Source of the DNA: Siminovitchia terrae
GTDB lineage: Bacteria; Bacillota; Bacilli; Bacillales; Bacillaceae_C
NCBI RefSeq assembly: GCF_003605405.2
Contig: NZ_QYTW02000002.1
Coordinates: 373,561 to 424,021, forward strand
Direction of reading: 5' to 3'
Length of the DNA: 50,461 nucleotides
Part shown: positions 1 through 50,461 of the stretch, piece by piece
Position numbering within the stretch: the stretch's first letter is position 1
Layout of the letters: each line of letters opens with the position of its first letter
The notes under the pieces: model-generated
Database searches by the model: none
What the model saw: only the letters and a program-made list of their open reading frames with translations
Told to the model about the DNA's origin: nothing
Made by a program: the position numbers and the translations under genes

Positions 1-135
1 AAACTTGGTCTTGTTCGTTTTGCAAAAAGTCGTGATATAGAAGGTCGTATTCTTAACGCAACTGGTGTCCCTGTAGCTTTTACCCAACTACTCCCAGCCG
101 TTAATTTCCATGCTTTTAGGAAACACAAAAGTTGA
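1..135 (+). pseudogene. TnpB (IS200/IS605-type) fragment, cut by the window edge and by a junction
   Basis: Reading from base 1, the first 21 codons give KLGLVRFAKSRDIEGRILNA, which resembles the central part of IS1341-type TnpB (the RNA-guided nuclease of IS200/IS605 elements), where KLGxVRFxKSRExEG is a familiar stretch. After about base 62 the similarity ends, and the frame continues through 22 unrelated residues to a stop at 133-135. No catalytic RuvC or zinc-ribbon segment follows. I infer a decayed insertion-element remnant whose 5' part lies outside the window. Confidence 0.5.
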
Positions 136-165
136 TAAAAGTTTACATAGGTGTGCCCGAACCTG

Positions 166-2058
166 CTAAAGATTAATTTTCAGCACTCTGCCCATCTTTT
201 TTAATTCTGATTCAATGTATTCTTTACTATAGTCATAGCCGATTAGAGCGATAACTTTTCCAGAGTGGTCCATCACTGGTGCAAGGCTTGATTTCCACTC
301 TCCAAAAATGTCCCTGTACACCGGGGTTACTTCAACTCTTCCCTTTACTGCATTACGTGCCACTTTCATAAATTCCTCTGAACTTTCATACGATTCTCCA
401 GGTTCCATCACGAAATCTTTGTCGGCCACAAGGGTTCTGAATTTTTTATTGTCGAGAATGTCGAAGATAAAGGACCACTTAATTCCGCCTTCCTGCTTTC
501 TAATCATCGTCAGCTGCGCCTGTATTTTTTTGAATATTGGATTATTAGTGGTTGGGTTTCTCTTTAAATCGCTGACTTCCTCTGGTTCTATGATAGCTGC
601 AGTGGCTATGGCAACTGAACGCAATCGGTTATTTAGTTGGTCTTCAAGTATTTTTCTTTTTTCGGAAGGTGAGATGTTTTGTTTAGATAAATTGTTAAGA
701 ATCTTTTTGTACTTCCTGCTCATGGTTGGCTGGCTGACATTCAATGCTTTAGCCGCAAGTTTGATCGATTTATACTTTTCCATAGCCATGTTGATTAATT
801 GCTCTTCTACAAGGTCGATTGCATCTTGAAGCGGTATGAGATGTTCAAATACAGGGGGCGCCTTCATTATTTCTTGCTCAAGCGGCACATATTCTTGCAC
901 AGCGGATGCATCTACTGTCGGGCCTTTACTTGTCACTACAATTCTTTCGACCGTATTCTCAAGCTGCCTAATATTTCCCGGCCATTCATATATGGACATT
1001 AAGTCAATGGCATCCTGATCAATTTGAACAGTACGGTCATACAAATGATTATATTTGTGCAAAAAGAAGTTAATTAAGTATGGCAGCTCTTCAAGTCTTT
1101 CTCTTAAAGATGGAATCTCAATCGGAATGACATTTAAACGGTAGTAAAGATCTTCTCTGAATTCCCCTTTTTCAACCAATGTTTTCAGGTTTTTGTTTGT
1201 AGCTGTGATGATCTGGATATCCAGTTTGATTGGTTTGAAGCTTCCCAAAGGAGTGATTTCTCTTTCTTGAAGAACTCTGAGCAGTTTCACCTGAAGATTG
1301 AGCGGCATTTCCCCTATCTCATCAAGAAAAAGCACGCCATGATTAGCAAGTTCGAATTTGCCTGGCATGCCTTCTTTTTTGGCTCCACTGAATGCTCCTT
1401 CTACATACCCGAATAATTCACTTTCCAATAAATTTTCAGGGATTGCACCGCAGTTTACTGGAATGAAAGGTTGGTTTTTCCTTGGCCCCAAGTCATGAAT
1501 GGCTCTTGCAATCACTTCTTTTCCCACTCCGGACTCCCCTAATAATAGAACCGAAGAGGAAACTTTTGAAACAACTTCCACTGTGTTTAAAACAGTCATC
1601 ATCTTTTGACTTTTCACGATAAATAATCTTGAGGTATCATTTGCTGATGCTTTCGAAAAATCAATATCCTCGTCAGCTTGATCTTCCATCAAAACATTAT
1701 CGTTCCTTGAAAGAACTTTAAACCCCCATGTTACATATTCAATATCACCGATCTGGCTTTCTGGATAATAGGTAATAAGAATTCTTTGATTATTCCAGGA
1801 GGTTTTGATGGCAGATCTCTTATTTTCATTTTTGAATTCATCCAATGGTTCTTCTTCATAAAAGATTTGTTTCTCAATCTCGAATAAGTTCATCCCGATT
1901 AAGTTGGTTTTGTCGTTCCATAATTTCTCAATACCCCCAAAATTTTCCGTGATCCTACCCTGATGATCTGTGATGATGATTTCGTCATAAATATTTAGAA
2001 GAGTAGATTTTAAAACGTTTACAAATGAGTTATTTGATTTTAAAGATGAACTATTCAT
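166..2058 (-). CDS. Sigma-54-dependent transcriptional activator (PAS, AAA+, HTH, C-terminal sensor-like domain)
   Basis: Bacterial enhancer-binding protein that would use ATP to open sigma-54 promoters. From the chosen start (MNSSSLKSNN, 630 aa) there is a PAS-like region (about 15-120), then an AAA+ domain with Walker A GESGVGKE (about 174-181), the sigma-54 loop as GAFSGA (about 221-226, usually GAFTGA) and Walker B LFLDEIGE. A Fis-like HTH (KLAAKALNVSQPTMSRKYKK) follows. Unusually, about 150 more residues come after the HTH; they resemble a Cache/PAS ligand-binding fold (EPGESYESSEEF, VTPVYRDIFGEW, GKVIALIGYDYS), without any membrane segment. An upstream in-frame ATG at 2181 would add 41 residues that overlap the divergent promoter, so I prefer 2058. 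It faces two sigma-54 promoters (2183 and 4246), which it probably controls. Confidence 0.9.
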   Translation of the reverse strand: MNSSSLKSNNSFVNVLKSTLLNIYDEIIITDHQGRITENFGGIEKLWNDKTNLIGMNLFEIEKQIFYEEEPLDEFKNENKRSAIKTSWNNQRILITYYPESQIGDIEYVTWGFKVLSRNDNVLMEDQADEDIDFSKASANDTSRLFIVKSQKMMTVLNTVEVVSKVSSSVLLLGESGVGKEVIARAIHDLGPRKNQPFIPVNCGAIPENLLESELFGYVEGAFSGAKKEGMPGKFELANHGVLFLDEIGEMPLNLQVKLLRVLQEREITPLGSFKPIKLDIQIITATNKNLKTLVEKGEFREDLYYRLNVIPIEIPSLRERLEELPYLINFFLHKYNHLYDRTVQIDQDAIDLMSIYEWPGNIRQLENTVERIVVTSKGPTVDASAVQEYVPLEQEIMKAPPVFEHLIPLQDAIDLVEEQLINMAMEKYKSIKLAAKALNVSQPTMSRKYKKILNNLSKQNISPSEKRKILEDQLNNRLRSVAIATAAIIEPEEVSDLKRNPTTNNPIFKKIQAQLTMIRKQEGGIKWSFIFDILDNKKFRTLVADKDFVMEPGESYESSEEFMKVARNAVKGRVEVTPVYRDIFGEWKSSLAPVMDHSGKVIALIGYDYSKEYIESELKKMGRVLKINL

Positions 2059-2106
2059 TATGCCATTCCCACATCCTTTATAGGTACTTTGTTCTAGGAG
2101 AGTAGT

Positions 2107-2117
2107 GATTTCAATTT
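2107..2117. promoter_or_regulatory. Candidate upstream activator site GATTTCAATTT
   Basis: This 11-mer lies 66-76 bp upstream of the -24 element at 2183. Its exact reverse complement, AAATTGAAATC, lies at 4179-4189, 57-67 bp upstream of the -24 element of the second sigma-54 promoter. Such a pair would suit a shared enhancer for the adjacent activator. The motif is AT-rich, so chance occurrence is possible. Confidence 0.3.
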
Positions 2118-2182
2118 TAAATGAAAAATTCATAAATGCAACTCGAATTTTCCCGCAATCCCTAAATGTAAAGGTTTTCAAT

Positions 2183-2199
2183 TTGGCACGATACTTGCA
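2183..2199 (+). promoter_or_regulatory. Sigma-54 (-24/-12) promoter of the permease operon
   Basis: TTGGCAC-GATAC-TTGCA matches the sigma-54 consensus TGGCAC-N5-TTGCW exactly, with correct spacing. Transcription would begin near 2210, just ahead of the small ORF and permease. It is divergent from the activator gene. Confidence 0.88.
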
Positions 2200-2235
2200 A
2201 AATAAGTATTTGAAAAAATGATTGGGGGGATTCTT

Positions 2236-2436
2236 TTGAAAAGAGAAAGCATGATTGAAAAGAACATGATGTCTTCAAATGAGTTTGTCAAAAATCTATA
2301 TACGGATCTTCATGGAAGAATTCAAGATTACGAGAAGGAGGAATCAAGTGTTAAAAAAATGACGAAGGCGGAAGCTATGCCGGAGATCGTTACAGTAGGA
2401 GGGTTTTGCATCTTTTTATTAACGGTTATTTTTTAA
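2236..2436 (+). CDS. Small single-span membrane protein, hypothetical
   Basis: A 66-residue protein starting at TTG 2236, which sits 5-6 nt after a GGGGGG ribosome site; the in-frame ATG at 2218 would be only about 8 nt from the predicted transcription start. The first 45 residues are charged (EKEESSVKKMTKAEAM), and the C-terminus is one hydrophobic segment (IVTVGGFCIFLLTVIF) that ends the protein, like a tail anchor. It lies directly behind a sigma-54 promoter and 87 bp ahead of the permease, so it may be a small accessory subunit of that transporter. I do not recognise the family. Confidence 0.6.
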   Translation: MKRESMIEKNMMSSNEFVKNLYTDLHGRIQDYEKEESSVKKMTKAEAMPEIVTVGGFCIFLLTVIF

Positions 2437-2523
2437 AAATGATTAGAGGCGCTTTCTACCATTTAAGGCAGCAAACGTTCACGCCACCAGAAAAAATAAA
2501 AATTTAAAAATTTGGAGGTTCTA

Positions 2524-3954
2524 ATGAGTAAAGATAACAATTCGGCTATTTCTAAAGATGTGGCATTCGGTTTTCTGCCTGCACAAAAAAATGATAGGGT
2601 ATTTGGCTTTTGGGATCTGGTCCTCATTCAGGTAGGAATTGGGATTTCCTGTATTTGTATACTTACCGGCAGCTATACTGGCATGCTGTTGAATGCTAAG
2701 GAATCGTTAGCGGCTGTTTTATTTGGGAATGCTATTCCGTTCTTTTTAATTGCACCTATCATTCTGCTATTTGCCAGGTTTGGAGTTGATACGTTTATCG
2801 GCTTTAGAAGTGCACTTGGATATTTAGGTTCAAATATTTTTTATTTCATTTTTATGTTACTTACGATCGGATATATGTCAGTAGCCTTTTTCATGGCTGG
2901 AGAAGCTTTAGTGAAGATTGCTTCCGTCATAGGCCTTCCTGGATTTTTTGTAAGTAGTAAAACGGGAGCTCCGTTCTTTGCGATCATTGTCTTTGCCATT
3001 GTATTTTTCATAACATTCCAAGGGCCGCTGGTCATGCGCAAGTTCAACCTCATTGGTGTCCCGGCCATTTTGCTTGTTGTTTTAGGGCTATTTTTAATGT
3101 TGATATTTGGAATAGGTTTAACTAAAATTTTTGGTTTATCCCCAGCTGAACCTTATCCTGGAGATCATACTCGTTCGTTTGTTACAGCTTTAGAAATAAA
3201 TGTTGGACTTGGATTTTCCTGGCTTCCATATCTTGGACAATACGCTCGGCTTGCCAGAAATGAAAAGACAGCTTTCAGAGCAGGGTTTTTCAGCTATGGC
3301 GTCATCGTCAACATTGCGGTCATTTTCGGAGCTCTATCGGCAATAGTGGTTGCATCAGTAGAACCAACTGATTGGATGTTTGCTATTGCAGGTTCCTGGG
3401 CTGGAGCCATTGGTCTTGTATTACTTACAATCGGAAACATCACTGCTGGTACTTTTCTTATGTATTCACAAGCGATCAGCTTTAAAACTGTTTTTCCAAA
3501 GAAATCTTGGAAGTTTGCCATGGGAACAGCCATACCAACTATATTGTTACTATTAAGTGCATCTTTTTACCAAGCCTTCGGTTCCTTCATTACAGTGATT
3601 GCCTACATCATGGCCGTGTTTGGTGGGATCGTCATTTCTGACTTCTTCTTTGTGAAGAAACAGAAGCTATCTATTAAAGACTTATATGATACGAATGGGA
3701 ACTATTATTACTGGCGTGGAGTGAACCCTTCCGCAATTGTTAGCTTTATCGTTGGTACCATTGTGTATTGGAGCTTATATAATCCTGTGATGGATACATC
3801 AAGCGGCTTATTCTATTATATTTCCGCAGGGATACCAGCGTATTTTACAGCCGGGATTAGCTATTATATTTCGGCAAAATTCATCTTTTCTTTTCATACA
3901 GATCGGGTAGTTGAAGAAAATACCTTGGTATCTAAAGGAAAAAGTGCTGTTTAA
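2524..3954 (+). CDS. NCS1-type permease (cytosine/purine/allantoin family)
   Basis: Integral membrane transporter of 476 aa with about 12 hydrophobic segments. The N-terminal FGFWDLVLIQVGIGISCICILTG, GLGFSWLPYLGQYARLARNE in the middle and the ISDFFFVKK region near residue 380 are typical of nucleobase:cation symporter-1 proteins, which import purines, pyrimidines, allantoin, hydantoins or thiamine. The ATG at 2524 follows GGAGG by 6 nt; the TTG at 2512 lies inside that ribosome site. Expression should come from the sigma-54 promoter at 2183. The last codon and stop (GTT TAA) merge with the first bases of a dispersed repeat. Its proximity to an N-demethylase operon suggests an N-methylated heterocycle or amine as substrate, which is inference. 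Confidence 0.85.
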   Translation: MSKDNNSAISKDVAFGFLPAQKNDRVFGFWDLVLIQVGIGISCICILTGSYTGMLLNAKESLAAVLFGNAIPFFLIAPIILLFARFGVDTFIGFRSALGYLGSNIFYFIFMLLTIGYMSVAFFMAGEALVKIASVIGLPGFFVSSKTGAPFFAIIVFAIVFFITFQGPLVMRKFNLIGVPAILLVVLGLFLMLIFGIGLTKIFGLSPAEPYPGDHTRSFVTALEINVGLGFSWLPYLGQYARLARNEKTAFRAGFFSYGVIVNIAVIFGALSAIVVASVEPTDWMFAIAGSWAGAIGLVLLTIGNITAGTFLMYSQAISFKTVFPKKSWKFAMGTAIPTILLLLSASFYQAFGSFITVIAYIMAVFGGIVISDFFFVKKQKLSIKDLYDTNGNYYYWRGVNPSAIVSFIVGTIVYWSLYNPVMDTSSGLFYYISAGIPAYFTAGISYYISAKFIFSFHTDRVVEENTLVSKGKSAV

Positions 3955-4140
3955 CTTCATTCAGCAGAAGTCTCCCACTTCTGTAAGTGGTGAGATGAAT
4001 GCATATTGGTATTCCATCAGGGGGGTTCAAACCCCGGCTGAATAAAGTTAAAGCCTCCGGCGGGCCACAGATTTTCAGAGGAAATTTATCGAGTGGAGCT
4101 CGATAAAATCTTGACGCAAATACGCTAAGGCGCATTTGAT
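3950..4140. repeat. Dispersed structured repeat A, copy 1
   Basis: First of five copies of an approximately 190-bp element that starts TTTAACTTCATTCAGC and ends GCGCATTTGAT. It contains several hairpins: a 5' arm around CCCACTTCTGTAAGTGG, a strong ATTCAG..GGGGTTCAAACCCC..CTGAAT stem, a TATCGAG..CTCGATA stem inside AGATTTT/AAAATCT arms, and a terminal AAATACGC/GCGCATTT stem. Its TAA is used as the stop codon of the permease. Confidence 0.85.
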
Positions 4141-4245
4141 TCGTAAAATTTCGTTTTTGAATGGAAATTTAAAAAATGAAATTGAAATCGGAGTTTTAAA
4201 AACGTAAAAGGATGGATATATGGTGGTTTTTGTCCCGCAAAGGTT

Positions 4246-4262
4246 TTGGCACGTTAATTGCA
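4246..4262 (+). promoter_or_regulatory. Sigma-54 (-24/-12) promoter of the hemA/N-demethylase operon
   Basis: TTGGCAC-GTTAA-TTGCA is a second exact match to the sigma-54 consensus, about 90 bp before the TTG start of hemA. Immediately upstream, TCCCGCAA and AAGGTTTT also occur ahead of the promoter at 2183, so the two regulatory regions share sequence beyond the core elements. Confidence 0.88.
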
Positions 4263-4349
4263 TTATGTATGAAGTGTAAGTTAGAAGGTGAAAATTCCTT
4301 TCCACTACTGTCAGCTTCATGAATGAAATCAACTGGAAGGAGGGGTATA

Positions 4350-5690
4350 TTGGCTGTCTCGGTTGTTGGGTTAAATCACGATAGTGCCTCTTTGTCCGTA
4401 AGGGAACAGCTTCACTTTAATGATGAAGAGAAAAAGAATTTTGAAATGAAATTGACTTCCAGCAACGTTATTAAAGAATGTGTTGTGCTCAGCACCTGTA
4501 ACAGAACAGAAATTTATGTAGTTACAGATCGTCTGTACTTGGCGGAAGGAATGATAAAAAAACTTCTGCTACAGAAGGTAAAGAAAGACTCAAGGAAAGC
4601 TGAGAAGGCCTTGTATGTGAAAGTAAACGATGAAGCTGTTAGTCATTTGTTTACAGTAGTATGTGGTCTAGATTCCTTAGTGATTGGCGAAACCCAAATA
4701 TTAGGGCAGGTCAAGGATGCTTTTTTCCAAAGTCAAAAAATGGGCAGTACTGGAATAGTGCTTAACCGACTTTTCAAACAGGCGGTCACCTTAGGTAAAA
4801 AGGCTCATGCAAGGACTGGTATAGGAAAGCGAGCTGTGTCTGTCAGTTATGCGGCGATTCATTTTCTTAAAGAAAATATTTCCGGTTTGGAACAAAAACA
4901 AATTTTGATTATTGGGGCTGGCACAATGAGTAAATTAGCCGCTCAGCATTTAATATCAATTGGGTGCGGCGATCTGCTTTTTGCAAATCGCACTTTAGAC
5001 AGGGCGGCTGAATTGGCAGATACATTTGGTGGTAGCGCCAGCAGGATAAATGACTGCTTTGAATTAATGCAGCAAGTCGATATTGTCATCTGTTCCGTTG
5101 ACAAAAGAAACTACTTGATTCATTTGGAAGGAATACTTGGTTTTATCTCAAAAAGAAAGCGCCCTCTTTATCTGATTGACCTGGGAGTCCCAAGAAATAT
5201 AGATCCCAGCATAGCTGACATTGAAAACGTTCACTTATATGATTTGGATCATTTTAAGGAAGTTATTGAATCAAACTGTCAACGAAGAATAGAAGAAGCG
5301 CATAAGATCAAACGGATGATTAGAGAGGAACTGGATGAATTTAACCAATGGATACAAACACTTCCGGTCACGATCCTCATACGGGAGCTGCAAGAAAATG
5401 CTTTAAAAATAGAAGCTGAAGCAATCAAAAATATAGAAAATAAACTACCGGATTTAACGGATAGGGAGAAGCGAGTTATTCATAAGTTTACAAAGATGAT
5501 TTCCAGCCAGTTGATTCGCCAACCCATTCTTATGTTGAAAGAAATAGCTTCCTTAGAAGATGACCGGGTCAAGAAGATCGAGTACCTGGGATTAGCTTCG
5601 CGAATATTAGGGCTTGAAAGTGAATTGAGATTTGATTCCGATGTGAAGCAAGCACTTTTAAATGAAACGTTAGAAGAGACAGGAAGTTAA
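4350..5690 (+). CDS. hemA: Glutamyl-tRNA reductase (HemA paralogue)
   Basis: Reduces glutamyl-tRNA(Glu) to glutamate-1-semialdehyde with NADPH, the committing step of C5 heme synthesis. At 446 aa it is full length. Visible are the start region VVGLNHDSASLSVRE, the catalytic cysteine in STCNRTE, SHLFTVVCGLDSLVIGETQILG, the nucleotide-binding GAGTMSKLAAQHL, DLGVPRNIDP, and the C-terminal helical dimerisation domain. The TTG at 4350 follows AAGGAGGGG, whereas the ATG at 4323 lacks a site. It does not have the usual hemXCDBL neighbours: it leads a sigma-54 operon whose next gene, 15 nt on, encodes a heme-dependent demethylase. I infer a dedicated copy that raises heme supply when the demethylase is induced. 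Confidence 0.93.
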   Translation: MAVSVVGLNHDSASLSVREQLHFNDEEKKNFEMKLTSSNVIKECVVLSTCNRTEIYVVTDRLYLAEGMIKKLLLQKVKKDSRKAEKALYVKVNDEAVSHLFTVVCGLDSLVIGETQILGQVKDAFFQSQKMGSTGIVLNRLFKQAVTLGKKAHARTGIGKRAVSVSYAAIHFLKENISGLEQKQILIIGAGTMSKLAAQHLISIGCGDLLFANRTLDRAAELADTFGGSASRINDCFELMQQVDIVICSVDKRNYLIHLEGILGFISKRKRPLYLIDLGVPRNIDPSIADIENVHLYDLDHFKEVIESNCQRRIEEAHKIKRMIREELDEFNQWIQTLPVTILIRELQENALKIEAEAIKNIENKLPDLTDREKRVIHKFTKMISSQLIRQPILMLKEIASLEDDRVKKIEYLGLASRILGLESELRFDSDVKQALLNETLEETGS

Positions 5691-5705
5691 AAGGAGGAAA
5701 ATCAG

Positions 5706-6683
5706 ATGTACAAATCTACAAACTTAGATATGTTTACATTTCCATTTGTAAATTTCAAGGATAAGACTTACCGCTATTCCAATGACCTGGTGGCACTGCC
5801 AGAGGACAAAGTGAACTTTATGAAAATTGCTCCAGAATATGAGGCGCAAATTAGAAGAAAAAGGGCAATGTTGGAGAAACAGCCTGATGTTCGCTACCAG
5901 TCGTTTCCACATACAATGGAAATGCAGTGGGAGTTTGTCGAATTACTCATCGGTTTGGCGGTAGATAAATATCCTGAACATTTCAGTGTTGAAATAGACG
6001 GGGATCAATGGACTTTTACCAACCATATTCTCGGAGAAACAGAAAAATTTACTTTTGGGGATGAATCTAGTCTTTCGCATGAACCTTACGACATGATTGG
6101 CCGTCATTTCCATAATGACTTTATGTTAATGGTCAATAGGGATGATAACTTCTATCTTGAAGTTGCTCAGGAGTCTTTTGCAGCTTTGTTCTCTCCAAAC
6201 TGGAATCTTGGAATGAGCTTTAATGAGATACATGGACCTGTTCCGTTTAAAAGCCGGGACGGAGTACATCTGACAGATAGAATTCGCAAGTTTTTGTTGA
6301 CTCTTGAACCAGGTGCACCAAGAACAAGAGTCAACTGGAACCTGATGGCAGATCGCTGGGATGTAAACTATGAAACGATGGATGTTTGGGGACCCCAAAG
6401 GGAAAAAGTGACAAATGAAAATGCTGGAAAGCTGGTACATCTTCGCGTTGAAGAGCAATGGTTCATCCGTATGCCGCGAAGCAATGCGGTCTTGTTCGTC
6501 CTTGATACACAGTTTCTACCTTTGGAAGACCTGGTGAAAAGACCTGACTGGTTGGAAATCACTTATTTCAACCTTGCGGATATTCCGGATGATATGGCGG
6601 AATACAAGGGAATGGCACCATTTTTACCTCAGTCAGTCGAATACTTGAAAAACTTGATTGAGACGATGAAAGTACAACAATAA
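5706..6683 (+). CDS. Heme-dependent oxidative N-demethylase, alpha subunit family (DUF3445)
   Basis: A 325-aa protein that I recognise as the DUF3445/HODM family, whose studied members are heme proteins that oxidatively remove N-methyl groups (for example dimethylamine to methylamine and formaldehyde) with electrons from a flavin/iron-sulfur reductase. Supporting stretches are DVRYQSFPHTMEMQWE, IGRHFHNDFMLM, FSPNWNLGMSFNEIHGPVPF and LEPGAPRTRVNW. No signal peptide or membrane segment, so cytoplasmic. The start has a strong AAGGAGG site. Its upstream neighbour is hemA and downstream lie a DmmA-like subunit and a reductase, a set resembling the dmm genes. The substrate in this organism cannot be read from sequence. 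Confidence 0.88.
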   Translation: MYKSTNLDMFTFPFVNFKDKTYRYSNDLVALPEDKVNFMKIAPEYEAQIRRKRAMLEKQPDVRYQSFPHTMEMQWEFVELLIGLAVDKYPEHFSVEIDGDQWTFTNHILGETEKFTFGDESSLSHEPYDMIGRHFHNDFMLMVNRDDNFYLEVAQESFAALFSPNWNLGMSFNEIHGPVPFKSRDGVHLTDRIRKFLLTLEPGAPRTRVNWNLMADRWDVNYETMDVWGPQREKVTNENAGKLVHLRVEEQWFIRMPRSNAVLFVLDTQFLPLEDLVKRPDWLEITYFNLADIPDDMAEYKGMAPFLPQSVEYLKNLIETMKVQQ

Positions 6684-6708
6684 AACTTAGTAGAAAGGGA
6701 GGAGCACT

Positions 6709-7200
6709 TTGTATAGTAGTCCAGTATTATATGATCAATCAGAAACATTAAAAGATGAACTTACTTTTAATAATAAAAGGAGAAAGCATCTGATCGTTTA
6801 CGATCAAAAAGCTGCAGAAGACATCATTCAGACATTGGACAATCATTCGCATGATCAGTATGAGGCTCTTGAAATAAGAGATTCTACTAATCTTCAGGAT
6901 TTACGAGTCCTGCTCTACAGTCAAAAAATGGGTACTCAATTATACATTGCATCAGATTGGGATCACGCTGTTACGGTCTTTACCGAGGCAGTGGAAGCAG
7001 GCTTTACAGAAGATGAAATTCAGGTGATCATATACGGCCCTACAAAACGTTACGTCTATTGTGTCAAATGCTATAACACAAGTGAAACCACTTACGATGA
7101 TGAGGTCCAGTGCCCACACTGCAGTATCCATATGGAAGTTGGACCATTTTTCTCAAAAGTCCGTAAAGGTTACATCGGATATCCATTCAATCCAAATTAA
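6709..7200 (+). CDS. Dimethylamine monooxygenase subunit DmmA-like protein
   Basis: A 163-aa cytoplasmic protein starting at TTG after AAAGGGAGGAG. The N-terminal two thirds are alpha/beta-like (LLYSQKMGTQLYIASDWDHA). The C-terminus carries two CxxC pairs (CVKC and CPHC, about 119-136) that look like a zinc ribbon or rubredoxin-type knuckle, followed by GPFFSKVRKGYIGYP. This arrangement fits the small DmmA subunit of multicomponent dimethylamine monooxygenases. It lies 25 nt after the DUF3445 gene and 25 nt before the reductase, so it is probably a structural or electron-transfer component of the demethylase. Naming rests on recalled family features and gene context. Confidence 0.72.
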   Translation: MYSSPVLYDQSETLKDELTFNNKRRKHLIVYDQKAAEDIIQTLDNHSHDQYEALEIRDSTNLQDLRVLLYSQKMGTQLYIASDWDHAVTVFTEAVEAGFTEDEIQVIIYGPTKRYVYCVKCYNTSETTYDDEVQCPHCSIHMEVGPFFSKVRKGYIGYPFNPN

Positions 7201-7225
7201 CAGCAGAAGAAAGGACTGAGATAAA

Positions 7226-8185
7226 GTGCTGAGAGTATATGGAAATATTGAAATGATTGTAGAAAAAATCGAACAGGTAACAGACAGCGTCAAACGCTTC
7301 TATCTTTATCCTGCAGATAAAAAATTACTGCCAGCGTTTACTGGTGGTGCGCATATCACGACGTATGTGGATGCTGGAGATGAAATTATTGAAAGGGATT
7401 ACTCCCTCGTCAGCCACCCGACTGATCGGGCTAATTATTCCATTTCGATTAATCGTGATTCTAATTCAAGGGGCGGTTCAGTTTACTGGCATGATCATGT
7501 AAAAGTGGGGGACACAGTTAAAACAAGTTTGCCAAAAAACCATTTTGCATTAGGGTTCCACGCTAAACATCATGTATTTTATGCTGCCGGGATTGGGATT
7601 ACTCCATTCTTGACGATGATGGCTGATTTGGAAGCCCAAGGTAAAACCTTTGAGCTCCATTATGCAGCAAGAACAAAGGAACAATGTGCCTTTTACGATT
7701 ACCTGAACGAAAAACACCCTGGGAAATGCACTTTCTATTTCTCAAGAAGTGAGCAGCCGGTTCGGATGACACCTGAATCAATGAAGGATCATAGAATTGG
7801 AAGCCATGTTTACTTCTGTGGGCCGGTTTCCATGGTTGCAGAATTTAAGGACGCAGCCTTGTCTTACGGTTACCCTGATAAATCAATTCACTTTGAACTA
7901 TTTGCTAATGACACTGGGCCCAAAAATCCATTTGTAGTCGAGGTAGACAACCAGGTGATTGAAGTAACGGAACAGCAAACATTGCTTGAAGCGCTGTTGG
8001 ATGCTGGCATAGAAGCACCATATTCTTGCAAGGCTGGCGGATGCGGGCAATGTGAAATAGATGTTGTATCAGGTGCCGTGGATCATCGCGATATCTTTTT
8101 CAGCGATGAAGAAAGAGCTGAAAGAAATAGCATTTTGACATGCTGCTCAAGAGCTAAGGAAGAAAAACTTGTTTTAAAAATATAA
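7226..8185 (+). CDS. Flavin and [2Fe-2S] oxidoreductase (PDR/VanB type), demethylase reductase
   Basis: A 319-aa reductase that would pass electrons from NAD(P)H through a flavin to a plant-type [2Fe-2S] cluster and on to the heme demethylase. Domains in order: flavin-binding barrel with RDYSLVSHP (about 55-65), nucleotide-binding region with YAAGIGITPFLTMM and FCGPVSMV, and a C-terminal ferredoxin with CKAGGCGQCEID and a fourth cysteine in ILTCCSRA. This order matches phthalate dioxygenase reductase and the VanB family. It starts at GTG 7226 behind AAAGGACTGAG. The operon context makes it the likely DmmB-equivalent. Confidence 0.88.
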   Translation: MLRVYGNIEMIVEKIEQVTDSVKRFYLYPADKKLLPAFTGGAHITTYVDAGDEIIERDYSLVSHPTDRANYSISINRDSNSRGGSVYWHDHVKVGDTVKTSLPKNHFALGFHAKHHVFYAAGIGITPFLTMMADLEAQGKTFELHYAARTKEQCAFYDYLNEKHPGKCTFYFSRSEQPVRMTPESMKDHRIGSHVYFCGPVSMVAEFKDAALSYGYPDKSIHFELFANDTGPKNPFVVEVDNQVIEVTEQQTLLEALLDAGIEAPYSCKAGGCGQCEIDVVSGAVDHRDIFFSDEERAERNSILTCCSRAKEEKLVLKI

Positions 8186-8206
8186 CAACATACGAGGTGG
8201 ACAAAA

Positions 8207-9700
8207 ATGACAGTAAAAACAGATGTGCTAGAATTAAACAATTATATCAATGGTGAGTGGATAGGTCCTTCTAACTCAGATAGAAACAAAGTAATCAACC
8301 CTGCTAATCAGGAAGTGATTGCAGTAGCCCCAAGAGCTACAAAAGAAGAAACAGAAGAAGCGATTGCTGTAGCCAAATCCGCTTTTGAAAGTGGCGTATG
8401 GTCCGGTCTGACTGCTCATGAACGAAGTGAATATTTGAACAAAATTGCAGATAAAATCGACGAGAATTTCGATGAACTCGTAAGGTTAGAAGTAATGGAC
8501 AACGGTAAAATTAAGGCAGAAGCAGAATTTGATATTGCTGACGCTGCCGGCTGCTTCCGTTACTATGCAGGTTTGGTCTTGGCGCCTGAAGGTGAAACAT
8601 ACCAAGTTCCTGAAGATGTCCAGGCAATGATTGTCAAAGAGCCCGTCGGGGTAGCAGGGCTTATCGTTCCTTGGAACTTCCCGCTGTTAATGAGCGTCTG
8701 GAAAATCGCTCCAGCCCTGGCTGCAGGAAATACGATTGTATATAAGCCTGCAGAAGCAACACCGATCACCGCTATGAAATTGGTTGAGATCATTGAAGAA
8801 GTTGGTGTCCCCAAAGGTGTTATCAACCTTGTCATGGGTAGAGGTTCTGTTGTCGGTCAGACAATCGCAGAAAGCAAAGACGTCGATCTTGTTTCCTTCA
8901 CCGGAAGCACAGAAGTTGGCCGGGAAATCATGAGAGCAGCTGCAGGAAATTTGAAGAAAATTTCTCTTGAGCTTGGCGGAAAATCACCAAACATCATTTT
9001 TGCCGATGCGGATTTTGAGACTGCGATTGACCATGCTTTAATGGGAATCTATTTTGGTTCTGGCCAAGTTTGTTCAGCGGGAAGCCGTGTATTAGTAGAA
9101 GAGAGCATTTACGATAAGTTCGTAGAAACCTTCGTCGAACGAGCAAAATTGATCAAAGTTGGCCCTGGCCTAGATGAGAACTCTCAAATGGGTGCGATCA
9201 ACAGCGAAAGCCAAATGAATACAATCCTGAAATATATTGAAATTGGTAAAGAGGAAGGTGCTACGCTGGCTTTTGGGGGCCGCCGTCTGACTGAAAATGG
9301 GTTGGATAAAGGATTCTTCATTGAGCCGACAGTATTCACAAATGTAACTTCCGATATGAGAATTGTTCAGGAAGAAATTTTTGGACCGGTTGTCACTATT
9401 CAAAAGTTCAAAGATGAAGAGGAAGCAATTCAACTTGCAAATGATACAGATTTTGGCCTTGCTGGCGGTGTTTTCTCAAATGATGGAGCAAAAGCGCTAC
9501 GTGTTATCAAAAAGGTTCGAGCTGGAATTACTTGGGTGAACACATTCGGTCCAACATATAACGAAGCTCCATGGGGCGGTTACAAAATGAGTGGAATCGG
9601 ACGTAGCCTTGGAACTTACGGCTTGGATGACTTCCAAGAAATCAAACAGATTAATATTAACCTTGCTGTAGAGCCTTCAGGCTGGTTCCCAAATAAATAA
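8207..9700 (+). CDS. NAD(P)-dependent aldehyde dehydrogenase
   Basis: A 497-aa member of the classical ALDH superfamily, oxidising an aldehyde to its acid. Key residues are visible: Asn157 in VPWNFP, the FTGSTEVG motif at 231-238, general base Glu255 in LELGGK and nucleophile Cys289 in GQVCSAGSR. It is full length, with a GAGGTGG ribosome site. It closes the operon, 21 nt after the reductase and just before a terminator, so it probably oxidises the aldehyde produced by demethylation (formaldehyde or a substrate-derived aldehyde). The true substrate cannot be told from sequence; this subgroup also includes betaine and other aldehyde dehydrogenases. Confidence 0.92.
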   Translation: MTVKTDVLELNNYINGEWIGPSNSDRNKVINPANQEVIAVAPRATKEETEEAIAVAKSAFESGVWSGLTAHERSEYLNKIADKIDENFDELVRLEVMDNGKIKAEAEFDIADAAGCFRYYAGLVLAPEGETYQVPEDVQAMIVKEPVGVAGLIVPWNFPLLMSVWKIAPALAAGNTIVYKPAEATPITAMKLVEIIEEVGVPKGVINLVMGRGSVVGQTIAESKDVDLVSFTGSTEVGREIMRAAAGNLKKISLELGGKSPNIIFADADFETAIDHALMGIYFGSGQVCSAGSRVLVEESIYDKFVETFVERAKLIKVGPGLDENSQMGAINSESQMNTILKYIEIGKEEGATLAFGGRRLTENGLDKGFFIEPTVFTNVTSDMRIVQEEIFGPVVTIQKFKDEEEAIQLANDTDFGLAGGVFSNDGAKALRVIKKVRAGITWVNTFGPTYNEAPWGGYKMSGIGRSLGTYGLDDFQEIKQININLAVEPSGWFPNK

Positions 9701-9710
9701 GTGATTGATA

Positions 9711-9739
9711 AAGAGAAGTGGTCCTCACTTCTCTTTTTG
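9711..9739 (+). terminator. Rho-independent terminator of the N-demethylase operon
   Basis: AAGAGAAGTG, a 5-nt loop and CACTTCTCTT followed by TTT form a 10-bp stem 10 nt after the aldehyde dehydrogenase stop. Confidence 0.85.
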
Positions 9740-9764
9740 AAAAAATTACAGTTTTTTCAAGGAG

Positions 9765-11147
9765 ATGGCCACTATAAAACAAACAATTAGATTACGGGAA
9801 AAATTGTATCAGTTTTTTGTTATATTGGTGCCAATTTTAGTAGCCAATGTGGCGACTTTCTCCATGAGTTTTTTTGATGTTATGATGACCGGAAATTATT
9901 CCGCCACACATTTAGCAGGCGTAGCTGTTGGTTCCTCTTTATGGCTTCCAATACAAATGGGAGTTGGCGGAATACTTTTATCAGTGACTCCTATTATTGC
10001 CCACCTTTTGGGTAAGAGGAAAGTGGACCAAGTTTCTTCATATGTCGTTCAAACAATTTACGTTGGAGTTGCTTTGTCCTTATTTATATATATGTTGGGG
10101 ATGTTTTGTTTAAATCCCTTGCTGGATTTAATGGACTTGGAAAAAGATGTTCGATATGTGACGAAATACTACTTGATTAGTCTTGCTGCAGGATTCATTC
10201 CCTATTTCATTTATTGTGGACTCCGCGGATTTATTGATGCTTTAGGAAAAACGAATGTCACAATGCTGATCACCTTACTAGCACTTCCAATCAATATCAT
10301 TCTGAACTATATACTGATCTATGGAAAATTTGGTTTCAATGAGCTGGGTGGTATAGGAGCTGGTGTTGCAACTGCTCTTACATACTGGATCACTACTTTG
10401 CTAGCGATATTGATTATTCATAAAATCAATCCTTTTGTATCTTATGGCATTTTCAAATCGTTTCAAAAGATTCATTTTGAAAAGTGGAAGGAAATTCTTA
10501 GGTTGGGGGTTCCAGTAGGACTGACAATATTTTTGGAGATTAGCATATTCTCCGCAGTCACATTGCTAATGAGCCAGTTTGGAACGGTTGTGATTGCCGC
10601 TCATCAGGCAGCTCTCAATTTTGCCTACCTATTATATATGCTTCCTCTAAGTATTTCGGCAGCATTGACCATTTTGGTTGGCTTTGAAGCGGGAGCCCTG
10701 CGATTTAAAGATGCTCGCTCCTATAGCTTTCTGGGGTTGGGAACAGCGGTCCTATTGACAACGGTTTCAGGTATGCTCCTATTTGTTTATAGGGTGCCAG
10801 TGGCGGAGCTATACAGCAAAGATCAATCTGTGGTTAATTTGACGGCCCAGTTTCTTCTGTATGCTGTATTCTTTCAACTGTCAGATGCATTTCAATCTCC
10901 CATTCAGGGCGCTCTTAGAGGGTATAAAGATGTGAATGTAACGCTTGTTATGTCTATTGGTTCCTACTGGATCATTGGGTTGCCGTCCGGACATGCTTTG
11001 GCAGTATTTACAGGAATGGGGCCTTACGGTTATTGGCTGGGATTGATTATCGGCTTGGGGATCGGAGCTATAACTTTGTCATATCGTCTTTTCCATGTGC
11101 AAAAGAAACAAAAAAGTCAAAGGGACTTGCAGCAGATGATTAGTTGA
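9765..11147 (+). CDS. MATE family efflux transporter
   Basis: A 460-aa membrane protein with about 12 hydrophobic segments. It shows MATE hallmarks: FSMSFFDVMMTG near the N-terminus, VGVALSLF, GLRGFIDALGKTNV, and IAAHQAALNFAYLLYMLPLSISAALTILVG. MATE proteins expel cationic drugs and metabolites by sodium or proton antiport. The ATG at 9765 directly abuts AAGGAG, too close for a normal ribosome site. An in-frame ATA at 9774 sits at the right distance and is followed by KQTIRLREKL, the usual family N-terminus, so the original start may have mutated. A terminator upstream separates it from the demethylase operon. Confidence 0.88.
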   Translation: MATIKQTIRLREKLYQFFVILVPILVANVATFSMSFFDVMMTGNYSATHLAGVAVGSSLWLPIQMGVGGILLSVTPIIAHLLGKRKVDQVSSYVVQTIYVGVALSLFIYMLGMFCLNPLLDLMDLEKDVRYVTKYYLISLAAGFIPYFIYCGLRGFIDALGKTNVTMLITLLALPINIILNYILIYGKFGFNELGGIGAGVATALTYWITTLLAILIIHKINPFVSYGIFKSFQKIHFEKWKEILRLGVPVGLTIFLEISIFSAVTLLMSQFGTVVIAAHQAALNFAYLLYMLPLSISAALTILVGFEAGALRFKDARSYSFLGLGTAVLLTTVSGMLLFVYRVPVAELYSKDQSVVNLTAQFLLYAVFFQLSDAFQSPIQGALRGYKDVNVTLVMSIGSYWIIGLPSGHALAVFTGMGPYGYWLGLIIGLGIGAITLSYRLFHVQKKQKSQRDLQQMIS

Positions 11148-11177
11148 GGGATTTGCATCTGAGAGAGGAGTGAATGA

Positions 11178-11732
11178 ATGGAAAGCCAAAAAGTTACAAA
11201 TCAAAAGGAAAAATATTCGGTGTATTTTCCAACTCTCTCCAAAATGAAGGGGGCAGGCGCAAGCCCTTTAAAGATAAATGTAAAAGATGCGATGACAGGG
11301 CTGGTTGGTGGATTTTTCACCATCTCTGTTTTGGCGATGTTGACTGGTTCAACTTCAACAGAATGGTTAATGGCCCCATTTGGTGCAAGCTGCGTTCTAG
11401 CCTTCGGGGTTTGGAATGCACCATTATCGCAGCCGAGAAACATCATTGGCGGACATTTGATTTCAACGTTTGTCGGTTTGGCTGTATACCATACGTTGGG
11501 AAATGGCTCATGGGCAATCGGTTTGGCCGTCGGACTCGCTATTGCTGCATTGATGCTGACAAAAACTACACATCCGCCTGCAGGCGCAAACCCTCTTGTT
11601 GTGATGATGGGGGAATACGATTGGAATTTTTTATTTTCACCTGTATTAATTGGTTCTATTATCGTAGTTGTCTTTGCGCTAACTATAAATAATTTGCGAA
11701 GTGATCGGCACTACCCGACGTTTTGGGTATAA
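11178..11732 (+). CDS. HPP family membrane protein
   Basis: A 184-aa integral membrane protein with four predicted hydrophobic segments and the family signature THPPAGANPL (about 134-143), along with APFGASCVLAFGVWNAPLSQPRNIIGGH. Related proteins in cyanobacteria and chloroplasts have been linked to nitrite transport; the role in Firmicutes is not settled. The start has a GAGAGAGGAG site, and it follows the MATE gene by 30 bp, so the two may be cotranscribed. Confidence 0.85.
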   Translation: MESQKVTNQKEKYSVYFPTLSKMKGAGASPLKINVKDAMTGLVGGFFTISVLAMLTGSTSTEWLMAPFGASCVLAFGVWNAPLSQPRNIIGGHLISTFVGLAVYHTLGNGSWAIGLAVGLAIAALMLTKTTHPPAGANPLVVMMGEYDWNFLFSPVLIGSIIVVVFALTINNLRSDRHYPTFWV

Positions 11733-12020
11733 AATATAAGGAGGGATATTACCTTAGCTATTTTTGTTTTTCCTTCTATTTTTTGAAAAGACAGGTGAGA
11801 TTCGCTCACCTCCTCACAACTAGTACTTGGAATTCTTTGTTCCCAAGGCTTTTAATTGGTCCATCAGTTTGTCTCAAGATTTTTCGTTTCTCACTAAACA
11901 AGCTAGTCATATTGCTTTGTTTTTATTCTTGTGTTGTCACTTCTTTGAGGGTATATTTCTTTTTCTCGGGCTAGTCCGGAAATAAACAGGTTATTTTAGA
12001 CGGGACTCTCTGAATACATA
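11733..12020. other. Intergenic stretch with small hairpins
   Basis: No convincing gene. It contains an AGGTGAG-ATTCG-CTCACCT hairpin near 11791-11809 and a CTTGG..CCAAG-type inverted repeat near 11827-11850. Either could end transcription from the HPP gene, although neither has a strong T-run. An 83-codon open frame here has no ribosome site or recognisable content. Confidence 0.5.
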
Positions 12021-12635
12021 CTACAGAGTTATATTTTTTACTTCTTTATTAAATAAAGGCCCGTCATAAACGAATGTGTGGTATTCTCCCGATTCACCCA
12101 TGGGACAAATGCCCTTTTCGCTAATGTCTTTTATAAAATGGTCATCCAGCAAACGGCCGACCCAATTTGAAGGTAACAGATCTTCACGAACTTTAATGAC
12201 TTCGGCTTTATAGCCAGTATCTACAAACCTTTTCAATGCTTGCAGCATTCCCGATCGATTTGACCATAAAGGGTAAACTGCTTCCAACTCGGCTGCATCT
12301 GCAAGGTTTTGCCCCCATTCTCTATGTCCATCCAAGTACATGTCGCCAAATGCAAGGGCATCTAGCTTATATTTGATTTTCAATCGTTTTAATTCCTTCA
12401 GGAAATCATCTGTATATGTATCATATGTGCAGTGAATAAACTCCATCGGGATTTCAAGTGAATCTGCCTGTGCTTTAATTTTTTTCATATCTTCGTTATG
12501 AGCAAATGTTTTACCTGTTTCCTGAGGCACGGTTGTCACCAGACAAACAACCTTTTTGCCGGTGCTAGTCAACTTATGAAGAGCCATGCAGCTATCTTTT
12601 CCTCCACTCCAAGATAAGGCAATCTGTTTCATCAT
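12021..12635 (-). CDS. Dph6-related ATP pyrophosphatase (diphthine-ammonia ligase family)
   Basis: A PP-loop ATP pyrophosphatase of about 204 aa. The nucleotide-binding motif LSWSGGKDSCMAL lies near the N-terminus, and DALAFGDMYLDGHREWGQN and GESGEYHTFVYDGP are typical of the Dph6/adenine nucleotide alpha hydrolase-like family. Eukaryotic and archaeal members amidate diphthine on elongation factor 2; bacteria lack diphthamide, so the bacterial role is unknown. I chose ATG 12635 (MMKQIALSW), preceded by GGATGTG. Eighteen upstream codons to 12686 would be encoded by AT-rich DNA touching repeat A copy 2. Confidence 0.85.
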   Translation of the reverse strand: MMKQIALSWSGGKDSCMALHKLTSTGKKVVCLVTTVPQETGKTFAHNEDMKKIKAQADSLEIPMEFIHCTYDTYTDDFLKELKRLKIKYKLDALAFGDMYLDGHREWGQNLADAAELEAVYPLWSNRSGMLQALKRFVDTGYKAEVIKVREDLLPSNWVGRLLDDHFIKDISEKGICPMGESGEYHTFVYDGPLFNKEVKNITL

Positions 12636-12675
12636 TTTCACATCCTTAATTGTGGTGTCTATAATTATAGTACAT

Positions 12676-12797
12676 TTTAACTTCATTCAGCAGAAGTCTC
12701 CCACATCTGTAAGTGGTGAGATGAGTGCATATTGGTATTTCATTCAATCATTTATATCAAATACGCCAAGACGCATTTGATATAAATGATTGAATGA
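12676..12797. repeat. Dispersed structured repeat A, copy 2 (internally deleted, long palindrome)
   Basis: Shares about 70 bp of the 5' part of repeat A (TTTAACTTCATTCAGC onward), then jumps to the 3' part (CAAATACGCCAAGACGCATTTGAT), missing about 70 bp. The right portion, 12740-12797, is a nearly perfect palindrome: 28-bp arms with two mismatches around a 2-bp centre. It could extrude as a cruciform or act as a bidirectional terminator. Confidence 0.85.
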
Positions 12798-13035
12798 AGA
12801 TCAGACAAAATACGAGCATTTCCTGGGAAATTTTTTGAGAAATTGACGGAACTGAACAAGTAATTGTCCGGTTTCCGAATTCTCTTTCACCAGAAAAATG
12901 GAAAAAAAGATATCCGAATCCCCATGGTCTGAAGAAGGGGCCTCCAAATCCCCATGGTCTCCTCCATATACTCTTAGCTCCACGCTGTATTGTCATCATA
13001 GGATATCCATACGGATCTTGATAATAATGATTCAA
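12757..13035 (-). CDS. Possible small Tyr/Trp/Gly-rich protein with repeat-derived tail
   Basis: Minus-strand frame of 92 codons starting at TTG 13035 behind a good GAGGAGAACC site. The N-terminus MNHYYQDPYGYPMM and the internal duplication RPWGFGGPFF-RPWGFGY look like a spore-coat or surface peptide of the kind often overlooked. The last 15 or so residues (FIQSFISNASWRI) come from the palindromic arm of repeat A copy 2. The original C-terminus may therefore have been replaced, or the gene is decayed. No family recognised. Confidence 0.35.
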   Translation of the reverse strand: MNHYYQDPYGYPMMTIQRGAKSIWRRPWGFGGPFFRPWGFGYLFFHFSGEREFGNRTITCSVPSISQKISQEMLVFCLIFIQSFISNASWRI

Positions 13036-13164
13036 TTCAGGTTCTCCTCATCTTTTTTATTAAAATGTACAACTTATCCTATGCAAATGACCCATAAAAG
13101 GGCATTAGAATCATGGGCAGAACAGCAAAATGGGCTTTTCTCATAGATTTTAAGAGATTCTTTA

Positions 13165-13191
13165 TAAAGAATTTAAAATTCAAACCGATAT
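13165..13191 (+). promoter_or_regulatory. Sigma-D promoter of the flaG-fliD-fliS-fliT operon
   Basis: TAAA (13165-13168), a 15-bp spacer and ACCGATAT (13184-13191) match the Bacillus sigma-D consensus TAAA-N15-GCCGATAT at all but one base, about 40 bp before flaG. Confidence 0.85.
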
Positions 13192-13232
13192 TATCCGTAA
13201 GAATTCAATTTTTACCGAAGGAGAGAAAGAGG

Positions 13233-13592
13233 ATGATTGGATCGATCGGAGGAAGGCTTCCAGTTGAAGGTGCTGTGATGCCTGTGCGCTCTGTTATCGG
13301 CAGCGGTGAGTCCACCCGGGAGTCAACCACATCGAAAGAACGATCATACGAGCTTTCGGAAAAAGATGCGACAGCATTGCTTGAAAGAGCGGTAGCATTT
13401 GCGAACAGCCACCTAAAAACATCTAAGCAATATTTGAAGTTCGAGTATCATGACCAGTTAAATAAATATTATGTAAAAGTCGTAAATGAAGAGACTGAGG
13501 AAGTGGTAAGGGAAATTCCTCCTAAAAAGCTTCTTGATATGTTTGCGGCAATGGCGAATGTCATGGGAATACTTGTAGATAAAAAAATATAG
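13233..13592 (+). CDS. flaG: Flagellar protein FlaG (YvyC)
   Basis: A 119-aa protein. The N-terminal 40 residues are low complexity (SGESTRESTTSKERS). The conserved FlaG domain follows with LLERAVAFANSHLKTSKQYLKFEYHDQLNKYYVKVVNEETEEVVREIPPKKLLDMFAAM, which I recognise from YvyC. The ATG at 13233 follows GAAGGAGAG at correct spacing, while an earlier in-frame ATG at 13113 would add 40 unlikely residues. It heads the sigma-D operon with fliD 23 bp downstream. FlaG proteins influence filament length, but their mechanism is poorly defined. Confidence 0.9.
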   Translation: MIGSIGGRLPVEGAVMPVRSVIGSGESTRESTTSKERSYELSEKDATALLERAVAFANSHLKTSKQYLKFEYHDQLNKYYVKVVNEETEEVVREIPPKKLLDMFAAMANVMGILVDKKI

Positions 13593-13615
13593 GAAAATAA
13601 AAGGAAGTGACAAAT

Positions 13616-15613
13616 ATGCGAATTGGCGGATTAGCTAGTGGGATGGACATTGATCAGATCATTAACAATATGATCAAGGCAAAACGAGTCCCCCTTGATA
13701 AAATGAAACAACAGAAACAAATTCTTGAATGGAAGCGGGACGATTACCGTACTATTAATACAATGATGCTAGGCTTTCGTAACCAGTTGGGGCAGTTGAA
13801 ACTAACAAGCAATTATCGAGCGCGGATGGTGTTTTCCACGAATGAAGAGAAAATATCAGCTACAGTGACGAGTGGAGCGTCGCAGGCTTCGTATACGATT
13901 TCGAAGGTGGAACAATTGGCAACGGCTGCTAATCGGGTCAGTGGACAGGTTGAGATTAATGCAACTGAAAGTTTTTGGAGTCAGCTGAAAGACTCATCTG
14001 ATGTCATATGGGAAAAGGGTGTTGTAGAAACAAAACACTCACAGGTCAAAGGCGGTCAAATTGAATTAGATCTGAATGGAGACAATATTGTTCCAGGCAC
14101 GTTTAGTGTAGACGGGAAGTCATATACTGTGATAACGGCAGGAGAACCCACAGAAGGACAAGTTCTTATAGAAGATGGTAAATTAACATTTAACGAAAAT
14201 GAAAAATTACCGGAGGACAGCTCTGTAAAGATTGATTATGCTCTTAAAGAAAAAACGGTCAATCATACTCTTGGTAAAGATCAGAATATGATCAGCCTTG
14301 GGAAAGGGGCGCTAGCCAGCCTTTCAGTAACAGTGGGTGAAGGTACCGAGGCAGTTACATATGTATGGGATGGCACTAATAACAATGGCTTTGGAGTGCT
14401 AAAAAATGGTGATGACGTACTCGGAAAAGTAGATCTGGCAAACGGAAACATTTTGTTTGAACTCCCTCCTGAAGAACTGCCGCCGGAAGGAACAAAGATA
14501 TCAACAACCTTCAGCCAAAACTTTACATACTTTGAGGTAGGGGCCCATACATCTAAGGGTGAAGTCAATGAGAGAATTTTTGTTAATGGAAATGAGTCTT
14601 TGAATAATGTTATACGTAAAGTGAATGAGTCCTCTGCTGGAATTACTATGTTTTTCGATGGGCATACAAAAAAGATCACGATGACACGAAAAGAAACAGG
14701 AAATTTTAACACTGACGGTAGTGAAATATTTTTTTCCGGCGGAGTAATTAGCAAAGTATTAAACTTTGAAAATAGTAGTGAAGAGGGTGGCCAAAATGCT
14801 ATCTTCACCATCAACGGTCTTGAAACTGAGCGGACTTCCAATACCTTCTCTATGAACGGTGTTACTTTTACATTGAAACAAACTTTAAAAGAAACAGATC
14901 CGCCGATTACGGTTAACGTCTCCAACGATTCGGAAGGCGTAGTTAAAACAGTCAAAGATTTCGTCGACCAGTACAATGCACTGATTGACGAAATCAATAA
15001 AAAGCTCAATGAAGAGCGCAACAGAAAATATCTCCCGCTCACTGATGATGAGCGTGAAGAGCTCTCTGACAAACAGCAGGAAAAATGGGAAAACCTCGCC
15101 AGGAGCGGACTTCTCAAAGGTGATCCACTATTATCCGGGGTTTTGACAAATATGCGTATGGATATGTCTAGTACCGTCGAAACAAACGGGTTGTTCAGAC
15201 ATCTATCTGCGATTGGCATCACAACAACAAAGGATTATCTTGATGGTGGAAAACTGGAAATTAATGAAGGAAAATTGAAGGAAGCACTTGAAAAAGATCC
15301 GGAAGCAGTAGAAAATCTATTCCGAGGTACCGGATCAAACGATTCAGAGCGTGGAGTCATCCATAAGTTATATGATACGGTGAACGAGTCGATTACCAAA
15401 ATCCAGGATCGGGCTGGCCGCGCAACTTCAAAGAACCAGCAGTTTGCTTTGGGAAGAGAATTAATATCTGTCGATAAAAATATCGCCAGTTTTGAAACAA
15501 GGCTGAAAATGCAAGAAGAACGTCTGTGGAGACAATTTACTGCCATGGAAAAAGCTATCCAAAGAGCAAACGATCAATCCCTTTATTTGATGCAGCAATT
15601 TGGCGGAATGTAG
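13616..15613 (+). CDS. fliD: Flagellar hook-associated protein 2 (filament cap) FliD
   Basis: A 665-aa cap protein that sits at the tip of the growing filament and guides flagellin folding after export. Conserved ends are visible: N-terminal MRIGGLASGMDIDQIINNMIKAKRVPLDKMKQQKQILEW and C-terminal VDKNIASFETRLKMQEERLWRQFTAMEKAIQRANDQS, which form the coiled coil, with a variable central domain. It is longer than the B. subtilis protein (about 500 aa); the extra length lies in the variable exposed region (about 100-330). The ATG 13616 follows AAGGAAG; GTG 13607 lies in the ribosome site. Confidence 0.95.
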   Translation: MRIGGLASGMDIDQIINNMIKAKRVPLDKMKQQKQILEWKRDDYRTINTMMLGFRNQLGQLKLTSNYRARMVFSTNEEKISATVTSGASQASYTISKVEQLATAANRVSGQVEINATESFWSQLKDSSDVIWEKGVVETKHSQVKGGQIELDLNGDNIVPGTFSVDGKSYTVITAGEPTEGQVLIEDGKLTFNENEKLPEDSSVKIDYALKEKTVNHTLGKDQNMISLGKGALASLSVTVGEGTEAVTYVWDGTNNNGFGVLKNGDDVLGKVDLANGNILFELPPEELPPEGTKISTTFSQNFTYFEVGAHTSKGEVNERIFVNGNESLNNVIRKVNESSAGITMFFDGHTKKITMTRKETGNFNTDGSEIFFSGGVISKVLNFENSSEEGGQNAIFTINGLETERTSNTFSMNGVTFTLKQTLKETDPPITVNVSNDSEGVVKTVKDFVDQYNALIDEINKKLNEERNRKYLPLTDDEREELSDKQQEKWENLARSGLLKGDPLLSGVLTNMRMDMSSTVETNGLFRHLSAIGITTTKDYLDGGKLEINEGKLKEALEKDPEAVENLFRGTGSNDSERGVIHKLYDTVNESITKIQDRAGRATSKNQQFALGRELISVDKNIASFETRLKMQEERLWRQFTAMEKAIQRANDQSLYLMQQFGGM

Positions 15614-15638
15614 GACTATTTATGTTAGGAGTGGAAAT

Positions 15639-16046
15639 ATGGCAAGCAGGAATCCGTATGAAGCATACCAAAACAACTCAGTCACAACTGCTTCACCGGG
15701 AGAATTGACACTGATGCTGTATAATGGTTGCCTCAAATTTATCAATTTGGCAAAACAAGCGATAGAGAATAAGGAAATAGAAAAGAAGAACACAAACATC
15801 CAAAATGCACAAAATATTATTAGCGAACTGATTTTAACTTTAAATATGGACATCGAGATTTCCAAAAATATGCACTCCTTATACGAGTACGCAAACAGGC
15901 GCTTGGTGGAAGCGAATATCAAACAGGATATTTCCATTCTTGAAGAAGTCGAAGAAATAATGATGGAATTTCGCGATACTTGGAAACAGGTTATTCAATT
16001 GAATAGGCAGCATCAGCATTCCTCTCTGGAAAGTGTGAATCGATGA
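15639..16046 (+). CDS. fliS: Flagellin export chaperone FliS
   Basis: A 135-aa helical chaperone that binds newly made flagellin and keeps it unfolded for export. Typical motifs are NPYEAYQNNSVTTASPGELTLMLYNGCLKFI at the N-terminus and LYEYANRRLVEANIKQD in the middle. The start ATG 15639 follows TTAGGAGTGG. It overlaps fliT by four bases (ATGA), showing translational coupling in the sigma-D operon. Confidence 0.95.
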   Translation: MASRNPYEAYQNNSVTTASPGELTLMLYNGCLKFINLAKQAIENKEIEKKNTNIQNAQNIISELILTLNMDIEISKNMHSLYEYANRRLVEANIKQDISILEEVEEIMMEFRDTWKQVIQLNRQHQHSSLESVNR

Positions 16047-16390
16047 GTGCCGTCCAGGAATGTCTCGCTATTACAAAGAAGTTGGTGGACAAAGTAAACA
16101 GTATGGATGAAGCCAATCGTGAAAAGACCATAGGTCAAGTTGAGGAACTGCTTGCTAAGAGGGAGGAACTGCTTCCGGAAATCCGGCCTCCTTTTTCATC
16201 GCAAGAAAAGGCTGCTGGCAAAGAACTCCTAGAGCTTAATAAAGAATTGGCATTTTTGTTGGAGGAACTCAATAAGCATATCATACGGGATTTGAATGCA
16301 GTTGATTTAAAAAAGACATCGGCGGCACGGTACACTAACCCCTATATGAAAGTGCAAAATGATGGTGTTTTTTATGACAAAAGGCAATAA
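16043..16390 (+). CDS. fliT: Flagellar protein FliT
   Basis: A 115-aa, mostly helical protein that occupies the fliT position after fliS. FliT proteins act as export chaperones for the cap protein FliD. Sequence conservation in Firmicutes is weak, so the call rests on the four-base overlap with fliS, the length and the charged helical composition (ANREKTIGQVEELLAKREELL; LLELNKELAFLLEELNKHI). It is the last gene of the operon; no strong terminator is seen before hpf. Confidence 0.8.
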   Translation: MSAVQECLAITKKLVDKVNSMDEANREKTIGQVEELLAKREELLPEIRPPFSSQEKAAGKELLELNKELAFLLEELNKHIIRDLNAVDLKKTSAARYTNPYMKVQNDGVFYDKRQ

Positions 16391-16484
16391 CGCTGTTATC
16401 CATTCTACAAAAAGACTATAAAGTCAAGGTCCGGAAATCGCCGCCTTTCTCAGAATTTCGACAAAAAAATTCGCTTTTTTTTGC

Positions 16485-16509
16485 AGGATTCTGAGGTATG
16501 ATATAGAAG
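16485..16509 (+). promoter_or_regulatory. Possible sigma-H promoter of hpf
   Basis: AGGATTC, 13 bp, then AGAAG resembles the sigma-H pattern (AGGAnnT-N12-14-RGAAT) with a mismatch in the -10 part. The B. subtilis orthologue yvyD is under sigma-H and sigma-B, which favours the reading; no clear sigma-B motif was seen. Confidence 0.3.
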
Positions 16510-16542
16510 TATATATACATAGCCTTTAAAGGAGGAGTTTAT

Positions 16543-17100
16543 ATGCTAAGGTATCAAATCCGCGGTGAAAACATCGAGGTAACTGAGGCAATTAGAGATC
16601 ACGTAGAAAAGAAAGTGAGCAAGCTAGAGCGATATTTCATCGAAACTCCTGATGCAAATGTGCATGTTAATTTAAAAGTAAACCCTGATAAAAAATCTAA
16701 GGTTGAAGTAACGATTCCACTTCCACAGCTTGTTTTAAGAGCTGAAGAAGTGAACGATGACATGTATGCTGCAGTTGATTTGATTGTAGATAAGCTTGAG
16801 CGTCAAATTCGTAAACACAAAACAAAAGTAAATCGCAAGTTCCGTGAAAAAGGAGACTTGCACCAGTTGTTTGCGACTGGAGTGAACGGCACGGCTGCTG
16901 AAACAGCTGAAGACGAAGATGAATTGAATATTGTTAGAACGAAGCAATTCGATTTGAAACCGATGGACAGCGAAGAAGCCGTACTTCAAATGAATATGCT
17001 TGGCCATAACTTTTTCATTTTCACTGATGCGGAAACAAATGGAACGAATATCGTTTATCGTCGAAAAGACGGAAAGTATGGGCTAATTGAAACAAACTAA
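16543..17100 (+). CDS. hpf: Ribosome hibernation promoting factor, long form (HPF/YvyD)
   Basis: A 185-aa long-form HPF that pairs idle 70S ribosomes into 100S dimers in stationary phase or stress. The N-terminal S30AE domain (MLRYQIRGENIEVTEAIRDHVEKKVSKLERYF ... KSKVEVTIPLPQLVLRAEE) is joined by an acidic linker (ETAEDEDEL) to the C-terminal dimerisation domain (IVRTKQFDLKPMDSEEAVLQMNMLGHNFFIFTDAETNGTNIVYRRKDGKYGLIE). A strong AAAGGAGGAG site precedes the ATG. It stands alone between the flagellar operon and secA and ends with a terminator. Confidence 0.96.
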   Translation: MLRYQIRGENIEVTEAIRDHVEKKVSKLERYFIETPDANVHVNLKVNPDKKSKVEVTIPLPQLVLRAEEVNDDMYAAVDLIVDKLERQIRKHKTKVNRKFREKGDLHQLFATGVNGTAAETAEDEDELNIVRTKQFDLKPMDSEEAVLQMNMLGHNFFIFTDAETNGTNIVYRRKDGKYGLIETN

Positions 17101-17110
17101 ATGAAACCTT

Positions 17111-17152
17111 AAAGCACGCACCCTTCTTTTATTGGGAGGAGGCGTGCTTTTT
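17111..17152 (+). terminator. Rho-independent terminator of hpf
   Basis: AAAGCACGC and GCGTGCTTTTT form a 9-bp stem, with a partly paired interior, 10 nt after the hpf stop. Confidence 0.85.
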
Positions 17153-17476
17153 GTTAGGAGTTTGCAAAAAGAACCGGATGATAAGCGGCTCATAAACCGT
17201 AAATTTTCGTATCAGTTATCTATATCGCCCATACCCCTGGCTTCTTCCCACCCTATATTTTTCAAAAAGGCCTGCCGTAAATCACCATATACAGCCCTTC
17301 GTGAATTTAAAACGGACTTATATTCGAATTCACACCAGACGCCCTCTCTCGCGTTATTGTCATAAAGTATTTATTAATGTTAAAATATAAAGATGATGTG
17401 CGCTAATGCACATGACAAAGAACCAAATATGTATTTTCGCCCGTATTTGATCATATAAGGGAGAGTAATATAAAAA
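17153..17476 (+). promoter_or_regulatory. secA leader region with probable sigma-A promoter
   Basis: A 324-bp gene-free stretch. TTGTCA (17357-17362), an 18-bp spacer with an upstream TG, and TAAAAT (17381-17386) form a plausible sigma-A promoter about 90 bp before secA. Upstream of it I see no gene or strong structure. Confidence 0.5.
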
Positions 17477-19990
17477 ATGATGGCTTTCATAACTAAATTA
17501 TTTGATTCGAACACACGTGAATTACGTCGTCTTGATAAAATGGCAGCAGAAGTTAAAAAGCTTGGCTCTGAAATGGAGAAGAAATCCGATGAAGAGCTCC
17601 GGGAATTAACAGATCGGTTCAAAAGCCGTTATGCAGGTGGGGAACCCCTTGACAGCCTGCTTGTTGAGGCGTTTGCCGTAGTTCGTGAAGGAGCGCGTCG
17701 CGTGCTCGGACTGTATCCGTACCCTGTCCAACTCATGGGGGGGATTGCGCTTCATGAAGGGAATATCGCAGAAATGAAAACGGGTGAAGGTAAAACGCTG
17801 ACGGCGACTCTTCCCGTTTATTTAAATGCGTTGACAGGTAAGGGCGTCCACGTTGTTACTGTGAACGAATACCTTGCCAGTCGTGATGCCCAAGAGATGG
17901 GACAATTGTATGAGTTTCTAGGTCTGACTGTCGGGCTTAATCTGAATAGCATGTCCAAGAATGAGAAAAAAGAAGCATATGAGGCAGATATCACATACGG
18001 TACGAATAATGAGTTCGGTTTCGATTATCTGCGTGACAATATGGTGCTTTACGAGGAAGAGCGCGTTCAAAGGCCGCTCCATTTTGCGGTTATTGACGAG
18101 GTGGATTCAATTTTGATTGATGAAGCCCGGACACCGCTGATTATTTCTGGCCAGGCTCAAAAATCGACCCAGCTTTATCTTCAAGCGAATGCTTTTGTAA
18201 ATACTTTGAGAAAAGAAGAAGACTATACGTACGATGAAAAGACGAAAGGCGTTCAGTTGACAGAAGAAGGAATCAACAAGGCGGAGCGCTCTTTCCATAT
18301 TGATAACCTGTTTGATATTTCACATGTAACGTTGAATCACCATATTAACCAAGCTTTAAAGGCACATGTGAGCATGCATAAGGACATTGATTATGTCGTC
18401 GAAGAAGGCCAGATAGTCATTGTAGACCAATTCACCGGTCGTCTTATGAAGGGCCGACGATTCAGTGATGGTCTCCACCAGGCTATTGAAGCGAAAGAAG
18501 GCGTCGATATTCAAAATGAATCGATGACAATGGCGACAATTACCTTCCAGAACTACTTCCGCATGTATGAAAAGCTTGCTGGAATGACAGGTACAGCAAA
18601 AACGGAAGAAGAAGAGTTCCGCAATATTTATAATATGCGAGTTGTGGCGATTCCTACAAATAAACCGATTATCAGGGATGATCGACCTGATTTGATTTAT
18701 GCATCTATGAACGGGAAATTTCAGGCGGTCGTGGATGATATCGCAGAGCGCCATAAACAAGGGCAGCCTGTCCTTGTTGGTACAGTAGCGATTGAAACGT
18801 CTGAACTAATCAGTTCATTGCTTAAAAAAAGAAAAGTTCCGCATAATGTGTTGAACGCCAAAAACCATGAACGTGAAGCGGAAATCATTGCAGAAGCTGG
18901 AAATAAAGGCGCTGTAACTATCGCAACCAACATGGCTGGAAGGGGAACAGACATTAAGCTTGGGGAAGGCATTTTGGAACTTGGTGGTCTAGCTGTCATA
19001 GGAACAGAGCGCCATGAATCCAGGAGAATCGATAATCAGCTCCGAGGTCGTTCTGGTCGTCAAGGAGATCCAGGGGTTACTCAATTTTACCTTTCGATGG
19101 AAGACGAGCTGATGCGCCGATTCGGAACTGACAATTTGAAATCGATGATGGAAAAGTTCGGAATGGATGATTCTGAGCCGATTCAAAGCCGCTTGGTTTC
19201 GAGGTCTGTAGAGTCTGCACAAAAACGTGTAGAAGGAAATAACTTTGATGCTCGTAAGCAATTGCTGCAGTATGACGATGTTTTGAGACAGCAGCGCGAA
19301 ATTATCTACAAACAGCGTGACGAGGTTATGGGAGCGGAAGACCTCCGTGATATCGCGGGAACAATGATTCAAACTGTTATTCAGCGTGCAGTTGATGCCC
19401 ACACGCCTCATCATGAAGAAGAAGAGCAATGGAATCTGCAGGGGATTGTTGATTATGTCAATGCAAACCTCCTTCCAGAAGGAGATATCACCATCGACGA
19501 TTTAAAACGCAGAGATCCGGAAGAAATGACTGAGCTTATTTTTGAAAAAGTCAAAGCTCGTTATGATGAAAAGGAAGAACAGCTGACGCCTGACCAAATG
19601 CGTGAGTTCACAAAGGTCATCCTACTCAGAGCAGTTGATACGAAATGGATTGACCATATCGACGCAATGGATCAACTGCGTCAAGGAATTCATCTGCGTG
19701 CGTACGGACAAATTGATCCGCTCCGCGAATATCAAAACGAAGGCTTTAACATGTTTGAAAATATGGTGGCTTCCATTGAGGAAGACGCTGCAAAATATAT
19801 CATGAAAGCAGAAATCCGCAACAATTTGCAGCGGGAGGAAGTGGCAAAAGGACAGGCCGTCAATCCGAAAGAGGAAGGCGGTAAAACTAAAAAGAAACCT
19901 GTCCGCCGCAAAGAAACTGTCGGACGCAATGATCCATGTCCTTGCGGTTCCGGAAAAAAATTCAAACAGTGCCACGGTCGTCTTGGTTAA
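17477..19990 (+). CDS. secA: Preprotein translocase ATPase SecA
   Basis: The motor that drives unfolded secretory proteins through SecYEG. Full length at 837 aa. Walker A is MKTGEGKT (100-107); the DEAD-like motif is [20 protein letters not shown]. The second helicase domain shows [12 protein letters not shown] and [21 protein letters not shown], and the C-terminus is a zinc-binding tail [17 protein letters not shown] that contacts SecB or lipids. It starts at ATG 17477 after AAGGGAGAG. prfB follows 50 bp later, as in B. subtilis. Confidence 0.98.
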
Positions 19991-20040
19991 TTGAAGCGGC
20001 CAATTGGATAAAATAAATACAAAACATCAGAGGTGGTAGC

Positions 20041-21139
20041 ATGGAACTTTTTGAAATAAGAAGTGAATTGGAAAATACGGCTAAGAGATTAGCTGACTTT
20101 AGGGGGTCTCTTTGACTTAGAGGAAAAAGAGACTAGAATTGCTGAGTTGGACGAACAAATGGCTGATCCGTCATTTTGGGATGACCAGTCGGCTGCACAG
20201 ACTGTCATCAACGAAGCCAATGCTTTAAAGGACTTGGTTGAAGAATACAAGGCTCTCTTTGAAACCCAGGAGGATCTCGAAGTCACTCTTGAGCTTGTGA
20301 AGGAAGAGAACGATCCTGACCTTGAGGCTGAGCTTGAAAACGACCTGGTAGAGTTCAAAGACAAGCTTGATAAGTTTGAACTTCAACTTCTATTAAGCGA
20401 ACCGTATGATAAAAATAATGCAATTTTGGAGCTTCATCCAGGTGCTGGAGGGACGGAGTCTCAGGACTGGGGCTCGATCCTTCTTCGCATGTACACCAGA
20501 TGGGCTGAAAAGCATGGTTTTAAAGTGGAAACTCTCGACTACCTTCCAGGAGATGAAGCCGGAATTAAAAGTGTGACCCTCTTGATCAAAGGGCATAATG
20601 CTTATGGATATTTGAAATCTGAAAAAGGCGTTCACCGACTTGTACGAATTTCTCCTTTTGACTCTTCAGGAAGACGTCATACTTCCTTCGTATCTTGTGA
20701 AGTTATGCCGGAGCTCAATGAAGACATTGAAATTGAGGTCCGGTCCGAAGATTTGAAAATCGATACGTACCGCTCCAGCGGTGCCGGGGGGCAGCATGTC
20801 AATACAACTGACTCTGCTGTCCGGATTACTCACTTGCCGACGGGTATTGTAGTGACATGTCAGAATGAACGTTCTCAGATCAAGAACCGCGAAAGTGCAA
20901 TGAAAATGCTGAAGGCTAAGCTGCATCAGCGTGAAATCGAAGAGAAAGAAAAAGAAATTGCTGACATCCGCGGAGAGCAGAAGGAAATTGGTTGGGGAAG
21001 CCAAATCCGTTCTTACGTATTCCATCCGTATTCCATGGTAAAAGATCATCGGACAAATACAGAGGTCGGAAACGTCCAAGCAGTCACTGATGGTGACATC
21101 GATATGTTCATAAATGCGTTTTTGCGTTCCCGTCTATAA
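20041..21139 (+). CDS. prfB: Peptide chain release factor 2, with programmed +1 frameshift
   Basis: Releases peptides at UGA and UAA. The reading frame starts at ATG 20041, behind AGAGGTGG, and after 24 codons meets an in-frame TGA at 20113-20115 in the canonical context AGGGGG-TCT-CTT-TGA-C. A +1 slip at CTT (skipping base 20113) continues in the frame that carries the rest of the protein, giving 365 aa in total. When RF2 is scarce, the slow UGA allows the slip, so the enzyme regulates itself. Motifs: GGQ in [10 protein letters not shown] (peptide hydrolysis) and SPF in RISPFDSS (stop-codon recognition). A predictor that misses the frameshift would start it near 20147. Confidence 0.97.
20101..20116 (+). 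promoter_or_regulatory. RF2 programmed frameshift site
   Basis: AGGGGG (an internal Shine-Dalgarno-like stimulator) is followed by TCT CTT TGA C. The SD-to-slip spacing and the CTT-TGA-C core match the classical prfB recoding signal. Confidence 0.95.
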
Positions 21140-21260
21140 GAGGCCGAATAGTTGTCACTATTTTTCCATTAAAAGGAAATTGTGGTAACCTTATTGGTTT
21201 AAAAAAGCAGCTTTATTGGTATACTAAAAGAGCATCATTTTTAATAAGGAGATGTATACC

Positions 21261-21599
21261 TTGAAGAAAAAAATGTTGGCTCTCGTAATGAGTACTGGAC
21301 TGGCCATCGGACTTGCTGCCTGTGGCGGCAATAATAATGACAATGCTGGCGGTGGAAATGAAGGCGGCGGAGAAACTGCCACAAATGACGCAGAAGCTAT
21401 TTTTCAGCAAAACTGCTCAAGCTGCCATGGCGAGAACTTGGAAGGACGCAACGGCCCTGCACTTGATAAAATCGGCGCTTCTTTAAGTGAAGATGAAATC
21501 CATGACGTCATTGACAATGGTAGACCAGGAATGCCAGCTGGCATTATCAAAGGTGATGACGCAGACAAAGTGGCTGCATGGCTGGCTGAGAAAAAGTAA
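21261..21599 (+). CDS. cccB: Cytochrome c-551 lipoprotein (CccB)
   Basis: A small electron carrier anchored outside the membrane by lipid, feeding terminal oxidases. The 112-aa precursor has a lipobox LAAC at about residue 20, a flexible Gly/Asn linker ([17 protein letters not shown]), heme-binding CSSCH and a distal methionine ligand in [11 protein letters not shown] 21261 follows AAGGAG by 9 nt and gives a proper MKKK signal peptide; ATG 21252 is too close to that site. It occupies the same place after prfB as in B. subtilis. Confidence 0.93.
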
Positions 21600-21634
21600 T
21601 GTGTGATTTAAAGGATAAGCTGCAGCTTGTCCAC

Positions 21635-21676
21635 AGCTTGTAGAGAAGTAGGTATTTTTTCTCTACAAGCTTTTTT
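21635..21676 (+). terminator. Rho-independent terminator after cccB
   Basis: A 13-bp perfect stem (AGCTTGTAGAGAA / TTCTCTACAAGCT) followed by TTTTT. Confidence 0.9.
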
Positions 21677-21798
21677 AATTTTTGGTGTGAGTTTAGTATG
21701 GCAGAGTCTATAGTGAGGGAAGAGCACTGGTAGCCCTTGAAGAGAAATTAGTAAGACTCTAAACTGGTATAAGAAAGTGTAAATTAGCGAATTTAGCA

Positions 21799-21992
21799 TT
21801 TAACTTCATTCAGCAGAAGTCTCCCACTTCTGTAAGTGGTGAGTTGAATGCATGTTGGTATTCCATTCAGCGGGGGTTCAAACCCCGGCTGAATAAAGTT
21901 AAAGCCTCCGGCGGATGCCACAGATTTTCAGAGGAATTTATCGAGCGCCGCTCGATAAATTCTGGGCGCAAATACGCCAAGGCGCATTTGAT
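21799..21992. repeat. Dispersed structured repeat A, copy 3
   Basis: Full-length copy, TTTAACTTCATTCAGC to GCGCATTTGAT, with all stems conserved. The inner palindrome reads TATCGAGC-GCC-GCTCGATA here against GGA or similar in other copies, so the stem is kept while the loop varies. It lies in the gap between cccB and ftsE. Confidence 0.88.
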
Positions 21993-22708
21993 ATGATGTT
22001 GATGGAATACGTCGATGGCGATGATTTTGATACATACTTACGGAAATATTGTTGGAAAGAGCTTGAAGTGAATTCTCCATTTTTGTTTCAGAGCGGTGTG
22101 GTTTTCCTAGTGGGGGGATGGAGCTTAATGCGCAGAGTGGCAATGCTACCCGAAAGAAAAATGATAAAAAAGACCTATTCCATTAACTTAGGCAAGAAAA
22201 TATAGGGATTTGAAACTTTTGGCACAAGACATTAGAACCGGAAAATTCCCTTTTCTGGGATGTTGAAAAGCGCGTTTGAATACTTGCCCATTCACATTAG
22301 GTGCATGACTCATGTCACTTGCTCATCTTAGCAGCACTCGTACGTCAGAAACAAATTTAATATCAAAGCTTTGCAAAAGGTCCAATTTTAATAGCTTTTT
22401 CTCTTACGGAAAATTTTTACTGGATCAACAGTTTTTTCATGAATATCTAATATTATCGATTATTACTGTAATATGACATTTTGAAACACAAATGTAATAT
22501 AAATGTTCCTTAAAATATGGGCCCCAAGTGTTATAATAGTTCTGGGTTTAAATTTCGATATAATTTGACGAGTTTTTCATAACCTGCGGTTTACAGGACA
22601 AGCCGCACTTTGAATGATTTTCTGCTTGTCACGCGGATTTTCACCTTGTCACAATGTTAAGTATAGTACATAACGAATAATTGTTTTTAAAGGAGTAAGG
22701 TGGTTTAT
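21993..22708 (+). promoter_or_regulatory. ftsEX upstream region, no clear gene
   Basis: A gap of about 700 bp. The open frame through 22205 begins inside repeat A and shows no recognisable domain, so I do not call a gene. An extended -10 (TG-T-TATAAT, about 22530-22538) is the best promoter candidate for ftsEX, leaving a long leader of about 160 nt. AT-rich sequence around 22430-22500 has no further recognised sites. Confidence 0.4.
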
Positions 22709-23395
22709 ATGATAGAGATGCAGGATGTGAGCAAGAAATATCCAAACGGTATTATTGCTGTAAACGGTTTAAACATCCTGATTAATCAAGGTGAATTTGT
22801 ATATGTAGTAGGTCCCAGCGGAGCTGGAAAAACGACCTTTATCAAAATGGTATACAGGGAAGAAAAGCCCACTTCAGGAAAAATCATTGTCGATGGATTG
22901 GATTTGTCTAAGCTTAAAAATAGAGAGGTTCCATTCTTACGTCGAAATGTAGGAGTAGTTTTCCAGGATTTTAAACTCCTCCCAACTCTTACAGTCTTTG
23001 AAAATGTCGCATTTGCAATGGAAGTAATTGAAGAGTCGCCTAGAGAGATTAAGAGACGGGTTATGGAGGTTTTGGCTTTAGTTGGGTTGAAGCATAAAGT
23101 CCGGATGTTGCCATCAGAGCTATCCGGTGGAGAACAGCAGCGGGTTTCGATTGCGAGGTCAATTGTCAACAATCCAAAAGTTGTTATAGCGGACGAGCCA
23201 TCGGGGAATTTGGATCCTGAAACATCTTGGGAAATTATGAGTTTGCTGGAAGAAATCAATATGCAGGGTACAACGGTCATTATGGCGACGCATAACCGTG
23301 AAATCGTAAATACGATTAAACACCGTGTTGTGGCCATTGAAAATGGAATCATTGTCCGTGATGAACAGCAGGGGGAATACGGTTATGAAAGCTAG
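22709..23395 (+). CDS. ftsE: Cell division ATP-binding protein FtsE
   Basis: ATPase of the FtsEX ABC complex that activates peptidoglycan hydrolases across the membrane. 228 aa with Walker A GPSGAGKT (35-42), Q-loop VVFQDFKLLPTLTVFENVAF, signature LSGGEQQRVSIARS, Walker B VVIADEPSGNLDP and H-loop MATHN. I chose ATG 22709, which gives MIEMQDVSKKYPNG as in known FtsE proteins. Its 3' end overlaps ftsX by 11 bp. Confidence 0.97.
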   Translation: MIEMQDVSKKYPNGIIAVNGLNILINQGEFVYVVGPSGAGKTTFIKMVYREEKPTSGKIIVDGLDLSKLKNREVPFLRRNVGVVFQDFKLLPTLTVFENVAFAMEVIEESPREIKRRVMEVLALVGLKHKVRMLPSELSGGEQQRVSIARSIVNNPKVVIADEPSGNLDPETSWEIMSLLEEINMQGTTVIMATHNREIVNTIKHRVVAIENGIIVRDEQQGEYGYES

Positions 23396-24269
23396 GACGT
23401 TTCGGCGCCATCTTGGTGAAAGCTTCAAAAGTCTGCGCCGCAATGGATGGATGACCTTCGCCTCCGCAAGTGCAGTCACCGTCACGTTGCTGCTAGTTGG
23501 CGTTTTTTTCGTCATCATGCTGAATATGAATAAATTTGCCACAGATATTGAGAATGATGTCGAAATTCGAACACACATAGATTTGTCAGTGTCAAAAGAG
23601 AACCAGGAAGCACTCAAGAAAAAAATTGAAGAAATCGATCAGGTGGAGTCGGTCACTTTTTCATCTAAGGAGCAGGAGCTCGACCATTTGATCAAAACGA
23701 TGGGGAAAGACTGGAAGCTGTATGAACAGGAAAATCCGTTGCATGATGTCTTCATTGTAAAAACAAAACAGCCGACGGATACTCCAGTAATTGCCAAAAA
23801 AATTAGTTCCTTTGATTTTGTGAATTCTGCAGTCTATGGTGAAAAAAAAGTAGAAAAATTGTTCAATACATTGAAGACAAGCCGTAACATTGGACTTGTT
23901 CTGATTATCGGATTGCTGTTCACTGCTATGTTCTTAATCTCCAATACTATTAAAATCACTATATTTGCAAGGCGCAGAGAAATCGAGATTATGAAACTGG
24001 TAGGAGCGACGAATTGGTTTATACGCTGGCCGTTTGTATTTGAAGGCATATGGCTCGGATTAATCGGATCGATTATTCCAATTGCAGTTGTGGCGGCAGG
24101 TTACTACTATGCCTATGACTTTTTAGCCGCGCGTATTCCGAATCAGGTTATTCAGCCGCTTTCGTACTCACCATTCGTTTATCAGGTCATCGGACTATTG
24201 TTGCTGATCGGCGTCATTATCGGCGCTTGGGGTAGCTTTATATCTGTCAGACGTTTTTTGAAAATATAA
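23385..24269 (+). CDS. ftsX: Cell division permease-like protein FtsX
   Basis: Membrane partner of FtsE, 294 aa with four transmembrane segments: one near residue 25-45 (MTFASASAVTVTLLLVGVFFVIM), an extracellular domain (about 50-165) that would bind the hydrolase, and three more toward the C-terminus (IGLVLIIGLLFTAMFLISNTI, IWLGLIGSIIPIAVVAAGYYY, VYQVIGLLLLIGVIIGAWG). The ARRREIEIMKLVGATNWFIRWPF motif is diagnostic. It starts at ATG 23385 inside the end of ftsE. Confidence 0.96.
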   Translation: MKARTFRRHLGESFKSLRRNGWMTFASASAVTVTLLLVGVFFVIMLNMNKFATDIENDVEIRTHIDLSVSKENQEALKKKIEEIDQVESVTFSSKEQELDHLIKTMGKDWKLYEQENPLHDVFIVKTKQPTDTPVIAKKISSFDFVNSAVYGEKKVEKLFNTLKTSRNIGLVLIIGLLFTAMFLISNTIKITIFARRREIEIMKLVGATNWFIRWPFVFEGIWLGLIGSIIPIAVVAAGYYYAYDFLAARIPNQVIQPLSYSPFVYQVIGLLLLIGVIIGAWGSFISVRRFLKI

Positions 24270-24350
24270 ATGTTGAATTTATTTTACCCAAACTGAAAAA
24301 TTTGAAACGCAAAATAGAAATTCTTGTCGGGGAGAAAGGGGAACTTTTTC

Positions 24351-25808
24351 TTGAAGAAACGTTCATTACTATCAATCACACTTGCAGGGGTCATCGGTTT
24401 TGGCGGAACATTTGCATTTACTGGGGGAGCATCCGCTACACCACTTTCTGATTTGAAAGATCAACAGTCTCAGGTTGCATCTGAGCTGTCCAATATTAAC
24501 AGTTCTTTAGCCAAGAAGGAAAACAAACTAGCTGATTTGACTAACCAGCTTAATAACATGCAGGCTGAAGTGGAAAAGTTGGAAGGAAAAATAGATACTA
24601 CTAACGTAAAAATAAAAGACAAAGAGAAAGAAATAGCAAAGACAGAAGCAGAAATTGACAAGCTAAAAAAAGAAATAGAAGAATTGAAAAAGAAGATTGA
24701 AAAAAGAAGTGAGCTTCTTAAAGAAAGAGCAAGAAGCATTCAGCAAAACGGCGGATCAGTTGATTACATCGACGTTTTGTTGGGAGCCGAAAGTTTTAGC
24801 GATTTCGTCGATCGAGTTTCCGCTGTAACGACTATTGTCAGTGCAGATAAAGAGATCATGGAAGAACAGCAGCGTGATAAGGATGCTCTAGAGGAAAAGC
24901 AGGCAAAGGTCGAAAAAAATCTTGAAAAATTGAACGGTATGCTTAAAGAATTGGAAGGGCTGAAAGCTGACCTTAATTCTCAAAAAGCACAAAAGAATCA
25001 AGCAATGAAAAATGTGAAGGCTGAACAAGCAAACATCTCTGATGAAAAGAAATCTTTGGAAGCAGAAATTGCTCAGCTTAATGCCAAGCAGTTAGAAATC
25101 CAAGGAGCAATCAGCAACGAAGAATCCCGTATTGCGGAAGAAGCAAGGAAGGCAGAAGAAGCAAGGAAGATTGCAGCGGAAGCGAGAGTGAAAGAGACTT
25201 CCAATTCAGAGGAAAGCTCAGCAACATCAAATTCTAATTCAAACTCAGGCTCTAGCTCAAGCTCAGATTCAAGTTCCAATTCAAGTTCCAATTCAAGTTC
25301 TAATTCAAGTTCAAAACCAAAAGCTTCTTCACAAGGAACAAGTAAAGTAACTACTACATACCATGAACCTTCTGCTCCTGTAGGCAATACACCTGCAGTC
25401 AGCTCAGGGATGTTTACGCGTCCTGCTGCTGGAGCATTCACATCCGGATTTGGTGCTCGTTGGGGTACAATGCATAACGGCGTTGATATTGCAGCAGGAA
25501 AAGGTACGCCAATTGTAGCAGCAGCAAGCGGAACTGTAGAAGTTTCGACATTTGGTTCACCTGGAAATTGGGGTGGCTATGGAAATGTTATTATTATCAA
25601 CCACGGAAATGGATATAAAACACTTTACGGCCATATGAGCAGCCGCTCTGTTTCTCCAGGTGCCAAAGTATCTAAGGGGCAAGTTATTGGAGCTATGGGT
25701 AACACAGGGGACGTTGTAGCTGGATCTGGTGGAGACGGAACACACCTTCACTTTGAAATCTTTAAGAACGGAAGCCGTGTAAATCCGGCACCGTATATAG
25801 GTTTATAA
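24351..25808 (+). CDS. Secreted M23 family peptidoglycan hydrolase with N-terminal coiled coil
   Basis: A 485-aa exported protein with a signal peptide ending near ASA-TPLS. Long coiled coils (about 30-110 and 160-280, Lys/Glu-rich heptads) flank a small central region, then comes a Ser/Asn-rich linker (NSSSNSSSNSSSKPK) and a C-terminal LytM/M23 domain with zinc ligands in MHNGVDIAAGKG and HLHFEIF. The architecture resembles E. coli EnvC and pneumococcal PcsB, both worked by FtsEX. Lying 81 bp after ftsX, it is a likely FtsEX-activated hydrolase or activator here; in B. subtilis that partner is CwlO, encoded elsewhere. TTG 24351 follows GAGAAAGGGGAA. Confidence 0.9.
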   Translation: MKKRSLLSITLAGVIGFGGTFAFTGGASATPLSDLKDQQSQVASELSNINSSLAKKENKLADLTNQLNNMQAEVEKLEGKIDTTNVKIKDKEKEIAKTEAEIDKLKKEIEELKKKIEKRSELLKERARSIQQNGGSVDYIDVLLGAESFSDFVDRVSAVTTIVSADKEIMEEQQRDKDALEEKQAKVEKNLEKLNGMLKELEGLKADLNSQKAQKNQAMKNVKAEQANISDEKKSLEAEIAQLNAKQLEIQGAISNEESRIAEEARKAEEARKIAAEARVKETSNSEESSATSNSNSNSGSSSSSDSSSNSSSNSSSNSSSKPKASSQGTSKVTTTYHEPSAPVGNTPAVSSGMFTRPAAGAFTSGFGARWGTMHNGVDIAAGKGTPIVAAASGTVEVSTFGSPGNWGGYGNVIIINHGNGYKTLYGHMSSRSVSPGAKVSKGQVIGAMGNTGDVVAGSGGDGTHLHFEIFKNGSRVNPAPYIGL

Positions 25809-25822
25809 GCTATGATTTGAGA

Positions 25823-25855
25823 AGAGCCGCATCCAATCGATGCGGCTCTCTCTTT
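25823..25855 (+). terminator. Rho-independent terminator after the M23 gene
   Basis: AGAGCCGCATC and GATGCGGCTCT form an 11-bp stem with a 5-nt loop, followed by CTCTTT. Confidence 0.85.
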
Positions 25856-25974
25856 AATATTTTTAGCAAATCTTCCATTGGCTCTTGATCCACAGTACGG
25901 ATTTCTCTCTAATCTATAAGTGGTGGTAAGAAACTATTATGTATGTTGCCGCTCGAATCTTTGTATGCATCCTC

Positions 25975-26856
25975 TTATTTGATCAGCTCAAGCAGTTCCA
26001 GGTTTTCCACTGGACTGAAGTTATCAATGTTATTTTCGGAAAGGTCCAGATGAAGCAGTGAGGCCATGTTTGTTAATGGCTCTATTTCTCTAATGGCATT
26101 CCTGGATAAAATCAGAGTTCTCAATGAATCGAGGTCTGACAAGGCGTCGATTTTTTCAATATTGTTACCAGACAAATCCAATTTTGCCAATGCTGATAAT
26201 TGGGACAGGGGAGAAATATCGGTAATTTGATTTTCTCTTAGATTTAACGTTTCCAATGCTGGTAAATGGGACAAAAAGAAAATGTCATTTAAACCGCTGG
26301 CACCCAGCCCCAAAATTCGTAGTTGTTTCAGGTTTTTTAATGGGGAAAAGTCATCGATGTCATTACTACATAGTGTCAGAGCCTGAAGCGAAGTCAAACC
26401 GGATAAGTGGCTGATATCCTTGATCTTATTGCCGGACAAATATAGTTTTTCAAGAGAAGGCAACTGAGCAATTGGCTGCAGGTCACTTATACCAGTATTG
26501 TCCAAACTTAACATTTTGAGCTTAAAAGCAACTTCCAAACCTTTTAAGGAACTGATTGTTCCCCTTTTGTTAGCTCTGAAAACGACCAGCTTTGCCATGT
26601 CTTTCACTGTGGGTCTGGTTTCGTCATTTACATATTCTTCAAGTTTTAATTCCTCCAGTACCCGTTGGCGCAGAACAGGATCTTCAATCCCTTTATAACG
26701 GTCAATGGCCTTCTGCATCTCCGGACTCAGATCTACTTCCGACGTTAGCTGTTCAGCCGGTGGTTCCGCTTCATCAGGTTGCTGTTTTTGATGATCCCCT
26801 CCATTACATCCCGCACAAAGCAATAGTACAAATAAATATAAGAATGTTTTTTTCAA
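25975..26856 (-). CDS. Leucine-rich repeat lipoprotein
   Basis: A 293-aa surface lipoprotein with lipobox LCAGC (Cys17), an acidic linker rich in Gln, Glu and Pro, a helical cap, and eight consecutive 22-residue leucine-rich repeats from about residue 109 (for example LEKLYLSGNKIKDISHLSGL, LETLNLRENQITDISPLSQL). The repeats follow the internalin-type consensus LxxLxLxxNxIxDIxPLxxL. Such proteins usually bind other proteins or surfaces; the ligand is unknown. It is encoded convergent to the M23 gene and divergent from cardiolipin synthase, with a 22-bp perfect palindrome just upstream of its start. Confidence 0.87.
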   Translation of the reverse strand: MKKTFLYLFVLLLCAGCNGGDHQKQQPDEAEPPAEQLTSEVDLSPEMQKAIDRYKGIEDPVLRQRVLEELKLEEYVNDETRPTVKDMAKLVVFRANKRGTISSLKGLEVAFKLKMLSLDNTGISDLQPIAQLPSLEKLYLSGNKIKDISHLSGLTSLQALTLCSNDIDDFSPLKNLKQLRILGLGASGLNDIFFLSHLPALETLNLRENQITDISPLSQLSALAKLDLSGNNIEKIDALSDLDSLRTLILSRNAIREIEPLTNMASLLHLDLSENNIDNFSPVENLELLELIK

Positions 26857-26875
26857 TATTCTTCACCCTTAAACA

Positions 26876-26897
26876 ATAAATAAAGGCCTTTATTTAT
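26876..26897. promoter_or_regulatory. 22-bp perfect palindrome upstream of the LRR lipoprotein
   Basis: A perfect palindrome centred on AAAGGCCTTT with AT-rich arms, 20 bp upstream of the LRR start codon. It could be an operator or a leader hairpin. Confidence 0.5.
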
Positions 26898-27157
26898 ATA
26901 AATAGTTGTTTTCACTTATCTTTAAAGCCGGCTGTAAAGATCTTTAATTGTTATACGAAACAAATCCAGTTTGGTTTCAACTATCCTAATCCAAAGATTC
27001 AGTTTCTTGTCATTTTCGAAAAAATATAACAGATTTATGTTTAGAAATGATCAAAAGGTATATAAATGACTGACAGTCTATATTTTCGGTTGGAGTTATA
27101 TGCTAAAATGGTTAAGAGCTTGGTCTGTGTAACTATATGAGCTGTGAGGTAGAGACG

Positions 27158-28612
27158 ATGACATTTGTTGCAATCAGTACTCCGTTATTAATTATATTTC
27201 TTATTTTGAATATTGCGCTTGCCAGTTTTGTTATTTTTCTAGAAAGAAGAGACGCAAGCGCAACATGGGCATGGCTCCTTGTTTTGCTTTTTATTCCTGT
27301 TGTTGGTTTTATTTTATATTTGATCTTCGGTCAGAATTTGAGCAGGAAAAAGATTTTCGAATGGAAAGATAAAAAGAAAATAGGGATCATGGAAATCACC
27401 GATACCCAAATTAGTATGCTGAGAGACGGTGATTTTCCTTTTCATGACCATAAAACAGCGCAATACAAAGATTTGATCTACATGCTCCTTGTCAATGACA
27501 GTGCCGTCCTGACACAGGACAATAAAGTGGATATTTTTACAGATGGAAATGAAAAATTTCACTCGCTAATGGCCGATATTCGAAGAGCGAAAAATCATAT
27601 CCATCTTGTTTATTACATTATGCGCAACGACAAGCTCGGTAACGAGCTGTTAACACTCCTTGTAGAAAAGGCCAAAGAGGGTGTGGAGGTCCGCGTTCTT
27701 TATGATGCGATGGGATCGAGAAGGCTTCCACGGAAATTTTTTCGTCCGCTGCTCGATGCTGGTGGAAGGGTCAGCGCTTTTTTCCCTGCTATCATCCCCC
27801 ATCTGAATCTGCAGGTGAACTACCGAAATCATAGAAAGCTTGTCATCATTGATGGGACAGTCGGATATATCGGTGGATTTAATATTGGTGACGAATACCT
27901 TGGTTTGAACAAGAAGTTTGGTTATTGGCGGGATACACATCTTAGGATTTTCGGAAAAGCTGTTTTTGCAATGCAAACTAGATTTATCCTTGATTGGAAC
28001 CAAGCCTCTTCGAATAAAATAAGCTATGAGGACAGGCTATTTCCGGAAATGAAACCAATTGGCGATACGGATGTGCAAATCGTGTCAAGCGGTCCCGATT
28101 CAGAATGGGAGCAGATTAAATATGGGTATATTAAGTTAATCAATTCAGCAAAAGATTATATTCTTATTCAAACACCGTATTTTATTCCCGATTCCAGTGT
28201 ACTGGATGCTCTGAAAATAGCTGTGCTATCTGGTGTGGATGTCAGGTTGATGATACCGAATAAACCGGATCATATCTTTGTTTATTGGGCGACATATTCC
28301 TACGTTGGAGACCTGCTGAAGACAGGAGCAAAAGTATTCCTTTATGAAAATGGCTTTATACATGCAAAAACGATGATAGCTGACGGAAAAATTGCAAGTG
28401 TGGGAACAGCTAATATTGATATGAGGAGCTTCCGTCTAAATTTTGAAGTAAATGCATTCTTGTATGATCAGGAACTTGTTCAGGAGCTTGTTGATATTTT
28501 CAATGAAGATGTTTCGTTATCTCGCGAACTTACATTTAAACAATACTTGAAAAGACCGAAAATTATTCGTTTCAAAGAGTCGGTTTCCCGTTTGCTTTCT
28601 CCCATTTTATAA
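27158..28612 (+). CDS. cls: Cardiolipin synthase (phospholipase D family)
   Basis: Joins two phosphatidylglycerol molecules into cardiolipin at the membrane. 484 aa with two N-terminal transmembrane segments (IFLILNIALASFVIFLE; WAWLLVLLFIPVVGFILYLIFG) and two HKD motifs: HRKLVIIDGTVGYIGGFN and HAKTMIADGKIASVGTANID. ATG 27158 has a GAGGTAGAG site; ATG 27137 would add seven unlikely residues. B. subtilis has several paralogues, so which one this matches cannot be told. Confidence 0.94.
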   Translation: MTFVAISTPLLIIFLILNIALASFVIFLERRDASATWAWLLVLLFIPVVGFILYLIFGQNLSRKKIFEWKDKKKIGIMEITDTQISMLRDGDFPFHDHKTAQYKDLIYMLLVNDSAVLTQDNKVDIFTDGNEKFHSLMADIRRAKNHIHLVYYIMRNDKLGNELLTLLVEKAKEGVEVRVLYDAMGSRRLPRKFFRPLLDAGGRVSAFFPAIIPHLNLQVNYRNHRKLVIIDGTVGYIGGFNIGDEYLGLNKKFGYWRDTHLRIFGKAVFAMQTRFILDWNQASSNKISYEDRLFPEMKPIGDTDVQIVSSGPDSEWEQIKYGYIKLINSAKDYILIQTPYFIPDSSVLDALKIAVLSGVDVRLMIPNKPDHIFVYWATYSYVGDLLKTGAKVFLYENGFIHAKTMIADGKIASVGTANIDMRSFRLNFEVNAFLYDQELVQELVDIFNEDVSLSRELTFKQYLKRPKIIRFKESVSRLLSPIL

Positions 28613-28639
28613 AATATATATTGAGGGAGGAGTATCATA

Positions 28640-29257
28640 ATGAAATGGTATTCAGTCGGATCGCTGTCTTTTCCTGCTTCTTGGGTAGCTATTGCTTTCG
28701 CATTTATAGGCGCTTATTTATACTTAAGGCTGACTCAGGAAAAGCAGGCAGCAGATTTATACAGCAATGCTTTCTTCATCTTGATATTGACATGGAAGCT
28801 AAGCGTCATCCTGTTCCAATTTGAAACAATAATTAAGAATCCATTTTCTATTGTGTACTTTAATGGCGGGATGAAAGGATATTGGCTTGGAATTGCAGCC
28901 GCATTTCTTTATTTCTTTTTATCCGAAAAAAAGTCCCAGGTTCAGGAAAATACCCTTCATGTAAAAGTATGGATTGTGATCATTACAGTATATGAGCTTG
29001 TCTTCTATTTATTAAACAAAGAGCATATATTGTTTGCAGGCCTTCAGTTAATTGGAGGGATTGCTTTTTTTATGCTGTTAAATAAAAACTCAGGGAATCC
29101 GATTTGGGGCATTCAAATTCTCGTATTCTTCACCTGTTTTCAAGGACTTATTTACTCATTGGAAGGAAATTTGCTTTCCGTACCAATCGCGACTTACACG
29201 TCTGGCACATTGCTTATTGCCTGGACAGCATGGAAAGGAAGTCGAAAAAATCAATGA
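28640..29257 (+). CDS. Multi-span membrane protein coupled to a TlpA-type thioredoxin
   Basis: A 205-aa protein with six or seven hydrophobic segments and few charged loops. I do not recognise a specific family; its general layout (N-terminal PASWVAIAFAFIGAYLYLRL, then a FNGGMKGYWLG loop) faintly recalls prolipoprotein diacylglyceryl transferase-like or redox membrane proteins. It overlaps the thioredoxin gene by four bases (ATGA), so the two products probably act together, perhaps in extracytoplasmic thiol chemistry. A GGGAGGAG site precedes ATG 28640. Confidence 0.75.
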   Translation: MKWYSVGSLSFPASWVAIAFAFIGAYLYLRLTQEKQAADLYSNAFFILILTWKLSVILFQFETIIKNPFSIVYFNGGMKGYWLGIAAAFLYFFLSEKKSQVQENTLHVKVWIVIITVYELVFYLLNKEHILFAGLQLIGGIAFFMLLNKNSGNPIWGIQILVFFTCFQGLIYSLEGNLLSVPIATYTSGTLLIAWTAWKGSRKNQ

Positions 29258-29844
29258 ATAAAAAAATATTTGGTCTTGCACTCATTATATTGCTTGTTGG
29301 TATCGTTGTTATAAATATTATTCAGGATGTACGTGAGAAAAACGAGGTTGAAGCAGCTAAAGAGAAATTTTCACAGTCGGAAAATTTGGAGCAAGCAGAT
29401 GAAGGCTTGAAAGAAGGGGAAGTGCCACCGGATTTTGAGCTGGAAACCCTTGATGGTAATTCAGTAAAGTTATCTGATTATAGAGGACAAAAAGTCATGT
29501 TGAACTTCTGGGCATCGTGGTGTCCGCCATGCAAAGCCGAGATGCCGCATATAGAAAATTATTATAAAACAAAGGCTAAACAAGAGAATGTAGAAATCCT
29601 CGCCGTGAATTTGACGAGTGTTGAGCGGGGAGTAAACGCTAGGAAGAAGGTTAAGAAGTTTATTGAAGAATATGGTCTAACCTTTCCGGTGCCGCTGGAC
29701 GAAAGTGGAAAGCTTGGAAAAACATATCAGGCATTTACCATTCCAACGACTTATATGATTGATACAAATGGAATGGTTCATACGAGAATTATTGGGCCTA
29801 TGGATGAGGAAACCATTGAAAAGATCGTGTCTGAAATGAAATAA
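29254..29844 (+). CDS. TlpA/ResA-type membrane-anchored thioredoxin
   Basis: A 196-aa extracytoplasmic thiol-disulfide oxidoreductase. It has an N-terminal signal anchor (KKIFGLALIILLVGIVVINII), a short charged linker and a thioredoxin fold with active site NFWASWCPPCKAEMP and the cis-proline region TIPTTYMID. The ResA-like pattern suggests reduction of apocytochrome c or sporulation-related thiols, but B. subtilis has several such proteins and I cannot assign which. The start codon overlaps the stop of the membrane protein gene upstream. Confidence 0.9.
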   Translation: MNKKIFGLALIILLVGIVVINIIQDVREKNEVEAAKEKFSQSENLEQADEGLKEGEVPPDFELETLDGNSVKLSDYRGQKVMLNFWASWCPPCKAEMPHIENYYKTKAKQENVEILAVNLTSVERGVNARKKVKKFIEEYGLTFPVPLDESGKLGKTYQAFTIPTTYMIDTNGMVHTRIIGPMDEETIEKIVSEMK

Positions 29845-29877
29845 ACCTTCACGTTTAAAGTTATTCATATTTTAGTG

Positions 29878-29907
29878 TTGACAGCTTATAGACCGGTAGT
29901 ATATAGT
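29878..29907 (+). promoter_or_regulatory. Probable sigma-A promoter of metY
   Basis: TTGACA (29878-29883), an 18-bp spacer and TATAGT (29902-29907), about 50 bp before the riboswitch. Confidence 0.65.
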
Positions 29908-29957
29908 ATTATTCAAGAGTTCGACAGAGCTTAAGAATTAAATGAATGAATAAGTAA

Positions 29958-30117
29958 CACTCTTATCAAGAGCGGCGGAGGGATTAGGCCCTGTGATGCC
30001 CGGCAACCTTCAGATTTTCTGAAAAGGTGCTAATTCCTACAAGTCAAATGACTTGGAAGATAAGGGGAGGAATCGTCATATCGGCCCTCTTCTTATACGG
30101 AAGAGGGCTTTTAGTTT
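29958..30117 (+). ncRNA. SAM-I (S-box) riboswitch with terminator
   Basis: The aptamer shows the conserved S-box blocks: CTCTTATCAAGAG (P1 and kink-turn side), GGCGGAGGGA, GGCCCTGTGATGCCCGGCAACC, AAGGTGCTAATTCC and GATAAGGGGAGG. It is followed by a terminator hairpin (GCCCTCTT / AAGAGGGC then TTTT, about 30084-30112). S-adenosylmethionine binding should favour the terminator and switch off metY. Confidence 0.95.
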
Positions 30118-30195
30118 TCTTTTCCCCCTTCCTAAAGCGGTATTGATTAATGCCGTTTTATTACCAACTGTTCCGATCGATTTTGAAAATTCTAA

Positions 30196-31509
<1,314 letters not shown>

Positions 31510-31523
31510 TAATTTATATCAAC

Positions 31524-31555
31524 AAAGCCGGTCGTGCCATGCACGCCGGCTTTTT
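31524..31555 (+). terminator. Rho-independent terminator after metY
   Basis: AAAGCCGG(T)CGTG and CACG-CCGGCTTTTT pair around CCATG, with one bulge. Confidence 0.85.
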
Positions 31556-31600
31556 CCAATATTTGAAGCGATCCTGTCATTAGGATGAGCCAAAAATAGA

Positions 31601-32129
31601 GTTCGCACGATAAAATCGTGTTTCGCACGAAAATCCAAGAAATCGCACGATTAATATGTAATTCGCACGATAATTCCAAATATCGCACGAAAAATATGAA
31701 TTTCGCACGAAAATCCAAGAAATCGCACAATAAATATGATTTTCGCACAATAATCCAGGAAATCGCACGAAAAATATGATTTCCCACGATAATTCCAAAT
31801 ATCGCACGAAAAATATGAATTTCGCACGAAAATCCAAGAAATCGCACAATAAATATGATTTTCGCACAATAATCCAGGAAATCGCACGAAAAATATGATT
31901 TCCCACGATAATTCCAAATATCGCACGAAAAATATGAATTTCGCACGAAAATCCAGGAAATCGCACAATAAATATGATTTTCGCACAATAATCCAGGAAA
32001 TCGCACGAAAAATATGATTTCCCACGATAATTCCAAATATCGCACGAAAAATATGAATTTCGCACGAAAATCCAGGAAATCGCACAATAAATATGATTTT
32101 CGCACAATAATCTAAGATATCGCACGATC
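31601..32129. repeat. Tandem 20-bp repeat array with 119-bp super-repeats
   Basis: About 27 units of the core TCGCACGA (or TCGCACAA) recur every 20 bp. Between 31681 and 32129 the units form a higher-order repeat of exactly 119 bp (starts at 31681, 31800, 31919 and 32038, the last incomplete); each contains six units, with one spacing of 19 bp and one variant core CCCACGA. Spacers alternate between AAAATATGAT-type and WAATCCARGA-type sequences, so the basic module is a 40-bp dimer. The core has small dyad symmetry (TCG-CA-CGA). Overlapping minus-strand open frames across it are consequences of the repeat. Confidence 0.95.
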
Positions 32130-32361
32130 CCCGAAAACCACACCCAACGTTTCAAATTGATCTTTATCCGCAATTTTCCATCAGCAATCATTCTGGAACA
32201 TCACGGGTTCCTGTAACGAGTGTTCTTTCAAGTACCTTTCTTTCCAATTCGCATGCTGCTACGCAATTAGGCCACCTTTCCACGTTTAAGAAAATCCTTC
32301 ATAACTTGTCCGTAGCCAGCATAGGTTTTGAAGTAAGGTGAACCGGTTGAGGGGGAAGACG
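32130..32361. other. Spacer between the tandem array and ctpB
   Basis: No gene seen. The end of the stretch supplies the GAGGGGGAAG ribosome site of ctpB. No clear promoter was found. Confidence 0.4.
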
Positions 32362-33801
32362 ATGAACAAAAAATGGCTGGCATTGCTTACCGCATGCTCT
32401 TTGTTTTTTGGAGCTGGCGGGGTGTATGCAGGAATAAAGTGGAAGGAATCCAATGTAAAAGAAAACTTGCTTGATGAAAAGCAAAGCTCAAAAAATTCTT
32501 CTGTGGTTTCGGCCAATCTTGAAAAAATAGAACAGGCTTACCAATTAATCCAAAAATCATACGTTAAAAAAGTGGATCATGAACAGCTCGTTCACGGGGC
32601 CATCCAGGGAATGATCGGGACATTGAAGGATCCGTATTCTGTATATATGGATGCGTCAACAGCGGAACGTTTCAATGACAGTCTTGATTCATCGTTTGAC
32701 GGAATAGGAGCGCAAGTCACGATAGAGGAGGGAAAGCTGACCATTGTAGCGCCTATTAAAAATACACCGGCAGAAAAAGCTGGCCTCAAGCCAAGGGATC
32801 AGATTTTAAAAATTGATGGAAAATCGGTAGAGGGACTGGATCTTTATGAGGCTACGACGCAAATCCGGGGAGAAAAAGGTACAGTTGTTAAGCTAGAGAT
32901 TTTGCGTAAAGGGGCGAGCAAGCCGTTTGAAGTGGAAATTACTCGTGAGGAAGTGCCGGTTGTTACCGTTTTTGCCGACATGAAAAAAGAAGGAAACAAA
33001 AAAATCGGTTATATAGAAATCACCTCATTTGCAGAAGGGACGGCACGTGAATTCGCAAATGAACTGAATAAATTGGAAAAAGAAGGGGCGGCAGGTCTTA
33101 TTATCGATGTCCGCGGCAATCCGGGAGGTATGCTTTCCAGTGTCGATGACATTTTACAACAGCTGGTTACGGATAAAAAACCTTATGTGCAGATTGAAGA
33201 AAAAAGCGGGAAAAAGAATCCCTATTTTTCTGGAATGGAAGAAAGAAAAACTTATCCGATCAGCGTGCTGATTGATGAAGGAAGCGCATCCGCATCGGAA
33301 ATTTTGGCGGGAGCATTGCTGGAAATCGAAGGGTATGACCTAATCGGAAAGAAGACTTTTGGTAAGGGAACAGTCCAGCAGGCTATTCCGCTTGAAGATG
33401 GAAGCAATATTAAGCTGACAATGTTCAAATGGTTGACACCTAATGGCAACTGGATTCATGATAAAGGAATCAAACCGACGATAGAAGTCGAACAGCCAGG
33501 GTATTTCCACGCCCATTCCCTGACGGTTGAAAAAAAACTGACCCGCGACATGAATAATGAAGAAGTGAAGATTGCCCAGGAATTATTGACAGGGCTAGGT
33601 TATGGTCCGGGCCGGGCAGACGGATATTTCGACGGCCAGACAGAACGCGCTGTCCGAGCATTCCAATCAATTGAAAAAATACCGGTAACAGGAGTGATTG
33701 ATACAAGAACTGCTGAAAAGCTTGAAGAAGCGGTGATCAAGGAAATTCAAGATGAACAAAATGATCTACAGCTTCAGGTGGCATTAAAATCAATGAAGTA
33801 A
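32362..33801 (+). CDS. ctpB: C-terminal processing serine protease CtpB (S41 family)
   Basis: Secreted or membrane-anchored PDZ protease; in B. subtilis CtpB cuts SpoIVFA to trigger sigma-K late in sporulation. 479 aa: signal segment (WLALLTACSLFFGAGGVYAG), PDZ domain (about 110-195), S41 catalytic core with Ser310 in GSASASEI, Lys335 in FGKGTVQ and Gln339, and a C-terminal peptidoglycan-binding domain (about 385-445, ELLTGLGYGPGRADGYFDG). The Ser-Lys-Gln spacing matches CtpB. ATG 32362 follows GAGGGGG. minJ lies downstream, as in B. subtilis, but repeat A copy 4 separates them. Confidence 0.93.
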   Translation: MNKKWLALLTACSLFFGAGGVYAGIKWKESNVKENLLDEKQSSKNSSVVSANLEKIEQAYQLIQKSYVKKVDHEQLVHGAIQGMIGTLKDPYSVYMDASTAERFNDSLDSSFDGIGAQVTIEEGKLTIVAPIKNTPAEKAGLKPRDQILKIDGKSVEGLDLYEATTQIRGEKGTVVKLEILRKGASKPFEVEITREEVPVVTVFADMKKEGNKKIGYIEITSFAEGTAREFANELNKLEKEGAAGLIIDVRGNPGGMLSSVDDILQQLVTDKKPYVQIEEKSGKKNPYFSGMEERKTYPISVLIDEGSASASEILAGALLEIEGYDLIGKKTFGKGTVQQAIPLEDGSNIKLTMFKWLTPNGNWIHDKGIKPTIEVEQPGYFHAHSLTVEKKLTRDMNNEEVKIAQELLTGLGYGPGRADGYFDGQTERAVRAFQSIEKIPVTGVIDTRTAEKLEEAVIKEIQDEQNDLQLQVALKSMK

Positions 33802-33818
33802 TTCGACAGAGTTTCCTC

Positions 33819-33851
33819 CGGTCACGCAAGCCGCACTTGTGTGGCCGTTTT
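33819..33851 (+). terminator. Probable terminator after ctpB
   Basis: CGGTCACGCAAG and CTTGTGTGGCCG form a 12-bp stem with two imperfect pairs, followed by TTTT. Confidence 0.65.
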
Positions 33852-33927
33852 GGGTTCTGAATGGGTGAGTGACGAACACACTCTTCTTCGAGCACGGAGA
33901 GGGGGAGGGCTAGAAGTTCTGGTTCCC

Positions 33928-34115
33928 TTTAACTTTATTCAGCAGAAGTCTCCCACTTCTGTAAGTGGTGAGATGAATGCATATCGGTATTCCATTCAGT
34001 GGGGGTTCAAACCCCGGCTGAATAAAGTCAAAGCCTCCGGCGGGTGTCACAGATTTTTAGAGGAAATTTATCGAACGATAAAATCTGGGCGCAAATACGC
34101 CAAGGCGAATTTGAT
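33928..34115. repeat. Dispersed structured repeat A, copy 4
   Basis: TTTAACTTTATTCAGC to GCGAATTTGAT. It differs from the others by a short deletion in the inner hairpin (TATCGAACGATA instead of TATCGAGCnnnGCTCGATA), which shortens the loop but keeps the stem. It lies between ctpB and minJ, two genes that are adjacent in B. subtilis. Confidence 0.88.
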
Positions 34116-34190
34116 TATTTTACATTCCTCCCTGGTGAAATCTTTGATAGAATAAAAAGATAACCATTTATTCCAGAGGGAGGCTGCGAG

Positions 34191-35384
34191 ATGGTGCAAT
34201 TATGGCTGCTGGAATTCGCCAAGGGAGTAGGCAAGTTTTTTCTGAATCCCGTTTTATATTTTTCTATTCTACTGGTAATTGCTGCTGGTTTTATGAGAAT
34301 AAGAAGAGAACGGGCCGACTTTAATATAAGAGTACATGATCAGTTCCATGAATTAAAGCATTTGCTTCCTGCTGGACTTCTGGCAGGTGGGATTTTATCG
34401 GTTATAACGATTCTATCCGGATTCACGATCACGCTTGATATGCTCGCATTCATTGCTATAGCTACTATTGTACTGGGAGCGGTAGGCAATGCCAGGTTGC
34501 TTTCGCCTGCATTCACCTTGGGACTTCCGATCTTATTTGTTTTTACAATCACATTTTTTAATATTTCTGTTCCTTACACTGATTCATTAATAGAAAACAG
34601 CCTATTTTTGAGCGGAATCTCTGTTATGTTAGGAGTGCTTCTTTTCACCGAAGGAGCCCTTATGTTAAAAAACGGCTTAAAAGATGTATCGCCTAAGCTT
34701 CGGACAAGTCGCAGGGGCCTTACGATTGGCGCTCTTCAAATCAAACGGGTTTGGCTTATTCCGATTTTCTTTTTCCTTCCTGCCGGGCCTTTGACTGTAC
34801 CGTTTGACTGGTGGCCGTTGATTCATTTGGGAACAGAGTCGTATTCACTGATACTTGTCCCTTTTGCACTCGGCTTTCAAAATCAGGTGCAAAGCAGTTT
34901 ACCTAGTCAGGCAGTTGAGAGAATGGGAAAACAAACCATTCTTTTGGCTGTGCTTGTTCTTGCTGCATCGGCAGTCGGCTTCTATTATCCAACGTATGTC
35001 CCTCCATTTGTTGTAGGCATGGCTATCCTCGGACGGTTGCTTATTTTGTACAGACATCGTGTTAGGGAAAACAATACACTCTATTATTTCACACCACGGA
35101 ACAACGGAGTCATGGTATTGGATATTATTTTGGGAACGCCAGCAAGTAAAATGGAACTAAAAACGGGAGAGATTATTAAGACATGCAACAATGTGGCGGT
35201 TTCCAATAAAGAGGAACTGTATAAAGCACTTTTGAAAAATCGTACCTATTGCAAGCTTGAGGTGCTTGATGTGAATGGTGAGATCCGGTTTGAACAATGT
35301 GCACTTTACGAAGGTGATCATCATGAGCTCGGCATTCTTTTTGTAGAAAAACGCTCGATACACAAGCAGGGCAGGGCGATGTAA
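34191..35384 (+). CDS. minJ: Cell division topology protein MinJ
   Basis: Polytopic membrane protein that links DivIVA at cell poles and septa to MinCD, keeping division at midcell. 397 aa, the same length as the B. subtilis protein (YvjD), with about eight hydrophobic segments and a cytoplasmic C-terminal PDZ domain (about 305-385, VMVLDIILGTPASKMELKTGEIIKTCNN). ATG 34191 follows AGAGGGAGG. Its position after ctpB supports the name. Confidence 0.93.
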   Translation: MVQLWLLEFAKGVGKFFLNPVLYFSILLVIAAGFMRIRRERADFNIRVHDQFHELKHLLPAGLLAGGILSVITILSGFTITLDMLAFIAIATIVLGAVGNARLLSPAFTLGLPILFVFTITFFNISVPYTDSLIENSLFLSGISVMLGVLLFTEGALMLKNGLKDVSPKLRTSRRGLTIGALQIKRVWLIPIFFFLPAGPLTVPFDWWPLIHLGTESYSLILVPFALGFQNQVQSSLPSQAVERMGKQTILLAVLVLAASAVGFYYPTYVPPFVVGMAILGRLLILYRHRVRENNTLYYFTPRNNGVMVLDIILGTPASKMELKTGEIIKTCNNVAVSNKEELYKALLKNRTYCKLEVLDVNGEIRFEQCALYEGDHHELGILFVEKRSIHKQGRAM

Positions 35385-35399
35385 TAGTGAAAAGAAAAA

Positions 35400-35442
35400 T
35401 CCTGGAACAACAGCCTTATTGCGATTGTTCCAGGACTTTTTC
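35400..35442 (+). terminator. Rho-independent terminator after minJ
   Basis: TCCTGGAACAA and TTGTTCCAGGA form an 11-bp stem, followed by CTTTTTC. Confidence 0.9.
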
Positions 35443-35500
35443 ATGAGTAAAGAAAGTATAACTTGTTATGGAAATTTTTATTCAAAGGAAGGTTTTTCTT

Positions 35501-35735
35501 GTCCAGCTACGACGTACAGGACGTACTAGTGCAAGCAAAGCGACAGGATGTCGCGTTCTGAGCCTGCCGAAGTACAGGACGTACTAGTGCAAGCGAAGTG
35601 ACAGGATGTCGCGTTCTGAGCCTGCCAGCGTCTAGCCCCTCGAGGTCACAAGCCACTTCCCTGCGGTGGCTGAAGAACTGCCTCTTCGGAAATCGTCTTG
35701 TGCTTGTCGGGGCTAAACAAGGCGCTTTTCTTATT
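35501..35735. repeat. Dispersed repeat B with 58-bp tandem module
   Basis: Begins GTCCAGCTAC and ends CTTGTCGGGGCTAAACAAGGCGCTTTTC, ends that I associate with an intergenic repeat common in Bacillaceae. Inside is a 58-bp unit in two tandem copies (from 35514 and 35572; GTACAGGACGTACTAGTGCA..) that carries the hairpin GCGACA-GGA-TGTCGC. The right part overlaps the 3' end of the HxlR gene. Confidence 0.8.
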
Positions 35736-36059
35736 TCTTTTTTCTTGCATATGCTGTGTGTGTGCACTCCCCCATTCGTGCATCACATTTAAGACGGGCT
35801 GGAGGCTCTTTCCGTATTCAGAAATAGAATATTCGACCTTTGGCGGTACCTGTGGATAAACCACCCTTTCGATGATATCTTCCTCTTCCAATTCCCTTAA
35901 TTGTTTGGTCAGCATTTTTTGAGTGATATTCGGCATTAACCTTTTCAATTCACTGAACCTCAAAGTGTCTTCATTAAACAGATGTAATAAAATAATAGGC
36001 TTCCATTTTCCAACTAAAATACTTAAAGCCTCATCTACTTTGCAAAGCTCTGTTTTCAT
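35646..36059 (-). CDS. HxlR family transcriptional regulator with a repeat-derived C-terminus
   Basis: A 137-aa winged-helix repressor or activator. The core (residues 1-105) has the HxlR pattern CKVDEALSILVGKWKPIILLHL, LRFSELKRLMPNITQKMLTKQLRELEEEDII and VEYSISEYGKSLQPVL. Cys6 occupies the place of the redox-sensing Cys6 of YodB, so thiol or quinone stress is a likely signal. The last 25-30 residues (KSALFSPDKHKTISEEAVLQPP) are encoded by dispersed repeat B and lie beyond the normal family length. It is divergent from pirin; both its own promoter region and that of the FMN reductase carry the same conserved block. Confidence 0.88.
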   Translation of the reverse strand: MKTELCKVDEALSILVGKWKPIILLHLFNEDTLRFSELKRLMPNITQKMLTKQLRELEEEDIIERVVYPQVPPKVEYSISEYGKSLQPVLNVMHEWGSAHTQHMQEKRNKKSALFSPDKHKTISEEAVLQPPQGSGL

Positions 36060-36078
36060 TTTTCAGCACTCCTTCATT

Positions 36079-36150
36079 AGTATCTTTTTCTACACTATAG
36101 CACTTTAAAGTGCGTACTTCTATTTCAGTTTAGTTTACCCCATAATTATA
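36079..36150. promoter_or_regulatory. Shared regulatory block between hxlR and pirin genes
   Basis: Contains AGTATCTTTTT, ACTAT and AAGTGCGTACT in the same order and spacing as at 37065-37140. GCACTTTAAAGTGC at 36100-36113 is a perfect 14-bp palindrome. The block probably holds the HxlR operator and promoter. Confidence 0.6.
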
Positions 36151-36201
36151 CTTATAAGCTTTTTTTCCTATCAAGCTAAAAAACTGAAGGGAGGAATTTT
36201 T

Positions 36202-37044
36202 ATGAGCAGTCAAAATATCCTATCAAGGGGTATCAGGAGTGTTAAGGATATCTTTTTTCGAGAAAATACACCAACTCATAAAGCGGGATTGGTGATTGAA
36301 CCTGGCAATTGGGGAGAATATGATCCATTTCTGTTAATGGCGGAGGATTTTTTCCAACGGGGGACATTCGGAATGCATCCTCATCGAGGAATCGAAACAG
36401 TCACATACGTTATTGATGGAAAACTTGAGCATATGGATAATAAAGGAAACAGTAGTGAATTATTTCCCGGAGAAGTTCAATGGATGACAGCTGGTAAAGG
36501 AATTATTCATTCAGAGGAACCTGCTGTTGGAGATACAGTTCATTCATTACAGCTATGGGTGAACCTTCCAAGTGATAAAAAAATGACTGAACCACGTTAC
36601 CAGAATATGCGTGCGCAGGATATGCCGGTTCGGCATGAAGATGGCGCGATCATAAGGGTTTTTTCCGGCGTATCAAATGGAGTTCAAGCTGACACGAAAA
36701 ATCACGTACCTGTTACAATGGTCGAGATGTTGCTGGAACCGGGCAGTACCGTCAGACAGGATCTTCCTGGCGGTTATAATGGATTCCTTTATGTTTTAGA
36801 TGGAAAAGGAAGATTCGGCAGAGGGGACACGGAAGGGAAAAAAGGACAGATTCTCTGGCTTGAGCGCGGGGATGATCTTTACCCAAGTGAGGTGAAAGTT
36901 CATGCGGAAGAAAAGTTACATGTCCTGTTATATGCTGGTCAACCTATTGGGGAAAGGGTTGTAGCGCGCGGCCCATTTGTAATGAATACGGAAGAAGAGA
37001 TCATACAAGCATATCAAGATTATCGGGAAGGAAAATTCGGGTGA
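36202..37044 (+). CDS. Pirin family protein
   Basis: A 280-aa bicupin protein. The N-terminal cupin shows the metal-binding MHPHRGIETVTYVIDGKLEHMD, with a further Glu/His in GIIHSEEP; the second cupin carries GGYNGFLYVLDGKGRFG. Bacterial pirins include quercetin 2,3-dioxygenases and proteins acting in redox stress. ATG 36202 follows GAAGGGAGGAA. It is divergent from the HxlR gene, and 148 bp ahead of the FMN reductase, with which it appears co-regulated. Confidence 0.92.
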   Translation: MSSQNILSRGIRSVKDIFFRENTPTHKAGLVIEPGNWGEYDPFLLMAEDFFQRGTFGMHPHRGIETVTYVIDGKLEHMDNKGNSSELFPGEVQWMTAGKGIIHSEEPAVGDTVHSLQLWVNLPSDKKMTEPRYQNMRAQDMPVRHEDGAIIRVFSGVSNGVQADTKNHVPVTMVEMLLEPGSTVRQDLPGGYNGFLYVLDGKGRFGRGDTEGKKGQILWLERGDDLYPSEVKVHAEEKLHVLLYAGQPIGERVVARGPFVMNTEEEIIQAYQDYREGKFG

Positions 37045-37064
37045 ACAATGCCCTTATTTTGCAA

Positions 37065-37140
37065 TAGTATCTTTTTGTATACTATGTTACTTGTAAGTGC
37101 GTACTGTTTATTTTGATAGATATGCTCTATAATCATACTT
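37065..37140. promoter_or_regulatory. Second copy of the HxlR-linked regulatory block
   Basis: AGTATCTTTTT, ATACTAT, TTACTT and AAGTGCGTACT match the block at 36079-36150; farther down TATAATCATACTT here aligns with CATAATTATACTT there. AGTAT..ATACT is an inverted repeat in this copy. It lies in front of the FMN reductase. Confidence 0.6.
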
Positions 37141-37191
37141 GAGTTTTTTAAATAAAAACATCATTACCATTCACATAGGGAGTTGTACATC

Positions 37192-37758
37192 ATGACAATC
37201 AAAGTAAAAGCAGTTATCGGGAGCACAAGCTCTACATCATTCAACTTGAAATTGGTTGAGTTTATGAAAAACCGTTATGCGGATCAACTGGACATTACAC
37301 CTGTTTTTATAAATGATCTTGAGACGTTTTCCGTTGATTTGGAAAGCAATGTACTAGCAAATGTCAAGGCGTTTAAAGACGATGTAAAGGATTCGGATGC
37401 TGTATTATTTGCAGTTCCTGAATATAACTTCTCCATTCCTGGAGCTTTGAAAAATGCGATCGACTGGTTATCCCGCGGGGGAGACTTCACAATCAAAGAC
37501 AAGCCTGGTTTTATCATTGGGTCTTCCATGGGAGTGTTAGGAAGTGTACGTGCACAGATCCATTTGAGAGAAATCCTTTCAAATCCAGCTTTGTCACCTG
37601 TTTTATTACCTGGTAATGAAGTATACATTGGATCAGTCCATGAGAAAATTAACGAAGCCGGCGAACTTAATGACCAAGGTACTATCAATTTCTTGGATCA
37701 AGTCGTTCAAAACTTTGTAGAATTTTATAAAAAAAATAAAGCTGCCGTTCTTGCTTAA
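37192..37758 (+). CDS. NADPH-dependent FMN reductase / azoreductase family protein
   Basis: A 188-aa flavodoxin-like flavoprotein that transfers two electrons from NAD(P)H to flavins, quinones or azo compounds. FMN-phosphate loop GSTSSTSFN lies near the N-terminus, AVPEYNFSIPGALKNAIDWLSR (about 75-97) is the family signature, and IIGSSMGVLGSVRAQIHLR follows. ATG 37192 follows AGGGAG at correct spacing, while TTG 37183 is too close. The shared upstream block ties it to the HxlR/pirin pair, suggesting a quinone or electrophile stress role. Confidence 0.9.
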   Translation: MTIKVKAVIGSTSSTSFNLKLVEFMKNRYADQLDITPVFINDLETFSVDLESNVLANVKAFKDDVKDSDAVLFAVPEYNFSIPGALKNAIDWLSRGGDFTIKDKPGFIIGSSMGVLGSVRAQIHLREILSNPALSPVLLPGNEVYIGSVHEKINEAGELNDQGTINFLDQVVQNFVEFYKKNKAAVLA

Positions 37759-37782
37759 ATAACAAAGCCTAAAGGTATATAT

Positions 37783-37816
37783 AAGCGGATTAGACTAAAA
37801 TGCTGATCCGCTTTTT
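37783..37816 (+). terminator. Rho-independent terminator after the FMN reductase
   Basis: AAGCGGAT and ATCCGCTT form an 8-bp stem, followed by TTT. Confidence 0.8.
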
Positions 37817-38022
37817 CCTTTGTATTTTTTATCAGAATAATCCCATTGGATGTAATATGGGTATTTAAAAAGGATTTCCGGAAAAAATATCGAATATTTT
37901 ATATAAGTAGTATTTTCTCCATTTTGTTATTTAACTATCTATTTTATGTATTGCTAATTTTCCGTGTTAATGCAATAATATTTTTGAAATATAGTAAGTC
38001 TTCATGAGAAAGGGGCGAGGCA

Positions 38023-39012
38023 GTGGAGAATGCATTATTAAACGTAGAAGGGCTGAGAACCTCTTTTTTTACAGATGATGGGGAACTTTCGATAGTAAAT
38101 AGTATTGATTTCCATGTGCATTCAGGTGAAATTCTTGGCATTGTCGGGGAATCGGGATGCGGAAAAAGCATTACTTCTTTGTCTATCATGGGACTTATTC
38201 CTGCGCAGACAGGAAGAGTTGATGGACAAATTTTATTTAAAGGAGAAAACCTTACTTTGGCCTCGGAGAAACGAATGCGGCAAATTCGGGGTAATGAAAT
38301 TGCTATGATTTTTCAGGAGCCGATGACGAGCTTGAATCCGGTCTTTACAATCGGGGAGCAACTGCTTGAAGCGATTAAGATACATAGGAAATTCCCGAAG
38401 AAGAAAGCAAAAGAGCGCGTTGTTGAGATGTTAAAGCTTGTAGGTCTTCCTCGTCCGGAGGAATTACTCAATGAATATCCTCACCAGCTTTCTGGAGGGA
38501 TGAGGCAGCGTGTTATGATTGCGATGGCGATGATCTGCAATCCGGAATTGTTGATTGCGGATGAGCCGACGACGGCGCTGGATGTCACCATCCAGGCGCA
38601 AATTCTCGATTTAATGAAAGCGCTTAATAAAGAAACGGATACTGCTATTATGATGATTACGCACGATTTGGGGGTTATCGCCGAGATGTGCAGTCGTGTT
38701 ATGGTCATGTATGCCGGATATATCGTGGAAGAGACGGATGTAAGAACGATTTTTAAAGATCCAAAGCATCCTTATACAGTTGGACTCATTCAATCTGTTC
38801 CGGACATACGTCATAAAAAAGAAGAGCTTTATTCTATTAAAGGAAATGTTCCTAAACCGGGTACGATCCAAGCAGGCTGTCACTTCGCCCCGCGGTGTGA
38901 ACATGCGTTTGACCGCTGTTTTGCCCAAACACCTGATCTTTTGAAACTATCTAAGGGACATAAAGTAAAGTGTTGGTTGTACGAAAGGGAAAAAGGAGAA
39001 GCCAGCGGATGA
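38023..39012 (+). CDS. Oligopeptide/dipeptide ABC transporter ATP-binding protein (OppD/DppD type)
   Basis: A 329-aa ATPase of a peptide importer. Walker A GESGCGKS (about 43-50), signature [15 protein letters not shown], Walker [20 protein letters not shown] and H-loop [14 protein letters not shown] are present, followed by the OppD/DppD C-terminal domain with [14 protein letters not shown] (a cysteine motif typical of the family). It starts at GTG 38023 after AAAGGGGCGAGG. It overlaps the next ATPase gene by four bases. It heads a five-gene transporter locus. Confidence 0.93.
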
Positions 39013-39977
39013 CAGAGCGATTATTGGAAGTCGAGGGTTTAAGGAAAAGCTTTCCTATACAAGGCGGGATATTTGGAAAACAGGTCGGGGAAGTGAAGGC
39101 AGTTGATGATGTTTCTTTCTTTATTAAAAAAGGGGAAACATTGGGGCTTGTTGGTGAGAGTGGATGCGGAAAGTCAACGACAGGAAAAACGCTGCTTCGT
39201 CTTCTGGAACCAACAGAAGGAAAAATATTTTTTGAGGGAAAAGACATCACAAATCTTTCAAAAAATGAAATGCGTCGTCTTCGCAGGGAAATGCAAATGG
39301 TTTTTCAGGACCCGTTCGCTTCCTTAAACCCGAGGCATAGAGTTGAAAAAATATTGGAGGAGCCATTGATTGTTCATGGGGTTACAGATTCTAAAAAACG
39401 AAAGAAAAGAGTGCGTGAACTCCTGCAAATCGTTGGCCTGAATGATTACCATGCAAAGAGGTATCCCCATCAATTTAGTGGAGGTCAACGCCAAAGAATT
39501 GGCATTGCAAGGGCCTTGGCTGTCAATCCCAAGCTCATTGTCGCAGATGAGCCTGTTTCTGCCCTTGACGTATCTATTCAATCGCAGGTTTTGAACTTAC
39601 TGAAGAACCTGCAGGAAGAATTTGATTTAACATATTTATTCATCGCACATGATCTGGGAGTTGTCCGTCATATAAGCGACCGGGTAGGAGTGATGTACCT
39701 TGGAAGAATCGTCGAGCTGACAGATAGTGAGAGATTATATGACAATCCCAAGCACCCGTACACTAAAGCATTACTATCAGCCGTACCTGTTCCCGATGTC
39801 GACTTCCAAAAGGAGCGTGTTATCTTACGGGGGGATGTGCCAAACCCTGCAAATCCGCCTGCCGGCTGTGCCTTCCACACACGCTGTCCGGCGGCGATGG
39901 AGCAATGTGCCTACGAGCGGCCATTGTTCAAAGAAGTTGAAAAAGGCCATTACGCGGCTTGCCACTTATATGAGTAA
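39009..39977 (+). CDS. Oligopeptide/dipeptide ABC transporter ATP-binding protein (OppF/DppF type)
   Basis: The second ATPase of the peptide importer, 322 aa from ATG 39009, which overlaps the previous stop (ATGA). Walker [28 protein letters not shown], signature [16 protein letters not shown], Walker [21 protein letters not shown]-loop [12 protein letters not shown] and C-terminal [14 protein letters not shown] are all typical. A predicted start at 38970 would place 13 codons inside the upstream gene and is less likely. Confidence 0.93.
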
Positions 39978-40027
39978 CTTGTCGCGTGAAATAAATAAAG
40001 GCAAAAATCATGAATGGGGGCAAAAAA

Positions 40028-41641
40028 ATGAAAAAGGGGTTATCCATTGTTTTTTCACTGCTGTTCGTTCTCTCTTTATCTCTTATTGGCTGTTCATCAA
40101 CGGAAAAGACAGGAAATGAAGATACCGGGGAAAAGAAAGAGAAAGCAGTCGAAGGCGGTACAATGGTTTATGCTCGTGGAGGAGATGCAGTCAACCTGGA
40201 TCCGGCAACGGTTACAGATGGTGAGTCTTTGATTGTATCTGAGCAAGTACTTGAAACACTTGTCAATTATGAAAAAGAAACCACTGACATTATCCCTGGC
40301 CTTGCCAAAGACTGGGTAGTATCTGATGATGGGAAAACGTACACATTTGAATTGGAGGAAGGTATAAAGTTCCATGACGGTACCGATCTCAATGCAGATG
40401 CAGTAGTTCAAAACTTCGAACGATGGATGAACGGGAAGAGTGAAGCGGATTTCCCTTATTTTGTTTCTCAATTCGGAGGATTTAAAGGCGATGAATCAGC
40501 CGTCATTAAAGAGGTAAAGGCTGTAGATGAAAATAAGGTAGAGTTTACTTTATTCAGGCCGCAGGCCCCGTTCCTGAAAAACTTGGCTATGACTGCGTTT
40601 TCTATTTCCAGTCCTGCTGCAATTGAAAAGTTTGGAGCGAAATATATAGAGAATCCTGTGGGGACAGGTCCTTTCAAGTTTGAGAGTTGGAAACGCAATG
40701 ATACTATCACAGTCGTCAAGAATGAGGAATATTGGAAAGATGGGCTTCCGAAGTTGGACAAAATCATCTTTAAAGTCATAACGGACAATTCAGCTCGTTT
40801 GAATGCACTTGTCAAAGGCGAAGTGGACTTGATGGACGGACTAAATCCAAGCGATGTTGCAAAAGTAGAGGCAGACAGTAATTTGCAAATTTTTGAGCGC
40901 CCGTCAATGAACATCGGTTATTTAGGTTTCAATGTTGAAAAAGAGCCTTTTGATAACAAAAAAGTCCGCCAAGCTATCAACCATGCGATAAATAAGCAAG
41001 CGATTCTTGATAATTTTTATGAAGGAACAGCAGAACTTGCGAAAAACCCAATTCCGCCTTCCATCAACGGATATAACGATGATATCGAAGATTATGAGTT
41101 TGATTTGGATAAAGCAAAAAAATTACTTGAAGAAGCTGGATTCAAGGATGGATTCAAAATGGATTTGTGGGCTATGCCTGTGCCTCGTCCGTACATGCCT
41201 AACGGTCAAAAAGTGGCTGAAGCGATCCAAGCAGATCTAGAAAAGATCGGTATTGAAGTAAATATCGTGTCCGTGGAATGGGCGACTTACCTTGAAAAAA
41301 CCCGTGACGGGGAAGCACCAATGTTCATGCTAGGATGGACTGGCGATAACGGGGATGCGGATAACTTCTTGTATGCCCTGTTGGATAAAGACAGCATCGG
41401 GTCCAACAACTATTCGAGGTATGCGAATGAAGATGTTCATAAGCTGTTAATTGAAGCACAAACAGAAACAAATGAAGATAAACGCAATGAACTCTACAAG
41501 GAGGCGTTGGAAATCATTCACGATGATGCTCCATGGGTACCTATCGCTCACTCTGTTCCACAGCTGGCAGGAAAGAGTACGATAGAAGGCTTTTTCCCGC
41601 ACCCGACAGGGGTTCAAGTAATTGATGATGTGTCCATGTAA
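40028..41641 (+). CDS. Peptide ABC transporter substrate-binding lipoprotein (SBP family 5)
   Basis: A 537-aa lipoprotein that captures peptides or related ligands outside the membrane. MKKGLSIVFSLLFVLSLSLIGC ends in lipobox LIGC (about Cys22), followed by an acidic linker and family-5 signatures: GGDAVNLDPATVTDG, DWVVSDDGKTYTFELEEGIKFHDG, NPVGTGPFKFESWKRND and ITDNSARLNALVKGEVDLMDG. The ligand (dipeptide, glutathione, other) cannot be assigned. ATG 40028 follows GGGGGC. A terminator follows at once, separating it from the two permease genes. Confidence 0.93.
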   Translation: MKKGLSIVFSLLFVLSLSLIGCSSTEKTGNEDTGEKKEKAVEGGTMVYARGGDAVNLDPATVTDGESLIVSEQVLETLVNYEKETTDIIPGLAKDWVVSDDGKTYTFELEEGIKFHDGTDLNADAVVQNFERWMNGKSEADFPYFVSQFGGFKGDESAVIKEVKAVDENKVEFTLFRPQAPFLKNLAMTAFSISSPAAIEKFGAKYIENPVGTGPFKFESWKRNDTITVVKNEEYWKDGLPKLDKIIFKVITDNSARLNALVKGEVDLMDGLNPSDVAKVEADSNLQIFERPSMNIGYLGFNVEKEPFDNKKVRQAINHAINKQAILDNFYEGTAELAKNPIPPSINGYNDDIEDYEFDLDKAKKLLEEAGFKDGFKMDLWAMPVPRPYMPNGQKVAEAIQADLEKIGIEVNIVSVEWATYLEKTRDGEAPMFMLGWTGDNGDADNFLYALLDKDSIGSNNYSRYANEDVHKLLIEAQTETNEDKRNELYKEALEIIHDDAPWVPIAHSVPQLAGKSTIEGFFPHPTGVQVIDDVSM

Positions 41642-41653
41642 TGAGGATTTCGA

Positions 41654-41681
41654 GGGGGGGGTAAGCGTACTCCCCTTTTTT
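41654..41681 (+). terminator. Rho-independent terminator after the binding protein
   Basis: GGGGGGTA-AGCG-TACTCCCC followed by TTTTTT. Such a terminator between binding protein and permeases may raise the level of the binding protein over the membrane parts. Confidence 0.75.
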
Positions 41682-41687
41682 GGTCAG

Positions 41688-41790
41688 TAATGCTAGTACA
41701 AACGAAGCGACAGGATGTGGCGCTCTGAGCCAGCCGACGTACAGGAAGTGCTAGTTGCAAGCGAAGTGACAGGTAGCGGCCAGATGTAAT
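41688..41790. repeat. Dispersed repeat B modules, degenerate copy
   Basis: Two diverged copies of the 58-bp module, about 59 bp apart: GCTAGTACAAACGAAGCGAC.. from 41691 and GTACAGGAAGTGCTAGTTGC.. from 41739, with GCGACAGGATGTGGC keeping the hairpin core partly. Lies between the transporter's binding protein and permease genes. Confidence 0.7.
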
Positions 41791-42049
41791 CAACGCAAGT
41801 ATCAAATTACGCGGAAGTTTATTCAGGAAAAATGTGGTCCTGCGGCACAACCATTCACGGCAGCATACGTTTCTCTCGTCGTGAAGCTACATAAAACATA
41901 CTCAAGGAAGCTCTTTTTCTGTGAAAATACAATGGGCGAGCTCCCTGAATGAGGAAATAAATTTTCATCCCGGGGTGTGAGTGAAAAATCATGTGTTTCT
42001 TATCAGCGAAAAGACGGCTATACATAAACTTTTAAAGAAAGGTGATCGA
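41791..42049. other. Gap before the permease gene
   Basis: Remainder of a gap of about 400 bp that also holds the terminator and repeat B. No separate gene seen. An in-frame GTG at 41981 would extend the permease by 23 residues, but without a convincing ribosome site. Confidence 0.4.
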
Positions 42050-43054
42050 ATGCTTGCATACACGATAAGACGGCTGACATTGTTAATCCCTGTACTGCTG
42101 GGGATGGTGCTGATTGTATTTTCACTTATTCATGCGATACCAGGTAATCCGGCACAGATTATTTTGGGGCAGCAGGCGACGAAGGAAGCCGTTGAGGCAT
42201 TGAATAGGCAATTGGGTCTTGATCAGCCTTTATATGTACAGTTTTTCGATTATGTGAAAAATCTGTTAACCGGAGATTTAGGAATGTCGATTCGTACCCA
42301 AAGCCCAATAAGTCAGGAGGTTTGGCCGTATTTGGCAGCGACGATGGAGCTTGCTTTTGCTGCCATGCTGATTGCCATTATTTTTGGTGTGAATGCGGGG
42401 ATTATTTCGGCTTGGTTTCAAAATTCGTGGTTTGACTATATTGCCATGCTACTCGCTCTGATTGGTGTGTCCATGCCGATTTTTTGGTTCGGTTTGATGG
42501 AACAGTATATTTTTTCCATTCAGCTTGACCTATTTCCGACAACAGGACGTGACAATATTCGGGATCCGGTTGAACCGATTACGTATTTATATTTAATTGA
42601 TACATTGATACAAGGAAGATTTGCTCAGTTTTTTGAAGTAATCAAACATCTTGTTTTGCCGAGTGTGGCCCTTGCTACGATTCCGATGGCAATCATTGCC
42701 CGAATTACACGGTCCAGCATGCTGGAGGTCATGCGATCTGATTATATCCGAACTGCCCGTGCAAAAGGGATGAGCATGTTCTGGGTTGTATATAAACACT
42801 CTTTAAAAAATGCTTTTATTCCCGTGTTAACCGTCATTGGATTGCAGACCGGTTTACTTTTGGGCGGTGCAATTTTGACAGAAACGATATTTGGATGGCC
42901 AGGTATTGGGAGCTATATTTATGATGCAATTCAATTCAGAGATTATCCGGTCATTCAATCAGGAATCTTAGTCGTCGCAACTATTTTTGTCTTTATCAAT
43001 TTAACGGTGGATCTTTTATATGCGGCGATCGATCCGCGAATTAAATACCGATAG
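42050..43054 (+). CDS. Peptide ABC transporter permease (OppB/DppB type)
   Basis: A 334-aa membrane subunit with six transmembrane segments and the ABC permease EAA loop (YIRTARAKGMSMFWVVYKHSLKNAFIPVLTVIGLQ), which contacts the ATPases. The N-terminus MLAYTIRRLTLLIPVLLGMVLIVFSLIHAIPGNPA is typical of DppB. ATG 42050 follows AAAGGTGATC. The second permease follows 11 bp later. Confidence 0.92.
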   Translation: MLAYTIRRLTLLIPVLLGMVLIVFSLIHAIPGNPAQIILGQQATKEAVEALNRQLGLDQPLYVQFFDYVKNLLTGDLGMSIRTQSPISQEVWPYLAATMELAFAAMLIAIIFGVNAGIISAWFQNSWFDYIAMLLALIGVSMPIFWFGLMEQYIFSIQLDLFPTTGRDNIRDPVEPITYLYLIDTLIQGRFAQFFEVIKHLVLPSVALATIPMAIIARITRSSMLEVMRSDYIRTARAKGMSMFWVVYKHSLKNAFIPVLTVIGLQTGLLLGGAILTETIFGWPGIGSYIYDAIQFRDYPVIQSGILVVATIFVFINLTVDLLYAAIDPRIKYR

Positions 43055-43065
43055 GGGGAAAGAAC

Positions 43066-43974
43066 ATGATTGAACCAACTGCGAAGCTACCTCCAAATAA
43101 TACAAGCATAAGTATAAACAAAGAAGAACAAGTCATTTCCCCTTGGAAGGAAGCGTGGCAAAGCTTTAGAAAAAATAAGGCAGCCCTATTTGGGCTTGGT
43201 GTAGTCCTATTTTTCATTTTATTGGCCATATTCGCGGATTTGATTGCGCCATTTGGATTCAAAGAAACTGAATTAGCGAATAAGCATCTTCCGCCATCAA
43301 GCACACATTGGTTTGGAACGGATGAATTTGGCCGTGACATATTAAGCCGAGTCATTTACGGTGCGCGCATTTCCCTTCGCGTCGGATTTTTAGCGGTCTG
43401 TGGCTCGGTGATCGCAGGTTCCTTTCTGGGCATTGTTGCCGGCTATTATGGCAGATGGGTGGATGGAATTATTTCAAGGGTTTTTGATATTCTTTTAGCT
43501 TTTCCAAGCATATTGCTGGCCATTGCGATTGTTGCCATTCTGGGACCTTCTCTTCAAAACGCCATGATTGCGATTACCATTATCAATGTGCCAACATTTG
43601 GCCGTTTGTTGCGCTCGAGAGTGCTCAGTATTAAAGAAGAGGAATATATTCTAGCAGCAAAAGCAATTGGAATGAAGGATGGCAGAATCCTTTTTCACCA
43701 TGTCCTGCCAAACAGCTTGGCGCCGATCATCGTGCAGGGTTCCCTTTCCATTGCAACAGCCATCATTGAAGCAGCAGCCTTGGGCTTCCTGGGATTGGGA
43801 GCACAGCCGCCGACACCTGAATGGGGGAAAATGCTTGCTGATTCGAAAGACTTCATCATCCAGGCTCCATGGACGATTTTTTTTCCCGGAGTGGCCATTA
43901 TGCTTACAGTGCTGGGATTTAACCTAATGGGGGATGGGCTAAGGGATGCACTTGATCCGAGGATGAAAAGGTGA
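43066..43974 (+). CDS. Peptide ABC transporter permease (OppC/DppC type)
   Basis: A 302-aa membrane subunit. Cytoplasmic N-terminus, then FRKNKAALFGLGVVLFFILLAIFADLIAPFG, the family motif HWFGTDEFGRDILSRVIYGARISLRVG, and the EAA loop YILAAKAIGMKDGRILFHHVLPNSLAPIIVQ. It ends with PEWGKMLADSKDF and GDGLRDALDPRMKR. It completes the importer with the permease upstream and the ATPases at 38023-39977. Confidence 0.93.
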   Translation: MIEPTAKLPPNNTSISINKEEQVISPWKEAWQSFRKNKAALFGLGVVLFFILLAIFADLIAPFGFKETELANKHLPPSSTHWFGTDEFGRDILSRVIYGARISLRVGFLAVCGSVIAGSFLGIVAGYYGRWVDGIISRVFDILLAFPSILLAIAIVAILGPSLQNAMIAITIINVPTFGRLLRSRVLSIKEEEYILAAKAIGMKDGRILFHHVLPNSLAPIIVQGSLSIATAIIEAAALGFLGLGAQPPTPEWGKMLADSKDFIIQAPWTIFFPGVAIMLTVLGFNLMGDGLRDALDPRMKR

Positions 43975-43985
43975 AATGATGATAG

Positions 43986-44032
43986 CGGGCATGACTTGCC
44001 GGTACAGTCTTGGTTGGACGGAATCATGCCCT
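43986..44032. terminator. Convergent-gene hairpin
   Basis: GGGCATGA and TCATGCCC close a long hairpin between the converging permease and DUF4083-like genes. The downstream T content is low on the plus strand, so efficiency is uncertain. Confidence 0.5.
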
Positions 44033-44038
44033 CTTCTG

Positions 44039-44215
44039 CTATTCACTCTTATCTTTTTCAAGCATTTCGATAACCTTGTCGAGTTTTTGTTCCATATTTT
44101 TTGATCGAGACCGATTCCTGACTACTGAACGCACAACTACAATAATAGCGAAAATAATAGTCAACATCATAAGCAAAAGTATAAATTGGAATATGATATC
44201 ACCGATATTCACCAT
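44039..44215 (-). CDS. Small membrane protein, DUF4083-like
   Basis: A 58-aa protein starting MVNIGDIIFQFILLLMMLTIIFAIIVVV: one transmembrane helix, then basic residues (RSVVRNRSRSK) and a short coiled coil (MEQKLDKVIEMLEKDK). This layout fits the DUF4083 group of Bacillus small membrane proteins with unknown function. ATG 44215 follows AAGGAGGAG; the longer frame to 44266 lacks a site. Confidence 0.75.
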   Translation of the reverse strand: MVNIGDIIFQFILLLMMLTIIFAIIVVVRSVVRNRSRSKNMEQKLDKVIEMLEKDKSE

Positions 44216-44228
44216 TTGTATCTCCTCC

Positions 44229-44660
44229 TTAACTGTAGTTACGCTTCTGAAAATGATTAGTTTCAATCAACTGTTTGGGAAATCTATTAAATCTCCGACT
44301 CTCCCCAGTAGTATTCACTAAAAAATCATCTGCCAGTGCTTCAGCAGAGTTGTATAATTCTGTCAGATTATTATCGACCCCGCCGAATTCTATTAGAAGT
44401 GCATGCTCTGTTAAATCTTGATTATATACTCCATCCCCGTCGAATTCACCTTTAACCACAACACCTCGGCTTAATCCTGAATATTTCTTTTCTAAGTCAT
44501 GGTGCAGCTCTTCGACAAATTTACGGTTTTTTTCATAATTTTTGTGTTCCTTTCCAACAACAAAAAATAATTTAGCATATCTTTTTTGATGAATGTCAGC
44601 AGTTGTCACTTTTTTAGGCTGAGAATCTCTGTGTATATCAATAAACATGTGAGTGTCTGA
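44229..44660 (-). pseudogene. 5'-truncated spoIIP-like remnant (C-terminal amidase/endopeptidase part)
   Basis: About 140 codons resemble the C-terminal half of SpoIIP, the sporulation peptidoglycan hydrolase: DTHMFIDIHRDSQPKKVTTADIHQKRYAKLFFVVG, HKNYEKNRKFVEELHHDLEKKYSGLSRGVVVKG and GVYNQDLTEHALLIEFGGVDN. Upstream in the same frame (44661-44789) the sequence no longer resembles SpoIIP, and the N-terminal membrane anchor plus first catalytic residues are absent. An ATG at 44648 could start a short product, but it would lack most of the active site. I read it as a remnant, not the working spoIIP. Confidence 0.7.
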
Positions 44661-44775
44661 TATTAAAAATAGAATGAAAAGTAAAGTGAATATACCTGGG
44701 ATTTCTTTATTCTTTTTCGACTGTCCTTTCCGTATGATGGTATAAATAATGCTTTCTGAAAAGGAGGGCCTTATA

Positions 44776-45063
44776 TTGAAAAAATTCATTTTGGTTGTGG
44801 TGTGCAGCCTCTATTTATGGCCACAAGGTAATAACAAACAAACGGTTGTAAGAAAACCTCCTCACAAAGAGGAGAATGTTAACTCGAAATTTATTGTTAC
44901 GGATACAGTTGATACTGCTCAAAATATTCCAGGGGGAATTTTAGAGGAGCAGTTGCCTCAATTTATTCCCAATGCTGATGGAAATGCATCAATTATCATT
45001 TACAAACTGCCTCTAACAGAAGACGCGTTCAATTATCTTACAGAAGTAAAAGTAAGACAATAG
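44776..45063 (+). CDS. Small exported or membrane-anchored hypothetical protein
   Basis: A 95-aa protein starting at TTG 44776, eight nt after a strong AAGGAGG. The N-terminus (MKKFILVVVCSLYLWPQG) is a short hydrophobic segment like a signal anchor, followed by a polar region (NNKQTVVRKPPHKEENVN) and a small domain ending YKLPLTEDAFNYLTEVKVRQ. No family recognised. It is divergent from the spoIIP-like remnant. Confidence 0.6.
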   Translation: MKKFILVVVCSLYLWPQGNNKQTVVRKPPHKEENVNSKFIVTDTVDTAQNIPGGILEEQLPQFIPNADGNASIIIYKLPLTEDAFNYLTEVKVRQ

Positions 45064-45253
45064 CTAAGTATTGTATTGAGCCTCATCATTAAAAGATTCA
45101 CACCACCTGTAAAAGCTTCTTTCATTGAATTAATGATAAATATCCGATTATTTTCGAAAATAAAGGAATATTTTCTCATTTTGTTTATTATTTGTGATAT
45201 GCTCAACTTAGTTCACAGATAATTGAAATATTGAATAGGCAGGAAGTATAAAG
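45064..45253. other. Intergenic region before the flippase
   Basis: About 190 bp of AT-rich DNA with no clear hairpin; presumed promoter region of the flippase gene. Confidence 0.3.
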
Positions 45254-46861
45254 ATGTCCTCTAAATTAATCAAAGGAGCAATGATTCTCACCCTTGGCTC
45301 CGTGCTATCTAAAATTCTAGGTCTTCTGTATGTCATCCCTTTAAATACACTTTTAGGCAAGGACGGAGTCAGCCTATATGCGTATGCCTATGTTCCGTAT
45401 ACTATTTTTATGAGCATCGCTACAGCTGGGATTCCACTGGCGGTGTCCAAAATAATTGCGAAATATAATTCTGTTGGCCAATATTCGGTCAGTCAAAGAA
45501 TTTTCAAATCGAGTTTCAAAATTATGCTGATTACCGGTGTTTTGTCGTTCTTTGCCATGTTTGCGACTGCACCGTTTTTAGCTGAGTTCGGAAGCTATGG
45601 TAAAAAGGGACTTTCTAAAGAGGATTTGACAACTGTGATCCGGGCAGTCAGCTTCGCTTTGATTCTTGTACCCGCGATGAGCATTATCCGAGGTTTTTTT
45701 CAAGGTCATGAAGATATGAAACCGACGGCTGTTTCACAAGTTGTTGAACAGATCGTAAGGATTATTTTCTTATTAAGCGGCGCATTTGTCGTCTTGAAAA
45801 TTCTCGAAGGTAAATTGGTTACAGCAGTCAGTCTAGCTACATTTGCGGCTACAATTGGCGCAATTGCGAGCATGATTGTTCTTGTCATCTATTTAAATAA
45901 GCAAATACCATTTTTAAAACAACTTGCAGACAAAGATGAGAATAAAATAGAATCATCTATGGCTGATATACAGAAGGAAATCTTTTTTTCTTCGATCCCA
46001 TTCGTTGTCGTAGGCATTGCAATGCCATTATTTCAGTTTGTAGACAACCTGACCTTTAGCAGGGCAATGGCTTCCATTGGCCTGGATGATATCGTTAAAT
46101 CAGCTTTTGGAATCTTAAACTTTAACACACAAAAACTCGTTGTTATTCCAATGACGCTTGCCACCGCGTTTTCGATGTCGCTAATACCCGCTTTAACGAG
46201 CTCCTATGCCAGTGGGAATATGGAAAAATTTCGCTATGAACTTGATAAGGCCTTTCAAATTGTTTTATTTATTACCATTCCAGCTGTAATTGGAATCTCC
46301 ATTTTGGCTGGTCCAATTTACACTGTTTTTTATGGGTATAATCCACTTGGAACAGAGATCCTTGCCATTTATGCTCCTGCAGCGATTCTGTTTGCTGTCT
46401 TTTCGATATCAGCGGCAGTTCTGCAGGGAATCAACATGCAAAAGATGACTGTACTCAGTTTGTCTATGGGATTGTTAACAAAATGCATCCTGAACATTCC
46501 ATTGATCAAAACATTTGAAACGGCTGGAGCAGTCTATGCAACAACATTGGGTTATTTAGTTGCGTGCTTGCTGAATTTATTTTTCATTTATTATTCTGCA
46601 GACTACAAATATACAGTCGTTGTTAAAAGGTCTCTGCTAATGTTTATTTTTACGGCGATTATGGCCGGCGCTGTTTTTGGGGCTGAGAGTGTTCTGTCAA
46701 CAGTGATGGATCCTGAAAGCAGATGGCAGTCAATCCTGATCATTGTGATTTGTGTATCTGTAGGAGTGGGGATCTATGGACTGCTTGCACTAAAAAGTAA
46801 TTTAGCAAAGATGCTGTTTGGAAGGCGTATACATCTATTGAGAGAAAAATTGAATGTTTAA
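45254..46861 (+). CDS. MurJ/SpoVB-type lipid flippase (MOP superfamily)
   Basis: A 535-aa membrane protein with about 14 transmembrane segments. The N-terminal LIKGAMILTLGSVLSKILGLLYVIPLNTLLG and AMSIIRGFFQGHEDMKPTAVSQVVEQIVRI are characteristic of the YtgP/SpoVB/YabM branch, which flips lipid-linked wall precursors or other polysaccharide intermediates. Several paralogues exist in Bacillus, so the exact one is not assigned. The stop codon TAA (46859-46861) lies inside the first bases of repeat A copy 5, so insertion of that element may have set the C-terminus. Confidence 0.9.
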   Translation: MSSKLIKGAMILTLGSVLSKILGLLYVIPLNTLLGKDGVSLYAYAYVPYTIFMSIATAGIPLAVSKIIAKYNSVGQYSVSQRIFKSSFKIMLITGVLSFFAMFATAPFLAEFGSYGKKGLSKEDLTTVIRAVSFALILVPAMSIIRGFFQGHEDMKPTAVSQVVEQIVRIIFLLSGAFVVLKILEGKLVTAVSLATFAATIGAIASMIVLVIYLNKQIPFLKQLADKDENKIESSMADIQKEIFFSSIPFVVVGIAMPLFQFVDNLTFSRAMASIGLDDIVKSAFGILNFNTQKLVVIPMTLATAFSMSLIPALTSSYASGNMEKFRYELDKAFQIVLFITIPAVIGISILAGPIYTVFYGYNPLGTEILAIYAPAAILFAVFSISAAVLQGINMQKMTVLSLSMGLLTKCILNIPLIKTFETAGAVYATTLGYLVACLLNLFFIYYSADYKYTVVVKRSLLMFIFTAIMAGAVFGAESVLSTVMDPESRWQSILIIVICVSVGVGIYGLLALKSNLAKMLFGRRIHLLREKLNV

Positions 46862-47051
46862 CTTCATTCAGCAGAAATCTCCCACTTCTATAAGTGGTGA
46901 GATGAATACATATTGGTATTCCATTCAGTGGGGGTTCAAACTCCGGCTGAATAAAGTCAAAGCCTCCGGCGGATGCCACAGATTTTCAGAGGAAACTTAT
47001 CGAGCGGAGCTCGATAAAATCTGGGCGCAAATACGCCAAGGCGCATTTGAT
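46857..47051. repeat. Dispersed structured repeat A, copy 5
   Basis: Full-length copy, TTTAACTTCATTCAGC to GCGCATTTGAT, with small changes (CCCACTTCTATAAGTGG, GTTCAAACTCC). The hairpin TATCGAGC-GGA-GCTCGATA is intact. It provides the stop of the flippase gene and lies 41 bp upstream of the next ORF. Confidence 0.88.
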
Positions 47052-47092
47052 ACTTTATGTAAAAAAACAGCAAGTAACGAGGAATGAGACCT

Positions 47093-47473
47093 ATGAAATA
47101 TAAAATTGTCTTCGCTTTATTAGTCGTCAGTCTAGGGCTGAATTTGTTTCTTCTTGGAAAATGGCTTCTCTCTGAACAGTGGTATACACCAACCTTTGAA
47201 GAAGAAATTATTTTGAGTGAGATGGTTCAAAAAACGCTTGAAAGCGAAGAGTATAAGAGATTAGCAGATAAAGAGAACGTGATCGCCATTGATACAAGTC
47301 TGGATAAAAATAAAGGAGGAATATTTCCCTATTATTTTAATGTAAGTGTTCGAACAGATAAACGGACCTATCTTTTTTCTTGTAACGACAGCCAATGTAC
47401 GAAATTGGAAAATGGAGGATCGACTTATTCCATTTATCAGGATGAAAGTCCCCGGCTTCCGTTCAAAAAATAG
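47093..47473 (+). CDS. Membrane-anchored hypothetical protein
   Basis: A 126-aa protein. MKYKIVFALLVVSLGLNLFLLGKWLL is a signal anchor; the outer part (about 27-126) contains LADKENVIAIDTSLDKNKGGIFPYYFNVSVRTDKRTYLFSCNDSQCTKLENG, which looks like a small beta-rich domain. ATG 47093 is well spaced from CGAGGA; ATG 47084 lies too close. I do not recognise the family. Confidence 0.7.
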   Translation: MKYKIVFALLVVSLGLNLFLLGKWLLSEQWYTPTFEEEIILSEMVQKTLESEEYKRLADKENVIAIDTSLDKNKGGIFPYYFNVSVRTDKRTYLFSCNDSQCTKLENGGSTYSIYQDESPRLPFKK

Positions 47474-47632
47474 GGAGCCTGTCCCCTTGTTTGGAGGATG
47501 TTTTGTGTGAAAAGTTTTTTCCGTGAACCTTCCAAAGATTCTTTAACCTAGCTGGTTTTAACGGTCGGTTTGTCCAATCTACATCCCAGTCTAATATTTA
47601 TGGCGGGGTCCGATTCAAGGATAGTACTAATC

Positions 47633-47803
47633 ATGATTCGAGTGATTGTAGAGACTTCCTTGATTCTTTTAATGATAGGTCCATTAATTGGGTTAATCTA
47701 TTCATTCTTCATAAAAGGAAAAATGAAAATACTATATATCGTATTGCATTTGGAATGCATATGTACGGTTTCCACCCTTTGCATTGTTAAGTTTTATGTT
47801 TAG
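47633..47803 (+). CDS. Possible small membrane protein
   Basis: A 56-residue frame starting at ATG 47633, preceded by AAGGATAG. It is almost wholly hydrophobic, with two possible spans (TSLILLMIGPLIGLIYSFFI and ILYIVLHLECICTVSTLCIV) separated by KGKMK. No family recognised; an unusually Cys-rich second span (three Cys) argues for caution. Confidence 0.4.
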   Translation: MIRVIVETSLILLMIGPLIGLIYSFFIKGKMKILYIVLHLECICTVSTLCIVKFYV

Positions 47804-47901
47804 GTACTTTGTTTCTTTTGCACCCTGATAAGATTTACAGATCTATGGAGCGCTTCTACAAATTGTGAAGACGCCCAATTACAGCAAATTAGGAGGAACC
47901 T

Positions 47902-48504
47902 ATGAAAAAATTACGGTTTGAACGTCCAACTGATCATTATGATGAGAAGATTTTTTCCATTGACGAGCAAATTTGCGAGCTAGTTCAAAAACGAAAAGAA
48001 TTGTCGGGAAACAATCCTGGATTTCCACCCGCAGAATACATACAAGATTGGGCTAAAAAGTATGGGCTGTATGAGGATTTATTGAATGCGTTATTTGGAA
48101 CGCTAAGAACTGATGAACATTTCCGCATTCAGGTTGAACCAAGTGGATTTCAAAAGTACATTCCTGTTCTGAAATCAGTTGTCAAGGGCGATTCTTTATA
48201 CTCAGTAACCTTCATACGACAATATGAGAATGCAAGTGTTGTAAACTTTAACATCGATTGGGACGAGTCGGAGGATTCTTCGGATAGTTTTATTCGTTAT
48301 CACCATTTTTGGGAGCTTTATATTAATGAAGACTATTATTGTACGATGGATGGCGGTGGCGGATCGGGCGAACACATAAATAATAATTTTGTTGTGTCTC
48401 CGCGTCTGCCGGACGATGTATCGGGATTGCAATTGATTTTTAAAGAAAATGAAGAGCCATTCGAAAGCCCAACAGGAGTCGAGATTGTGATAGATTTGGA
48501 TTGA
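47902..48504 (+). CDS. Hypothetical cytoplasmic protein
   Basis: A 200-aa soluble protein after an AGGAGG site. The N-terminal segment DEKIFSIDEQICELVQKRKELSGNNPGFPP resembles the first helix of an AroQ chorismate mutase, but the rest (beta-rich, FQKYIPVLKSVVKGDSLYSVTFIRQYENASVVNFNIDWDE and a glycine-rich MDGGGGSGEH loop) does not, so I do not assign enzyme function. I believe similar uncharacterised proteins occur in other Bacillus genomes, but this is from memory. Confidence 0.75.
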   Translation: MKKLRFERPTDHYDEKIFSIDEQICELVQKRKELSGNNPGFPPAEYIQDWAKKYGLYEDLLNALFGTLRTDEHFRIQVEPSGFQKYIPVLKSVVKGDSLYSVTFIRQYENASVVNFNIDWDESEDSSDSFIRYHHFWELYINEDYYCTMDGGGGSGEHINNNFVVSPRLPDDVSGLQLIFKENEEPFESPTGVEIVIDLD

Positions 48505-48955
48505 TGGAATGATATCTTGCGAATAAGGAAACCAAGTATGGATTTGAAGGGGAGGAAAGAGACATTCATTCTTCACTGATGATGTGTCGGAGGCATGATG
48601 ATTTAGACGATCATCTTGCAGACAACTATTTGGAATTTGAGCTCGGGAAAAATATATGATAAAAAAGCTCAGCTTGATAGAAGTGAATCAACCCTTCTGT
48701 ATAATTCACTGTAACAGATTTTGACATACAATGTTTGGTAGCAGATGTTTTATTAGTAACATATAGAACACATAAACATAATGATGGAGAGAAGCTCCAT
48801 TTGGGCATTTAAAAAGATAAGTGGCAAATGGTAGATCACAAGGTACACCTATCCCATAGCCAGGTATAAAAATGATGGGGGTAAGAGGTGGCATTTTATA
48901 AAAAATAATCGATGAAATTGAAAAAAGATTAAGGTCACAGTTGTTTAGGGGGGGC
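48505..48955. other. Gene-poor stretch with a possible ORF fragment
   Basis: About 450 bp without a convincing gene. A 46-codon frame without a start (ending HDDLDDHLADNYLEFELGKNI, stop near 48656) has protein-like composition and may be the tail of a decayed gene. The remainder is AT-rich, with no recognised site. Confidence 0.4.
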
Positions 48956-49264
48956 ATGATGTTAAAGGAACATATTAAAGGATTAGGAGTTATTTCATCC
49001 TTATTGGCAATCGCAGGATTAGTTTTGATGTTTTCTAGTATTTTTTTTGGAACTTCTCTAGGGGAGTCCTGGCTTCTTAACCAAGAAGATGGCGTCGCTG
49101 ATACTAGCCAATACATGATGGTTATTGAAACTTATAAAAACAACTTTGTGATTGCTGGAAGTATCCTCTTTGGTGTGGGTTTACTAACGGCCATACTTAC
49201 TTATTTTACATTCCTACTTTATGGAATAAGAAAAACAACAATATCGCCTGACAATAATAACTAG
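48956..49264 (+). CDS. Small two-span membrane protein, hypothetical
   Basis: A 102-aa protein starting ATG 48956 immediately after GGGGGGC, a close but plausible ribosome site (ATG 48959 is an alternative). Two hydrophobic segments (VISSLLAIAGLVLMFSSIFFG and FVIAGSILFGVGLLTAILTYFTFLLYGI) flank an exposed loop (ESWLLNQEDGVADTSQYMMVIETYKN). No family recognised. A GC-rich hairpin follows it. Confidence 0.65.
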   Translation: MMLKEHIKGLGVISSLLAIAGLVLMFSSIFFGTSLGESWLLNQEDGVADTSQYMMVIETYKNNFVIAGSILFGVGLLTAILTYFTFLLYGIRKTTISPDNNN

Positions 49265-49288
49265 AATAAGCTATTGTTTATTCAAGAA

Positions 49289-49322
49289 TCGGGCGCGTAT
49301 CTTTAATAAGAATCAGCGCCCT
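49289..49322 (+). terminator. Hairpin after the two-span membrane protein
   Basis: GGGCGC and GCGCCC pair around a partly complementary interior, followed by TTACAT. Probably a terminator, although the T-run is weak. Confidence 0.5.
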
Positions 49323-49358
49323 TACATATAAGGCTAAGATTGCGGAATATTTTTAAAT

Positions 49359-49389
49359 TGACATCTAATCATTGTTTTGTTAGATGTCA
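49359..49389. terminator. Hairpin at the 3' end of the XRE regulator
   Basis: TGACATCTAA and TTAGATGTCA form a perfect 10-bp stem that covers the stop codon of the minus-strand regulator. On the plus strand it is followed by T-rich sequence. Confidence 0.5.
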
Positions 49390-49592
49390 GTTTCTTCTTC
49401 GTATTCGAGTATATCACCAGGCTGACAATTTAATGTTTGGCAAATTTTCTCTAGTGTGACAAAGCGAATTCCACGTGCTTTACCTGTTTTTAGTATTGAT
49501 AGGTTAGCTTGGGTAATTCCAATTTCTTCTGCTAACGCTTTTGAAGAAATTTTTTTATCTAACAATATTTGATCTAGATTAATTTTTATCAT
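49380..49592 (-). CDS. XRE/Cro-CI family HTH regulator (YozG-like)
   Basis: A 70-aa single-domain DNA-binding protein: LDQILLDKKISSKALAEEIGITQANLSILKTGKARGIRFVTLEKICQTLNCQPGDILEYE spans a complete HTH_3-type domain. It lies 13 bp downstream of the DUF2975 gene on the same strand; DUF2975 membrane proteins are commonly paired with such a small regulator. The target is probably its own operon. Confidence 0.9.
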   Translation of the reverse strand: MIKINLDQILLDKKISSKALAEEIGITQANLSILKTGKARGIRFVTLEKICQTLNCQPGDILEYEEETDI

Positions 49593-49605
49593 TAGGAGTC
49601 ACCAC

Positions 49606-50127
49606 CTAAATTACCTTGTTAGAATCTTCTTGCAAGGATATACCATATTTAAAAACAATATAAAGTGTATAAATGATTGATAATAAAAGAATTTTTCCTA
49701 TTACATTAGGCCATGTATCTGGAAAAATAACGCTGACATTGTATGCGTTTACTTGAGCTTTGAGTAGCCTACTAACGAAGTCCAAAACAATAAAGCTAGT
49801 AAACGAGATTAAGATTAATTTGAGATGTCTAAGATTTTGTGAAACAAAGAAATGCTGTTTATAAATATTATTAATTATTTTACGTAGGGCATACATAATA
49901 ATAAACAGACAAGCAAGGATTGCAAGTGCAACAAAGCAAGAAAGTATCAAAGTCAATATTATTTGGTTTGTGTTTAAATCTAATAATTGTTCTTTGATCC
50001 CTTTGGGTACTATCAATAAAGCACCGGCTGCAAATAAAAATAGTGCTCCAGCGATTGCAAAAATAACTTGAGCAATAAGTGATACGATTGCCAAAGACTT
50101 TAGAACGATTTTAGTAAAAAGATTCAT
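49606..50127 (-). CDS. DUF2975 family membrane protein
   Basis: A 173-aa protein with four hydrophobic segments: LAIVSLIAQVIFAIAGALFLFAAGALLIV, ILTLILSCFVALAILACLFIIMYAL, LILISFTSFIVLDFVSRLL and IGKILLLSIIYTLYIVFKYGISLQED. Layout and partner regulator match DUF2975, whose function is unknown. Its start has an AAGGAGCTG site. Confidence 0.88.
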   Translation of the reverse strand: MNLFTKIVLKSLAIVSLIAQVIFAIAGALFLFAAGALLIVPKGIKEQLLDLNTNQIILTLILSCFVALAILACLFIIMYALRKIINNIYKQHFFVSQNLRHLKLILISFTSFIVLDFVSRLLKAQVNAYNVSVIFPDTWPNVIGKILLLSIIYTLYIVFKYGISLQEDSNKVI

Positions 50128-50167
50128 TAGAAATCAGCTCCTTATATTACGCTTGTAATTATCCTAA

Positions 50168-50461
50168 AACAATAAAGTATTATTGTCAAACGATATTTAC
50201 AATTTCCCTAAGGATGTTGCAAAAGGATACAGTAACGCAGGTTTTACTGTTATTGTACAAGATAATTACTATGGTGAAAAACTTCCGTATATTCTTGAAT
50301 TAATGGCTCCTGAGAAAGTAGAAACTATTGTATTAACTCCTACTGCTGACGTTATCCGAGAAAGAGAACATAATAGAGGCAAGGCTGGTTATATCGGCTT
50401 TGACGTTGATAATTTGTGTAAAGAGTTTTTAAAAACTACCCCGCATATTGGATTATGGATT
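50168..50461 (+). pseudogene. 5'-truncated P-loop kinase/phosphotransferase-like ORF, running off the window
   Basis: From the stop at 50165 an open frame reads NNKVLLSNDIYNFPKDVAKGYSNAGFTVIVQDNYYGEKL.. through ELMAPEKVETIVLTPTADVIREREHNRGKAGYIGFD to the edge (IGLWI). The content resembles the middle and lid region of AAA_33 or chloramphenicol-phosphotransferase-like kinases (an RE.eHxRGK lid, tPxIGLWlDTS end). The expected N-terminal P-loop (GxxGxGKT) and a start codon are missing, so the gene is probably decayed at its 5' end. A TTG at 50183 is the only possible internal start. Confidence 0.55.

Follow-up and report, generated by a model that had tools for sequence, protein, structure and literature searches.

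The window analysed here, a 50,461 nt stretch of the Siminovitchia terrae genome, carries at positions 166–9740 a module made up of a divergent activator gene and two operons, each behind an exact -24/-12 sigma-54 site (TGGCACN5TTGCA). The components claimed for this locus by an earlier sequence-only reading are all present, namely the activator, the two exact promoter sites, an NCS1-type permease, a second hemA, a three-subunit HODM/DMM-like putative heme oxygenase, and an aldehyde dehydrogenase (ALDH), as are the short gaps claimed for the second operon (15, 25, 25, and 21 nt, with the hemA2 start at 4350). Promoter 1 (2184–2199, plus strand; TGGCACGATACTTGCA) precedes a small ORF (2218–2436, plus strand; start at 2218, 2236, or 2251) and the permease gene (2512–3954, plus strand; likely start ATG 2524). 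Promoter 2 (4247–4262, plus strand; TGGCACGTTAATTGCA) precedes the oxygenase operon, all on the plus strand, with hemA2 (4350–5690; ORF open from 4323, TTG 4350 the likelier start), the oxygenase alpha subunit (5706–6683), a short-form DmmA-like subunit (6709–7200), a DmmB-like reductase (7226–8185), and the ALDH (8207–9700). Behind the ALDH, a hairpin with a T-run (9710–9740, plus strand; z -3.24 versus shuffles) resembles a terminator.

The adjoining MATE gene (9765–11147) was dismissed as an operon member because the terminator-like hairpin precedes it and a relative of it occurs in just 2 of 37 loci. There was likewise no support for including a polyamine-like ABC/FAD-oxidoreductase cluster to the left of the window (L154), which stops ~6 kb short of the window, a TnpB-like fragment lying in the interval; the four upstream genes read in three relatives (L010, L011, and L017) belong to families other than those of this cluster. 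The permease-hemA spacer holds a 108-bp copy (3955–4062, no strand assigned) of a structured repeat that recurs genome-wide and lies outside the module, for which an Rfam search returned two matches, both far under their cut-offs. This repeat, the small ORF, and the paired activator-site candidates described below are observations beyond those of the sequence-only reading.

Conservation of the neighbourhood in relatives had been set beforehand as a test on which that reading could fail, and the gene set is a conserved module across 37 relatives. Every locus (37/37) has all three oxygenase genes, with the DmmA-like and flavin-2Fe-2S reductase partners adjoining the alpha subunit, while the ALDH is present in 36, the divergent activator in 34, and the NCS1-type permease in 29. 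A Gordonia locus (L047, 29%) was excluded from this set, and three of five further module-type places (L109–L111) are probably the same records as L012, L013, and L016.

When up to two mismatches were allowed, the window held 26 sigma-54 sites against a shuffled mean of 25.0, and since this total is in effect no higher than the shuffled mean, weight was placed only on exact sites. Across the window and the 37 relatives (725 kb) there were 21 exact sites, where 20 simulations averaged 0.35, and 53 matches to the laxer TGGCAYN5TTGCW, where 2.4 were expected, counts so far over the simulated means that a chance origin of the promoters was rejected. A sigma-54 site lies within 330 bp upstream in 36 of the 38 loci, window included. 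The window genome possesses rpoN, and a sigL-like gene adjoins the activator in four of the 37 loci (family search on one, L033). A nucleotide search with the promoter 2 region against 20 genomes of the family matched only its own genome.

Both window promoters are preceded by a palindromic candidate for an upstream activator site (UAS), ATTTCAN4TGAAAT. Counts of k-mers on the promoter regions had yielded nothing useful before a motif model was built by expectation maximization (25 restarts on the real sequence versus 10 per shuffle, four shuffles). With a held-out motif trained on other genera only (12 of 44 promoter regions, mutual relatives among them), two candidate sites 19 bp apart were located ahead of promoter 1 (2108 and 2127, spanning 2108–2142, no strand assigned) and two at the same spacing ahead of promoter 2 (4148 and 4167, spanning 4148–4182, no strand assigned); against 1000 shuffles each, the stronger site of the pair had p 0.011 at promoter 1 and p 0.006 at promoter 2. 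Across loci, the candidates mostly fall near -61, -72, -83, and -92. The motif is AT-rich and its two best matches in the window are intragenic (1823 in the activator and 5980 in the oxygenase); in a check covering 30 of the 50 sigma-54 sites in the genome, it preceded the two window promoters and only 1 of the 28 others. As the palindromic candidate stands before both promoters, a single activator probably drives both operons, and the earlier proposal of one regulon is borne out to this extent by a held-out motif common to both promoters and rare at the other sigma-54 sites read.

The activator itself (166–2058, minus strand; the ORF reaches TTG 2181, thus 166–2181, with ATG 2058 the likelier start) combines an AAA+ domain carrying GAFSGA, an AAA lid, and HTH_50, and has the domains expected of a sigma-54 (SigL) dependent enhancer-binding protein (PF00158, 233 bits; PF18024, 32 bits). 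The loop reads GAFSGA in the window and many relatives and GAFTGA in others, with neither form found in some. It falls below the PrdR equivalog NF041552 (364.1 bits versus a cut-off of 795). The domain behind the HTH is conserved and could be aligned in 25 sequences; it returned nothing real from Pfam and, as the best plausible match in a PDB profile search, a PAS domain (E 0.19). This C-terminal domain is probably sensory.

The permease belongs to PF02133 (82.2 bits versus a cut-off of 23.5) and falls short of the NCBIfam ncs1 subfamily TIGR00800 (95.3 versus 353.1 bits). In a weak profile alignment to Mhp1 (E 7.2e-17), it has other residues at the positions of W117, Q121, W220, and N318, which we take to be the hydantoin-contacting residues. 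In each of the eight loci lacking an NCS1-type permease, a single APC permease is encoded downstream in its place. The small protein, a candidate permease partner without a match in Pfam or NCBIfam, has a hydrophobic C-terminal stretch with one membrane helix by eye; it precedes the permease in 28 of the 29 loci that have one and occurs in no locus lacking it. In one locus (L039), small protein and permease are placed together behind the ALDH.

The alpha subunit is a HODM/DmmC-like (DUF3445) protein, exceeding the curated cut-off of PF11927 (168.8 versus 25 bits; E 2e-49) and aligning over residues 11–316 with PDB 5lte (E 2.3e-56), which together with 5lth and 5lti we take to be HODM of Pseudomonas mendocina. 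HODM itself is a demethylase; its regulation and partners differ from those of the module as far as seen. The DmmA-like subunit scores 68.3 bits against NF041259 (cut-off 60), and the FAD/NAD(P)/2Fe-2S reductase is 35–38% identical to two proteobacterial dmm-cluster reductases. The three subunits constitute a putative heme oxygenase predicted to oxidise an N-alkyl amine. By family search, the ALDH groups with the betaine-aldehyde/aminoaldehyde dehydrogenases, though under the betaine-aldehyde dehydrogenase equivalog cut-off (TIGR01804; 608.3 versus 668.6 bits).

Counterparts of all three DmmABC structural subunits raise the prospect of an ordinary dimethylamine monooxygenase in a Gram-positive host, converting dimethylamine to methylamine and formaldehyde, a conversion for which DmmABC alone suffices to yield methylamine in E. 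coli (PMC5520151). Compared to the DmmDABC systems of Paracoccus aminophilus (pAMI6) and Ruegeria pomeroyi, the subunits are 26% (DmmA), 38% (DmmB), and 35% (DmmC) identical to the P. aminophilus proteins, the gene order is C-A-B rather than D-A-B-C, and the module adds the ALDH, NCS1-type permease, hemA2, and sigma-54 activator. Three of four proteobacterial plasmid clusters possess DmmD-like, FolD, and PurU genes, and one a GMAS-like gene, whereas homologues of DmmD/GcvT, FolD, PurU, and GMAS were found at none of the 37 loci (tblastn, E 1e-5), lowering dimethylamine as the substrate. Further, 35 alpha-subunit positions separate at least 19 of 20 module-type sequences from all four proteobacterial ones, though many of these are shared with the type b clusters and have no tie to the substrate site. 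On balance, dimethylamine oxidation appears quite improbable. The 'type b' clusters, bare hodm-dmmA-reductase sets of other Bacillales, have the same three subunits, with alpha subunits ~40–45% identical. Among 13 type b loci, tblastn recovered no module activator, ALDH, or permease (bar a 24% permease match in L107); their neighbours are mixed, and six form a separate clade in the tree (support 94/85).

Gene linkages bear on the substrate. Eight of the 37 loci have gabT and gabD near the module and four more have other class-III aminotransferases, with neither in the remaining 25 (tblastn, ~9 kb per side). In L036, gabT and gabD start just 37 nt after the ALDH gene; a ribosome-binding site precedes them, inspection by eye shows no terminator, and they are probably inside the operon, although this gabD scores under the SSADH cut-off (625.8 versus 646.35 bits). 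Within 25 genomes, the window genome and six others have no TIGR00700 gabT over cut-off, lowering GABA as a universal product; each of these seven has one to seven other omega-aminotransferases. One FAD oxidoreductase and one soxB-like query also found no match at the 37 loci (tblastn).

The N-methyl substrate and formaldehyde release of the sequence-only reading are therefore not established, given the absence of the five C1 or methylamine genes sought from all 37 loci and the gabT-gabD linkage. Oxidative demethylation with an N-methyl amine distinct from dimethylamine as substrate (e.g., an N-methyl amino acid like 4-(methylamino)butyrate), in which the ALDH would turn formaldehyde to formate while GabT/GabD would receive what remains after demethylation (GABA in some hosts), is in our judgement possible but distinctly the less probable outcome. 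The alpha subunit is within the HODM family, the gabT-gabD linkage would fit GABA from demethylation equally well, and a sigma-54 controlled sarcosine demethylation is described for B. thuringiensis (PMC4941409), but the sought C1 genes are missing from every locus, the ALDH most closely resembles betaine-aldehyde/aminoaldehyde dehydrogenases, and HxlA (RuMP pathway) was not found in 12 of 25 cluster genomes, the window genome among them, while the other 13 possess it.

The explanation towards which we lean, with modest confidence, is a substrate-induced catabolic module in which a heme amine oxygenase and the ALDH would lead to an amino acid such as GABA. The activator would bind the paired palindromes upstream of the two SigL promoters, with promoter 1 yielding the NCS1-type importer and its small membrane partner and promoter 2 yielding hemA2, the three-subunit oxygenase, and the ALDH. 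The oxygenase would hydroxylate the carbon adjoining the nitrogen of a small secondary or N-alkyl amine, and the hydroxylated product would collapse to an aldehyde to be oxidised by the ALDH. The preferred substrates are cyclic or chain amines (e.g., pyrrolidine), whose aldehyde would give GABA or a similar amino acid for GabT/GabD or other aminotransferases. The pyrrolidine literature held nothing on this system among the matches listed.

Related elements are known from other systems. The PipA/MorA cytochrome P450 is unrelated in protein family to HODM, and the sox enzyme of B. thuringiensis is a sarcosine oxidase, not a heme oxygenase. Mycobacterial PipA/MorA is a heme oxygenase hydroxylating cyclic secondary amines (piperidine, pyrrolidine, and morpholine; PMC9477822), the same reaction type as favoured here. 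The B. thuringiensis sox locus resembles the module in having one sigma-54 activator for two target promoters (SoxR, one binding site); no hemA is named in the section of PMC4941409 consulted, whereas the module has hemA2. Likewise, the B. thuringiensis gab cluster for GABA catabolism is under sigma-54 and GabR, a PAS-AAA-HTH activator, and the excerpt seen of PMC4279683 names no oxygenase; gabT and gabD adjoin the module in only a minority of relatives. The claim of novelty holds insofar as no sigma-54-controlled heme demethylase or NCS1 partner appeared among the matches listed; for a flavin-type oxidative demethylation, sigma-54 control is known from the B. thuringiensis sox locus (PMC4941409). 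If the favoured explanation is correct, this would be the first sigma-54 controlled, Gram-positive pathway of the HODM family known to us, with a named set of species in which to seek the amine, Siminovitchia fordii DSM 16014 and Bacillus badius among the carriers.

The earlier claim that the pathway has its own heme entry enzyme stands insofar as a second glutamyl-tRNA reductase accompanies the module, but this is so in only seven of the 37 relatives (L039 counted), and as 30 lack it, hemA2 is dispensable for the chemistry. The hemA2 product exceeds TIGR01035 (389.7 bits versus a cut-off of 209.55). In a search of 21 relatives, all seven genomes with a module hemA have two hemA and 13 of the 14 without have a single one; the window genome has two. 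After removal of seven duplicate rows from the tree, the window hemA2 and its counterparts in six relatives form one clade. In the favoured module, hemA2 would supply more of the heme precursor ALA while much new heme protein is produced, tying heme supply, at the rate-setting step, to one inducible catabolic operon and offering a clean test of cofactor-to-enzyme matching in bacteria. Alternatively, hemA2 may be a passenger, a fast-evolving paralogue (moonlighting or decaying) with no heme-supply role in the pathway. Its branch is very long (2.07), 63 of 143 housekeeping-invariant columns are altered in at least one of the seven copies, selection is weaker than on the housekeeping hemA (dN/dS ~0.28 for the window versus L010, compared to ~0.05), and the gene is missing from two members of the same clade (L012 and L015). 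We nevertheless consider a passenger unlikely; the frame is open under purifying selection, the catalytic motifs STCNR and GE.QILGQ are intact in all seven module copies (window included), and hemA2 is the first gene after its promoter. The literature on hemA paralogues held nothing on this system among the matches listed.

L033 and L046 carry an additional gltX, another gene of the C5 route to heme, beside the module; among ten genomes tested, no others have two full gltX, which also argues against a passenger. Taken at its broadest, the scheme would be a new Bacillales amine route, from the opening or cleavage of a secondary amine by a HODM-family oxygenase through an aminoaldehyde to GABA or a GABA-like acid under one sigma-54 activator with a C-terminal sensor domain, with C5 genes recruited repeatedly for heme on demand (gltX in Ureibacillus/Lysinibacillus, hemA in one lineage and, probably independently, another hemA in Ammoniphilus), a composite we advance only tentatively and think rather doubtful as a whole. 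In both L033 and L046, a terminator-like hairpin separates the ALDH from gltX2, lowering gltX2 as a plain member of the operon.

The module (window ~166-9740) is real, conserved and coherently organised, and every feature listed for it by the sequence-only reading was recovered in the window, which is part of a 5.3-Mb assembly of 68 contigs; among named species, Bacillus norwichensis and Siminovitchia fordii come closest to it at this locus. The first operon also encodes a small protein (≤72 aa) ahead of the permease. When the alpha subunit (hodm) was used to scan 84,980 species genomes once, 38 loci were returned, one of which (L047, a distant actinobacterial protein at 29%) was left out. Conservation of the gene set, which the sequence-only reading had offered as a check, was examined by tblastn across the 37 relatives' loci, with hodm, dmmA and the reductase present in all 37, the aldehyde dehydrogenase (ALDH) in 36, the divergent activator in 34, the NCS1-type permease in 29, and the additional hemA (hemA2) in seven, six at the window's position and one (L039) behind the permease. 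The activator-less loci are L016, truncated by a contig end on that side, and L018 and L039, where none was found in the available stretch (tblastn). The small protein precedes the permease in 28 of 29 permease loci, the sole miss being the cut L016, and occurs in none of the loci without this permease.

L018, from a gammaproteobacterial MAG, carries the module without an activator or sigma-54 site and with an alpha subunit 77% identical, possibly through horizontal transfer. The plasmid pPM400 (396 kb) of Bacillus badius NBPM-293 carries the entire module, hemA included. A TnpB-like fragment (by eye; 1-125) ends at the window start and, further left, an FAD oxidoreductase lies with a PotA-like ABC transporter.

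Within the order, a PF11927 protein was present in 80 of 397 genomes, in loci of two types. Thirteen of the higher-scoring places examined consist of just three genes (hodm-dmmA-reductase; the bare clusters), with no module activator or ALDH and, except for a 24% match in L107, no module permease by tblastn; two (L103 and L115) have one sigma-54 site each. All five lower-scoring places read have the module, three of them probably L012, L013 and L016 again. In the alpha-subunit tree the module type stands apart from six proteins of the bare clusters and four proteobacterial ones. In outline the module resembles a common sort of catabolic operon; what sets it apart is the heme oxygenase, a gene dedicated to making heme precursor, and a probable link to amino-acid (GABA) catabolism.

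The chemistry first proposed was N-demethylation with release of formaldehyde. The alpha subunit matches the crystallised HODM and is 35% identical to DmmC of P. aminophilus, the gene for which is required for growth on dimethylamine (PMC4543880). THF-linked genes accompany three of the four proteobacterial plasmid clusters read, with none seen in the fourth (L052), whose record ends nearby, while PurU, FolD, DmmD, GMAS, an FAD oxidoreductase and a soxB-like protein were found in none of the 37 module loci (tblastn). Of 25 cluster genomes, 13 have HxlA and 12, that of the window (G000) among them, do not. Eight loci in two lineages of the tree (L020, L023-L026, L033, L036 and L046) carry gabT (71-100% to that of L036) and gabD (67-100%); in L036 a gap of 37 nt separates the ALDH from gabT behind it and one of 12 nt separates gabT from gabD, with GabT above the NCBIfam cut-offs and GabD slightly below the SSADH cut-off. 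With ~1.2 gabT over cut-off per genome (25 tested), a chance neighbour is estimated in well under 1% of loci. Other class-III aminotransferases lie near the module in L031, L038, L043 and L044, and one (39%; L103) in the 13 bare clusters. No gabT over cut-off was found in G000 and six others of the 25 genomes, all of which have other omega-aminotransferases. Taken together, the gene content favours an oxidation that would form an aminoaldehyde over formaldehyde release, with demethylation the less favoured possibility.

The window has two exact sigma-54 sites, at 2184 and 4247. Across the window and 37 loci (725 kb), TGGCAYN5TTGCW has 53 sites versus 2.4 in simulated sequence, and 36 of 38 loci (all but L018 and L019) have one no more than 330 bp ahead of hodm, hemA2, the permease or the small gene. 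From 44 upstream regions, an EM search recovered the palindrome ATTTCAN4TGAAAT with a log-likelihood of 323 (25 restarts; 45-56 in four shuffles of 10 restarts each), a value inflated by relatedness of the regions, and the motif was therefore retrained using only 12 promoters from other genera and then run against the window group, where the window's two promoters gave p 0.011 and 0.006. Among 30 of the 50 sigma-54 sites in G000 that were read, the motif (score ≥9, ≤160 bp upstream) precedes both module promoters and 1 of 28 others. Candidate activator sites are paired 19 bp apart at 2108/2127 (2108 weak, score 8.5) and 4148/4167. Given the held-out motif, its near-exclusive placement and the pairing, a single activator probably drives both operons, though the motif is rich in A and T and scores highest in the window at two intragenic positions (1823 and 5980). 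The long activator ORF extends to TTG 2181, adjoining the first sigma-54 site; many homologues align only from residue ~40-60 onward, and a start at ATG 2058 would leave space for the activator sites. Among the matches listed from open-access literature, none described an HODM/DMM module under sigma-54 control or one that includes hemA.

The G000 genome possesses rpoN, and four of the 37 loci have a sigL-like gene adjoining the activator (that of L033 by family search). A reversed control pattern gives 4 sites in G000 against the 50 found, so this genome probably makes wide use of sigma-54. At C6:92000-110000 of G000, agmatine deiminase and a second sigma-54 activator occur with a carbamoyl hydrolase, omega-aminotransferase, ALDH and permease (the last three partly named by eye) behind a sigma-54 site, in what looks like an agmatine/putrescine operon. 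Five Peribacillus-group loci (L021, L027, L029, L030 and L032) have a second activator gene (34-35% identical) downstream of the module from ~13.5 kb. Behind it come an iron-type alcohol dehydrogenase (by eye), a transporter-like protein with no Pfam or NCBIfam match and, in four of the five, a further ALDH-like gene truncated at the edge of the locus.

All eight loci lacking the NCS1-type permease share a downstream APC permease (82-100% to that of L020) and one locus, L038, has both, which suggests that the two are interchangeable importers. The NCS1-type permease is a distant relative of Mhp1 (E 7.2e-17) and, in this distant alignment, differs from it at the hydantoin-contacting positions. 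Near these, a glutamate (E228) is invariant in 18 of 18 permeases and would suit a cationic substrate, a weak indication. The activator has a conserved domain C-terminal to its HTH, with a PAS-like signature (E 0.19), that may sense the amine.

In G000 the housekeeping hemA scores 503 bits and hemA2 390 bits. Among 21 relatives checked, all seven with a module hemA have two copies and 13 of the 14 without have one; the exception (L038) has its second hemA away from the module, beside uricase-pathway-like genes (named from sequences). In Bacillus sp. MUM 116 the extra hemA neighbours genes resembling, by eye, those of the uricase pathway and a peroxiredoxin. Seven copies, that of the window among them, group in a single fully supported clade on a long branch, with the Ammoniphilus copy elsewhere in the tree, and a single origin of the two is possible. 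Catalytic motifs are intact in all seven copies of the clade, which together keep 80 of 143 housekeeping-invariant columns, and dN/dS is ~0.28 against L010 versus 0.05 for housekeeping hemA (custom script); hemA2 is constrained, though less than its housekeeping counterpart. Two genomes, those of L033 and L046, have a second gltX immediately after the ALDH, with a hairpin and T-run in between, and none of eight other genomes tested has one; as L033 and L046 are sister loci in the tree, the additions represent one event.

A structured interspersed repeat of ~108 bp has 41 reported copies in G000 (40 of 590 first-look candidates scored), with window copies at 3955-4062, 21804-21913, 33933-34042 and 46862-46971 and a partial one at 12681-12743. 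TTAA or TTTAA precedes all six copies compared. The repeat has no Rfam family over its cut-off; its fold has a closing stem and three inner hairpins (z -3.3), and one arm (GGGG-GTTCAAA-CCCC) resembles a tRNA T-arm. Copies at 76-83% occur in L010, L017 and L056, with none in L010 at the position equivalent to 3955-4062. A SAM riboswitch (29960-30066) lies upstream of a sulfhydrylase-like gene (named by eye).
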